64,000 nucleotides of DNA. It comes from Dioscorea cayenensis subsp. rotundata (Eukaryota; Streptophyta; Magnoliopsida; Dioscoreales; Dioscoreaceae). This document shows, piece after piece, positions 1 through 64,000 of the stretch (within the stretch, counting starts at the first letter, position 1; each line of letters starts with the position of its first letter). The stretch is from assembly GCF_009730915.1 (NCBI RefSeq), contig NC_052483.1, positions 7,936,001-8,000,000 of the forward strand, given 5' to 3'. The notes beneath the pieces were generated by a model. The model searched no databases. It was not told where the DNA came from and worked only from the letters and a program-made list of their open reading frames with translations. The translations under genes were made by a program, and so were the position numbers.

Positions 1-739
1 AGCTATTGTACAATTTTTAAAGAAGCTATTCTCATGATTTAGAGCACCACGAACAATCATTAGTGATAGGGGAGCACACTTTTGCAACTCACAGTTTGCA
101 AAGATTCTGAAAAGATACGGTGTTACTCATCACACTTCCACCACTTGTCATCCACAAACTAGTGGTCAAGCCGTAGTTTCAAATAGAGAACTTAAAAGAA
201 TCCTTGAGAAAACCGTCGCTCATTATGATAAGGATTGGGCCGATCAATTGGAAGATGCACTGTGGGCTTATCAAACAACATACAAAACACCTGCTGGAAG
301 TAGTCTGCATCGTTTAGTCTATGGCAAGGCATGCCACCTTCCTGTAGAGCTCAAGCACAAAGCATACTGGGCAATCAAATTCCTAAATTTTGATTTCAAC
401 ATGGTTGGGGAATAAAGAAGAATGTAACTGAATGAACTTGATAAATGGAGAAATGTGAAGTAGTATGACGACAAAAATGTAAAGCAAGAAAAGTAGTTTG
501 AGGAAGGGGATCAAGTGTTGTTATACAATGCCCGATTTCATCTATTCCTAGGAAAGCTCAAGTCAAGATGGTCGGGACCATACACGGTCGCTAATGTCTC
601 ACCTCAAGGGGTAATTGAAATTTATTATCCAGAAAAAGGTCAGTTCAAGGTTAATGGACATCGCCTCAAGCCATATTTCGGTAAGCTTTCAACACCTCCA
701 CAAGCATCAGGTAAAATCTTTCCTTTTGAACCATACTAA
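1..739 (+). pseudogene. Athila-like Ty3 retrotransposon integrase, C-terminal part
   Basis: The forward strand encodes the second half of a Ty3-type integrase, open at the window edge. The core reads through an [12 protein letters not shown] block and an HPQTSGQ block, which in this family surround catalytic acidic residues, then a YGKACHLP block. The C-terminal domain follows from about 515 (LKSRWSGPYTV, then NGHRLKPY) and ends at the stop at 737-739. An in-frame stop near 412 (tggggaataa) separates core from tail, so the copy is dead. The DRGAHF and KACHLPVEL wording is that of Athila/Tat-type elements. Family assignment is from recalled consensus, not a search. Confidence 0.9.
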
Positions 740-1830
740 TTGTATAACACTTGAACGCTAGGCTCGTGATGTTAAACAAGCGCTCTTGGGAGGCAACCCA
801 AGTTTTTAAATCTTTGTATTCTTTGGCTCTTTCATATTTTAGTTGTTCATGTTTTTTCACTGAATTTTAGGGCTCTTTCTCTCTTTCATTCATTTTTGCG
901 GTGCTTGTGTTGTCATCATTTCACTCTCATTTTGGCAAATTATCTTGTGTATTGTGGTTGAAGTTTCATATTTTGTTTCCAAGTTAAGCCTTGAATTGAA
1001 TTTTCACAAAAGTTTTATGTCTGGGAGGCTAATTTTGAGGCAATTCTGAGCACACCAACATGGTGTGCGGGCTGTGCGCAGCTTGCACACCCTTTCCAGA
1101 ATGGTGTACGGGTTGGTTTGCAGCCCGCACACCAGTTGCACACTAGTGACAGAAAAATGTGCGGGTGGTGTGCCACCCGCACACCATCTTCTGACAAGTG
1201 GCAAAATTCTTTCCACTTGTCCCTTTTTCACTTCTTTAAGACCTTCATATTGGTCTTCTCCCCTCCCATGACACCATTTTCACCTTAAAAACTCCTTCAA
1301 GCTCTTAAAATTTCAGATTTTCTTCAATCTTTCAAGCTATTTTCAAGGATTTTCTCTTCTTGGCTATTATGGAGTTTTGTTCTACAACCTTCTCCTCTAG
1401 GTTTTACCAACTTCTTCTTGGTCAATTTTGTCCACTCTTGTGAGGTAAGCTCCTTTCTCTTATTTTTCTTGATTATCTTAGTTTGGATGAGTTTATACTC
1501 CTTATTTGTGTGTTGTTTTGTGATTTTATCAATTGTTGTAGGCATGAAGTTCTCATGAAGCCTTGCTTGTGTTTTTTTGGCTTATCTTCTAAATTTCTAG
1601 ATCCATTGTTAAGCCTTGGCTAATTGCATTATCTTGCTTTGGTTTCCTTGAATGATAATGACTTTCATGCTTCATTGGGTTGTAGACATGAGAGGGGACA
1701 TGTGAAAATTGTGGAATTGGTGTATAATGATTCATGATCATGTTTTTTTGTGCACCATTTACTCTTTAAATTTAGTGCTTGATTTGAGCTTTGCCATTGC
1801 TTGATTTTTGTTTATGTGGTTGTAGGAAAA
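740..1830 (+). repeat. Non-coding Athila interior with GTGTGCGG inverted words
   Basis: This stretch between the integrase end and the next retroelement ORF has no credible gene. At 1048-1190 it holds clustered, partly palindromic GC-rich words (GTGTGCGGGC, GCCCGCACACC, GTGCGGGTGGTGTGCC), while the surroundings are AT-rich. The same words recur in inverted orientation in the LTR fragment at 19770-19970. The short frames at 1004-1271 come from these repeats and are not genes. Confidence 0.6.
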
Positions 1831-2570
1831 ATGCCGATCAAAAATCTTCCAAGCAAACGTGCAAAGAGCGGGAGCGGATTCTTCATTAGAAATTCACTTC
1901 GACGAGGAGACTTTTCAAGAGAGTTATGATATTCTAAAAACAAAACCATTTTCCCAAACTTGTATCAAATTGGGAGGTACTTGAACAATTGGGTTTAGCT
2001 GATGAAGTGAGACAGTTGGTGGGATTCGACCGTTGGCTTGCAGTTTTTGACATTGATGAACCAATGTATCACGAGCTCACATTGGAGGTTCTGAGCACAT
2101 TTGAAGTGAATTGTACCTATACCCTTCTTCAACGCATGGGTGGTATCACTTTTCAAGTCCATGGTGAGCCGAAGTCCATTAGCTATGTAGAGTTCGCTAA
2201 CTACTTGGCTATCTATGACAATGGCTTTCTGAATAGCATACATTATCCAGGTCTACCACTCGACTTCCCTGCCCATGTCGAACTGAGATATTTTTGTCTC
2301 ACCATCACACAAGCAGCTGGTCAGGACTCTAAAAAGGCATGTCTTCTCTGTAACCTGGCCCACCATTACATCCATGCATTAATTAGCTGACCGACCGGGC
2401 TGACAGTACTGGGGTGGTGTCTCATATGGATCTCTTGATCATATATAGCATGATTCATCACTACCCCATCAACCTAGCTTATGTTGTGGCTGAATGCATT
2501 GCCCGCCAAAATTAGCATCCACCGATAGGGGTCATCTTCGGCGGGCCATACATCACATGATTAGTGAGCG
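1831..2570 (+). pseudogene. ATHILA ORF-1-like retroelement protein, broken
   Basis: The frame beginning at 1989 runs 133 residues and contains DEPMYHELTLEVLSTF, a block typical of the ATHILA ORF-1 / plant retroelement env-like region. Matching sequence extends upstream to the ATG near 1831 (MPIKNLPSKRAKSG) and downstream past the stop near 2389 (YPINLAYVVAECIA near 2460-2505, then IFGGPYIT), but with frameshifts and stops. It lies about 1.2 kb downstream of the integrase and in the same orientation, so it is most likely the extra ORF of the same Athila-like element. The cellular role of this ORF is unknown. Confidence 0.75.
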
Positions 2571-3570
2571 GCATGAATGCACTGGTCGCATTCGTTCAAT
2601 GGAGAGGGTTGGTGGCACACTTTCACTCGGGATTCAAACCCTTCGACCATGCTCCCTCAATACAATGGTGCTAGGGCCAGCGAAACCGTGCTTGTCATTC
2701 TGTGTAGACTCCAGTAAATGGTTTAGCACGCTCGTGCTTCTGACCGTGCTTCTAAGCATGGGTGTGCTTTGGAACTTGCTTATCCTGATACTTGTATTTC
2801 AACGCTGTTTTGCATCGAAATTGGTCTCTTTTTGTTCCTTTTGTGCCGAACCCAATTAACTGCACAATTTAGCAAACATACCTCTAGTAATACCGGTTTA
2901 TCATAAAAACGTGTTAAAGGGAAAGTAAACATACAATATGATATATAAAATATCCATATAAAATGCACTCATCACAAACTTATATGTCTAAGACACAAGT
3001 TTCAAATGAATCAAGAAATGAGCTCAATCGCTTCAAGTTATCAAAAGTTAAAGCGTAGAAGAATTCACAAGTTGCAAAAACGTTCACAAGCACAAAATGG
3101 AGAAGTTTCTAAATCATGTTCAAGATTTAAATTTCAAAATTTAACAAAGACTAAAAAGTCAACAAAAAGTCAAATCGAGCTTTTTTTGGTGAAATAGTCG
3201 GAAGGAGATGAAATGCTACAATCACTCTTTACTTAGGCACATAAGTCTAAGTTGCATCAAGATGATTAAAAGTTCAAAACCCCGTGTACTTTTTAATGAA
3301 GTCAATGAATTTGTGTTTATTAAAATCAATGAAGTTGATTGTTTAAAATTTTTTTTATTCACACTTATTTCTTAATCGAAGGTTCCTGCGACACTGTCCA
3401 GGATAATTAACATTAGGGGCTTTCCCCTAATGGAAGTCATGAACCCGCAATCCCATCAAGTTTAAATAAAAATTAAAATTTGATTTGTGATCTACATCAT
3501 GTTTAACCGATCAGCCCTAATTAAAGGCCAAATACTAATAAAGGACACACAATATATATTTTCCACATGT
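2571..3570. other. Retroelement tail and AT-rich spacer, no gene seen
   Basis: No protein could be recognised. At 2684-2770 short words built on CGTGCTT and AGCACG recur, like the CGTGCTT words in the LTR at 10020-10260, so the first third is probably the end of the Athila-like remnant. The rest is AT-rich single-copy-looking sequence. Confidence 0.5.
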
Positions 3571-4440
3571 TTAATTAATTCCTTGGAGGCTAATTCACCT
3601 TAGTATAGCTTCATGTTTTCAAGACTTTCTATATACTTGGTTTTTTTTTTTAAAGAAAAACACTAATAGATGCCCACATGTTTACTTGGACATGAGTTGT
3701 TCAAGTCAATGTAAACTCATGTTGCTCCAAGCAATCTTGTCTTCCCCAACATTAATAATGACACAAATGCTGTAGTTTTCCTCGGTCAGTCAACCAATTT
3801 TCATAAAGAAAATTCAAATGTGGAAATTTGGGATTTCACTTAGAGGTATCGCTTAATTAATTACTTGGAGGCCAATTCATCCAAGTAGCTCATCCAAGTA
3901 TAGCTTCATGTTGTGAAGACTTTTTATATATTTGTTTTTGTTTTTAAACAAAAACATAAGTAGGTGCCCACATGTTTACTTGGAGATCGAGTTTGTTCAA
4001 GTCAATGTAGTAAACTCATGTTACTCCAAGCAATCTTGTCTTCCATAACATCAATAATGACAATGTTTCTGTAGTTTTCCTCAGTCAGTCAACCAATTTT
4101 CATATTGAAAATTCAGATGTGAAAATTTTGGATTTCACTTCGTGGTATAGCTTGATTAATTACTTGGAGGCCATTTCATCCAAATATAGCTTTCATGTTG
4201 TCAAGACCTTTTATATATTTGGTTTATTTTTTTTTTTTAAAAAAAAAACATAAGTAGGTGCTCACATGTTTACTTGGAGATCAAGTTTATTTAAGTCAAT
4301 GTAAACTCGTGCTACTCCAAGCAATCTTGTCTTCCATAACATCAATAATCACATAATTTCTGTAGTGTTCATCAGTACGTCAACCAATTTTCATATTGAA
4401 AATTCAAATGCGGAAATTTGGTATTTCACCTCGATGTACT
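3571..4440. repeat. Three tandem copies of a ~290-bp unit upstream of the AAA-ATPase gene
   Basis: Units begin at 3571, 3853 and 4152, each with TTAATTAATT or TTGATTAATT followed by a CTTGGAGGC word. Each then has in order TATAGCTTCATGTT, a T-run, CACATGTTTACTTGGA, CTCCAAGCAATCTTGTCTTCC, and CAACCAATTTTCAT. Lengths are about 282, 299 and 289 bp, and copies differ by scattered substitutions and small indels. The array ends about 780 bp before the ATPase start codon, so it may be part of its distal upstream region. No open frame runs through it. Confidence 0.9.
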
Positions 4441-4956
4441 GGTTTTTTTAATAAAAAAATTCAATAAAATACTTCAAAAATTATAAAAAATTCTAAAAAA
4501 ATAAATAACAAAAAATAAATTTATTTTAATGAAAAAAATTAAACATTATGTTGATGAGATTTATATGATTTTTTTTTTTTGACAAAAAAAGGCAAGCATC
4601 CCAATTTAAAAGAAGTTAAAGACGTGTATAGATATGGAGCATATCCGCAAGATCAACACGCACTTATGCCGTCATTTTACATGAGCTTTTATAGTTTGAT
4701 CTTGAGTTCTTTTTTAAATAAATATTTTATATAAGGCTAAGCAATGTCTTACCAATAAATCAAAAGGCTATTGATTTATATGAAAAATTATCCATATATA
4801 TGAGGAGTAAATACTAATTGTTAAGTAAGGAGAAGTTAAAAACTAATTATAATAACAATAAATTAAAAGAACTAGCCTTTAGTCCTAGGAAGTTTAATGA
4901 CCAGATTTTACAGAAATTATTACATAATTAAAAATTATTTGAAATTAAAACCCTGA

Positions 4957-4988
<32 letters not shown>

Positions 4989-5083
4989 CAAACAATTACA
5001 CCAACAACTAGTCAACATTGTCGGCTACTCACAAACCATGCATGATGATCACTCTTTGAATAATTCAAAGACCAGCGATCACC
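4441..5083. other. AT-rich upstream spacer with an AAT microsatellite
   Basis: No gene is seen. An (ATA/AAT)n microsatellite lies at about 4959-4985. The stretch leads into the TATA box of the ATPase gene. Confidence 0.7.
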
Positions 5084-5093
5084 TCTATATATA
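5084..5093 (+). promoter_or_regulatory. TATA box candidate for the AAA-ATPase gene
   Basis: CTATATATAA stands about 125 bp before the first ATG, in a CT/CA-rich leader typical of plant core promoters. It is the only good TATA match close upstream. Confidence 0.6.
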
Positions 5094-5216
5094 ACTCACT
5101 CAAGAGCACCATCAACAATCACACAACCAGAGAGATACAAGAACAAAAAAGAGAAGAAGATAAAAATAATAAACAGTGAGAGCTTCGCCGGTGTAGGCTC
5201 AACAATTGCAAGCTTA

Positions 5217-6677
5217 ATGTTCTTGTGGGCAGTTTGCAAGCAATACTTTCCAAACCAGCTTGAGAACTACTTCTCCAAATGCTACACAAAGTTCATTACT
5301 CTCATCTATCCATACATAGAGATCAGCTTCCCTGAATACGTCGGCCAACGGCTCAAACGCAGTGAGGCCTACACTGCCATCGAGTCCTACCTCTCCAACA
5401 CCACCTCCGAACGCGCCAAACGTCTCAAAGCTGAGATGGGCCATGACAGTGATAAGCTCATCCTCAGCATGGCCGAGAATGAAGAGATCACTGATGAGTT
5501 GCGTGGTATCAAGCTCTAGTGGTACTCAAACAAGATATCATCCAACAGACAGACCATATCTTTCTACCCGACAGACGATGACAAACGGTCTTACCGTCTG
5601 ACGTTTCACTGGAGACATAGAGCAATTGTCAATGACTCTTATCTTTCTCTTGTTATCCAACAGGGAAAGGCCATTGCTGTGCAGAAGAGGAAGAGAAAGC
5701 TCTACACCAACAGCTCAAACTTTGATTACAGTGAGTTTAGGAAGTTGGTTTGGAGTCATGTTGCGTTTGAGCACCCTGCCACGTTTGAAACCCTGGCCAT
5801 GGAGCCTGAGATGAAACTTGAGATCATTCAAGACTTGGTGAAGTTTAGCAAGAGCAAGGAGTACTATGCCAAGATTGGGAAGCCATGGAAGAGAGGTTAC
5901 TTGCTTTTTGGTCCTCCAGGAACTGGGAAATCCACTATGATTGCAGCCATGGCTAACGTGCTGGATTATGATGTTTATGATCTTGAAATCACTGCAGTGA
6001 AGGATAATAGTGCTTTGAGGAAGCTCTTGTTGAATACTACAAGCAAGTCGATAATCGTCATCGAAGATATTGATTGTTCTTTGGATTTATCAGGGAAGCG
6101 CAAGACCGGAGGAGACCAGCAAGAGGGGAATAAGGAGGAGGAGGAGAAGAAGAAGGCCATGGGTGGTCCTCCTGGTAAGGAGGAGAGCAAGGTTACTCTG
6201 TCAGGGTTGCTTAATTGTATAGATGGATTATGGTCTGCATGTGGTGGAGAGAAGTTGATTGTTTTCACCACCAACCATATTGAGAAGCTTGATCCTGCAT
6301 TGATAAGGAAAGGAAGGATGGACAAGCATATTGAATTGGGATTCTGTGGGTATGAAGGGTTTAAGGTGTTGGCTAAGAATTATCTTGGAGTGGAATCTCA
6401 TCCATTGTTTGATAGTATTCATGAGCTGTTGAAGGAGAAGAAGATGAGTCCTGCTGACGTGGCAGAGAATTTGATGCCAAAGAATGAGTCTGAGGATCAA
6501 GCTGATCTTTGCCTGCAGAGTCTTGTTAAGGCTCTGAAAGAATGCAAGTCTGAGAATGAGATAGATGAGGAAGAAGAAGGAGAGCAAGAGAAGAAGGAGG
6601 TAAAGACAGACGCAGAGAAGTCAGTGAATGATGTGAAGGTTGGAGATAAAGAAACCGAAGAAAACAAAGAAGATTGA
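5217..6677 (+). pseudogene. AATP1/BCS1-type AAA-ATPase gene with one in-frame stop
   Basis: This is a single-exon plant AAA-ATPase of the AATP1 / OM66-like family (BCS1-related, membrane anchored). The frame would be 486 codons, close to family length, but codon 101 is TAG (5517-5519) where relatives have Trp. Visible parts are a short hydrophobic N-terminus, the AAA-associated domain to about residue 150, Walker A GPPGTGKS at 232-239, Walker B IIVIEDID at about 279-286, and the GRMDKHIE segment with second-region-of-homology features. The tail is very acidic and lysine-rich. The frame is identical on both sides of the stop, so a single G-to-A change explains it. Without readthrough only a 100-residue product is made; an internal start at 5679 would give a 332-residue protein with the whole ATPase core. 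A sequencing error is the alternative. Confidence 0.9.
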
Positions 6678-7140
6678 TTACATAGTAATTAAGGAATACT
6701 ATAGTGGTGCTTGATGTTGTTAGTTTACTTGGAATATTATTACTGGTTACTATAGTGTTCCCCATTAATAAACCTTCATTAGCATTTATTATAAAATATC
6801 AACCCATGTTTGTAATATTGAGTTAGTTAACCATAAAAGTGGAACTAGTCCGCTGATTATGACCTCCAAGTGGATGATGGGAAGTGATGTGCAGGTTGGA
6901 GACAAAGAAGCTGAAGAAAACAAAGAAGATTGATTGCCTACTAATTAAGGAACACTATATTGTTGCTCGATGTTGTTGGTTTGCTTGGAATATTATTACC
7001 GATTAGGATTGTGTTCCCCTTTAATGAACCTTCATTAGCATTTATTATAAAATGTCAATCATGTTTGTAATATTGAGTTATTTAACCAAAAAAAGTGGAA
7101 CTAGTCCGCTAATTAAGTCCTCCAATTGTGGATGATGGGA
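6630..7140 (+). repeat. Tandem duplication of the ATPase 3' end, period 256 bp
   Basis: The last coding segment and 3' flank (from GATGTGAAGGTTGGA at 6630) are repeated from GATGTGCAGGTTGGA at 6886. Both copies contain the acidic-lysine C-terminal codons through the stop, the word TTCATTAGCATTTATTATAA and GTGGAACTAGTCCGCT. Copy 2 ends near 7140. The second copy therefore is an extra gene tail inside the 3' UTR region. Confidence 0.9.
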
Positions 7141-7748
7141 AGTATGATGCTCAACACGTTTGGTTGATTAGATACACTTCCATTGCACTACAAGGTTCCC
7201 AATTACATGGTTTGAAATATTTTTCTATTTGAAAGTTAAATACAGCCTTTTACAATTAAGAGATCAAACCTTGATTGGGGGAGAATCATAATTAGTTAAA
7301 ATTGTTAATGGAAGTGATTGTAATTAAAATTATAAGCATGAAATTAATTGAATAAATTGTGGTTATTAATACAAACTAAGTAAAAGGTTCAAAAGCATAA
7401 AGCTTGATTCAAGATCAAAGAAGTAACTCAAACCATGAACATATATCATAACTTTTAAACCAAAAGACCCAAATCTAATCATGTTATCATAATAATCATT
7501 AATAATGTTTTCTTAAGGGATATGAATTAGAATAGCTCTGTTATAACGTAACAAAAATATTTTATTATTTTATGTTATAGCTAAAGCTAGCTAGGGAACT
7601 AATTGATTTTATTATTTAATTTTAAAATAAAATAAAAATATTTTATTTTTATTTAGTAACAAAAAAGGTTATAAAATATTTTGCCTAACAAATAAATTCC
7701 ATCAATTCTTTATTTACTAAATTCATAATCGAGAGTGAGTGATGGAGT
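7141..7748. other. AT-rich spacer, no gene seen
   Basis: I see no coding potential, RNA gene or clear repeat here. Confidence 0.6.
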
Positions 7749-7758
7749 GTTTGTGATT

Positions 7759-8850
7759 TGTGGCGAAGCTAGAAATTTTTTATAAGGGGGCCAAATAAAA
7801 TCTTGTAAATCAAATTTGGAATACAATCAATAATAGGCTTTCGTAATCCAGGATCTGAAGGAAGATTTCCTGAATTGAATTTCATGTGGCTCCTCTTTGA
7901 GCCATGAAATTCAGAATCTACCATATTGTCTTCATTTTTTATTGTTTGCGACATTTCTAATTCTATTGTTGTTTTTTTCTTGAAATACAGCTCCATAAAT
8001 CTCTACATAAATAAGGATAAAAAATTAAAGTCCATTGTATTGAAATATCTCAACACAAAATTCCTATACTTAAATTTCAATTAATCCAAATCCAACACAA
8101 GATCAAAGAATAATTAGAAAAGGTGTGAAAGAATCTAATGATGAGAACCCTAAAATCTAAATAATGAAAAAAAAAAAACCTTGTTCTTAACCCTAATTGA
8201 AGGCAAAGATGTGAGAGAATGAGAGATAGTGTACCGAATCCCGGAGGGCAGAGCTCGGTGGAGATGACTGATGAGTGATGAGGGCTAGTAATCAAGGTGA
8301 AGATGAGAAACAAATTCCCAAAGATTCCTATGGATGAGATGAGAGCGTGACTAATTGAAGATGAGAACCTTATTCTTAACCCTAATTGAAGACAAAAATG
8401 AGGGAGATAGCGTACCAAATCCCGGAGGCCGGACCGCCGGAGCTTGGTGGTGATGACTGATGAGGGTGAGAAATCAAGATAAAGATGAGAAACAAATGGC
8501 CAAAGATTCCTATGGATGAGACGAAAGCATGACTTCGTTGGCTTTCTCTTCCAAAGACTCTCAAAGAGAAAAGTAAAGGGTAACTAATAAATATTTATGT
8601 TTTGTGACTTGTGAGGATGGACATGTAAATATAATTTTATAAGAGCGTATATATAATTATATATTTTTATAGGGGTGAAAATACAAATATTCCTATCATA
8701 ACTTATAATAAATAAAAATAGAAGTGGGGCAAATGAAATATTAAAAAAATATATTATATAATATGATAAAAAAACCTTAAATGAAAATAAATTTTTTCAA
8801 AACTAAAGGGGGGCAATTACCCTCCTTCTCGTATAGGTGGCTCCGCCCCT
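7759..8850. mobile_element. Deleted hAT-like DNA transposon
   Basis: The left end has TGGCGAAGCTAG and the right end GGTGGCTCCGCCCCT; the reverse complement of the right end (AGGGGCGGAGCCACC) is the usual terminus of plant hAT-like elements. It is flanked by GTTTGTGATT (7749-7758) and GTTTATGATT (8851-8860), a target duplication with one mismatch. The interior has a ~181-bp tandem duplication (GTACC followed by AATCCCGG at 8231 and again at 8412). It carries only a fragment of a transposase gene, so it depends on a partner element. Confidence 0.7.
7800..7993 (-). pseudogene. hAT (TTF-type) transposase N-terminal remnant
   Basis: The reverse strand encodes a short peptide with NLPSDPGLRKPI and YKI following it, the block that precedes the TTF-type zinc finger in plant hAT transposases of the zinc-finger MYM-type 1 group. 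The frame ends within about 75 residues and no zinc finger, RNase-H-like core or dimerisation region follows. It supports the hAT assignment of the surrounding element. Confidence 0.6.
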
Positions 8851-9224
8851 GTTTATGATTCTAGAGATAAGTAGAGTTTGAGATTCATTGGTGAGTGAAT
8901 ATTTGTGAATCTTAACAATGTGACAGTAAAATTGATTTGGTTGCTTTGGTAAAGCGTGAGTGAAGTCAGGGACTGGTTCTTAGGACCAATGGCACACTAA
9001 TATATTATTGACATTATTTTTTTTAATTGATACTTGATTATTTTAATTGAGGATTTGGAATATTGACTATGTTAATTCTAGGATTTAAATTACCTCATAG
9101 ACACAAACATATCTTTCCTTTTACACTAGCTAATTCTAAGCATCTAAACTTAAATGATAGGAGCAATTCAATATCTTTCCTTTTTATGTACATACTTCAA
9201 GTTTATTTAATGGCTTTGTGGACC
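8851..9224. other. Spacer, nothing recognised
   Basis: AT-rich sequence between the hAT-like element and the LTR; no gene, repeat or structure seen. Confidence 0.5.
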
Positions 9225-10520
9225 CCCTGATGTGGTCTCCGTAAGTGCACGGGTAACACAAAAGTAGTAAATTGATAACTCGAGAGGGGGTAGGGTTGTC
9301 GGACCATAGGGACTGGACTTAAAGTACTAATTTATCTTCTGATGTTTAGTTAAAGATTGAAATAAGATCAAATTAAAAACTGAAAATGAAGAAGAGAATG
9401 ATGTTAGCGACTGGGGATTAGGATTGTGTTTTCAACAACAAAAGAGCAATGCCCCGGGATGATTCCTATGAGTTATAGCATGCTAACTTGATTCTAAAGG
9501 TTACCAGGTACATTCTATGGTTCAAGTGTGTGCTCAAAGCAATGTTGCATCTATTGTTCATAAATACACCAAGTTTTACTAAGATAACTAGATTACCTAA
9601 ACAACTGTGCAATTCAAACCATCAAGTTATGCAAATACAAGATTAAACACAAGAAATCAAAAGAACTCCGTAAGCTTTAAAAATCAAGTAGTCAAAGCAT
9701 ACAAAATGGCATAGTTCACATCCCGGGGCACCGTGGACGTTAGCCCCTCTTGGATGGGTACAACAAGGAAAACATAGATGAAGAATCAGAGAAAGAAGAC
9801 CTGACTTCCTTCTTCTCAAGATAATCTTCCTTGCTGAGCTCCGTATGCTTAACCCCACTTCTCTTGTGCCTCCAACTCTTCCTTGATCCCCTTAGAAGGT
9901 GTGGTGAAGCCTAATCTTCACCTCCTCAAAGTCCTTCTAGTGGAGAGTAGAATCAACCAACAAAGATCAGAGCAAACCCTAGAAACTGGAGTTAAAAAGG
10001 GTTGTCTTCGAGCTTGACACGACCTAAGCACGATCATGCTTAAACCATGTGTTTCCATGGAATAGTTTTGAGTGAATCGGCCAAGTGTTCGCCTAGAATT
10101 TTCAGTGGGAGGAAGCGCGGTCGTGCTTGGATCGTGCTTCACTTGAGCATGATCATGCTAGGAGCATCCAATGTGTGCTTCCCTAGATGCGTAGAAAATA
10201 ACTCCAGCCTGAGATTTCCAGGGGGAGTGACAGGATCGTGCTCTAACCGTGTTCACCTTGGTGACACTCCCCTGCAAGCTCTTTCACTTGATCAACATGA
10301 GGCTGGGTTATTCAAGGGGACATATTACGATTGTGCTCTGCCCATACTGAGCTTGAACAATTAGACATTTCTTCAATTTTAACTCGATTTGTAACCATAT
10401 TCACTCCTAATTGCTTCGAGCTCCTCAATTCCTGCATCATTGACAAACATACCCATAATAGCACCTAATGTATATAAAAATGTGCTAAAAGATAAGCATA
10501 AGCATGAATTGTAATGAATG
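9225..10520 (-). mobile_element. Athila/Ty3-type LTR fragment (LTR a)
   Basis: The left edge reads TGATGTGGTCTCCGTAAGTGC, then ACGGGTAACACAAAAGTAGTAAA. This is the block found at the same end of the LTRs at 17780, 22340 and 35066. Further in come a 'catagggactgg' block, an 'accctagaaac' block and, at 10020-10260, clustered words CGTGCTT, AGCACGATCATGCT and AGCATGATCATGCT. By comparison with LTR b, the element reads on the minus strand. No matching partner LTR was found, so it may be a solo or recombined LTR. Right boundary is approximate. Confidence 0.6.
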
Positions 10521-10524
10521 TAGC

Positions 10525-10570
10525 CATTGCTTTTCTCTCCCCTTCAAGGAAAATAGGAAGGCCCCCAACT
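10525..10570 (-). pseudogene. Short Ty3 gag piece left of the CACTA insertion
   Basis: On the minus strand this reads LGAFLFSLKGREKQWL, the 'LFPFSL-x-x-A-x-x-WL' block of plant Ty3 gag proteins. It is the continuation of the gag fragment at 17230-17485: removing the CACTA element and one ACT copy makes the two parts contiguous and in frame. It then breaks off at LTR a. Confidence 0.75.
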
Positions 10571-10589
10571 CACTACAACAAATTTGATG

Positions 10590-11450
10590 ATTAGTGACAG
10601 CTTTCTACATGACAGATTTTGAAACCGTCACAACAGATACACATATTGTGACAAAACATCATAAATTGTCACTCAATTCCACAAAACATAATATTGTACG
10701 TGACGATGTTTGAGAACATCACCTTGAAGTGTCACATAATGCATGGCGCCAAATTTTCACTTAAATGAAGATGGAGGGAAATTTCTTTAGTGACATTAAC
10801 AATATTTTGTGACTCTCTATTTTGGTTATCCATGTATTACATTAATTGTGACAAAAATATAACGTCTTTTTTTTAAAAAAGATTTTGACGTTTTATCACT
10901 AGCATCACAAAATGTATAGGGCCAAATTTTCCCTCAAAATGAAGATGGAGAGTAATTTTTTTTTTTGACACTAACAATATTTTGTGACCCTCTTATTTCG
11001 TCATCAACATATTGCATTATGTGTGATGAATATATAACGTCATGTTTCCTAAGAAAATTTTGACGTTTTATCACTAGCGTCAAATAATGTGTAGCACCAA
11101 ATTTTCCCTCCAAATGAAGATTGAGGGTGATAATTTTTAGTGACACTAAAAATATTTTGTGGCACTCTCCTGTTGTCATCAACGTATTACATTGTTTGTG
11201 ACAATATGTAACGTCATTTTTTGTAAACAAATTTTGGCGTTTTATCAATAGCGTCACAAAATGTGCGGCGCCAAATTTTCCCTCAAATTGTAGATGGCGG
11301 GTAACGTTTTTTAGTGACACTCCCATTCTATCATTAAGGTATTGCATTGTTTATGACAAAAATATAATGTCATTGTTTTAAACAGATTTTGACATTATAT
11401 CACTAATAACATTGTACATTATAAATGACCTTTTGTTATTGTCATACATC
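10590..11450. repeat. Left subterminal repeats of CACTA-1
   Basis: Words built on GTGAC/GTCAC and on GCGCCAAATTTTCCCTC recur with ~150-160 bp spacing (for example GGCGCCAAATTTTC near 10744, and related copies near 10921, 11095 and 11268). In En/Spm elements such subterminal repeats bind the TnpA protein. The 137-residue reverse frame at 10934-11347 is a by-product of these repeats. Confidence 0.8.
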
Positions 11451-12099
11451 TTAATTATAGTGTGATGTGTATATAAGTTACTAAAGTATAAGAATTTAGG
11501 ACAATCTCACTTGTCACACATACATATAACATTTTTATAAGAAATTACATAATATCACATTAATTTAATTAATGCATGACAATAAGTTTTTTTGTCATAA
11601 ATGATATATCATTTTTCATTTAACCAATGTACTTATCATTGAGATTAATGGTTGAATTAGAAATAAAATAAAGGGTTGCTAACTTTACATTAAAGAGAGA
11701 TGGATAATATAATATTCGATAATGTAATGTAGGTATTCATATATAGTTGCATAAACAAACTAAATTAAAAAAATATAAAAAAATTAATAATTTATTTTTA
11801 AATTTTTTTAATGAAGTGGACAAGTCACATGTCTAACGAACAAAACAGATTTTTATAAATATATCACACATCTTTCATGCTACATAAGAGACGAGATCAA
11901 TTCCCAATCTTGTCAATAGTATAAAGAATCACAAACCTTAAAATTTAATAGGAAAAATTTAGCTCAAAAAAATTAATTTATAAAATTTTTTTAGCTTTTA
12001 ACAACATCTGTTTTCAAAAATAATTTATAAATATTAAATAAATGTTATCCTTTTTATGACAAATCAGTGCAAAATGTTGTCATTTTTAAAAAAATAACT

Positions 12100-13050
12100 A
12101 ACTTTAACTAAAAAAATAAAAATAATCCAAGTGCTTGTAATATCTAATCATCTATAGTAAAAAATTATATAAAAAATTCATGTAATTATTGAAAAAATAA
12201 CAAATAAAAAACTTTGATAATCAAATTTTTTTTACAATACCCAATAATGTCCTTCTATAATTCCATCATAAAAATCTTATATGAAAATTCAAGCAATTAA
12301 ATTATTAAATAAGACAAATTGATATGATATCAATTAAAATATAAAATTCAAATAGTAGATATCACATAGGGCACCACTTATTAAAAATAAAAAATAATCC
12401 TAGTTTTTATGATATCTAATCATCTATATTAAAAAAATTATATAAAAATTACATGTTATTATTGACAAAAAAATAACAAATAAAAAAACTTTGATATGAA
12501 AATTTTTGTTTTACAATAGCCAATAATGTCCTTCTACAATGACATCATAAAAATCTTATACGAAAATACAAACAATTAAATTATAAAAGAAAATAAATAG
12601 ATATAACACCAATTAAAATAAAAAAAATTGAAACAGTGGATATGACATCAAGGGCACCACTTATTAAAAATAAAAATAATCCTAATGTTGGTAATATCGA
12701 ATCATTTATATTAATAAATTATATAAAAATTATATGTAATTATTGAAAAAAATAAATATGACATCAAGGGCACCACTTATTAAAAATAAAAAATAATCCT
12801 AATGTTGATAATATCTAATAATTTATATTAAAAAATTATATAAAAATTACATGTAATTATTGAAAAAAAAAAACAAATAAAAACTTTGATAATGAAAAAT
12901 CTAAACCGACCATGTCTTGAAAATATCCTATAATGCTATCATTTATATATTATCAACATTAGAAAATAATCCTAATGTTGATAATATCTAATTTTTTATA
13001 TTAAAAATTATATAAAAAATTACATGTATACAATACCCAATAATGTCCTA
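12100..13050. repeat. AT-rich tandem repeats inside CACTA-1
   Basis: A block containing AATAATCC, ATATCTAATCATCTATA, TTATATAAAAATTACATG and CCAATAATGTCC starts near 12120, 12393, 12672, 12796 and 12966. The first three are spaced about 275 bp; later copies are internally shortened. A GGGCACCACTTATTAAAAAT word marks three of the junctions. There is no coding frame. The array separates the left subterminal region from the gene. Confidence 0.8.
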
Positions 13051-14207
13051 TATTTCCGAGGTATGGCCTTTTCCTGTGCTTATTAAATTATATTAATGCA
13101 TAATTACATAATGGTAATGGAGATGAACAAAATATATAAGGTTATGAACTGCATTATTTGTATTATTCTCTAGATTAAAATTCATATGAGCAAATAAAAG
13201 CAGAGAATTAAATAATTAACAAATGTCACCATGAAATATCCTAATAAGGTGTGGGTTTACCCAAGTTCTTAGTATTTTTTTTTGCAAAATATTATTTAAT
13301 ATGTGATTTTGCTATCAATTTGTAAGTATAAATAAAATAATTTGTTACCTCTAGCAATATGCATATTTTCTCCACTCTTGCCAAAATTCATTGATAAAAT
13401 TTTGTATAATCAAGATCCTAAGAATTTGTATTAATTATGATATGCCTTTCTTTAATTCTCTAACTTTTACCTAATCTTCTCATATCTTCATTTTTACTAT
13501 TTCTCCACTCCTACCAAAAATGATTTCTAAAAATTTGTACGAATTAGGATAAATCTAGCCCTTCCTAAATTTCACCCAATGCTATCGTAACTTATATAAA
13601 ATAAAAAAAAACTCTTCTTCTCTGCACAATTCATCTTCTTCATTGCCTATGCAAGAGAGTTGTTGAAAATTTTCTCCAAAGACAACACTTCATTAAAAGA
13701 AGACAAGGTATGAATTAAAGTTATATTATTTTGATTTCTAAAAGCATTTAGAAGTACCGGTAATTTCAATGATGTTTTTTTTATGAAATATACCTTTGAA
13801 TCTTGAAAATCAATTTCTACCTTAAATGATGTTTACTCCATTAAATGAATCTTTCATTCTCTTCTATCATGGATATGATGAACCATGTATTATATATATA
13901 TATCTATATATATATCTCCAAGTACAGTATCATATTTATATTATATCTATGTACTATGAGAACCTTAGAACTGTTTAAGTCATATAATCCCACTAGTTGC
14001 TCTAAGTGCACTATAATCAACTCCTCCAATTAAACATTGATTTCTCAATTTCAATTTAATTTGTTATTGTTGTCTCCTCAAACTCAATATATTTATTCTC
14101 TAAACACCTATTAATTCATCTAGACTTCTATTATTATTTGTTTTTTTGAATGTTGTATTCTTTAATTTGATTATATTTAATTTATATTGAATATTGCTCT
14201 ATGTAGG

Positions 14208-16050
14208 ATGGCACCCGGGTTGAGATTTAGAAGTAAAAAAAGAGTTATACAACAAACGCAAAATAATGAACAATCGGGACAACCTTCAACAATCTCGGAA
14301 CAAAATTTGCCAAATGAGCAAGTTCTTCAACCTCATCAAGTTTCAGCAGATGTCAACTCAAATGGTATGCATAGTTGAAATTTTTTAGTATTATAGAATC
14401 ATTGCTAGCATTGAAATTGATTCTTTATATTATTTTGAATTAAGATATCATTATTCATGGTTGTTTTATTTATTTTTCTTTTCCATCGGAAAATATAATT
14501 TTATTTAAAAATATTGATAATGTATTTTTTTGTTATTTTTTATTCAAATAGATGTAGCAACCATTATTCCGCCTAAAAGGGTGCGTGGCCCGACTAGAGG
14601 CTTGGGGCTAGAAAAATTTATTAAAGGAAATAATAAAATAGTGATAGATATTCCAAAAGGTAAAGGTAGACCAGTTTCAGAAGTTCAATCAGCGAAATTG
14701 TCTTCTGAAATTGGATTGATTTCTCGACAATTTATCCCAGTTCCAACAAAATGGAAAGGTATGACTAATGATGATAAGAATCATGCCATGGAAAGGCTTA
14801 AGGTAAGAGCAAAGTATTAAATTCTATAAAATTGGTTTACATATTTTTAACAAAGTAATTATGTATTTATTTATTTTCTTAGAGCAAGTTTGAGATTGAC
14901 TTGGATGATAAATACATCCAAAGCTCTGTGATGTCAATTTTGTCAAAATTATCTAGAAACCAGTGATACAAACTTCATTTGTACTATAAATCACTTCCAA
15001 GTGATCAAGAGGCACGCCAAAAGCCACCATCTAAGTTCAACTTGACTCAAGAAACTGGGAAGCATTTTGTGGTATGTTTATCAATCCCGAATACGAGGTA
15101 CGGTTTCTTATTATTTATGAGATAGTGATTTGTAGATAAATGAAATTATATGTATATATTGTGCACAAAAAAATGTTGGTTTTTTTGTTTCAATAAAGGC
15201 AAAGTGTGAAAAAAATAAAACATGTCGACAGAAAGTCAAGTTTCCTCATAATTAAGGGTCAAAGGCATTTGTTGCAAGTCGTTATGCAATGGTAAAGATC
15301 TATTTACATTGGTATAAATTCTAAGCATTATATGTAAGATTTTTTAATTTTATTTTATATGATATGTTTTGTTAAAATGACATTTATATAGGCTAAGGAT
15401 GAAGAAGAGCCCGATAGGATAGAATTCTTCAAGAGGACTCATTATTCAGAGACTAAAGGATGGTCAAATCCTATGGCTCAAGCAGATTATGTAAGGTTTT
15501 CTATCTAATATTGCTATTATCATTTTTCTTATATTACAATTGAATTATTCTTCTTTTTTTTTGTAATTTATAGGAGAAAATGCAAGAATTGCTATCAGAT
15601 CCTGTTGAAGAAGGAATGGAACCTAGGACCATTGACTCCATAGTAGATGAAGTGCTTGGAACTAAGGCAGGCTACATCAAAGGGCTTGGATATGGGCCTA
15701 AGCCTGATAAGCAAACCACAAGTCCAACAATTTCCAAATTATCGAAAAAGCTTAAGAAGACTAAACGTAAGCTTAAGCAACATAAGTTGAATTTTGAACT
15801 GGTTCGAGATCACATGCAAATAATGACTCAAGCTATGGTTGGTTATGGAATACAAGTGCCTATGCCACAATTTGCAGGTAATACTATGTTTTTAGTTTTA
15901 TTTTACCATGCACTGTCATTATTTTTTAATTTACATATCATTTCATTTTTTTAATTTTTGTAATTATGTTTTTTTATTGAATGTATTACAGTTTCAAGTG
16001 AACTGAGTTCTCCCTCAATGGAATCATTGTCATCAGAAGGATCGGATTGA
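14208..16050 (+). pseudogene. Transposase_24-type (TnpA-like) gene of CACTA-1
   Basis: Exons can be read with GT/AG borders: 14208-14364, 14552-14802, from 14883 to about 15071, about 15199-15293, about 15393-15490, 15575-15877, and a last one ending at the stop 16048-16050. The product starts MAPGLRFRSKKR, has RGPTRGLGLEKF and PTKWKGMTND blocks, an EFFKRTHYS block, and a basic coiled segment near the end. This order is that of plant PF03004-type proteins of En/Spm elements, which are thought to bind the element ends. Two in-frame stops break it: TGA at 14964-14966, where Trp is usual, and TAA near 15253. It is therefore a pseudogene unless rescued in trans. Confidence 0.85.
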
Positions 16051-16329
16051 AAGCTATCAAATAAGTTGCAACATCTATCAATTTGCTTGGACTTTTTTAT
16101 ATTTTTATTTTTGTTAAAGGATGTTAACTTTATCAAGATGTGAGGATGTTTTATAATTTTTTGGATTACGTTGTTATTTAGATGATTTATGTTTGAGATT
16201 GTGGGATATTTTATTAAATGCTATTGATTTCATTTTGTTTTGCTTTCCTTTATATCATGATATAAAATAATATAGATTGCGATAAAATATGTGATAAAAA
16301 ATTATATTAAAATATTCATGATGAATGAG

Positions 16330-17210
16330 AAATGGGCCAGGGAAAAAATTCACATAATAATTGTGACAACTAAGTATCATCACCATTTATTCATATTTAA
16401 CTATTATCTGTGACGATAATCTATCACCAACTAGTTTGACGATTTGTTCACGTCACTAAATTGCTAATCATTTGGTGACCACAAATATGCAACTTGTTTG
16501 TCACCTTTTAATTTTGCAAATGTCACAAAATGATTGCCGTTAACACCCATTTGAGTGATGATTATGCTAATGTCATGGTTAATTTGACATTTACAAATAT
16601 TCCGTGACGCAATTTTCCTATAATTAGTGACATAACAAATATGCCACTTATTTGTGTGACGTTCATGTTTGTGTCATGAACATCTGATCATTTACCTCAT
16701 ATTTGCTGACGATGTTGGTTATCTAGTGACATTATTTTTAAATAATGGGTGACAAACCATATGTCACCTATACGCATGACGGTCTTTCTTTCTGTCATGA
16801 ATAGATGAAATTTCTCTCATCTTGTGTGACAAACGGTGACATCCAGTGGCGTTATTTTGTTAATAAATGGTGACGAACCCTACGTCACCTACTCGTGCGA
16901 CGATATGATTTTCGCCATTCATAGTTGAATATTTTTCATAATATTTTATGACGATTCATGATATTGTGTGACACTCAATAATTTATTGTATGACAAAAAT
17001 AAGTGTCACCCAAACATAAGTATAATGTGACATTCACGTATGGTGTCATGTATAATTTAGCATTTGGTGATGGCAATGTGCATATCGTCATAATATATCT
17101 TTAGCTACGGTGCAAAGATGACGATTGGTGTGACGCCATGGTGGATGTCATTAAATATGATATGTGACAAGAATTTCATATTGTGTGACACCAACATGTG
17201 CGCCAGTAAT
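16330..17210. repeat. Right subterminal repeats of CACTA-1
   Basis: Many GTGACG/CGTCAC, GTGACA/TGTCAC and TGTCATGA words occur in both orientations. The array mirrors that at the left end and runs up to the right terminal inverted repeat. Confidence 0.8.
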
Positions 17211-17229
17211 AATCAAATTTGTTGTAGTG

Positions 17230-17485
17230 ACTTGATAGCGTCATCCGTGACTCCATTAATCTTGAGCATGTCACACACTTCCAAGAAATTCTCGTTGTGG
17301 TTGTTTGGATCCTCATCGGCCAAACCATTAAACTGTGTCTACTGCTGTAACATTTGGATGAAGCCTGGCTTGAGTTCAAAACTTTGAGCTATAATCGGTG
17401 GTTGCACAATACTAGACTATGTGCCAGGAACTGCGGGTTTTACATAATCTGAGAGTATCCTCCGCTGCTCATGTTGTTGTGCCAT
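17230..17485 (-). pseudogene. Athila-type gag fragment
   Basis: The minus strand starts at an ATG (17483-17485, MAQQHEQRR) and encodes the N-terminal gag region of an Athila-type Ty3 element: ILSDYVKP, FELKPGFIQMLQQ, FNGLADEDPNNH, NFLEVCDMLKINGV. Two in-frame TAG codons interrupt it. The frame continues across the CACTA-1 insertion into 10570-10525. The primer-binding site lies upstream at 17741-17760. Confidence 0.85.
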
Positions 17486-17740
17486 ATTATCAGACCCTTC
17501 ACCTTCTATCTCAGCTTGATTTGTCTGTTCTTGTACAGTTTCCTTTCCCTATCTATGAGTTCTTCTTCTAATTTCCGGATCACCTTCAACCAATATCAAA
17601 GGGTTGCCTCGGGTCATAACGTGGAGCTGCAATCAAAGAAAGAAAAACAAATTAGACCGATGGAAGAATAAGAAAGTGTAAAATAAAACAAGTTATGAAT
17701 AGCTAAAATAGAAAAGTACAAATACTTCCACAGTGCTTAT

Positions 17741-17760
17741 TCCCCGGCAACAGCGCCAAA
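17741..17760 (-). promoter_or_regulatory. Retrotransposon primer-binding site (tRNA-Asp type)
   Basis: The minus strand reads TTTGGCGCTGTTGCCGGGGA, one base away from the usual TGGCGCCGTTGCCGGGGA-type site of plant Ty3 elements. It sits directly inside LTR b and upstream of the gag, which fixes the orientation. Confidence 0.85.
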
Positions 17761-17763
17761 AAC

Positions 17764-19558
17764 AAGACACACCTCTTGTGTGTGTGTACCACAAGTGCAT
17801 GGATTGTCAAAGTAATAAATTACCCCTGTGAGTGCGTAGTCGTATCCACAAGGAATAGTTGTTAAGAAGCAAGTAGTAATGCTAGTTAGCTATCAAGTGA
17901 ACCAATTTGTGATTTGAGTGAACAGTATCAATACAAATAAAAATAAAGAAAAGAGACAAGAGAACACTAGGAATAAGGAGAGGTAATCGATAGGAAGATG
18001 GGGTACCTGGACATTGCTCACCCTAGGATTATTGTTTTAAGTGCAAGACTAATCATTATGCCTCCTAATTGAAGTTTACTGAGTCATGGAAATCCAAAGA
18101 CACACGGTCCCAAACCTAAGGTCAACCGTGACTAATCCTTACACTATGCCCTAGCGGAAAGGGATACTCTCAACGCTTCATACTGTGTAGAGTTGCTTGA
18201 AGCTCTAGGGATTCCAAATGATAAACTATATTCCCTAGTATAGATCTAACCCTTTGGTCTAGGAGAAAGATCCTTAGTCACGATTAAGCCCCAACACTAA
18301 GAATTACTTCAACACTTCACTTTGTTACCCGTGCAACTAAGCCCAGTAAAGTTTATCTCTTAGCACTTTACTCTATCGTGACAATAAAGAACTCTTGGAT
18401 TGTGTAGGTAGGATAAATCACATCAGATGGGAAAGGGGACATTCCTCTACCTCTCGACTCACCCTCTCAACCCTCTTTAACCTTGCTTTGTCTAACCCTA
18501 ATGAAGTGTCACTCATGTACAAGGATTGGCAAGATAGATTCTTAACCCTAGTGTCACTCTAAGGGAAAATCAATTCAACAAACATTCAAGGTTGAAACTC
18601 AATTAAAACATCAATTAAAGAAACATAATTATAGTCAAAGAAACAAAATCATCCTTGGGTTTATAAGTCCAAGCACCCACAAGGGTTTAGCTCTCCATGG
18701 AGCTATACATAATCAACAATGAAATCGAAAATAAATGCATGCAATCCATAGATAAAACCCCCTTGTAGTCTGTATCGATGGTCTTGCAGAGCCATCTCGT
18801 CTTCTCCAAAGGTTCTCTTGTCAAACCTAGGGCACACATTGCCAAATCGATGCCGACGAAAGCTCCCTCAGTAGTTATCCTCCAAAGGAACTCGATATCA
18901 AATGCCGTAGAAATGCTCCAAAAACCTAGGAAAAGCCTTTCCAAACCCTAGCCTCACTCTCCCCAAAAGATGGGCAAAAGATTGGAAAAAGATCCCCAAA
19001 TAAAACTCTTAAAGCGGTATTTATAGGGCTGGAATCGGGCATTCACATGGCCGTGTGGAATTTCCACATTGCCGTGTGGATTTCCAAATCTTCATTTCCT
19101 GCAAACTATGAATAGTACTTCACCGGAATGCTCCCAAATCGACTCTTTTCATCTAGGCCGCATGATTGGGCACACATTCATGCGGTAGATCATGTCGTGT
19201 CTTCAATTAAACCATATTGATGAAGCTCTTGACAATGTTGCACAAGTTGGAACATATGAGTGTGACTGCCTTTGTGCCCCTCCACTTTATGTATTCACTT
19301 GAGCACAATGGAGGTTGGCACACACCAACTTGTCTTTGAGAACAACTTGTGTCTTCTTCTTTGTTCGATCCAAGAACTTCATAAAAATTTGCGTCCACAA
19401 TCTACTTTTCTTCCTTTCTATTAAATTTGTCTCTACAACCCTAAATGCACAAAACAACACAAATACACATGAATAAGCTATAAAATCTGATAAAAGTAAT
19501 GTTCAGTAAGAAAAGTATACTTCGTATTACTTATACACAAGCACTTATAAAAAATGTG
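17764..19558 (-). mobile_element. Athila/Ty3-type 5' LTR (LTR b)
   Basis: The region beyond the primer-binding site has the conserved LTR-end block (CACAAGTGCATGGATTGTC, AAAGTAATAAATTACC, then TCGTATCCACAAGGAATAG). It also has a CCCTAGCC block, TATTTATAGGG (a minus-strand TATA box CCCTATAAATA at about 19015), and a cluster of CCGTGTGGA words at 19040-19085. No protein gene is seen. The outer boundary, near 19558, is inferred from where similarity to the next LTR fragment begins. Confidence 0.7.
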
Positions 19559-19564
19559 AGCTAA

Positions 19565-20275
19565 AAGACGGTGATGAGAACTCGTCGGATTGGCACCGCT
19601 TAGTTCCTTGATGATCACCATGGCTCTGCACTTCTTTCTCCCTTAATTCTTGCTAAAATAGCCTCCGAAGATGATCAAATAGGCTTAGGTGTGCATTAAG
19701 GTCGGGGGTGATGAAGCTCTCTTCAAAACCCTAACAAAGGGTATAAATAGTAGGGCAGGTATGCGGCAACTGTGCAGGCGAAAATGAGGCCGCACACACT
19801 TCATTAGTCTTCAAAATGGCAAAACCCGAGTTTGTGCGGGCTGTGCGCGGCCCACACACAAGCCCGCACATGCTTCTGGCCATCCTATACGGCCTGGTGT
19901 GTGGGCCGCACACCAGGCCTCACAGTCCACTGGCTGGGCTGTGCGGCCAGTGCACAGCCAGCACAAGGCCTGAACTAGCTTCTCAAGGGTGAAATTCATC
20001 TGGTTTGCATCCGGAGCTTGTGTATGCTTCGTTTCTTCATCAATCTTTGCCGAAATGACTCAAATAAGGTTCATCCTCGCAAATATGGTCTTTCGATGTC
20101 CGGAAATAAAATAAATACATCAAATGCTCAAAATGACATTGAAATAAAGCAAAAGTTACAGGAAAGCGTACAAAGTTTGCAAGTAGAATATGGTGTATTT
20201 AGGCACTTATTAGTAGTCTCATTTTTTCAAAAATTCTTGTCGACAAAGTCAATGTTTAACCCCCATTGACAGGGT
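19565..20275 (-). mobile_element. Truncated LTR fragment (LTR c) with CpG-rich palindromic words
   Basis: It begins GGTGATGAGAACTCGTCGGAT, almost the same as GGTGATGAGAACTTGTCGGAT at 35894 inside LTR e, so it is the outer part of a related LTR. The stretch 19755-19975 is packed with GTGTGCGG, GGCCGCACA, GCGGCCCACAC and similar words, CpG-rich against an AT-rich background. It ends near 20275. Confidence 0.65.
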
Positions 20276-20279
20276 TGCT

Positions 20280-22320
20280 GATAGTTCAATTAGAGATCAA
20301 AACATTTAGATAACAAAAACGTTTGCATAGTACCGAGTTCAGAAATTATCAAATTTCCTCAAGTTCATATATATTCAGAAATACTGATAAATTTCAAAAT
20401 CTCACTTTGTTGAAAAATAAATAGATAAACAGAAATTGATTAAATAGTTGGATGAATAAAGCTTTAAATTATTCAAAAAATACCCATCACTTTCCCAAAA
20501 TAAAAAAAAAAATAAAACAAGTATATAACTAAATAAATAAATAATGGAAATAAGTACCCAAAATGAAGTAGTCAAAAGGTAATTACACATTTATACATAA
20601 ACTAGTTAGTAACTACATAGAGAAATAACTAAATTATTTACATAAAAATATTTTCTGAAAATTCTAAAAATAAGGACGTAAATAATAATGAAATATATAA
20701 AGAAAATATCGGTAGATTACTTACCTTTAAATTCTCCCAAAACTAATTCTAACACCCAAAGTCTAGATTCACCCTTCTAGGAGAGGTCCTATAATAAACA
20801 ATAAAAGTTAACCTTTAACCCAAGATTTCAACCATAACTAACCATAAGACTTAAGGCTTGAACTGGGTCAATCTACAAATTAACTAATATGCTCGCCTAA
20901 ACCAATTATTGTAACATAGCTTATAACTATGAACACAAATACAAGAGTAAAATAAAACAAACAATAATTGGACATGTATATACATACTACTATATATATA
21001 ATCCTACACATAAACTGATGGTTGCAAAGTTATAATAGGAACATACTTGTAACTGTATATTTCAACAAGCTGCAGGTGAGTATGCATTCACAATGTCACA
21101 ATCATTTGAATGGACATATATGTATATATTTATAAGACTGTAGGACATACAAGAATGAATGTATAAATAGTATATATATATATATATATATGGATTTATG
21201 AATAAACATACAGAAAATGTTGCATGTGTAAATATGATATGTATATATATTCATACATATGAATACACACATGCTCAATACAAAAGAAAATTTTGAATGT
21301 GTGGTAATGAGAGTTCAGTCAACAACAAAGCTTAACAATTCTAGCCCATATTTCCAAATCTTTAGCAATGGACACAAATGAAGCAAATATAGAACTCCAC
21401 CTTGCTCTAGATTTACTGCAATAAAGCATCTTCCCAACATTTGTAGATCCAAAACCAAAACCATTCTATAACATAAGAGATGATTGTATCAAAGTCATGC
21501 TAGCATAAATCTAACAAATTTAGATAATCATATACTCACCACTCTATCAACATTCAACTATCAACCACTCAGTGAACTCAAACATGAATCCAGATCTCGT
21601 ACTCGAGGAGGCAGCACAGTGGCGCTCGAAGGCTGCTCAGCTGCCGGATTGGACGACGCCGGTCCCAACTAGGACTATAACCATCAAATTGACAACCAGC
21701 AGTTTTTGATCAAGTCAATAAGCAGTAATCTATCACTGCAGGAGCCACCTCACAGATCTTGTCTTCACTTGCAATCCTCCCAACTCTTTCCCTCTCTCAG
21801 AAGAAAAAGGTAGAAGAAGGGTTGCTAATGGCTTTGGCTTAATACTTAACAACAAGATAGCAAGAAAGACTAAACAAAACAAGGCTTAAGTCATAGGTTT
21901 TGCATAATTGAGAAACTTAGAAAAAGAAAAGAAGGGGCCCACACATGTATTACAGTATTCTTATGGAAGATGGTGCTAAACACAGTGAAAAATTATATTT
22001 TTAGGTACCATACAGTACTTAAGGATGAAAGAGATCCAAAAGAAGTAATAAAGAGCTAAAACGAGGAAGATGGAGCTCTCTCGACATCAACAATGAAAGA
22101 ATAGGCCATGCAGAACCACTTACTAGAACTTTTCAGCCATGCTTATGACCGTAAGCATTAGACAGAGATCTTTGTGGGCATGCTTCTGCCAGTAAGGAGG
22201 AGCATAAGGATCAATAGAGGGATTTATGGGTAGGACTTACCCCCGTAAGTTAGACAGTAAAGGTTACCCAAAAGAGTTTATGAAGAACAACTTACACTTG
22301 TAAAGGTACTCATGCCCTTG
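20280..22320. other. AT-rich spacer, nothing recognised
   Basis: No gene, RNA or mobile element could be identified. A TA microsatellite lies at about 21172-21191. A short GC-richer patch at 21590-21670 (with ggctgctcagctgccggat) and a following CT-rich stretch could be a leader exon read on the minus strand, but I do not recognise a protein. Confidence 0.5.
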
Positions 22321-22324
22321 ACAT

Positions 22325-23695
22325 TGACCCATCGGTCCACGGGTGTCAAAGTAATAAAGTACCTAATGAGTCGGGTAGTTGAATCCACAGGGAAGGGAAC
22401 TATTAGTAGTAACCACTTCTAAGTTCTCTGGTCGAAATCAATAATATGGTGAAATGAACTCAATCACAAGAATACAAATGTTACAAGCTAGCAAGGATTA
22501 GTAGAAATGCGGGAAGTCTCAATCAATGAAGATAAGTTACCCGGGCAATGCTCCTCTAGGATCTATTATTAAGCACAAGATTTACCAAGTGTTTATAAAC
22601 CCAGTCAATCAAGTCAAGGAAATCTAAGAATAATCGGTCCATGCCTCCAGACCACCGATACCAGTCCCTACGAGTTCCCGGTGGAGAAATCGCTCAATCT
22701 CAATACCTCACATCACATATGACAGCAATAGACTCAAGGGATTCCTAAGAGTACATCCGGTTCCTAAAGATAGACCTACCCCTATTTCTAGGTATAAGAT
22801 CCCTAACACCCTAAAAGGTCCCGACAGAGAAATCTCTTAATCTCACACCTCACACTAAATATGGTTGCATAAAGCCTAGAGAATACGGAGATAGAATGTA
22901 CTAATCATAAGAGAAAGGAGACACTCCACTATCTCATGACTCACCTGCTCAACCCTCTTCAATCTTGAAGTTCTAACCCTAATGGAGACCTCTCTCTCAT
23001 CAAGGCAAACAAATCATGCATACCAATCAACCATCAGATCAATAAGGCAAACAATTATTAAAAAAGAAAGATTGAAACTCAATTAAACTCGGATTTAATA
23101 GAAAACACAAAGTAAATCAATAAAAGAATAAGATCCTAGGGTTCACAAAGCCAAATACCTACTAGGGTTTAGCCCTCCATGGGGCAAATTATAAAGAAAA
23201 TAATGAAGTGAAAATCAATGAAAACCATGGAATAAAACACCCTTGAATTCGTGACGATTGCCTTGATGGGTCGCTCAACGTCTTGAAGGATTCCTCTCGG
23301 AAGCTAGGTCACCAATGGCTCCCTTGATGCTATGACAAAGAAGGAATCTATCAAAGTTGGTAAAAAACGCCCCCCAAATTCGCCAAAGATCTCCTCTCCA
23401 AACCCTAGCCGCTTTTTCATTCAAACCATATGAAAAAGTCCTCAAATAATAGGTCAAAATGGCTATTTATAATAACCAGCTCATGTTTTTGCTATAGTGC
23501 TTTGCTAAAGTATTCTTCAAAAACAGGTCTCCAACACTCTTCTCTTAATGCCACGTGGATAGGCACACGTCCACGTGATAGCCTATGAATCTTCTCATCA
23601 TCTAATCATCATTGGGAAGGTTCTTGAAGTCTTCACACAAGCAAAGAGATGGAAATGTGGTTGCCTTTATGCCCTTCACTATAGCACATAAGGCT
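22325..23695 (-). mobile_element. Athila/Ty3-type LTR (LTR d)
   Basis: It has the shared LTR-end block (CCACGGGTGTCAAAGTAATA, then TTGAATCCACAGGGAAGG), a 'cccgggcaatgct' block, AACCCTAGCC, a minus-strand TATA region (TATTTATAATAA at about 23464) and a palindromic word cluster GCCACGTGGATAGGC / CACGTCCACGTGATAGCC at 23550-23584. It is cut off near 23695, where CACTA-2 subterminal repeats begin. Confidence 0.7.
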
Positions 23696-24320
23696 ATCAG
23701 CGGCGTTTTTTACGGCCTTTAGCAGCGTTTTTTATGGCCTTTAGCGGCGTTTATAAACGCCGCTAATCCATCTCTCGGCACTTTTGGAAAAAGCCGTGAC
23801 TAGTGCCACTAAAGTTAGCGTCGGTAACTTAACGGCGTTTATAGTAATAAAACGCCGCCATGTTAGTGCCGTTTATTAAATAAATGCCGCTTGAATCTGG
23901 CGATGAAGGTCGCTGTAAGTCAGAAAACTACCCGCATTTTTTGAAATGAACGCCGCTATGGTGGCGGCGCTTTATTTAAAAAACGCCAGCAAATGGCTGG
24001 ATTGGAATTTTTTAAAAACAAATTTAACGGCGTTTAAATTATAAAACACCGCTAGTTAGGTGGCGTTTTTCCGTAAACACGCCACTAATTTAGTGGCGTT
24101 TTAAAAATAAACGCCGCTAAAATAATGGCATTCACAGCAAGAAACACCACGAGTTTGCCCACCTATAAATATTATTTAATGCCTTAACGGCATTTTTTGT
24201 GATGAAACGCCACTAAAATAGTGGCGTTTTTTACAAGAACGCCATCAAATTAGGGATTCGAAATTTACAGGTTATTGTTGTATGTTGCCGGCGCTTTCCT
24301 TAAAAACGCCGCTAAAGTTG
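23696..24320. repeat. CACTA-2 subterminal array of GGCGTTT / AAACGCC
   Basis: More than fifteen GCGGCGTTT, GTGGCGTTT and AAACGCCGC words alternate in both orientations, such as GGCGTTTATAAACGCCGCTAA near 23744. The pattern is the usual subterminal signature of this common plant CACTA family. Confidence 0.9.
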
Positions 24321-24739
24321 ATTTTGAATAGGATTTCTTGGGAATTTTATTTTTTTGCATTTTTACAAAAAGAAATACCAGTAAAACACCTGGATTAAAC
24401 ATTCAAGATACCAACAATCACTCATACTTATTTATGTACACAACACAATTGTTGATGTTCAATAATTTCAAGCCAATTAGAAGTCACAAACGTCTTTGGT
24501 ATTCCACCATAATACAAAAGCAAATAAAAAGTAACTAACATTAGTAAATAGTTAAAGGTTTGTGATTCTTGTCTTACTCCAAATAATTCCATAATACAAC
24601 TGGAAAACAAAGATAAATAAAAGCATTGTTTCACGTAATGATCAAAACCACTACTGATCTCCAGAAGGTTAACTCTGCAATTAAAAAAATTATAAGATTA
24701 TATTCCACAATGAATTTAAAATTATAACAAAATAGATAC

Positions 24740-26600
24740 AAACACAACAACATTGGCACTTTCGAAATACCTGTGACTGAGAAGTCGAGCTAGCTATGTC
24801 AACTCCCGGGATAGTTACTCCAGGAAAACGATTTTGTAAAAACCCAAGAAGAGCATTATATCGAGCACGTTCTTGCTCGCGTTCTTGCTCACGTTGAGCA
24901 CGTTCTTGCTCACGTTCTTGGTCTCGCTCCTCTTTCATTTGTTGCATTTGTTGTTCCATTTGATGAAATCTCTCAGGAAAATCACTTGATTGGGTTCTTG
25001 AGGAAGTATAATTTCTGCTACTCGTACCCCCATAATAACTTTTGGGTGTTGGACCTAATCCAACCCCTTTTACTCACCCACATCATTCTTTTCCAATAAG
25101 TTCTGTCAGAATTTCAGTTTCAACCATCTGCATATCCTCATCTACTGTTTCACATTCAGCTAACTTTTCATTTGCCTTCTCCTATATATATTGAAAAAAT
25201 TATTTTAAAGAAATAATATATTTCAAAACAAATTACGAATTAAGGAATTCTTAAAACATAATTATTACCATAATTTGTTCAGTTTCCACGTTCATGTGAG
25301 AACCATCCTTTTTGGTATGAGTTGATTTAAAAAATTCAAGGCGTCCTACTTTTCTTCCACTGTTAACCTTCTACAAGTATTTAAAAAAACTTTTCAAATC
25401 ACAAACATCAAGAGATTAACTTTAAGACATCATTAAAATACAAAGGAAAGTAAAAACAACGTTTATAACTCACGGTGGCAATTTAATGCTCAATATATAT
25501 TTGCTTATCATTTCCTTTTCCTTTCTTGCAAAGCTCTTCGATCCAGAGGTATGAGTATATTTTTGTTGTTTTCTGCTAGCAACCCCAAGCCTTTCTAAAT
25601 TCTACATAATGACATGCATACTAACTTAGAACTAATAAAGATATGATAATTTCAATAAAGTAAGTAAAATAACTATACATACCTCTCCTTTACTTGAATA
25701 CCAAAAATTGACTAATTGGTCCCATTGCCATCGAATGGTTGCATTTGGATGTTTATCTTTGTTTGCTTGCAAACCATCTTCTCGTTTGAAATGACGCTTT
25801 TTCAAATCATGCTTGTAATCTCTCCATTTCTTCCCCAAAGACTTTAGCACATACTCTTTCGAAATTCCAAGAGCAAATAGTAACTATATGAAGACATTAT
25901 AAACAATTTAGTTTATTAATCTAACTTGATGTTTATATATTTATAGAAGCAACATTTGCATTACCTCAATAAATTTGAACAATTCATCCTTCAATTTTTT
26001 GGGACTTTATGCCAACTCTCATAATGGAGCCCAATTTGTTGACCCAGCTCGAGCAAGCATGCAGAAATCCTGCAAAATAATTGTGCTCGGCCCCAATTGG
26101 TTGTCCCCAAATGATTTGCACTCACCACAATCCTCTCTTCGGTGGTAATGACCACAACTCCTTCGAGTTGTTCGGCCTCTTTTTTTGTCATCCATTTCTA
26201 TCAACTACAATAATTTATATATCGTTGGAAATGAGGACATTAATAATAATATAATAAACTCGATTAAAATTGAAGATATGTAATTAACCTCGCATTTTAA
26301 ATTTTTCTCGCTTCTATTAACTACGGGAACGTTCTCTAATCTGGTACTATTGTTTTTGTTCCCTCTTGTTCATTATGATTTGAATCACTGAAGATGATGG
26401 AACCGAAATCAGTGAGGAGCAACATTAAGTGTTGGAGCGGATCTATTAGAACCAAGAGGGACTCGATGGATTGGAGTTACAAGTGTTGCTCATTCTAGCA
26501 CCCACACACAGTTGTTACACCCAGGTAGCATTATTAGGAGCACTATTTGTAGCGTAATCAGACATACAACCATTTTCATACACTTCAATTTTAATTTCGG
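24740..26600 (-). pseudogene. Transposase_24-type gene of CACTA-2
   Basis: Read on the minus strand, exon pieces follow family order: GTTNWGRAQLF region (26190-25985), LKSLGKKWRDYKHDLKKRHF and QWDQLVNFW (25850-25680), then RLGVASRKQQKYTH (about 25610-25480) with SGSKSFARK. Next come GRKVGRLEFFKSTH (about 25370-25270), KANEKLAECETVDED (about 25180-25070) and GLGPTPKSYYGGTSS. A 24-residue run of E/R/Q follows near 24940-24840, a coiled coil. This is the PF03004 layout. The protein is expected to bind the element's ends. Start codon and some junctions are not certain and an in-frame stop appears near 25075, so I treat it as broken. Confidence 0.75.
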
Positions 26601-26620
26601 CATTTTTCCCTTATCTACAT

Positions 26621-27625
26621 CATATAAACAAAAACATGTTAAAAAGTTCAAAATAAGTTAATATATTAAGAAAGAATATAGAGAGGGATTTCTAGTTTTA
26701 ATGTTTGCATGGTCATGGATTTCTAGTTTTAATGTTTGCGTGGTCATGGTTTCTAGTTTGTGATGGATCGATCATAATTTCACTGTTTTAAGACTTAATC
26801 CCCGAAGACTTGTTTATGGAAATTCAATTTTATTTGATGTTGGAGTATAAGCAAATTGCATATTTGATTTAGTATGTTTCCAAATTAAAATCATGCATTA
26901 TAATCAATTTTCTAAAAGAGTTTGTAGTTCCATTAATAGTTCAAGCATTTCAGGTTTAATCATGTTTATAAGCGACTCAAAGCTTCGATTAATATACAGT
27001 TCCCAGGTTAAGATCGCGGAGCATGTGCAAGGATTTTTGATGAATTAATTGATATTATCAATACAATTAATCCACTAAAAGAAATTCTAAGCTCGGCCAT
27101 TGGTATTTAAAACTATATGCTTGCTGAGATGCGGAACATGTGCACATGTTTTGACGAATATAAGTTAAATGTGCAATGCAATCAACCTATGGAAAGAAAT
27201 CAAGCCGTTTGAGATACCGATGTTTTCGATATAAGTTAAATGTGCACGATGCACGATCAACCATCTATTTCTACGACCCTAAAATCATAGCTTTCAATTT
27301 GGCGATGGATATGAAATCATCTCGAATCGTGTGGTATATGCAACAATGTAAGAGGCGCTGGAACACATTGAGCGGACACATTACATCAAAGTCCCAAATT
27401 TATGCAACCTCAAATTTCGTATGAGGACAACAAAAGATAATTTATAGAGAGAGCTGCTGCTACCTTGTCCTTTTTACAAAGATTGAACTTGGGATGATCA
27501 AGGTGTTCTTGTCGCAAAAGCACTAGCTCACGTGCCAAAGTGCAATAATAAATCTTTCAAAAATGATGCAGAAACATTTATATTGACTATAACAAATATT
27601 AGTGCTATAAATAATAGATTTCAAT
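26621..27625. other. Spacer before the assembly gap, nothing recognised
   Basis: No gene is recognised. Short direct repeats occur (GGATTTCTAGTTTTAATGTTTGC twice, near 26690 and 26720; GATATAAGTTAAATGTGCA-like words near 27160 and 27230). The CACTA-2 right end may be in or near this stretch. Confidence 0.4.
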
Positions 27626-28625
27626 NNNNNNNNNNNNNNNNNNNNNNNNNNNNNNNNNNNNNNNNNNNNNNNNNNNNNNNNNNNNNNNNNNNNNNNNNNN
27701 NNNNNNNNNNNNNNNNNNNNNNNNNNNNNNNNNNNNNNNNNNNNNNNNNNNNNNNNNNNNNNNNNNNNNNNNNNNNNNNNNNNNNNNNNNNNNNNNNNNN
27801 NNNNNNNNNNNNNNNNNNNNNNNNNNNNNNNNNNNNNNNNNNNNNNNNNNNNNNNNNNNNNNNNNNNNNNNNNNNNNNNNNNNNNNNNNNNNNNNNNNNN
27901 NNNNNNNNNNNNNNNNNNNNNNNNNNNNNNNNNNNNNNNNNNNNNNNNNNNNNNNNNNNNNNNNNNNNNNNNNNNNNNNNNNNNNNNNNNNNNNNNNNNN
28001 NNNNNNNNNNNNNNNNNNNNNNNNNNNNNNNNNNNNNNNNNNNNNNNNNNNNNNNNNNNNNNNNNNNNNNNNNNNNNNNNNNNNNNNNNNNNNNNNNNNN
28101 NNNNNNNNNNNNNNNNNNNNNNNNNNNNNNNNNNNNNNNNNNNNNNNNNNNNNNNNNNNNNNNNNNNNNNNNNNNNNNNNNNNNNNNNNNNNNNNNNNNN
28201 NNNNNNNNNNNNNNNNNNNNNNNNNNNNNNNNNNNNNNNNNNNNNNNNNNNNNNNNNNNNNNNNNNNNNNNNNNNNNNNNNNNNNNNNNNNNNNNNNNNN
28301 NNNNNNNNNNNNNNNNNNNNNNNNNNNNNNNNNNNNNNNNNNNNNNNNNNNNNNNNNNNNNNNNNNNNNNNNNNNNNNNNNNNNNNNNNNNNNNNNNNNN
28401 NNNNNNNNNNNNNNNNNNNNNNNNNNNNNNNNNNNNNNNNNNNNNNNNNNNNNNNNNNNNNNNNNNNNNNNNNNNNNNNNNNNNNNNNNNNNNNNNNNNN
28501 NNNNNNNNNNNNNNNNNNNNNNNNNNNNNNNNNNNNNNNNNNNNNNNNNNNNNNNNNNNNNNNNNNNNNNNNNNNNNNNNNNNNNNNNNNNNNNNNNNNN
28601 NNNNNNNNNNNNNNNNNNNNNNNNN
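27626..28625. other. Assembly gap (1,000 N)
   Basis: Exactly 1,000 N. Such a round number is a placeholder, so the true distance between the flanks is unknown. Confidence 1.
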
Positions 28626-31030
28626 TCAAAAACCTCCATCACATGATCATCAGTTCTTTTCTTCTGCTCCTCTTCTCTCATCATGCTTCTCTTCATTTTC
28701 ATCCTTAATCTTTCTCTTATTTTTTCTCTTTTTTTTCTTTTTTTATTTTTGGCTTTTCTTTTTCTTTTCTTTTAAATAAATAATGAAAAATCTCCAATAT
28801 CACAAAATTATCATTTAAAATTTAATTTTCAGTATTTTATATAATTATCATCATGTATTTTCTTTGACCATATATACCGTTTATTTACATACATCACTAA
28901 TAAATAAATTATTAAAACAATGAAAAACTAAACTTATTGATAAACTATCTTAATTCTTAAAAAATGACTGCCTAGCATGTTTCTGAATCGATGACACAAA
29001 AAGTTATTAGCATCCTTTTGTCCAGGGCAGATAATTTCGAGAGAGCCTTAATAGGCAACTCTAAAATTAGAGATAAACAAAGATAATATACCATTCGAAA
29101 TTTTTCCTTGATTTAGAGACAGGTTGAAAGTTTGGAGAGCATGGTACTGGTTCGTGAACACTCTCAGGAGCTTACCGAGAAGTTTGCTCCCACTTCCAAG
29201 AACACATTCAAGGCAAAAAATCAGGAAGGGCCTGATTCAGGTCACCTTTTTGAGATCTTGGAAAAACAAAAAGTAAAAGGAAATAATTCAAACTTATTAA
29301 AAAATAAAATAAAAACAAAAAGCAAGAACTATGTCATTGCCAGGAGAACATTTCATTTCTCAGGTTGTTAGTTAAGGACGCCCACTGAAGAACAAAAGTT
29401 ATACATTTCCTGCCAAAAGGAAGGATTAGCTCAATGCAATTCTGTATCTTTTGATTCCTTCAGCCGGGCTCAAAACCATTCTTGCTTGTGCCTGTTGGTA
29501 CATATGTAGACAAGCACCGAGAAGTGCTTCACACATGAGCCCGCAACACAAGTGATAGACATCATATATTCACAATGGCATATGGCTGACAGCTTGACCA
29601 AATCACCTTAACTTGATCAATAACTAGTTCAATAATTTTATACCACTGCTTCCGCAATTATTTTAACTGTAATTACTAGTCATCCATTACTGGATGAGAG
29701 AGTACCTACTAGTACCAAGTCAAAGTCAAAAGATAATAAAATAAATAAAATAAACCAAAACACATCACCACCATGGTTAATGAGGAGCTAGCACACTTGG
29801 AGTCCATACCTTATGGAACAAGATGAAATTGATAGTGAACTTATGAGACAAGTCAAAATGATGGATGCAATGGATTGGAATTTAATGAAATGCAATTCGT
29901 GAATGAATGGGTTTTCAGGAAAAGCCACTCATTGGTGGCTATACATTTGCAATCTCTCAGACTGAGAGCTATTAAAGCAGTCTTTCAGTTTCAGTGGTTG
30001 AGATTAATTCTTCTTGCAATAAAAATAACATAAAAAAATGATAATAACTTATATTATTGTGTGGTGTGTCATACATAATAAGCCCATGGACACATGAAAA
30101 ACAAAATTAACATAAATCTTATTAAAATATTTTATAGCATATAACTTATGATCACCTTATATCTAAAGCCAACATAGCATTGGTCATAATCAGGCATCCT
30201 ATATTAAAAAAGTTAGTTAAGCAAAACCACCTAGCAATTATCCAATGGAAAATGATAAAATATAAAATTGGGAATTCTGAAGTACAAATTTTGCTTGCTT
30301 AGGGTCTCTTTCTTTTCTCATTAAGTAATAACAAACTTCCCAGTAATCAGAAAACTCATCTTAATTTTAGAACTTTAAGAATTTATATTCAAGGTACAGA
30401 ATAAAACATGAACTTGGTAGTGTCACATTACGGAATGATAAACCATCCAAATAAACTCTCTGCTCACAATGAGTCAAATTTCCCACGTGCTTTTGATAGT
30501 TGGTCCAGACTTTCGCCATCTATATTCTATGTACTCAATTTAAAAAGAAATGATGACCACACAGCAGTGAACAATTGTGTATTATTCATGAAGACAACAC
30601 TACATAAATCAAAAGTGAGTATTATACCATTTTAGCTACACTGAAAAATTGGACAATACAAGAAGTGGAAGTATTAGGCCATGGTGCAACTATGATACAT
30701 GCACACACATGCTTCGAATATGTTTTGTTGCAAAAGATATCTGTGTAGGATCCCCACCCATCTCTAATAAATCAACCTATTATCAGATTCTTTACATGTG
30801 TCTGTAAATCAACTATAACCTAGTAGCTTTAGCTACTCTAAGCTCTCATGTTCAATTAAACTATACGACCTTCAAGCTATCAATTTCATTGGCTCCTTAA
30901 CATTCTGAACTTGGTTAAACATTAAAAATATAATAGAACAATACTCATATCAAGGAATTATATAATCTGATTTTATGCCTGGTTTCAGAAATTAAGGCAT
31001 GGGATCTAGAACTTTAAATCTCCAAAACAT
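28626..31030. other. Spacer right of the gap, nothing recognised
   Basis: A pyrimidine-rich stretch (28700-28775) is followed by AT-rich sequence. I see no protein I can name. It may be the interior of the CACTA-5 element whose right end is at 33603, since no left end of that element is visible. Confidence 0.4.
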
Positions 31031-31034
31031 TTAA

Positions 31035-32190
31035 ATGTGGTGGTCATACCTCCACATTTGGAGAAAGAAAACTAAATGTTGGATCAGTTGCCACCAATGC
31101 TTGTTCACAAAGCTTTAAAGCTTTATGTAGTTCCTTCAGGTGTCCCCATTTTGGTTGCCTTATGATGCCTACAATGTACAAGATAAAATAAAGAAAATTT
31201 TCAACAGCAGGCATCCCAATTCAACCTGATGTAACGGGGTTTCTCTACACAATTAAAAAATGAACACATGTAATTAAAGCTATTCATGTTCAGGAGCATA
31301 AAGAATTGTCCAATCCTTGATTCATCTATAAAAACTACCAAGAATAATTTTACTAGAATAATTTTAAAAGATATCATCTAGTAAACCTATAACCACTAAA
31401 CAAAAAGGGGCAAGAAAAATTGAAATAAAAATGTGAATATACAAATACAAAGGAGAAATATAACACCAACTAACTAATTATGGTCAAAGGAGGTTTTTGT
31501 GTTTGCAAAATCTAGGAATCTAGATAAAATAGGCCTCCAATATCCATCCCTTATACTAGATCAGGCAGTGCTACTTCTATCACCAAAAACAAGTTGAACT
31601 CTCAAACTTCTCTGGCTTATATTTCCATTACTCCTCCCTCTACGTAAAAAACGAGCACAAGTCATCTGATAAATACATTCATATGGTGCCCGTTGGAATC
31701 TTGTGTGGTGTATTGTGCATTGCATTAAATTTCTGAAACAACATTTCTGCCTTCCCAATAATACTCTTTTAAAATTTCTGCATGCACTAACTTGTAGCCA
31801 GTGTTGCTATATTGCATACTAACAATGAATAATTTAATCATTGAGGGCACTGAGACATCACTGGTGCAATCATATAATTCAAACTTACCATTTTCATCAA
31901 GAGGAGCATCATAGTCATAACTTATAGCAATACATGGGCCACCTGAAGTGTGACCAAAGTTGGTCCCACCATGATACTTTAAGAAAACATATCAAATGAA
32001 ACTATAAGTTTCACATTGATTAAAATAGAAAGAAATTATAAGACTATAAGAAAATATATCAAATTCAATGAAAAGTTTCACACTGATTAAAATAAAGAGA
32101 AATTGCAAACACCAATTATCATATAGTAATTTTTTAGCTGCTGATCCACAAGCTGACTCGACATCCGTACTCATTCTCAATCTGCCATGG
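31035..32190 (-). pseudogene. Captured beta-galactosidase (GH35) exons
   Basis: Three exon pieces match plant GH35 beta-galactosidases, which cleave cell-wall galactosides. On the minus strand: about 32187-32110 starts IENEYG, the motif with the acid/base Glu, then continues only after a frameshift (VESACGSAAKK). About 31988-31892 reads [14 protein letters not shown] and [10 protein letters not shown]. About 31170-31050 reads [19 protein letters not shown] and [11 protein letters not shown]. Exon borders have GT/AG. Order matches the family, but large parts between and around are missing and the frame is broken. It lies inside the CACTA-5 element, so it is most likely a captured gene fragment. 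Confidence 0.88.
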
Positions 32191-33139
32191 AAGTGATCAA
32201 TTAGGCAATATGGGACAGGAATGACAAACTCAAAATGGAAGGATAGATCATAGCCAATACTATACTCGACACAAAAAATCAAGGAAAACACCAAATGAGA
32301 TTAAGAATTGCATTAGACCACCAACAAAATATGTATTAGGCAAGCATTAGAGTTGAAATATAGATATGGAAATGTAATTTAAAAGTCTGTCATCTAATTT
32401 CTGATTACATACTCAATTTGTTCATTGCTTTCCTTTGTCACAAATTATGATAAAATGATATTAGCAATCAAATGCAGAAGAGGCAGATTCAGGAATCAAG
32501 AAGAGTCAACTTCTAAATATCAAATTAAAAGCATATGTGGATGATAGTAGCAGGTATTCCAAATGATGGGTAAATTTGGGGGTCCTCTTCAAATTGATAA
32601 ATAAGTACAGAAAGGAACCCTACACATGTAAAATATATAATTAACATTAATTAATTAAATTTATTATGTTAAATTTATGATTAATTAATAAATGTAAAAT
32701 TAATTGTAAATTTTGTCTAGAAAATAGGACGGCTTATTTTGGGAATCTAGTTTTGGTTGTTGGTTTTGTTCTTCTCAAATTTCACAAATTTTAAGATTTT
32801 AAATCAATTTCAAATGTTCATATCTAGAGGTCTAAAAACAATAATTATCATCTACCCTATACATTTTTAGCAAGGAATCAAAGAACCCTATAATCCCCAA
32901 ATCTCCATTTTCACAATCACAAAACGAACAAAAAAAATCGAGCATCCATTGAATCAAAAGAACAGATGGAGTTCACAAACATTATCATCGAAGGAACCCT
33001 ATACATTTCTAGCAAGGAATCAAGGAACCCTAGAATCCCCAAATCGACTGTACATTCAAGCAAAAGGTAACACCAACACGAGATTCAAACAAGGTTCTGA
33101 TGGAAAATCAAAGATCAGGAGATTAGATGGGGTTTAGGA

Positions 33140-33450
33140 CTCACCAGAGAATGATAGAAGGGTCTCCAACGGCGAGAGGCAATCAGAGAGGAGATCTAAT
33201 AGTCTGGATTCCAGCGTTGAATAGCGATGAGATTTGCAGATGAGGAGGTTTTCAGAGAGAGAGAGAGAGAACAGCGAGCTCGAGCTCTGGCCCTACTATC
33301 GCGAGATTGATAGAGAAATTGGGAGGATAAGAGAAGATGAGCTCTCAGTCAGAGACATCATTCGAACGAGGTCTAACGAGCTCTTGGTCAGAGACGGTGC
33401 ATATCTCGCGGGTGTGAGTGAGTGCTTGAGAGAGTGTGTGTGAGTGAGTG
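33140..33450 (-). other. CT-rich leader-like segment inside CACTA-5
   Basis: Read on the minus strand this is a CT-rich stretch with (CT)n at about 33270-33255, ending in a good donor (CTCTG/GTGAGTCC near 33150). It looks like a 5' untranslated exon and lies about 1 kb upstream of the beta-galactosidase pieces in the same orientation. The plus-strand 69-codon frame here is a by-product. No coding assignment is made. Confidence 0.45.
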
Positions 33451-33474
33451 ACTATTTCATTTTTATTTTTTAAT

Positions 33475-33603
33475 TTTAAATGTAGAAGGGTTTTTGATAA
33501 ACCGGTTGTATAGGTTTGTATAAAAAAAACTTCATGGTTAATGAGGCGGTTTTCAAAAAGGCCCTCTATAAATCTGCCGTTAAAAATTAAAATTGGTGTA
33601 GTG
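33475..33603. mobile_element. Right end of a CACTA element (CACTA-5)
   Basis: The end reads ...AATTGGTGTAGTG, whose reverse complement CACTACACCAATT matches the CACTACACCAAAA start at 55848. Inside are GAGGCGGTTTTC and GTAGAAGGGTTTTTGATAAACCGG, laid out as at the right end of the 55848-62380 element. The 3-bp flank is GTG (33604-33606). The left end is not found and may lie in the N gap. Confidence 0.75.
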
Positions 33604-33606
33604 GTG

Positions 33607-34709
33607 GTTTGAGAAAAGAAGGTGGCTTAGTGGGTAAATTAAGCAATGACAACTCCTCTTCCATATTAATTTATATAATATAAAACTTTAATAATTATCT
33701 AAGCACCTGCTTCTTTTATGCATTTAGATTAGTCATATTAAATATGTGAAAATGTTGAATTTGCTAATTAATTCATCATTTGTATGTATATGAATATTCA
33801 ACATATATTATTGAGCATGTCCCTTTTAACATCAATCCAAAGACTTATTTTCTTCTTAAACATCAAGGTATTAATCCCTTGCATACGCATCCTTCTCTAC
33901 TCAAGGCACTCACACACATAATTAATGAATAAATAAATATATAGATAAAGGGTGGCCATTGGATGAAGTATAATAAAAATTAGATAAACTGCAAATTCTA
34001 TTACAAGGTAACCACTAAGAAATCCACATGGAGATGGATTAAATAGCTTATAATAAAATATGAATAATTGAAAATATTAATTTTTAATTAGTCATATTCT
34101 GCCACTAGTGAAATAAAATGACCATTTGCTAACGTTTTGTAGCTGTCTCATGTGCGATGAAGAAGATTGCCAAGTGGTGCCTTATCAAACTCAAAATTAA
34201 ATGTCAAGACATATTGAATCTCACTTAGACCCAGGTTCGATTTAGGCTAAGACTAGGGCTGGAAGAATGGGTTGGTGTGTCATATTCATGTCGTGTTGAC
34301 CGATGATACGTTTACCCATGACACGAACATGACACAATTATTAAACGAGTCCTTTTTCAGAACACGAACACAACATGGCTTTTAGCCGTGTCGACACGAC
34401 ACAACACGTTTATTTGTATCTATATCTTTGAAAATACATTTAATTATCTATTTATGTCTAAAAGTAATATTTTAATTATTCGTATACTGTACACACAACT
34501 AATATTTTAATATAGAATTATCAAAAACACCTATATATATCTTAACAACCTAACTAGAGTTGCTGCAAGTTTTTTAAAATGTTTTAATATTATTAACTTG
34601 GTTTAATAGAAGCATATATGAGCAATTTTGTGGATTTTTGAGAATGTCATATAGATCGTTAGGAAAAAAAATTATTTCGAAATTCAAAACTAAATCCAAA
34701 TATGAGATT

Positions 34710-34761
<52 letters not shown>

Positions 34762-35065
34762 ACCTAGAAAATGAACGTCAAAAAATCAAAATTTCCCACT
34801 AAGCAAATATTTTTCAAAGACTAAGATTCCCTAATGACTTGATTGAAACTTATAAGCTTTTGTTAAGGATTTAGAAGCAAGATGGGAGAAGAGGAAGACG
34901 TCGAGAGAGATTTCTCCAAAAGAATCCAACTTCTATTCAATCTGAAGAGTATAATATTTAAACAAAATATAAAGCAACTAAACCATAAATAGATAATACA
35001 AAAGTATCCTAATATAACCCTTACATACTTTTTAATTACAATGAGATAAAAAAACATAATAACTA
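33607..35065. other. Spacer with AAT microsatellite, no gene seen
   Basis: No coding region is recognised. A perfect (AAT)n array runs from about 34711 to 34759. At 34280-34420 there are clustered ACACGA/CGTGT words (CGTGTCGACACGACAC) resembling a small repeat. Confidence 0.6.
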
Positions 35066-36278
35066 TTGATGAGTCCGCAAGCGCATGGGTCATCAAATAA
35101 TACCCTATACGTGACACAGGGGTCGTATTCCCTGGGGTCCCAAGAGCTACTATTACTTTCCCCTAGACGGCATTGTCTAGTCTACCAAATATAGGACTAA
35201 AACAAGATAAGAAAAATAACAAAGAGAAAACTATAAACACATGGACTAAGGCTCACCGCATAAACATACTAAAGAAGCAAGTAACAATGAAAGTGTGAGG
35301 TCCCCGGGCGAGGATCCCCTCAGGACTACTAAAGCTAGATGGATGCTAGAATTACACAGGCAATGGTGGATGGACCAAGAGACATCCGAAAATAAGTTAC
35401 CCCGATGGTCACGGCGGTAACCCCTAATCCCATACAACTATTGGGTCGGAATCACTTCCACCCAAATCCTCCTATGATTGCATTAAATGCCGGGATCTCT
35501 CTAATTAAGGCCGATACTCAACTAGGTATAGCCCTAATAGTTAGAGGGGTATGAAATACCCAATGGTCATGGTGTATTCATACATATATCCCTTCCAAGT
35601 AAAGTGAGTCTAGCACAAGGGTGATGGTCACGCACCAAGTACAACCTAGAAGTTGAATCACAGAGTTCTCATGCAAAACAACACATCAAAGAGCACCAAG
35701 CAAGGATCACAAACCAACACGAATGCCATAAATGTAAATCAAAGCATCTATATATGCAAGTTCATCCCAAGGTTCACCGGATGCCCGGTGACCTTGGGAG
35801 TCTAGTTCAACATCAATAAAGGAGAAAGCATAGAAAACAAGAAATACAATACAAAGCTCAAAGCAAACTCCCCTAAGATGAAGACTAGAAGGTGGTGATG
35901 AGAACTTGTCGGATCCATGCCAACAAGCTCCTAGATCTTCTCCTTGATAGCACTCCTCTTCTCCCCTTGGATTTGCTCCTTAGATTTGCCCTCTCCAGCC
36001 TCCTTGAAGCTCTAGATGATGATGGTGGAGAATGGTGGCCAAAAGTCCCCTTCAAAAATGCCCTAACCCCCATTTTAAAGATGATCTCGGGGTGGCTCAC
36101 GGTCAGCATGCGGGCACTGTAGCTTCTAAGAAAATGGGCCGAAAAATCAGTAAGTTGCTACAGTAAAACTGCTACATTACTGCGACACTCAAAATTCCTT
36201 GTGGTTGACTTCCCGGCCGTGAGGTTACCCGTGAGGATTTCCAAACTTAGGATTTCTTCAAAGTCTTCGTGCTTCAGG
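35066..36278 (-). mobile_element. Athila/Ty3-type LTR (LTR e)
   Basis: It starts TTGATGAGTCCGCAAGCGCA, then GGGTCATCAAATAATACCC, the shared LTR-end block, and has GGTGATGAGAACTTGTCGGAT at 35894 as in LTR c. Near the right side are words built on GCTACAGTA / CTGTAGC and CCGTGAGG (36105-36245), the variable palindromic module of these LTRs. It stops at about 36278, where kinase pseudogene sequence starts. Confidence 0.7.
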
Positions 36279-38634
36279 CTGCTACATTATTGGATCAGCC
36301 AAATCAGTTCCCTTTAAAGCAGAAAGGCAGTGCTATAGCACCTTTGGATGTTAATAATTCGGTTAGTGAGAAACTCACCATAGTACCAAGTTTCCAGAAT
36401 GCTGAAGATTCTAGAAACCTTTTTTGCTGAGCTGAACTCTTTCCAAGAAATTGGAGTCAGAAAAACTTCTAGACTACCCAAGTTACTGATAATAAAAAAA
36501 CATGAGTATCAAAGGCGCAGAGAAAGCGTTGGCCCATTACCTACAAGACCTCAACATCCATTGATTTGGAAAAATCATCCTGCTTGCAATGAGGTTCCAA
36601 AACTAAAGCAATATAAATATGTGGAATGAATTTTACCGAGAAAAGAGATAGGAGTGAATGATCTTAATGCTTCCTTTTCTCATCATTCAACTGCAGAGGG
36701 GAAGGCTTGCTTGATGGTTCTAATGGAACTGGTAGCTCATTTGCCACTGTAGAGATACTTCTGATATTAAAATGAATGGTGCCTCCAGTGCTGGTCGTCC
36801 TTCTGAGTTCAACAAATTCGAATATTTCCTCTGGATTACATCAAGATGGTAAGATGTATCTTGGCCAAACTACTTCACAAGCTAATAAACAACTGAATCA
36901 ATCTCCACAAAGGAAAGACAGAAATGAAGACCAGATGGCTTTGCAATGCTCTGCTGAAATGAATGAACGAATAAATGACATTGAAAAACATCATCGGAAG
37001 AAACACTTGGGTGATAGTTTTATGGGCACAGACATGACATTGAAGAACCCAGAATCCTCTTCCTCTCCTTCGGAAGTGAGGTCAAGTAGGCTTGATTGAA
37101 TGCTTGATGATGCCGTGGAACCAAAAATCCCATGGGAACACCTTGTCATTGGGGAAAGGATTGGATTATTTACCGTGTTCTTGTTGAAAATTAATGTTTT
37201 TTTGGAGTTCTCTCTACATAGATGGGCAGATGCTCATATTTAGCAATTTAAAGCACCATCAAATTATATTTGATAGATACCTAATCAGGTTAAATGCAGC
37301 TAATTTCATTCATATGTATCATTTTATTATTAGGATCTAATAAAATCATGAAGCCCTTACGTTTACAATTGTTAATTTTCTATTATCAGTGATTGGTTGT
37401 TTCACATTGTTTACTGAAAAGGAGCAGATGAGACCATTTTCTAGCAATATTTGTCTTTTAATGTACAACATATTTTGCTTGAGAATTAATTATGTGTTGT
37501 TGTTGTTTCATTGAACAGATTCTTATGGGGAAGTATACTGTACGGATTGGAATGACATGGTGAGTTGTTAATTACGATATCACTTGCACATTTTATTAGA
37601 AACCTTCTGAGTTAAATAAAAACTGTTTCATTATTTCCAGTTCTATTTGTAGAGTTCTTTTCTGCTTTTTCCCCCAATTATTAATTGGGTTTGTCTTATG
37701 GTTGACTATCTTCCAACTTTATTGTATAATAGATTTATGACATTTTGGGTCTAATATGTAAGCATTCTTATCTTTGATTCTTTGAGTGCCTATTACTATG
37801 ATATATCATGGTAATATTAAGGATGAGAAGTGTTTTGACTATTAGGCCTTTTTTCTAATAGTTTGCCTTATTTAAGTAGGATGTTGATGTTTAACTTATG
37901 GTTTTTATGAGCTACTTCTAGCAAAATGCTCAATGGTTGCAATTGAACATGTAGTAGATGTGCAATGTGAGGAATTTCATAGTAGGGCTTGATGGTTTGA
38001 GTTGAGGATGGTAATCACCAAACTTGACATGACTGACAAATAATTTTTTCTATTAAATTTTTTTATATATTGACTGATTTTGTTATGTTCCTATTTTTGC
38101 ATGTAAGAAAATGGGGATAGAGTCCTATTGTTTGAGAGTATCCGTCATGAAGTTATTTGATTATAATTTATGAGAAAGTAGTACCTAATTTAGTTATTCA
38201 GAGATGATAAAGAGAGAATTTTGTTTTTATAGGTTTGAGTCTTGTGTAGTGCATCTATCTGAAAGGAATATTTTGCTTTAGTCTAAAAATTGCTGCAAGA
38301 GATTGATACTAGTGATGATATGGGTTGTGGGCAAATGTTCATTGGGGTTTGGCATATGTTGGTTTCTAACTGGTAATAGAGTACACTTGATGTAATCATT
38401 GAGAAAGGATGGAGGCTTCTTGATTATGATTATTTTAATAGTTCAAGTCTTGCTTAGTTTTTTTTTCTTATATGTTGTTCTTGGTCCGTATCCTTCATAG
38501 CATGTCCTTTGGCGGTGATCACAAGTGAAGCCATAAAACAAGTGTGACAAGCTTGTCTTAGTGAGAAGAGATCATTTTAATAGGTCATACAAACTAGCTA
38601 TAGAATACTGTATTGTCATTCATTTTGTTGACTA

Positions 38635-39978
38635 TGTTAGGGAATACAGCTGTGTATACAGCTGTATATCTATATTTGTATAGCTACCATATTTATATAT
38701 ACTTGTGTATCTATATATACCTTGTACATTGTAGGTTTTAATTAATGAAAATTGGTTACTCTTTTCCATCTAACATGGTATCAGAGAGGTTCTCCTAAAC
38801 CTAATTTTTTTTTTCTACTTGTCGCCCGCTGCCCCTCGGCCCTCGTGCACGCCCCCCTAGCCGCCCAGCGCACACTGCCCAGCCACTCAGCGCGCGCCCC
38901 CGCGCGTCCGCCGCCCCATGAGGGCGCCCTCGGCTCTTGTGCGACGTCGGCCCCTGCGGTATTTTTCTCTTAAGTTCTTCTCCCATGCACCTTGTGTTTT
39001 GTGCAGGTGCTTCATGGCTTCTGCTCAGGTTTCTTATCTACAAAAGGCGGACGTCATGCTTAATGGAAAGAATTATAAAGCATGGTCTTCCACTTTACGT
39101 GTACTCCTTCGCGGACTTAATCTTTGGGATCATGTTGATGGTACCCGTCCACCTCCGGTTTCTTTTACTGTCGTCTCTTCCAGTCCTTCTTCGTCTACAG
39201 TTACCAGCGCGTCCTCTTCTCCGTCTGTTGACTTGCTCAAGTGGACTGAGTATGATGCCCATACCATTGCTATCATCTATCAGTCCTGTGAGCTTCCCAT
39301 TCGTTTAGCTGTTTGTGATCTTTCTACAGCTAAGGCGATTTAGGATCATCTGCGCGCACTCTATCTTCCTTCCAATCAGGTGTTGCGTTACTCCTTGCTA
39401 CAGACTCTCACCTCTACCTATCAACGTGAGAACTCTTTCTCAGATTTCTTTGCCGTGCTCAGTGATTTATGGCGTCAGTATGATGAGATGGCCCCCTCTC
39501 CTTCTCCGACCTGTGCTCAGTGTCTTGCCATTGCTCAGGATCTTGATTATCTCCGCATTTATGAGTTTCTTATGTGTCTTCGCCCTGAGTTCGAGGCCGT
39601 TCGGGCTCAGCTACTGCACCGGGTTACACCTCTGTCTCCTAGTGATACTCTGGCATATGTATTTGCTGAGGAGACTAATCTTCGGTCCTTAGATGTGGTT
39701 CCACCACCTGCTGCTCCTCACTTTGTTCTTGCTGCTCCCCAGCATAACCCAGTGCCGACCATTGCTCCTTTGATGACATCTCCTGGCCTTAGCGCTCCTG
39801 TCCGTCCTCTTTCTCGGGTCCTCGAGGGACCGGTTTGTAGTGCCCTCCTCGACGGTCAGTTCGGTGTCATTCATCGCCATGCTCTTGGCCATGTTCGATC
39901 TCGAGTGTCGCAAGCTCAGCTGGGCTCAGTGACAAAGACCCAGTGACGCACATCCCCCACCCCCTTTTCCACCTAACA
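38635..39978 (+). mobile_element. Internally deleted Copia (Ty1) retrotransposon
   Basis: It starts TGTTAGGGAATACAGC, with a ~140-bp LTR ending ...CATCTAACA, directly followed by TGGTATCAGAG, the initiator-Met primer-binding site. A gag follows. The right side ends CCACCTAACA, matching only the last bases of the LTR. The whole is flanked by GACTA (38630-38634 and 39979-39983). So pol and most of the 3' LTR are missing while both target copies remain. It sits in an intron of the kinase pseudogene. Confidence 0.85.
39014..39946 (+). pseudogene. Copia gag (UBN2/Retrotran_gag type), broken
   Basis: The frame starts MASAQVSYLQKADVMLNG, has NYKAWSSTLRVLLRG (the NYxxWSxxMRxxL-like block) and a central region with LRIYEFLMCLRPEFEAVR and TLAYVFAEE, as in plant Copia gag. 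A TAG at 39341-39343 replaces the usual Trp of the 'IWDHLR' block. The frame beyond is the same and continues to 39946. No zinc knuckle or protease follows. Confidence 0.85.
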
Positions 39979-42071
39979 GACTACATAGCTGCTTTATAAA
40001 ATTTTTGGGCAATTTTTGTGTTTAAAAGATGTTCTAGGTGATCCTACTAATTTTTATGTGAAGGATCTTTGCTTTATTATGCTATTTAGTATATCTTTAG
40101 TGTTCTTATCTTGTTTGATTTTAAATCTGGACATCTTTTTGGTAAAAACAATGTTATAATTTATCTGTACTGTATATGAATAATAGGAAGTGACCGTGAA
40201 GAAATTCATGGATCAGGATTTTGATGGAGATGCATTGGATGAATTCCGGAGAAAAGTAAGTTACTTGTTTTCTAGAGTAATCATTACATGATTTTATATT
40301 GCCACTTTATCTTTTGACAAGGGATTTTTATGTGACTCGCCCTCCCAACCTATCAATTGTTTCAAAGTTTCTTCGATGAAAAAAGAGAATCCTCTTTTCC
40401 TTTAAATTGAACCAGTGAGTAATATGAAAGAAATCAATTTGCATATTCTTACTTCAAAAAAAATTAGCAATTGTTAAATTGGTTGCAATGTAGTCATTGG
40501 CATGAACTCAGATTTAATATGTTCCAACATTGTTTGTGTGCCTACTAATTGATTGCAAAGCATTTGTTGGACTGTATTTTGGTTTTTGGTTTTATATAAA
40601 CTTTGTCCAAAATGGTCCTTATATCACATCTGTACACTGATAATTTGAAAGAAGTGGTTGTACCATCTTCTTGAAAGCACTAACAGAACATTCCCACCTC
40701 CACATTTTAGTTTTCATGGCAGAATCTAGCAATGAACTTGAAGCAGAGTTGTATTCAACATCTATTGTTTGAAGGAATTGAGCTTCATCCTGTCATTGGT
40801 TTTGTGCCCAATGGACCAAGCCCATCCTTTCCTTGTGTATATCCATAAATTCTTGCACTTTGGGGTTTTAGAGGAACTGTATTTAGTTAGGTGACCAATG
40901 TAAATTTTTAACTTTTCACCTTTTTCTACATGAACAACGCAATCTTGAGCCTAAAGTTTTACGTATGTAATTCTCCAAACCTAATGATATAAGCAGCCAT
41001 ATCTTATTAGGTTCCATGCCATTCAGAGCAGGTACTAGGTGTGGGCTTTTTGTTATTTGTGTTATATAAAAAGAATTGAACATCAGGGAAGCCATCTGAT
41101 GTGCATGGGCTGGTTGACTTAAAATTGGGGGAGCAAATAATGAAGGATTTTAAAGGTATAAAGTTTAATGCAATATTTATAAGGATACATAGGTATTTAT
41201 GGAATTTTGAGATGTAAAAAAGAAATTATTTGTTGATTTTACTTTTAAAATTTCCAATTGTGCCAGCACAATATTTTTTGATTCTAGAAAAGTCTTTTTC
41301 TATCAGAGGAAGTCTGTACAGAATTCTTCATCGTCCAAATAGTCAAATTGAGGAGAAGCAAAGAATCAAAATGGCTCTTGATGTGTTATGTTTAAATTTA
41401 TTTTCATAATTTCTTGGTTGGAAGTCTAGTGTGAACTGATCCTCTGTGTTGTCTCATAGGCCAAGGGAATGAACTGTTTGCACACTAGCATACAAACAAG
41501 TGTCCATCGTGATCTAAAATCACCAAATCTATTGGTTGACAAGAATTAGACTGTGAAGGTATTTTATTTTTGCTAACCTCGAATATATGGAAAGGTTTTT
41601 AAACTTGTTTTGCTTTTAATATGAAGGAAAGCTGCAAAGATAATTCAAAAAGTAACAACAGAATGTTCTTTGTCCAAAATTTAAAACTTTGCTCAAACTG
41701 ATTGAGTTGTGCACTTGCAGTCATAGTTGGTAGAATAATAAAAACAAAAGGAAAAAAAAATCATAATTTCCATCACTTGGGTTCCTACTACTGTTTTGGG
41801 AGAAATTCTCCTTGGATTTGTATAGGATGTTTGTTTATTGTGTCATCTTAAATTGATTGCTGGTAACATTTTCAGCCTGCAGAAAGTGGGCTTGGTGGGT
41901 TCTTTTTGAAGCTATTGTATGGAAAACAAGTATTTATGTGGAAAATTTAGAAGGATTCTAGCATTCTATTATGGTGGCAGACTGAGAGAAGAGTTTGGTT
42001 GCTTTGCTACCCCAATGTCTGGGATGTATTGAAGTCCTGGATTTTGAACAGTAAATAACTAATTGATCTTG

Positions 42072-42380
42072 TAGGATTCCCAAGAAATTCTTCGATTTCT
42101 TCCGGAAGCAGATGATTATTCATCTGCTTCTCACGTTCCGTGAATAGCCGGGACATTGAGGAAGATCCAAAAAGGCATTTCTTGAATTGATCCTATGAAT
42201 TCCATTGGACCCAGAAATGAGACATTGGAAGAATCTTTTTGGTCTTCCAATATCAATAGGTTGATTGTTTCTCTCCTGTATCTTCCAAAAAGGAAAAAGA
42301 TTTCTGAGAGTTGTTTCATGGATCCGCAAGAGCGTACTTGGGTTCTCCCAATAAATAAAAAGTGTATCATGTGAGAATCA
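42072..42380 (+). pseudogene. ycf2: Plastid ycf2 fragment in nuclear DNA
   Basis: The forward frame encodes [17 protein letters not shown], then [12 protein letters not shown] and [11 protein letters not shown], which is the N-terminal part of plastid Ycf2. Stops occur near the start of the fragment. It is inside an intron of the kinase pseudogene and joined directly to an atpB fragment that is not its plastid neighbour. Confidence 0.85.
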
Positions 42381-42384
42381 ATCC

Positions 42385-42555
42385 TACTACTTCTTGTCCT
42401 ATGATTTCCACACTTGAAGAAAAAAACTTAGGACGTATTGTTCAAATTATTGGCCCAGTACTGGATGCCCTTTTTCCCCAGGAAAGATGCCTAATATTTA
42501 TAATGCTTTGGTAGTTAAAGGTCGAGCCGGTCAACAAATTAAAGTTCTTGTTTCG
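42385..42555 (+). pseudogene. atpB: Plastid atpB N-terminal fragment in nuclear DNA
   Basis: The forward strand encodes [20 protein letters not shown], the start of the plastid ATP synthase beta subunit, then drifts through a frameshift (INALVVKG-like DNA in another frame). Fewer than 60 codons are present. It is the middle member of the three-part plastid insertion. Confidence 0.85.
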
Positions 42556-42715
42556 ACAATTCAAAATTGGGTGAAGGTTTTTTACTAATGAATCCATATT
42601 CCAAATCATTCCATTCAGAATTTTTTGCTCTATCAAAATCAAAGCGTCGGACTTCCAAATTCTCATAGGGCCCTCCCGGAATCCCTTCTATAGCCTGTTG
42701 AATAATTTTTATGGA
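42556..42715 (-). pseudogene. ndhH: Plastid ndhH fragment in nuclear DNA
   Basis: On the minus strand, the reading [18 protein letters not shown] is followed by a frameshift, then [19 protein letters not shown]. This is a C-terminal part of the plastid NADH dehydrogenase-like subunit H. It is inverted relative to the ycf2 and atpB parts. Confidence 0.8.
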
Positions 42716-44772
42716 CTACGTCAAATTTAAAATCATTATATTTTATATATTAAATATTAATATTTAAATTTAATTAATAATAAAAAAATATTTAATTAAT
42801 AATAAAAAAATGGAATATCCACGATGGTATAATCCCAATTCTAATTAGTCATATATTTGAAAATTGGTTATATGATTTATTACTTTTCTACTAACTATAG
42901 AACTTGTTTTGGAAGACATTATTTGTAAGTTGCCTACCAAGGCAACTTACAAATATGCTGAAAATATGCTATTCAGACCAACGATTCTTGCATCACTCAG
43001 CCTATAATCATGATTATATTAAATATTAATCATTTGGTTTACATCACTCATTTAATTGTTTTAGGTGATCATTTTCGGTTGAGCTGTATGTTGCTATGAA
43101 TGGGCTTTTTTCTTCAAATATGTGTGCCTTTCCAGTCTCATTAGATGTCAATAAGACCTATGTTAAAAGTGAGTACATCTCAAATTTTTTGATCATTGTT
43201 TACCTCAACTCTTTCAATCATTGTCATACCGCTTGGGCCCAATCGAAACTAGTCCTTCTTTGTTTCAAAAATGTATTTAAATGTGTTGCTATATGTTCAT
43301 ATGCTTGAATAATTACACTTGTAGGATGTCCATATCCATGTTCTCATTCTAAAACTTAGTTTGTCTAATGCTTATGTGTATATGCATGTTTTTCTTTGTG
43401 GTTTTTTGTTAGTGTTGTCACTATGTTGCCTTCTTGATTGGGATTGGTTACTAGTGTTGGTTGATTGGTAATGCTCCTAGTTAAAGCTAAGAGGTCCTTC
43501 TAAATTATGAGTATAGCCCTTTCCTATGAATGCTGGTCAAAATATCGGGCAAGTTCAAGCTGTACCTTTTGGCCATAGCATCATCCTTAGTTTTCTTTTA
43601 TGCAGTGTGATCTATTTAGGAAGCCAATATATATAATCTAATGTCACATACAGACATCCATGCCAAACAAATTTATTTACGTATGTTTGGGAAAGGTAAT
43701 CTTTTAAATGTTGGAATAGAATAATAAATGGATATCATCATTAATTTTCTTGATCAACTATTACTCTATTAGTTGGCATTGATAGCATTCTGATATCAGT
43801 GTAATGCAGGTCTTTGATTTTGGTCTCTCAAGGTTGAAGCACAACACATTTTTATCATCAAAGTCAACCGCCGGAACGGTGAGATCTAGTGTTTGCTCAA
43901 CTTCATTTAGTAAATTATTATTTCTAGTCGGTCGAACTTCTCATATTTAACTGTCTAAATCTCTGTCCTTATTCTATTTCAGCCTGAATGGATGGCACCA
44001 GAGGTGTTGCGCAATGAACCATCAAATGAGAAGTGAGTTTTCTATATTAAAACCCTCTTGTTTTTTTGTTGGCAAGAGAGGTGTCACAACAGCTAATAAG
44101 ACGGGAACAACACAGCTTAAGGACATAGAAGTAAACTACCAGAGAACGAACAAGTTAAACACAACATATGATAAATTAAAAATGAATTATCTATAGTTTA
44201 CTTCTGTTATATTATCTATGATATATCTATAGTTATCTATAGTTATACTTAAGCACCTTATCACAGGAGTAAACTAACAGGCCATTCTCTTGTGATGTCC
44301 TCCCATCCCGGGGGTGATCTGTACAGTTTTAGAGGGATATTATGGGAACCCTCAACTTTGAGGATGCCTTGGTTTGGTATGAACCTAATGCAGGTGGTGG
44401 GTGCTGTTGGCTTCCAGGATCACTGGCTAGAGATTCCAAAATAGGTTGATCCCCTCATAGCCAAAATAATCTGGCAGTGCTGGCAAATGTAAGCTCACTA
44501 TATATTCATAATGATATGAACTGTTCATACATAACACCTAAGTTTTTTTGATATATTTATATGTAAATAGGTATTGTAGAATTGTGCTAACTCTGTTTTG
44601 TTCTCAACCTTTGCTTTTTGTGCAATTAACATGCAAAGATTTAAACTTGCGGCCTTCCTTTGTGGATCTCACAACAACTCTCAAGTCTTTTCAACGGCTT
44701 GTTGTCCCTGCTTATCAGGATGCGCAAAACCCACCTTTGGCACAAGAAATACCAGTAAACACAACGCCTTGA

Positions 44773-45890
44773 ACATACTAAACGGTAAATAAGCTAAGAG
44801 TATCCATCCTGTTTATTACTTTTTGTAGTGCTTAGTATTGCCCTTAAATCAGGAGATATGAAGTGAAATGCTAGCTAGTTTTGTTTCCCTTTTGGGCAAG
44901 GGCAAAAAGTAATGGCCACTTGGCCTGCGTTTATGTTTTCCTTGTGGAGACTGTACATGAATGCTCTTTATGTCTATTCAGTATATATTGGTTCTCGCAA
45001 GTCCGAAGAACTTGTAGTGGCTTGTGGTGGAAGTTTCTTAAGGTGTTTTCTTTGCTTTGTGCCCAATTGAAAACCAGGGACATTATATAGACAAAAATGG
45101 AAAGATCATATGGCTGATTGTGACGAAAGGGAGTGGCACCCGGGTTGAGTGTAATTAAGTTGTGTAAATAATAGTGATGATACTTTGAGTTATTGAAGAA
45201 TGTGGTCTTAGGAATCTTTAAGAATTTGATTCCATTTCCTGATTGATTGAATGAATGGAGGAAATGAAAAAGAGAATATGACATTGTTATAAAGGTGGCT
45301 GCAGTACTGTTGATGGAATTATATCTATATATATGAAAGTGTTAGTGTTCTAGCTGTGCCATTTGATTTGTGAATATTTTCATCTGACAATGGTTTCTGT
45401 TAAGCTCCATGCAAAACTTATACACTGTCTACTCTGTTTTTATTGTTGTGTTTTGTCAAAATGTTTGCACCTTCAGGTCTTCAGGGAAAATTAAAAACAG
45501 GAAAATCTGCCAAGCAATGGAAAGGTCTCATAGATTTATCATCTATCCAAAAAAAGCGATAGTGTTACAAATAAAAAACACCTGGTAAATGGTTAAACAA
45601 AGATTTGGAGAACGGAGGTGACATTTGACAACAGGGATACATCAGTCTTTAATGATCGGACAAGTGAAGAATTGTGTTTGAGAAAAACTACTCAATGTGT
45701 GATGAACAATTCAATCATATAATAAATATTGATGAGTCTCTTTCAGCTGTCCAAATTTCGCCTTATAATTATTCACTCGATCAAAGTTATGCCTTGCCAA
45801 ACTTATCCTATCTTGTTCCCTAACCTGAATTCAACAGCATTGGTAAATCAAAGCTTTGATTGATCATAAGGTTGTTGGATCTTCGTAGAG
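44773..45890. other. Spacer downstream of the kinase pseudogene
   Basis: No gene or element recognised; part is probably the old 3' untranslated region. Confidence 0.5.
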
Positions 45891-45907
45891 ATCAATGACC
45901 CGATCCC

Positions 45908-46789
45908 TTTTTTTTTTTAAGAAAAGGAGATACTGTGTAGCTAATTTTATTGAAAAAGAAAGAAAAAATTAAAACAAGAAGCCAAACAGGCTAAGACTAA
46001 ACATTAAAGACAAAGAAGAGAAGGGAGACAGACTAAAAAGGAAAATACAGCCAGAGCAAGCAACAATTAAACAAAAGAATAGCAATTCTGGTTAAGCCAC
46101 TTCATCAACCATCTAGGGAGATCCACGCCATGATGAAAAAGAGATAATTCATGGCAGGACCTTCCACAAGCAGCGAGTTTATTAGCCATTCTCTGGGAAT
46201 AACTTAAATGGAAATCCTGTGAAGATAAAACAGATGCTTCAGGTTATGAATTTTTTGATGTATTCTTTCTGTGCTCGCATTCTCAGGGAGATTCCAGACT
46301 CTTTGAAGTCCAAGGCAATCAGTGAAGATGACGATGATGTTGTATCCCCAATCCGCAGCAGTCATCAAGCCTAGTTCCAAGGCATTCACTTCAGCATTAA
46401 ATGCTGAAACACTAGAAAGCAGAGAGCAGCCAGCAACAGCAATTCTTTTAAAACCAGTGGTGATATAGAAGCCACCGCCTCCTGAGAGATTATTTGCATT
46501 CCAGGAAGCATCAGTAAACAAACATGCCTGTGTAGGATAAGTATTAAAAATATTAAGAAAGAATAACTCCCTTTGATAATTTGCCTTCAAAGCATACTCC
46601 TGAACTTGATTGACGGTATTGCTAGCGATCCAATCTGTATCCATGGCCTGTTTCTTGAAAATAAAATTGCATCTGGCCTTCCAGATGTTCCAAAGAGCAG
46701 TTATAATGGAGGCCATCTTGATAGCATTAGGAGAATTAATATTAGCCAAGCACTAGAGATATTGGTAATTTCTATAAAAAGGAGAGTAT
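45908..46789 (-). mobile_element. 5'-truncated LINE (older), RNase H end
   Basis: A poly-T run at 45908-45918 marks the 3' poly-A tail of a minus-strand LINE. Its frame 46749-46204 encodes a plant LINE RNase H domain: ALWNIWKARCNFIF, FTDASWNANNLSGGGGF, FNAEVNALELGL, IFTDCLGL. Flanking it are ATCAATGACCCGATCC (45891-45906) and ATCAGTGACCCGGTCC (47939-47954), a target duplication with two changes. A younger LINE sits within its last bases. Confidence 0.85.
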
Positions 46790-47924
46790 TTTACAAGGGG
46801 TTGGTACGGGTTTGGAGACATTATTTTGGAAAGATCGTTGGGTGAATGGTTGTACCCCTATGTACCTTTGGCCTGAGGAATTCAGATGTTCTCCGGCCCC
46901 CAATGGCATGATTAGAGAACTGAGATCTCTTTTAGATCAGGTGCCCTTCTCTGATAATGCTGATATTCGGTCCATTGGGTTGCGTCTGTAGGGGCCATTG
47001 GAAAGCTTGGGGGACAGGAAATGGTGGAGTCTGACAGGAAATGGTAATTTCCCCGTTAAATCCTTTTATAATTTCCTAAACGATGGTGGTCTGCGGTGCC
47101 CGATTGTGAGATTTTTCTGGCGTAAGGGGTGTCCTAAAAAAATTTCTATCTTCAATTGTCTTGCTTGGCATAATAAGATTCTCTCACTTGAGAACTTGGC
47201 CAATAGAAGATGTAATCTGCTCCCTTCTGCTACCTATGTGTTGTGCCATGCGGGGATAGAAACGGTGGATCATCTGTTTCTACAGTGCTCTTTTGCTAAA
47301 CAGGTGTTGAATTATTTCGTGAGGGTACTTTGTCTCCCGGATCCTCCTATTTTCTTGTCCTTGGTTTGGGGATCTTGGAGAACTACTGTGAGACCGGCTT
47401 GCAGGGATGTGGGTGATCTTGTTGTAAAAGCTATTGTGTGGAATATCTGGTTGGCTAGGAATGATTGCATATTTAATGCCAATTGCTTGTCTGTGCATGC
47501 TATTATCATTAAAATTGACCAGATGATGTTATCTTGGTTCTCTACAGTTGCTGAGGGTCCAAGAGAGAAGATGGGGGATTCCATTGTTGCCATCCACGGA
47601 GTCCGGATTTTTAGGCCCGAGGGTGGAGGAGTCGGGAGGCGTTGTTCCTTTCCGAGGAGATTCGCGACTCGCATCACGGGCGATTGTGTTAGCTTTGCTT
47701 TTTGCCGCTTAGTGGTAGCCTGTGTCGTGATGTCTTTTTGGGTTGTCATCTTTCTATGTTGTGCCACTCCTTGTGGCTTTTTTGTTGTTTCCTGTTTTGT
47801 TCCCCTATGGCGGTTTGTGTGCCAATAGTGGAAGACCTGTAGTTCTGTTTCCTGTTTCGGTTTCGTTTAATTGAAGTGGTTTATCCACCTTTTCAAAAAA
47901 AAAAAATAAATAAAAAAATAAAAA
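46790..47924 (+). mobile_element. 5'-truncated LINE (younger), RT C-terminus with zf-RVT domain
   Basis: The forward frame (main part 46998-47828; similar coding also from 46790 with a stop at 46990) has FWKDRWVNGCTP, WWSLTGNGNFPVKSFYNFL, then a zinc-binding RVT domain with CPKKISIFNCLAWHNKI and ETVDHLFLQCSFAKQV. It ends in an A-rich tail (47893-47924). A perfect 16-bp target duplication ATAAAAAGGAGAGTAT flanks it at 46774-46789 and 47925-47940. Being 5'-truncated, it cannot move on its own. Confidence 0.92.
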
Positions 47925-48553
47925 ATAAAAAGGAGAGTATCAGTGACCCGGTCCTTGTTATCCTCAAGTTGTTGAATACTTGTTATTCTCAAGGAAGATC
48001 CATGCACTTCATTCCAACTAGCAAGCTAGCAACACATTTGCCCACACTTGCAGAAAAAGAAAATAAATAAATATATAACATAGGAAAAATAAATAAATAA
48101 TATATCATAACACCCTTATTAGAAATGTGTCATGAATATCTAAACAAAATAATTCAATTCTATATAGACAAAACAACATAAAATTGTGATGGAAACATTA
48201 CCTTATCATAAACTCTTGTAATAAAAGACCTAATACTTCTTCAGCATTTCGATATTAAACTTTAGATCCTCGAACAGGTTTGCCTTGGCTTGATGAGTAG
48301 ATTCTTGCTATCACTACCGAATACATCTAAAAACTCCATTCATCTTGATCTCAATGAAAACTCTTTTCTGAAGTGCCAAAGCCTCCCTCTCCATATATAG
48401 CTTTACCAATAGCAGCAACACATTTACCAAGTAACACCTACTTTTGCCTTTGTTTTGCTATTTAACCTGCCAAAATAAGAAAAGAGAGGAAAAAAATACA
48501 AAAGCAAAACACACAAAAATCACAAAAGTAGCACCAAATACAAAGTCATGGGT

Positions 48554-48911
48554 AAATTTTTTAGTTGGTCACGTGGCTCATTTTTACTTTGATCACCAAA
48601 CTTCAATTTGTATAAATTTGGTCACTCAACTTTAATTTGATTTCACTGGCCAGTAAATCAAAGCATTTTGGCTCTCAAATGAATGATGTGGCTCTTTTTC
48701 AATGACATGTACACCTATAATAGACTTAATAATGTGTCATGGGGAGGGTTGACTCTGATTTTCAGACAACCATGTAATCAATTGGAGGTTGAAATCCTTG
48801 ATTTATTACCTGGTTAATTAAAATTAAAGTTGAGTGACCAAATTGATGCAAATTGAAGTTCGGTGATCAAAGTGAAAATGAGCCAAAGTTTAGTGACCTA
48901 CTAAAAAATTT
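48554..48911. mobile_element. MITE with ~85-bp terminal inverted repeats
   Basis: The left arm (AAATTTTTTAGTTGGTCAC, then TGGCTCATTTTTACTTTGAT, CACCAAACTTCAATTTG, GGTCACTCAACTTTAATTT) is repeated inverted at 48825-48911 with a small indel (CACTAAACTT). The centre is about 190 bp and non-coding. Length and long arms fit a Mutator-like or foldback MITE. No clean target duplication was found by eye. Confidence 0.85.
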
Positions 48912-50012
48912 GAAGGGCCCTCATTTTAGACTATTCGGTGCATTAAGAAAAGACTTTCAAAGTTAGACAAAGTCCATAAGTAATTCTTGGCAATATGTAA
49001 GTGAAAATAAGAAATAAACAATATTTTACATATATATATATATATATATATATGTGCTTCCAAATAAATCCCAACATGCTAACAAAGCACAACTTACTTG
49101 AAAATATAGTTTGAATGAAGATACAACCCAACGATTAATGTCTTCAATCGATCAACTTTCAAGCCACACTAAACTTAGAAAATACATAAGATAGTAATTG
49201 TAAACAGACCTCAAACTTGGAAACCAAATAATAATGTCTTCACACCGACATAAATAAGAAACCAATCAAAGTGTTCAAATTTGAGAAAAAAACCCAGAAA
49301 CAATATGAGCAATCCAGAACATAATTGCACAGTAAATTTGGTAGATCACTAATTAATCGCAATCGCAAAGAGAAGTTGTAGTTCTGAGAAGCTTTTGGAG
49401 ATGGAAAACCCAATAAATTATAGACCTGTCAAAGGGATGACATGATTTCACAATGTTATAAGTTGCACATTGAATTTGAAAACAAAGAAGAAAAGAACAA
49501 CTTCTCCAAATGATCTTACTTGGTTTGAGCATGAGATAATCTCTAACTTGAGCAAATGAAAAAAATGGCATCTTACTAGGCTTGAACTAATCTGAGTCTT
49601 ACTTCACAGACAAGAATATTCAACAAATTAATCATTTTTAATAAGTTGATGTTACTAATTTTAGTTACATACTTGTACATATATATCCTTCCATGCTTCA
49701 AACAATGTCCATGCATTTAATAATAATCCAATTCTTGGTGTTATAGTGGGTGCATATTGGTAAACTATATAAATACTAACATTCAAAGATGATAATAAGG
49801 CAGAGAAAAAGGCATACATATGCCCGATTAATAAAATGCCCCTTCCAAAGTAAAATCTTATGGAGTTAATAATGCATAAATAATGAATTTTAAAGCTCCT
49901 GATATATATATATATATATTAAAAGAACTCAGCATGAATAGTAAAAAAGTATTCTATAATTTTTACAAAAATTGTTATGTAATAGTGATTGATTAATGAA
50001 TAGAAAATTATA
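48912..50012. other. Spacer with TA microsatellites, no gene seen
   Basis: (TA)n runs at about 49029-49053 and 49904-49919; otherwise nothing recognised. Confidence 0.6.
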
Positions 50013-52613
50013 TTAATAACTTGTTTTAACATTCATGAATCCACAGTACATATGAAGAAGTAGGAAATAATAAAAGCAAAGCATGAAACTCACTAGATAG
50101 AAAATTTGCCGAAGGTGAGATGGGATGGTGGCATCATCCCTCTCTAAGCTTTCCCAACATTTTCTCTCACAATAAATGTCTGTCATTCCTTGATTGTTGT
50201 TAATGCTACTCTTGAAGGGTAACTTCTTAAGACATTGAGGCACCCGAAGCCATGAAAGTCGAGGGAAATCCAATGTGAAATTGCTTATGCTCACTAATTT
50301 TGGTAGGTGATATAAATCTAAATTTCGCAGGGCAGGAAACATTGGGCGTTCGGAGATTTGTTGTTGTTGGATTTCTCTCTCCTCGATGTAAAACAATGTT
50401 TCTATCTCTTCACAATCCTCTACAACATGATTTGTAAGTTGAGGGAAATGCAATGCAAAATTGTTTATGCTCACCAATTTTGGTAGGTCAGATATTACTA
50501 AAGATTGTAATGCAGGGAATGTTGGGCCGCATTCCGAGACTTCTTGTTGTTGGATTTCTTTGTTGTCGATGTAAAACAATGTTTCTATTTTTGGACAATC
50601 TTCTATAAGTAAAAGAGATAGACATGGGAGATGGAGGACCCAAGCTAAATTATCCAAATTACATCTTGATATAGATAACCTCTTCAACACATGAAAAAAT
50701 TTTAGAGGCGATAGATCTCTCCAAATAATTTTCTGCAGTTTTTCAACATTAGAGATATTGAGGTAATTGAGATGACTCTCACTTCCATTCATCACAAGCT
50801 CCTTAAGCTCTTGGCATGAACGAATTATCAGTTCCAGCAAGAATCCATGATCTTTGCAGCTTAAAGTATCCAATGAAAGATAGATCATGTTATCCAAATT
50901 GGCTAGACAAAGCCGAGTAGTCGGCAAACATTAGAGTTGTTGGAGAACCTCTTGTGATACTACACGCATTCCTATTGCTTTGATGTTCATGTGTTTCTTT
51001 AATTCTATTGGTTTTACCCACCCATATGGATAAATGTCAATGACCTTCAACCTCTGTAATCTTAACATGAGACCATCCTTTACCTTACTAAGCTTTCTCG
51101 AATTTCTGCATATCAAAAATTGCAATTTATTCAAATATACCAACTCCTTTGGAAGTGATGAGATATTCGTAAATGAAATGTTTAGGTATTGTAAATTAAC
51201 CAAACATTGGATGTCCTTTGGAAGCTCTTCGATACCAGTGTATGAAAGATCCAAATATGTCAAATTTGGCATCTGTCTGAAAAATCCTTCAAAAATATTT
51301 GTGAAACAAGAATTATTTTGTATCATTAAACACAACAAATCAGAACACTGATGAGACAAAATTGGCAAAAGCTCCACCTCACCACTTATAATCACTCGGT
51401 TCACAAATCTCCAATTTTCTGCATTGATTGATGGTATTTCAACTGTGAATGGATATTTTTTCACTATCCATTTATTCATGTTCATCCCACAATCTGATGC
51501 TATCCACACTGCCATCTCATGAATTACATCATGTACGATCACAGAATTATTACCAAAAGAATACAATAAACATGATTCCTCAAGATTCTTAAAGATATGC
51601 CTTGTTGTGCCATAAGCTTGTTGTAAATTGACAAAATCACCGATCAAGCCTAAATCCATCCATAATTCTAACAAACCATCTTTAGATAACCATCGCAAAA
51701 TGGAAGCACACAAGAAACACTCCTGAATATTTCTAGGTAGATTATCATAACTGAATTTCAAAATCGAAAGTAATGAATCCTCCACACCTTGAACTTTGGA
51801 AGGACCTGGATTCTTAAGCGAGATCAAAATAAATTCCCAATCTTGGACATTTTTTTTGTTTGACATGGCCTTACCAATTACTTTCAAAGCAAGTGGCAAA
51901 CCACCACACTTTCTCATCACCTGCCATGCTATTTCTTTAAACATTTCATCTGACTCAATAACATCTAGATTAACATTGTGCTTGAAAAGAGCCCATGCTT
52001 CATCATCTTCCAAGCATTCCACTTTAATCTTTTTGCTTGCTTCCATCCGAGCACACACATCTTCTGATCGAGTAGTGAAAATCACTTTATGCTGGTATTG
52101 TTTGGTGGAATTATCATCGCTATAAGGACATGGAATTCCAAGATTTATAAGATCTACTTCTTCCCATATATTATCCAAGAGCAATACAAAGTTGCTAATT
52201 TTTAAAACAGTGAAGATCTCTTCTGTACCAGCACGCTGCAAATTGAACCTTTTAGCAATCTGTTTTTGAAGCACTTCCAACTGAATATCTTTTGAAGCTT
52301 CGATAAATAACACATGATTGAATCCCATGTTTGCATCACCTGATAATGACTGGTTGATTTTTTTCAAGAGTGTAGTCTTGCCTACACCTCCAATGCCCCA
52401 TATGCCAATTATACCGACTGTTTCATCTGCCAGATAACTGCGAGCAATATCAACGTCGGAGCTGATTTTTTCCCCCACTGTTTTATATGATTTAGGGATT
52501 GGTTTAGGAGACCGTTGCTCTATGACTGAGACTTCTGATTATTCTCCTTTCAGCTGAGTTATTTCATCTAATACATTAACGAATTGTGTTACCTTCTCAT
52601 CTTTTTCTCTAAC
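50013..52613 (-). pseudogene. CC-NBS-LRR (RPS2/RPS5-type) gene 1, with in-frame stops
   Basis: This is an intracellular immune receptor of the coiled-coil NBS-LRR class. From the ATG at 52478: P-loop GIGGVGKTT at residues 28-36, kinase-2 LLLDNIW at about 99-105 (Trp end, typical of the CC class), RNBS-B KVIFTTRSEDVC at 131-142, GGLPLAL at 192-198, an MHD-like VHDVIHEMA, then LRRs. Two in-frame stops: TAA at 52539-52541, upstream in the same exon (acceptor at about 52614), cutting it from the CC part; and TAA at 50931-50933 in the LRR, after which the same frame continues to 50013. The frame holds otherwise, so decay is recent or residual truncated products exist. No CC exon was found upstream. 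Confidence 0.9.
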
Positions 52614-52853
52614 CTGTTTAAATCAATTCAGATGTTGTGAAACCAATATATACATATACATATTGTTATATTATAACAACTTGAAAACACAAACCAAAAC
52701 AAAAAATGTATAAGATGATTTTGAGAAAAGAATCATCTTGATTCAGCAAAAGAAAGAACATGTTTGACTATATAATAATTTTTTCCTACTGTTTAACTAC
52801 ATTATCCCTTTTTCTTATATTTGCAAAATATTTCAATGCGACCCATACATAAG
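52614..52853. other. Probable intron or upstream spacer of NLR gene 1
   Basis: AT-rich sequence beyond the splice acceptor at 52614; no coding signal seen. Confidence 0.4.
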
Positions 52854-52865
52854 AAATGGTCATTT

Positions 52866-53096
52866 GTCAACCATTGGATAGCTCAATGGTATGACACCAA
52901 AGTGTAAAGGGGAGGTCATGGGTTCAAATCCCTCCCCCAGCAGTACTGTTTCACATACTGTTTATACACGGTTCACCCAGGATTCTTATATTATTCTTCT
53001 ACTGAACATACACTGTACATCTGTGCTCCAGTACTATTTAATACTATTTATATTCATAAAAAATGGCGTTTGTCGCCTATTATTCCAAAAAAAAAA
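52866..53096 (+). mobile_element. tRNA-derived SINE
   Basis: Pol III box A TAGCTCAATGG (52879-52889) and box B GGTTCAAATCC (52921-52931) lie 31 bases apart. A non-tRNA body and an A-run at about 53087-53099 follow. The perfect 12-bp target duplication AAATGGTCATTT flanks it (52854-52865 and 53097-53108). It lies between the two NLR genes. Confidence 0.92.
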
Positions 53097-53108
53097 AAAT
53101 GGTCATTT

Positions 53109-53653
53109 TCTCCCATCAATAATATTTCATGTGTTATTTTTTTTTTAATTATTCTTTATGTGGCAACTAGCACGAACTAGCCTCAGAGTTCGTATCTGCA
53201 TTATTTTTATTTTTTATTTTTTTCCATTGGAGTGGATTCATCAAAATATTAATCCATATTAACATAATAAAAAAATATTTTTAAAAATTATTGTTAAATA
53301 AAAACTGTGTGACGTTGCTGACATAGCAAAATCAATCAATATGGTCAAATGCACCACTGCATGTATATTATATGATGCATGAAGAAATAATAATTAAAAA
53401 TCATTCATTTGTTAAATGGTATACTGAGTAGATGTTATAATAAAAATGATCGCTATCTAATCATTATATCCAATATTTAAAAATTATAGAACCAAAATTG
53501 AATAAAATGATAAAATACAAGTATGTAAAAATGCATTTAAACACATAAAATAAAAAATAAGATAGCAAAAGATAGAGAAATATGGCTAGAATTGATACAA
53601 ACCTCCCATCCATGAAAATAAACAAATAAATGAGCAAAACTTTCGATGATTAC
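53109..53653. other. Spacer between NLR genes
   Basis: AT-rich; no gene recognised. A further 3' exon of NLR gene 2 could be here, but I cannot define it. Confidence 0.4.
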
Positions 53654-55847
53654 CTCACCAAACAAAGATATTGTTGGAGAACCATCATGACCAGATGTTG
53701 GAGCAGGGTCAACTGCAAATAAAAATAACAAAAATATTTTTATTAGAACCCACACCACAATATTGACAAATAGTGATAAGCACTCTAATTTAAGAGTGTT
53801 AAGACAACATATGAATATAAGAATTCATTAGTTACAATAGCTTAATAGCTCACAATAAAAAATTTAAAATGAATAGAAAAATCCATGATTTTGAGAAATA
53901 CCAAAATATTCCACAATTTCTTTGTCTTTTGTGGGAACATTGCCAACTGGGATAAAATTAACAAGAATTTATATTTTTATTAGCAAAACACCACAATAAA
54001 AAATTGAAAATAAAGTAGATAGAATCCATTATTTTTGGAAAATACCAAAATATTCCGCAATTTCTTCGTCTTCTATAAGAAGATTGCCAACTGCAAATGA
54101 AAGTAACAAGAATATTTTTATTAATTAGCAACATACACCACAACACAAAAATTGAAACTAAAATAGAATAATCCATGATTTTGAAAAATACCAAAAAATT
54201 CTGCAATTTCTTCATCTTCTATAGTAACATTGCCAAGTGCAAATGAAAGTAACAAGAATATTTTTATTAATTAGCAACACACACCACAACACGAAAATTG
54301 AAACTAAAATAGAATAATTCATGATTTTGAAAAATACCAGAAAATTCTGCAATTTCTTCCTCTTCTGTGCTATTTGAGCAAAATTGGGATTGGATACTGG
54401 CATCATCCCACTCTAATATCTCCCACCATTTCTTCTCACATTTAATTAATAGGCCTTGGTTATTGGTGATATCGGGCTTGAATGGAAGCCTCTTCAGATT
54501 TGGACAGTCCTCCAAGTGAACCTTTGAAAGATGAGGGAAATCTAATGCACAACTGCTTATTTTCACTAGCTTTGGTAAATGAACTATTGTCAAATACTTT
54601 AATCTGGGGAACATAGTGATGGCGCTGTCTTCTTCAATTTCTCCCACCTCTTCATCTACCAATTCTTCCATCGCATTACAATTTTTTAATACCAAAATAC
54701 AGAGGAGCGGGAGATGCAAGACCCAATGAAGACTTGTCAAGGTGTGGCATGCTTCAATTTGGACAAGTTGAAGCATTGGAAAACCTTCTTTCGGCTCAAT
54801 CCTCCATACAAAACTTCTCAATTTTGGGAGATCAAATAATTTGAGAAACTTGAGATTTATCTTAGTTCCATTAGTAATCACCAAGTTTTGAATGGTAGTG
54901 CATGATCTGATTTGATATCTCTTCGGCCACCCATGACCTTCAATTGTTAAACTACTAAGTTGAAGTGTCCGCAAGCCTTCAATTTCTTGAATATTAATAT
55001 TGACAATTGGCAGGTGGGAGAGTTGTTGGAGGATCTCATAAGAAGATGCACACATTCCTATACCTTTCAAGCCTCTCAGTATCTCCAATTCCTTTGGTTC
55101 TACATACCCATATGGATATAGGTCAAGCACCTGTAGACTGTACAAATTTGATAATAGCCCAGCCTGTAATTTGCCTAGAAACAGATATCCACAAAAAAGG
55201 TATTTCAATTTTTTCAAATTTCCCAGCTCTTGCGGAAGTGATTTGATTTTTGTGCGTGATATGTCAAGAAACTCAAGGTTAAACAAATGTGTGATGATCT
55301 CAATTGGGAGCTCATGAATTCTAGTGGAAGATATATTCAAGTATGTGAGATTTGGCATTTGTCTAAGAAAGATTTTTGGCAGATTTTCTAGTCTTTGATT
55401 ATGCTGAATGTTCAAACTCAAGAGGCTTGGGCACTCAAACTGCAACTGAGGCAAACAATTCATATCACAGTTGACTATTGACACTCGTTCCAGCTCAAAC
55501 CATGTCTCCACCTCCTCCAATGATAACTGTTCTACATTAATGTTTTGTCTAACAAACCATGGCTTGTTGCTAGCACCCCCAACTCCTATGGCTATCCATT
55601 GGACCATGCCATGTATTATTTCATGTACCTTAGCTACTCTTTTATTATCATGAGTTACTACCAAACTTGCATCCTCCAAGATTTCAAGGATATAGCATCC
55701 ATGCATGTAAGCTTCAGATAAAGAATCAAAGCAGGAGATCAGTCCAAACCCTAACCAACATTTAATTATATCTTCAGTTGAGATGAGCTTTTTTTTAGGC
55801 CACAAGCAGAAATATAAGAAACACTGTTGAAGGGTTTTATTGACTAG
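53654..55847 (-). pseudogene. NLR gene 2, LRR and C-terminal part, cut by CACTA-3
   Basis: The minus strand encodes the winged-helix and LRR part of a second RPS2/RPS5-type receptor. It starts directly at the transposon edge (LVNKTLQQCFLYFCLWP), then IIKCWLGFGLI, an MHD-like VHEIIHGMVQWIA, and about 14 LRRs with LPxLxxLxL spacing to DDASIQSQFCS. The LRR exon ends at 54338 (donor GTATTT). Downstream come three 45-nt exon cassettes (54192-54236, 54046-54090, 53902-53946) and a 59-nt exon 53654-53712 (DPAPTSGHDGSPTISLF) with donor GTAATC. No internal stop is seen in the LRR exon. The N-terminal half is at 62384-62683 and beyond. Confidence 0.9.
53902..54382 (-). repeat. Tandem 144-146-bp repeats carrying symmetric 45-nt exon cassettes
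   Basis: Four copies of a 45-nt coding unit lie at 54338-54382 (fused to the LRR exon), 54192-54236, 54046-54090 and 53902-53946. The last three are separated by near-identical intron sequence. Each would add 15 residues such as GNLLIEDEEIAEYF in phase 1. Donors are GTATTT in all. Acceptors are CAG for the last two, but the first detached copy has TTTGCAC instead of TTTGCAG and so is probably skipped. Confidence 0.85.
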
Positions 55848-55879
55848 CACTACACCAAAAAAGTGTTTTTGAGGCGGTT

Positions 55880-56390
55880 TTAAAGCCCTATAGAGGTGGT
55901 TATAACCGCCTTTATAGGTATAGTGTTGGTTTTTTTACCCGCCTCTAAACCGTCTCGTATCAAGCCGGCTCTACACTTTAGAGCCGGTTTGTACCAACCG
56001 TTGGGGTAAGTTTTATTTACGGAAGCGGTTTTTAATAACAAGAGTAGAGGCGGTTATAACCGCCTCTATAGCTACTAAGTTTTCATTACCTTCCAATAGT
56101 TTTAGAGGCGGTTATAACCGTCTCTATAGCTATTAAGTTTTCTTTACCTTTCAATAGTTATAGAGGCGGTTATAACCGTCTCTATAACTACTAAGTTTTC
56201 ATTACTTTCTTATACGTGGTAAAGGCGGTTATAACCGCTTCTATAGTTACTAATTTTTCATTAATCGTTTTAGAGGTGGTTATAACCACCTCTAAAAATT
56301 ATTAGTAGAGGCGGTTATAACCGCCTCTATAGCTAATAATATCTTGCATGTTCATACTTTTAAAGGTGGTTATAATCACCTCTAAATTTG
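55880..56390. repeat. Subterminal palindromes of CACTA-3
   Basis: Near-perfect copies of GAGGCGGTTATAACCGCCTC occur near 55890, 56045, 56103, 56163, 56221, 56273, 56307 and 56363, separated by 35-60 bp with words such as CTACTAAGTTTTCATTA. Several carry compensatory pairs (GGTGG with CCACC), keeping the palindrome. Confidence 0.9.
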
Positions 56391-56999
56391 TTCATTGAAT
56401 TGAATTAAATTTTAATTTTTTTCCAATTAATAATAAATAAATTTGTTAACCTGTAAATTAAAAACATAAAATTTTCATTATATACAAAAATATACTAAAT
56501 TCAATTTCATTGACCATTATTGACATGTTATGAATTAAAGTGTAATGTATTTTGAGTAATAACAAAATATAAGTGTTTTACACTATTTGTGTACTTTCAT
56601 TAAAAAATATTTTTTGAGTTAATTACACAAAGTAAAAAAGCTTCATGTATCCTCTCATCTTGAACCCTCTTGATCTTTAACCATAAATTCTCCAAAATCT
56701 GCAAAAATATTAAACAAAATCCAATTTTATTCAATCAAAATCCAATCTTGTATTTAGAATGACCAAATAAAACATACACACAATACAAAACTATACTAAG
56801 CGGAATTTAGGTTTTAGCTTGGTACTATTTTTGGAAGTCATTAAACCTACACACATGACTGAAAATAAAGAAAATACATCCAACACAAAGAGACCCAAAG
56901 AAAGGGCCCCAGATAGGAGGGAAACTTCCCAGCAAGATGCATATCAAGATGCAGAGATGAATACCTATATACCTATCTGATTAACATACCATTGCCCAT
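56391..56999. other. CACTA-3 interior without recognised gene
   Basis: AT-rich; probably intron or flank of the captured PEX14 segment. Nothing else recognised. Confidence 0.5.
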
Positions 57000-58470
57000 T
57001 GAATGCACTCCTATCGATTTATCCTCATATCGGCCATTCTCTGTTCTCATTTCCAATTCTCGAATAGATTTGGACATGGATTTCATCTCCTTCATTTGCA
57101 TATCCATCATCTCCATAAAAAGTTCAAGACGCTTCCTCTCTACAGATACATGGAATGAAAAATGATAAATTTTTTTTAAAAGCCATATAAGAAATATATG
57201 ATTGAACCAAAAAGATTAAAAAAATGTAGGACCTTCATTTTTTGCATTTACTAATTCTTGATCTGCCTTAGCCACAATAGCAGCTGCAGAAGCGGCAGCT
57301 TTTGCAGCTTTTGCAGCTTCTGCAGCTTCTTCAGCAAGGCTGCTCTTCAATTCTACTTCCTTTTTGGATTCTCTATCTTTTTCAACAACCCTCTGAACCA
57401 AAGATTGCAGCCTAGGAACAACCATTTTCTACAAGGAAAAAACAAGGAACACAATGCATTATAAACAAAACAAACTGTCATAAATTGCACAAGATGAATA
57501 AATGCAAAAGCAGTTTCTGCTCCAGAAGCAATTGCTGGATAGACCACAAAGATAATATAAATGCGAACGCAGTTTTTGGGTAAAGAGTTATGTGATACCT
57601 TAAAAAGAACACCAGTTGCTGCTCTAGAAGCAGTAAGAACACCTATTGCAAACAAAGCATGGTTCCACTGAAGCCGGGGTTGCTGCAAACTAGCACCCAG
57701 AGAAGAACCACCAGCAACAGGCTGCAAGGCTGGAGATGGATTGGGCTGGCTTACTGTAAGGAAATAGAAAATCAGAATTTATAATCCACAGACCTCCATG
57801 TCAAGAAAGGCGTGATAAATGCTAAATATTTCTGAAGAAAACTACTCATGGAGAGACAATGTTAAAATAATAGAAGCTACAATATAAACGCAACCTTGCA
57901 AGCAGATACATTATATGCATTCAATGCATCAATTTTATGTCACATATTGAGAAACAAATAAACAAAATTTGAAATCCATAGAAAAAGAACCCTGTTTTTT
58001 TTCCACCAAAATTTAAGCAACAATAGTTGTTATGCGCAAACAGAGAAACACTTATGATCACCTTGATTAGCTTGGTTTGTGGTGTTAGTCCCTGCACCTG
58101 CGGCATTTGAAGGTGCTGAATCCTGCAAGTCATCACAAAACCAAATCCAATAGTAAGAACTTATAAAAACCATGAAGAATTATACCACCAAAAACAAGCA
58201 CACTGTCAGATGATATAAGGCTTACAGGAACACGGCGGAAGGCCTCATCAATTTCCTCTTTTGAAAGGCCTTTCTTTTCGAGGAAAGCACACCGGAAAAT
58301 CACTGGAGAGCCCTTTACTTTGGGATGAGATAAAAAATTGACAGCATTTTGCACTTGCTCCTCCCTCATCGATTGCGGGATAGCAAATGGTGGCCTTCCA
58401 GAAGATTCATGGGACACCTCTTCTTTAACACTCTCACCTCCATTGCTCATTGGGTTCAATGGATTGCTCT
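57000..58470 (-). pseudogene. PEX14: Captured PEX14 (peroxin) 5' half with introns
   Basis: PEX14 docks PEX5 at the peroxisome membrane. Five exons with GT/AG borders are kept in order: 58226-58470 (REEQVQNAVNFLSHPKVKGS, then KGLSKEEIDEAFRRVP), 58062-58122, about 57599-57753 (WNHALFAIGVLTASRAATG, the membrane segment), 57233-57428 (SLAEEAAEAAKAAKAAASAA), and 57000-57139 (MQMKEMKSMSKSIRELE). Together they cover roughly the N-terminal half of the protein. The normal N-terminal exon and the whole C-terminal half are absent. The kept reading frames show no stop that I can see. It lies inside a transposon, so I infer a captured copy, not the functional locus. Confidence 0.9.
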
Positions 58471-59013
58471 CTGAAATCAAAATCAAGAAAGAAACAACAA
58501 TAAAATACAATTAGGACTTCCTCTTCCTCATAAAGCATCATACCGATACCGATTCTCCAATTTCATATCTCAGATGAAAAACCCAAAAATAGTACCAAGC
58601 TAAAACCTAAATTCTGTACTCGCAAGTTAAAAAAAATCGAATTTTTTTTTTCTTGGTAGAAGTCATAACATTTAATGATAACAATGATCATACAACAGAT
58701 AAGGAACCTTTTAACATAAGCTAGTGGCTAGTATAACTAGTTTAATGTAGACATTTAAAGTATTGCAAAATATACTAGTAAGTTTACTGCACATGATAGG
58801 TTTATCTGCAGAAAAGAAAATAAACAAGTGAGAGACACATGGTAGGGCTAACTGATAACTATTTGAGGGTCAAAAGATGCATGCATATAATGGGATCCAA
58901 ATTTGAGGTTGATGGGCATGTGTCACATGTTAAAGCTAATGCCCGTGCATTGTATTTTTGGTCTCAGAATCTTGACTTGTGAATGTGATCAAGTGTGGAC
59001 CCTATTCATTTTC

Positions 59014-59069
59014 ATTATATACCCTCATTGGCAATGACAATGGATGAACTGAAACTGGAAAGTAAGGAA
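59014..59069. repeat. 56-bp direct repeat, copy 1
   Basis: Matches 59996-60051 at 53 of 56 positions (shared core GGATGAACTGAAACTGGAAA). The two copies bracket the strictosidine-synthase-like segment. Confidence 0.9.
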
Positions 59070-59269
59070 ACTGAAACAATACCCCATTTATAAGCTGATG
59101 ACCTGAATCAGATGCAACAAGTAATGATTCAGTTGGTGCACTTGGGTTTTAATTTTTCATATCACATATATTATTTTCTTTAATTTGAGAATAATGAAGA
59201 AGATTTTCAAAGAGCTAACAGCATTAATAATAAAAAGAAAAAAAAAAGAAAACCATAAATTAGAATAAT

Positions 59270-59906
59270 TCATTTTCTTTGGAAATGAGTACTGTTATCA
59301 GTGAAATAAACCATGTCATTCTGTTGATCAACATCCAAACCATTAGTGAGCCCAAATGGTTGATCATCAACAGCCATAGTAGCTACAGCAACCTGTGCTA
59401 CCTCTCCTCCCTCAAGTCCAATAGTTAATAATCCAAAATAAGCATCAGTGATGTAAAGATCACCGGTGCCTTTATTAAACTGCAACCCCAATGGCCTCCC
59501 ATATTTACTCTCTAAACTTACATGGAAATATTTTATGCTATCATAGTTACTTGTCCTGAAAATACAGTAATTAAAACAATAGTAAAAAATTCATAAGATA
59601 TTATCTTAAGTAGTTATATATGTATCTGTATTATATATATATATATATATACCTGATGTTTGAAGTGGTGGCAAACTCTTGCCAACCAAGACTACAGCCT
59701 CTCCATTTGAGTATATGGCCATTAGAGATGCCAGTGTAGGGGCCTTTGCCATCGGTGTCGAAGGTGATGCTTTCAGGGGCCAAAGCTGATGAGAGAAGGA
59801 GCTTGTCTTGGACATGGAGGTTGGCAATATCCCTTTCAAGCAATGCACAGGTTAATGAGTTTTCTAGTGTGAAGAAGATGATGAGAAAGATGGTCAAATT
59901 TTTCAT
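59270..59906 (-). pseudogene. Captured strictosidine-synthase-like exons
   Basis: Two exons of a strictosidine-synthase-like (six-bladed beta-propeller) protein. Exon 1 (59906-59653) begins with a signal-peptide-like start (MKNLTIFLIIFFTLE) and has APESITFDTDGKGPYTG and GHILKW. Exon 2 (59555 to about 59270) has YGRPLGLQFNKGTGDLYIT, DAYFGLLTIG, TNGLDVD and VYFTDNST. The intron starts with a (TA)n at the donor. The family is about 330-380 residues; here about 180 remain and a stop follows soon after the FTDNST block. Despite the family name, most members do not make strictosidine. Confidence 0.88.
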
Positions 59907-59995
59907 TACTGGTGTTTATACTTCAAAAGGCAAAAAAGATGACAGAGTTTAGTAGTTAGAATAAATTTTGCCAATTATTTTTTCTCATGCCTAAG

Positions 59996-60051
59996 ATTAT
60001 ATACCCTCATTGACCATGGCAATGGATGAACTGAAACTGGAAAGTAAGGAA
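59996..60051. repeat. 56-bp direct repeat, copy 2
   Basis: Partner of 59014-59069. It overlaps the point where the glutathione-transferase frame leaves its family sequence (after VNMEHI). Confidence 0.9.
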
Positions 60052-60757
60052 TCAAACATAATGTGTTCCATGTTAACGGAGCTGTTCATGCCTTTGGTTT
60101 GGTATATGTCTTTGGTGTAGTTGAACAGATTTGGATACTCTCGTATCAGCTTCTTGTTGCATTTGAAATGATCAACATAAACCTGCATGAAATATGAAAG
60201 AATGAGGCGAGTTAGCAACTAAAGCATTATCAACAAAATTATGCAAGGAAACTGGCTCAGTAAATTGAGTTTTGTCAAAGTAAAATAGTTAAGACTTAAG
60301 AGGAGTAATTCTTAATGCCAATTCTGGAAATTGACTGAAAAATTATTATCAAATTCTGACTTCGGCCGTGCTTTATTTTGTTAGCAATTAAACAAAGGAA
60401 AAGCAGTGCATCCAATATGCTACATTTGATTTGAATACTAGTTTCTAGGATATACTTGCTTAATGTAAAGCTACAATTAATAAGACACTTCTAATTTGAA
60501 TACTAGAAATTGCATCTTCTTTTAGAATTGAAAAAAATTTTGCTTCCAGTTACAAAAACTAAATATTGTACAAGGCCCTCGAAATACCATTACAAAATGT
60601 GGTTAAAGTCATCGTGACCAAAAAAAGAATATATTCTTCACTTAAGAGATGAACTGTACCTCATCAAATCTTATAAGAGTGACAAACAAGCGGACATCGA
60701 CCTTCACCAACACATTCCCACAAATGTACCACTCGCTTGCTAAGTATCTCTTCACCC
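60052..60757 (-). pseudogene. Captured ECM4-type glutathione transferase exons
   Basis: Two exons match glutathionyl-hydroquinone reductases (ECM4/YqjG type, omega-like GST). Exon 1, from about 60755 to 60660, reads WYICGNVLVKVDVRLFVTL and IRFDE, the alpha-helical domain start. Exon 2, from 60182, reads VDHFKCNKKLIREYPNLFN and YTKDIYQTKGMNSSVNMEHI. The thioredoxin-like N-terminal domain with the catalytic Cys and the C-terminal tail are absent. After MEHI the sequence departs from the family at the 56-bp direct repeat. Confidence 0.88.
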
Positions 60758-61380
60758 AAAAAAATATAGATCTTCATTAATAACCTACTTCACAATAGCT
60801 AATGAATAAATTATGACAATCAAAATGAAGATAAAAAAATATAAATTATCAACTGCATGTACTAGTGCGTAGCTTCAAATAAATTTCATCGGAGCAATTT
60901 TTTTCCCCAAACCATGCACCCTTCCACCAATGCTTAGCATGTCCCGAATGAATGCTTAAGAGCACCCTGCAAAGATGCATAGAGAGTAAAAAAACATACA
61001 ACCATCACACACCAAAGAATCTCATGTAATTTATATGAAAAAAACTTCAAAGACCAAAAAAATCCAAGAATATCAATGAATCATGTGTCCTCAAAGATCT
61101 TACTTGCAAAAACCTGCTAAAATTTATTATAATACATACAAACAGATACTATAGAGATTTCTTAACAAAATTTTATCAATTTATAATACACACACAATAT
61201 GAAATAACAATTATGAAAAATCAGGCATATTTCTAAGGTTCCTGATAAAATCATATCAGTAGATTTGCAAACTCGTACCAAAAAAACTATATGGTAATCA
61301 AAAGAATAGTTCCACCAAAATCTGCAATTAACATAAAAAAAAAAATCAAAGAGGTCTAAATAATGACAACAAGAAATCAT

Positions 61381-61850
61381 TCGAAGATTAGCGTCCTGCG
61401 TGGGCACAAAGAAGTGCTTGAGATTCGACTTTCCGATGATCGATTCTATGCACGCAGTGGCGCTCACCCTCTTCTCATGGTCTCATCTGGAACAACAAAA
61501 CCAGCACAACATATGCCTTAATCGTATCAAAACAATAAAAAAGGCATGAACAGAGAGAAATCCTGTGAAGAGGGCAACCTCATGGTGACAAGCTGGCGAG
61601 CGGCATTGAGAGCTTCAGAGTGGGATTCACCAAGCACTTGGAGCTCAGCAACGACTCAGCGAGAGGAGAAAAGTAGCACACGGGCTCCGAGGAGATGCTG
61701 GAGAGCGTTGTCCGTAGGAACGAGGCTATGGAGAAGGAGGTGGTGAACGAAGGTACCATCACAGAGGACCTTGTAGGGTTCACAGAATCCAAAGCGCACT
61801 GAGTAGAACCTCTCCGCCTTGCGGTGTCTCTTCTGTTTCTTCACCCTCAT
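61381..61850 (-). pseudogene. UTP23: Captured UTP23 (rRNA-processing PIN protein) exons
   Basis: UTP23 is a nucleolar PIN-domain protein of early 18S rRNA processing. Exon 1 starts at the natural ATG (61848-61850, MRVKKQKRHRKAERFY) and continues FCEPYKVLCDGTFVHHLLL and VVAELQVLGESHSEALNAAR. Exon 2 (about 61488-61381) reads HEKRVSATACIESIIGKSN and HFFVPTQDANLR. A TGA near 61659 replaces the Cys before VVAEL. The C-terminal basic tail is missing. Promoter-side DNA upstream also seems to be included. Confidence 0.9.
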
Positions 61851-61879
61851 TGATGTAGCTCACCGGAACCCTAACCCTT

Positions 61880-62195
61880 TCTCACGCCGGAGGTGAGGCA
61901 GAAGAGTAGGGAGTTTTGCCGTCTGGATCAGAGGTGAGGTGGTCTTCGAGTGCGCGGACTTTCTCATCGTCGGTGAGTGATTCCGGGAGGGTCTCGGACT
62001 GAGAGATAGGGGCGGTGGCGAGGGATGGCTTGAGAAGGCGGCTGAGGAGGGCAGCGAGGGAGAGAGCAGTTGCCGCAGTGGCGGAGGGGATGAGGGTTCT
62101 GAGAGGGTTGTCGTGGGGCCGGAGTTTGAGGGTGGAGGGGTAGAGGGTTTGGGGAGGCGGGCACGAAGAGGCGAGGGCGGAGGAATTAGGGCGAG
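61880..62195 (-). other. Leader with plastid-like N-terminus in CACTA-3 (unidentified)
   Basis: Read on the minus strand, a CT repeat (62195-62219) is followed by a GC-rich open stretch. One frame gives LRTLIPSATAATALSLAALL and SLTDDEKVRALEDHLTSDP. That looks like a plastid transit region followed by the start of a TPR-type protein, but the identification is only a guess. It ends at a stop shortly before the UTP23 start. It could be the 5' end of any transcript reading through the captured genes. Confidence 0.4.
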
Positions 62196-62383
62196 AGAGA
62201 GAGAGAGAGAGAGAGAGAGGGGATGGTTTTTTTAATTATTTTTTAAAACCAAAATTAATGTAGAGGGGTTTAACTAAACCGACTCTAAAAATTAAAAAAA
62301 AATATATCTTATTTATTATAGAGGTGATTTTTTAAAACCCCTCTATTTAATTGCCTCTAAAGCCCATAAATGACGTAGTGTAG

Positions 62384-62683
62384 ACTGTCATAACTGCCTT
62401 TCAAATATAAAAACATTGATTCACATAAACTTGAGGAAAGCCTACCCTGCAGCTGATCGAACATGAGATTCCACTCTGCTGTTGCTGTCTTGTTTGACAT
62501 AGCCCACCCAACCACTATAAGAGCTAGTGGCAAACCACCACATAAATTGACCACCTCTTTTGCTGCTTCCTCTATACAAGATTTACCTTCCAAATCCATC
62601 ACTAAATTTTCTTTGAAAAGCTGCCCCCCTTCATCTCTGTCTTAGCATTCCAATTTGATCTTCTTGTGAGCTTTCATGCAATC
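62384..62683 (-). pseudogene. NLR gene 2, NBS part between two CACTA insertions
   Basis: The minus strand encodes CMKAHKKIKLEC, a stop (TAA, 62642-62644), then QLFKENLVMDLEGKSC, VNLCGGLPLALIVVGWAMSN (GLPL motif) and YLKGSYDSL. This corresponds to the stretch from RNBS-B to just past GLPL in NLR gene 1. The stop stands where relatives have Leu. It is bounded by CACTA-3 on one side (TAG duplication) and CACTA-4 on the other (flank ACA). The P-loop half must lie beyond the window. Confidence 0.9.
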
Positions 62684-62686
62684 ACA

Positions 62687-64000
62687 CACTACACTAAAAA
62701 ATAGTTGTAGAGGCGGTTTTCAAGACCTATAGTGGCGGTTAAAACCGTCTCTATAGCTTTAGCGGTGAATTTTTCACCCGTCTCTAAATCGGCTCGTATT
62801 AAGCCGGAACGGGTTTGATACGTAAATTAATAGGTAAGGAAGTGGTTTTTAACTGCCTCGAAAGATATTTTACTTATAGAGGCGCCTCTACAATTTATAA
62901 GAGCATCTAATTTAAATAGTTTTAGAAGTGGTTATAACCGCCTCTACAATTAAAATTTTAAAACTCTAGCTATAGTTTTAGAGGCGGTTATAACCGCCTC
63001 TACGATTAATAAAGTTTTACCAACACTCATACTTGAGGCGGTTATAACCACCTCAACAATTAAAATATAACCCCCTCAAAAACATGCCTAATAATTAGTT
63101 TTTAATTGAATAAATATTATTTCATCATTTAAAAACCTGCTTTTAACCCATTAAAAACTCACATTTTATTTTTACTTTACAAAATAAATAGTAAAATACA
63201 CATAAATTCGGATTTTTTTTTTTTGACAAAATAAACTACTAATTCAACCCACCGGCTTAAAAAGGAAAATAAAATACGAACTCTGGATTCTTTGATAAAT
63301 AAGCTATATTAAACCATAGCCCAAGGGTTTGGAATCTCTTGATTAGAAACCTAAAACATGTTATAGATTCTGGTTTACATAAAAAGAACTGCTTAGTTTG
63401 GCACAACAACTGATCTTTAAGAGAGAATTGCTAAGAAGACAGGCAATTGATTCATCAGTTCTCAGGCTTCATTACTCCAGTCTATTTCTTCTCAAAGTTG
63501 CTATCAAGCTCATTCTTCAACTGAGATAAGAAGTCATCATTCACATCATCATCATCATCCCAATCATCCTACTCTGCAAAATTTATGCAAAATGATGCTT
63601 ACTTATTCCAGGCAACAAATTCAGAATAGCTACTTGTTTCTAATCATTGCTTCATCATGAAAGCCAGTAACAAGAAGTTAAATGGTTGCCAATAAATAAT
63701 GTTCAGTTGGCAGGCTTTGGAAGTCAAGAACATTAGGAATTCAAAGTCTTCTTAACAAGCATGGGTAAAATAATTGTGTGCAAACATCAATACAAGATAA
63801 AATTTGGACTGCCATAGAAATTAGGGAATCAATAAGAACAACATACGACCACAAATCAATCAGTTCAAAGATTACATTCCGACTGCAATAACAATACCAA
63901 ATAAGAAAACCAAGTTGACAAGATAAAGAAAAAGTAAAAAACAAGAACATATATCAACAAGTTCAAATATAATATTTCCACTGGAATTGGAACTTGACAC
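62687..64000. mobile_element. CACTA-4, same family as CACTA-3, open at window end
   Basis: It begins CACTACACTAAAAAATAG at 62687 with the left flank ACA (62684-62686). Subterminal GAGGCGG palindromes follow (62703, 62926, 62980, 63030), closely like those of CACTA-3. The other end is outside the window, so length and full cargo are unknown. A possible captured exon is at 63482-63573. Confidence 0.85.
63482..63573 (-). pseudogene. Possible captured last exon in CACTA-4, unidentified
   Basis: The minus strand has a good acceptor (TTTTGCAG) followed by an exon encoding DDWDDDDDVNDDFLSQLKNE, then LDSNFEKK and a TAG stop at 63482-63484. A TAG is also in frame just after the acceptor. It looks like the acidic C-terminal exon of a plant protein I cannot name. 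Its location inside CACTA-4 suggests capture. Confidence 0.45.

Follow-up and report, generated by a model that had tools for sequence, protein, structure and literature searches.

A 6,533-bp CACTA element at positions 55848-62380 of the window, the whole 64,000-nucleotide stretch of Dioscorea cayenensis subsp. rotundata DNA analysed here, carries fragments of five host genes. It is very probably a Pack-CACTA, a non-autonomous transposon of the CACTA (En/Spm) type, which would have acquired its cargo by break repair and would deliver it into chimeric splicing. The left terminus CACTACACCAAAAAAG starts at 55848 and the right terminus GACGTAGTG ends at 62380; both are exact and each is flanked by TAG (55845-55847 and 62381-62383), the target duplication. 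The termini are inverted, CACTACACC... on the left and CACTACGTC... on the right when read on the opposite strand, and they start with CACTA, as the superfamily does. The element lies within a coding exon of an NLR gene, whose downstream part (LRR, 54267-55844, minus strand) and upstream part (end of NB-ARC, 62384-62641, minus strand) run in the same direction as the cargo. When the element was removed in silico, the joined flanks gave one unbroken NLR frame of 612 amino acids, showing that its ends are right to the base. The 6.5-kb CACTA element with both ends and a TAG duplication described in the first-pass annotation is thus borne out.

The left end (55848-56787) consists of the CACTA terminus and subterminal repeats, among them TAGAGGCGGTTATAACCGCCTCTA-type units from 55883 to 56396. 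Subterminal repeats occur in both orientations: the left 550 bp hold a family of eight copies and numerous inverted pairs, the right end a few units. The right end (62177-62380) comprises the CACTA terminus, a CT-rich tract and a small number of units resembling the subterminal repeats. We examined 13 loci of the family, and in 11 of them, ten relatives besides the window copy, both termini were recognised from the sequence. All 11 have identical 3-bp flanks, which is more than chance. The remaining two loci are C5b, which has an altered left terminus and whose flanks match as a target duplication only if one inserted base is allowed in it, and C14, whose left end was seen and whose right end was looked for and not found. 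Helitrons make no target duplication and have a hairpin end, while Pack-MULEs have 9-11-bp duplications and long inverted repeats; both classes were rejected on the basis of the 3-bp duplications and the CACTA ends. No transposase was recognised by eye among the listed reading frames of the element, as had been noted before.

The cargo consists of pieces of PEX14, a strictosidine-synthase-like (SSL) gene, an ECM4-type GST, UTP23 and a TPR-protein gene, all on the minus strand and with introns kept. Homology and domain scores agree with the first four names, which were already proposed from the sequence. The PEX14 fragment (56853-58661) holds five internal exons (58226-58470, 58062-58122, 57599-57753, 57233-57428 and 56990-57139) in an open frame of 268 amino acids with a Pex14_N domain (5.4e-14). 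The SSL module (58707-60062) comprises SSL exon 1, with an ATG near 59906, and exon 2; it contains 67-bp direct repeats (59014-59080 and 59996-60062, 88% alike), and its domain matches, Str_synth (2.5e-4) and SSL_N (0.0076), are both below the Pfam cut-off. The two exons of the GST fragment (60059-60755) match glutathionyl-hydroquinone reductase of the ECM4 type (7.6e-18 and 4.8e-7). The UTP23 segment (60751-61916) includes the 5' UTR and first exons from about 61388 to 61859, limits that were read by eye, and takes in further DNA, assigned to no gene, down to about 60751; one exon matches Fcf1 above the Pfam cut-off (2.4e-5), and the first exon matches UTP23 weakly (0.031). The leader (61917-62176), left without a name in the first-pass annotation, can be identified as 5' coding sequence of a TPR-protein gene, which brings the number of captured genes from four to five.

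A genome search suggested together with that annotation located the donors of four of the five fragments, all but UTP23, on four other chromosome-scale contigs. PEX14 derives from C17:827385-829226 (92.5% identity), SSL from C8:5998130-5999002 (91%, over 59075-59953 of the module), GST from C5:23969827-23970513 (91.7%) and the leader from C12:20912669-20912936 (88%), where the TPR gene is intronless. The search for other copies with the same cargo, also suggested, found three, on C7, C1124 and C15, the last without about 296 bp of PEX14. The four same-cargo insertions have four different duplications (TAG, ACG, TAA and ACA) and different flanks, showing that the packed element has itself transposed. 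The alternative that no capture took place, the segments being native neighbours in their original order or artificially joined in the assembly, is therefore contradicted within this same genome by donors on separate contigs. The donor PEX14 moreover runs on into its own 3' exons, and the same cargo has been inserted four times at unlike sites; we consider this alternative extremely improbable. Capture from separate loci, as originally claimed, is supported by these donors and by the whole-element copies.

Relatives of the element carry cargoes that are nested subsets of the full set. Within the family, the leader was found in at least 38 places, UTP23 in 14, SSL in 10, GST in 7 and PEX14 in 4; the leader survey scored 40 of 55 candidates, 24 of which were leader-only. 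The base group (C6 and C5b) is without SSL, which it may have lost or never had. Ten frames taken from inside C6, C5b, C15b and C16 received no gene name in Pfam scans. In the SSL tree rooted with the donor, the three SSL-bearing groups form a trichotomy (0.638 on a zero-length branch), and an unrooted tree uniting the full-cargo and GST groups was dropped for this reason. Trees of the left and right ends disagree, with low to moderate support. The C14 relative, which is 86% alike over the left 940 bp of the window element, carries a tnp2-type transposase whose frames all read from right to left (Transposase_21 3.7e-97, Transpos_assoc 2.3e-26, DUF4218 8.6e-29 and DUF4216 4.1e-26). The left end thus lies on the 3' side of these frames, and the cargo is oriented in the direction of the transposase. 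We take the right end as the putative 5' (promoter) side from gene direction, C14 showing the left end only. Movement of the window element would depend on transposase from relatives such as C14.

The joints of PEX14 and GST, the two read in detail, show microhomology or templated filler of the kind that may arise in break repair. The filler at the left PEX14 junction (56788-56853) contains, at 56803-56834, an exact inverted copy (32 bp) of 58583-58614; next to it comes a short stretch similar to the adjoining left-end sequence. Another filler (58662-58706) separates PEX14 from the SSL module, and the GST joint shows the microhomologies TAAT and TGT. PEX14 took the place of an existing interior stretch of the element. 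Capture would proceed when breaks or gaps within the element are mended with a stretch copied from another locus, leaving microhomology or templated filler where the new piece is joined. Judging from the co-occurrence of pieces, that is from structure and not from a resolved tree, we infer that leader, UTP23 and SSL would have been present first, and that GST and later PEX14 would have been added singly.

A different route, in which neighbouring insertions move as one and take along the DNA between them, has been proposed for Pack-TYPE elements, among them the Pack-CACTAs of Arabidopsis, and the published model expects neighbouring pairs (PMC8903248). Such a pair exists in this family: two elements lie about 300 bp apart inside one NLR, in the same orientation, and the neighbouring element is flanked by ACA on both sides. 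At the PEX14 and GST joints, however, we recognised no leftover transposon ends, and fusion of adjacent insertions does not fit the replacement of an interior stretch by PEX14. Tandem insertion with re-mobilisation thus appears unlikely as the source of the cargo, the joint evidence bearing on these two captures and not on the first ones (leader and UTP23) or on SSL. Copying during break repair is the reading that we retain.

The possibility of chimeric transcripts, raised in the first-pass annotation, gains indirect support from two predicted proteins that RefSeq lists for Dioscorea cayenensis subsp. rotundata and that map piecewise to two copies of the element. P0001, on the C7 copy, joins SSL, PEX14 and the transposon end, and P0152, on the C1124 copy, joins GST, SSL and PEX14; in both models, splicing follows the direction of the transposase and crosses the borders between fragments. 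The window copy retains the P0001-type chimeric frame open over 316 amino acids. Its first exon (59653-59752, minus strand) is part of SSL exon 1 in a shifted frame, and its terminal exon, placed as in the C7 model, lies in the left end (56655-56698, minus strand), with DFGEFMVKDQEGSR and a stop after the acceptor TTTTTGCAG. Transcription would start from the right end of the element or from the host gene, and the captured exons would be spliced into chimeric mRNAs, for which the left end could provide the final exon. Both proteins are database models, and P0152 lies on a small contig where its PEX14 part looks error-rich, so that annotation artefacts devoid of transcripts have to be considered. 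P0001, on the other hand, is labelled 'isoform X1', a numbering that implies several transcript variants, and the P0152 model requires an apparent GC-AG intron and two frame shifts, an unexpected choice for a purely coding-based predictor. We thus regard artefacts as improbable.

Selection had been put forward as one explanation of the co-oriented cargo. In the PEX14 frame, the one frame tested, we saw no sign of it: pN/pS is 0.61 between the window copy and the donor, and the window and C7 copies differ by 0 synonymous and 3 replacement changes. The C1124 and C15 copies diverge strongly within PEX14; the changes, which are of all kinds, cluster in groups of 2-4 bases, and many of these groups fall at CAG/CTG sites. 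Sequencing miscalls occur at methylated CHG, and these clumped changes fit such miscalls better than evolution. Exon decay was therefore rejected, and the broken frames of these two copies were not used as evidence.

All five fragments lie in the transposase direction, for which the chance is 1/32, or 1/16 for any common direction. Coincidence has close to an even chance of being the explanation, and a nitrilase-like piece recognised by eye on C16 in the opposite direction points the same way; this piece may lie outside the element, no right end being found within 7.6 kb after the left end of C16. Against coincidence stands soybean Tgm-Express1, a single element whose captured exons are spliced together and would therefore share one direction, as we deduce from its description (PMC1947982), in which the word 'orientation' does not appear. 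A transcription bias for one direction, the other explanation offered earlier, is possible. More speculatively, and rather doubtfully, the family could act as a one-way exon collector, with the start of the TPR gene on the right, the last exon on the left and break-repair pieces between them. Pieces in the transposase direction would be kept since they can be spliced, and new multi-exon genes would be built stepwise, some of them already expressed and catalogued as genes.

Elements of the Pack-CACTA kind are already known, and the publications listed by our literature searches include none on this yam family. The closest known element is Tgm-Express1, a CACTA transposon of similar size (5.7 kb) with five unrelated host gene fragments and their introns, whose exons are spliced into chimeric transcripts of its host gene (PMC1947982). 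That element is inserted in an intron, whereas the yam element sits in an NLR coding exon. Yam differs further in offering four donors, four same-cargo copies, subset relatives and two joints in one genome, and in having chimeric models that stay inside the element, one of them closing with an exon of the transposon itself. In Arabidopsis, rice and maize, Pack-CACTAs and related Pack-TYPE elements are likewise non-autonomous, with CACTA ends and captured coding DNA, some of it from several loci; the greatest number of captured loci is given for maize Pack-CACTAs, and the two yam joints resemble templated break repair rather than the tandem-insertion fusion described there (PMC8903248). The Tpn1 family of Ipomoea nil is also a large CACTA family with conserved ends, host genic interiors and chimeric transcripts, but a nested capture series like that of yam does not appear in the available portion of its description (PMC5105172).

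How transposons pick up several genes is debated, fusion of neighbouring insertions having been proposed and break-repair copying being the other candidate. Because four donors, subset relatives, full copies and joints share one genome, yam allows both the course of capture and its chemistry to be followed. Directions could be counted over the at least 38 related places, and our data suggest that a transposon gave rise to two genes that RefSeq lists for a staple crop.

The Pack-CACTA element spans window positions 55848-62380 (6,533 bp) and is flanked by TAG on both sides. The first-pass annotation, a bounded CACTA element with a TAG duplication and several co-oriented host genes, proved real and well described. 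Excision of the element in silico restored a single open NLR frame of 612 amino acids, with its NB-ARC part at 62384-62641 (Pfam, 4.3e-12) and its LRR part at 54270-55847 (Pfam, 3.2e-15), both on the minus strand. Since this frame is continuous without the element, the insertion lies in a coding exon and the element is co-directional with the NLR gene. A second family member of 6.1 kb was found 306 bp away (window coordinates 62687-68786, running beyond the end of the window to C13:8004786; locus L058). It has ACA at both flanks, shares orientation and NLR gene with the element, and carries a longer TPR leader fragment; past it lies an NB-ARC-like frame, recognised by eye. The window also contains tandem NB-ARC/LRR genes on the minus strand at 50013-55934 (NB-ARC, 4e-49 at 50931-52535), an AAA ATPase of the At3g28540-like type at 5520-6674 (AAA lid, 7.4e-30) and an N run of about 1 kb at 27621-28625, which is either a gap or withheld sequence.

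All five cargo genes are on the minus strand, and donor loci elsewhere in the yam genome were found for four of them. The PEX14 fragment comprises five exons within 56990-58470, with GT-AG junctions throughout and 268 open codons; its donor (C17:827385-829226, 92.5%) extends into its own 3' exons beyond the captured piece. Exons 1 and 2 of the strictosidine-synthase-like (SSL) gene match a donor on C8 at 91% across 59075-59953. The glutathione transferase (GST) fragment consists of two exons of a glutathionyl-hydroquinone reductase, whose best donor on C5 (91.7%), one of three matching places inside about 21 kb, has the remaining exons. The leader, left without a name in the first pass, comes from the beginning of a TPR-protein gene that has no introns (TPR_19, 1e-12), with a donor on C12 (88%); we take SLOW GREEN 1 to be its likely plant counterpart. 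C4:10184301-10186801 (L056) holds what is either a gene-like paralogue of this gene or a partial copy, 92% alike to the leader across 119 bp. The UTP23 fragment contains the 5' UTR and first exons, and no match to it outside elements was found among the 40 candidates scored out of 575.

A search for further copies with the same cargo revealed three besides that of the window. The four, on C13 (window), C7, C1124 and C15, are 2.3 to 4.1% apart and have target duplications TAG, ACG, TAA and ACA, respectively; the C15 copy is without about 296 bp of PEX14. Three relatives (C5, C1114, C2) carry SSL and GST without PEX14, and three others (C9, C2, C15) carry SSL without GST. Two further elements examined, on C6 and at a second C5 locus, have both ends, the leader and the UTP23 start, with SSL, GST and PEX14 all absent. 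Among the 40 candidates scored out of 55, the leader is joined to UTP23 in at least 14 places and stands alone in at least 26; the latter include the donor and the C4 paralogue, leaving at least 24 others, among which a complete element is confirmed for the window's neighbour only. Minimum copy numbers are thus at least 38 (leader), 14 (UTP23), 10 (SSL), 7 (GST) and 4 (PEX14).

In the six SSL-bearing elements without PEX14, a stretch of 0.5-1.0 kb occupies the PEX14 position. Because this stretch is mostly present in C6 and in part in a transposase-bearing element on C14, PEX14 probably replaced old transposon DNA. GST substitutes for about 41 bp still found in SSL-only elements. Each structural group clusters together in the trees. 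Rooting the SSL tree on the C8 donor gives a trichotomy of the three SSL-bearing groups, and the topologies from the left and right ends disagree. The order SSL, then GST, then PEX14 is suggested by the co-occurrence of the pieces; the trees do not resolve it.

In the PEX14 part (about window 57230-58450) of the C1124 and C15 copies (L015, L016), mismatches occur in clumps of 2-4, many at CAG/CTG. Over the whole C1124 copy they fall at or next to CWG at 62 of 810 positions, versus 65 of 5210 elsewhere. The clumps resemble nanopore errors at methylated CHG, which hints at methylation of both copies and at consensus errors in the repeat copies of this assembly.

PEX14 is bordered on its left by about 65 bp of filler, in which 32 bp repeat the captured piece's far end exactly and in inverted orientation, followed by a short stretch resembling the adjacent left-end sequence; in the donor stretch, the 32-bp sequence is found at one side only. 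At the GST-target joints, TAAT and TGT are common to donor and target. Direct repeats of 67 bp, 88% alike, bracket SSL. Break repair by end joining is known to leave microhomology and templated filler, and the PEX14 and GST joints, read from sequence, speak for a repair-type capture. In the Pack-CACTA model, as set out in parts of PMC8903248 and PMC13317346, two elements inserted in tandem take the intervening DNA with them; the yam joints show microhomology and templated filler instead.

The C14 relative, whose left end is 86% alike to that of the element, encodes Transpos_assoc, Transposase_21 (3.7e-97), DUF4218 and DUF4216, all right to left. The cargo genes point the same way as these frames, an argument based on five fragments. 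Against shared orientation stands a possible counter-case at C16:21204375-21213500 (L045, L055), where the family left end is followed by plus-strand nitrilase-like exons and RNA-helicase-like frames, recognised by eye. The nitrilase-like piece, about 2.3 kb inside the left end, is opposite to the cargo direction and gave no Pfam match; no right end was found within 7.6 kb. Selection, proposed in the first pass to explain the co-orientation, is not visible for PEX14, the window copy differing from the donor at 9 of 177.5 synonymous and 19 of 614.5 replacement sites.

Two RefSeq genes of Dioscorea cayenensis subsp. rotundata look like products of the element. P0001 ('PEX14-like isoform X1', 319 aa) maps piecewise to the C7 copy, running from a shifted-frame SSL exon 1 through five PEX14 exons to a last exon in the transposon left end; a frame of this type is unbroken in the window copy (316 aa). 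P0152 ('STRICTOSIDINE SYNTHASE-LIKE 10-like', 182 aa) is wholly accounted for by the C1124 copy: a shifted-frame GST exon and an apparent GC-AG intron are followed by SSL exons 1 (partial) and 2, then by a PEX14 exon ending in a stop. Its exon-2 donor site is absent from the window copy. Both are predicted proteins, for which we infer RNA-read support. None of 31 matches to a UTP23 query is named as Dioscorea, many of the 31 carrying no name.

Judging from part of its published description, soybean Tgm-Express1 is nearly the same object, and the element's kind is already known. The yam locus adds relatives and donors that can be read as a set, two joints favouring repair-type capture and two database genes resembling element products.
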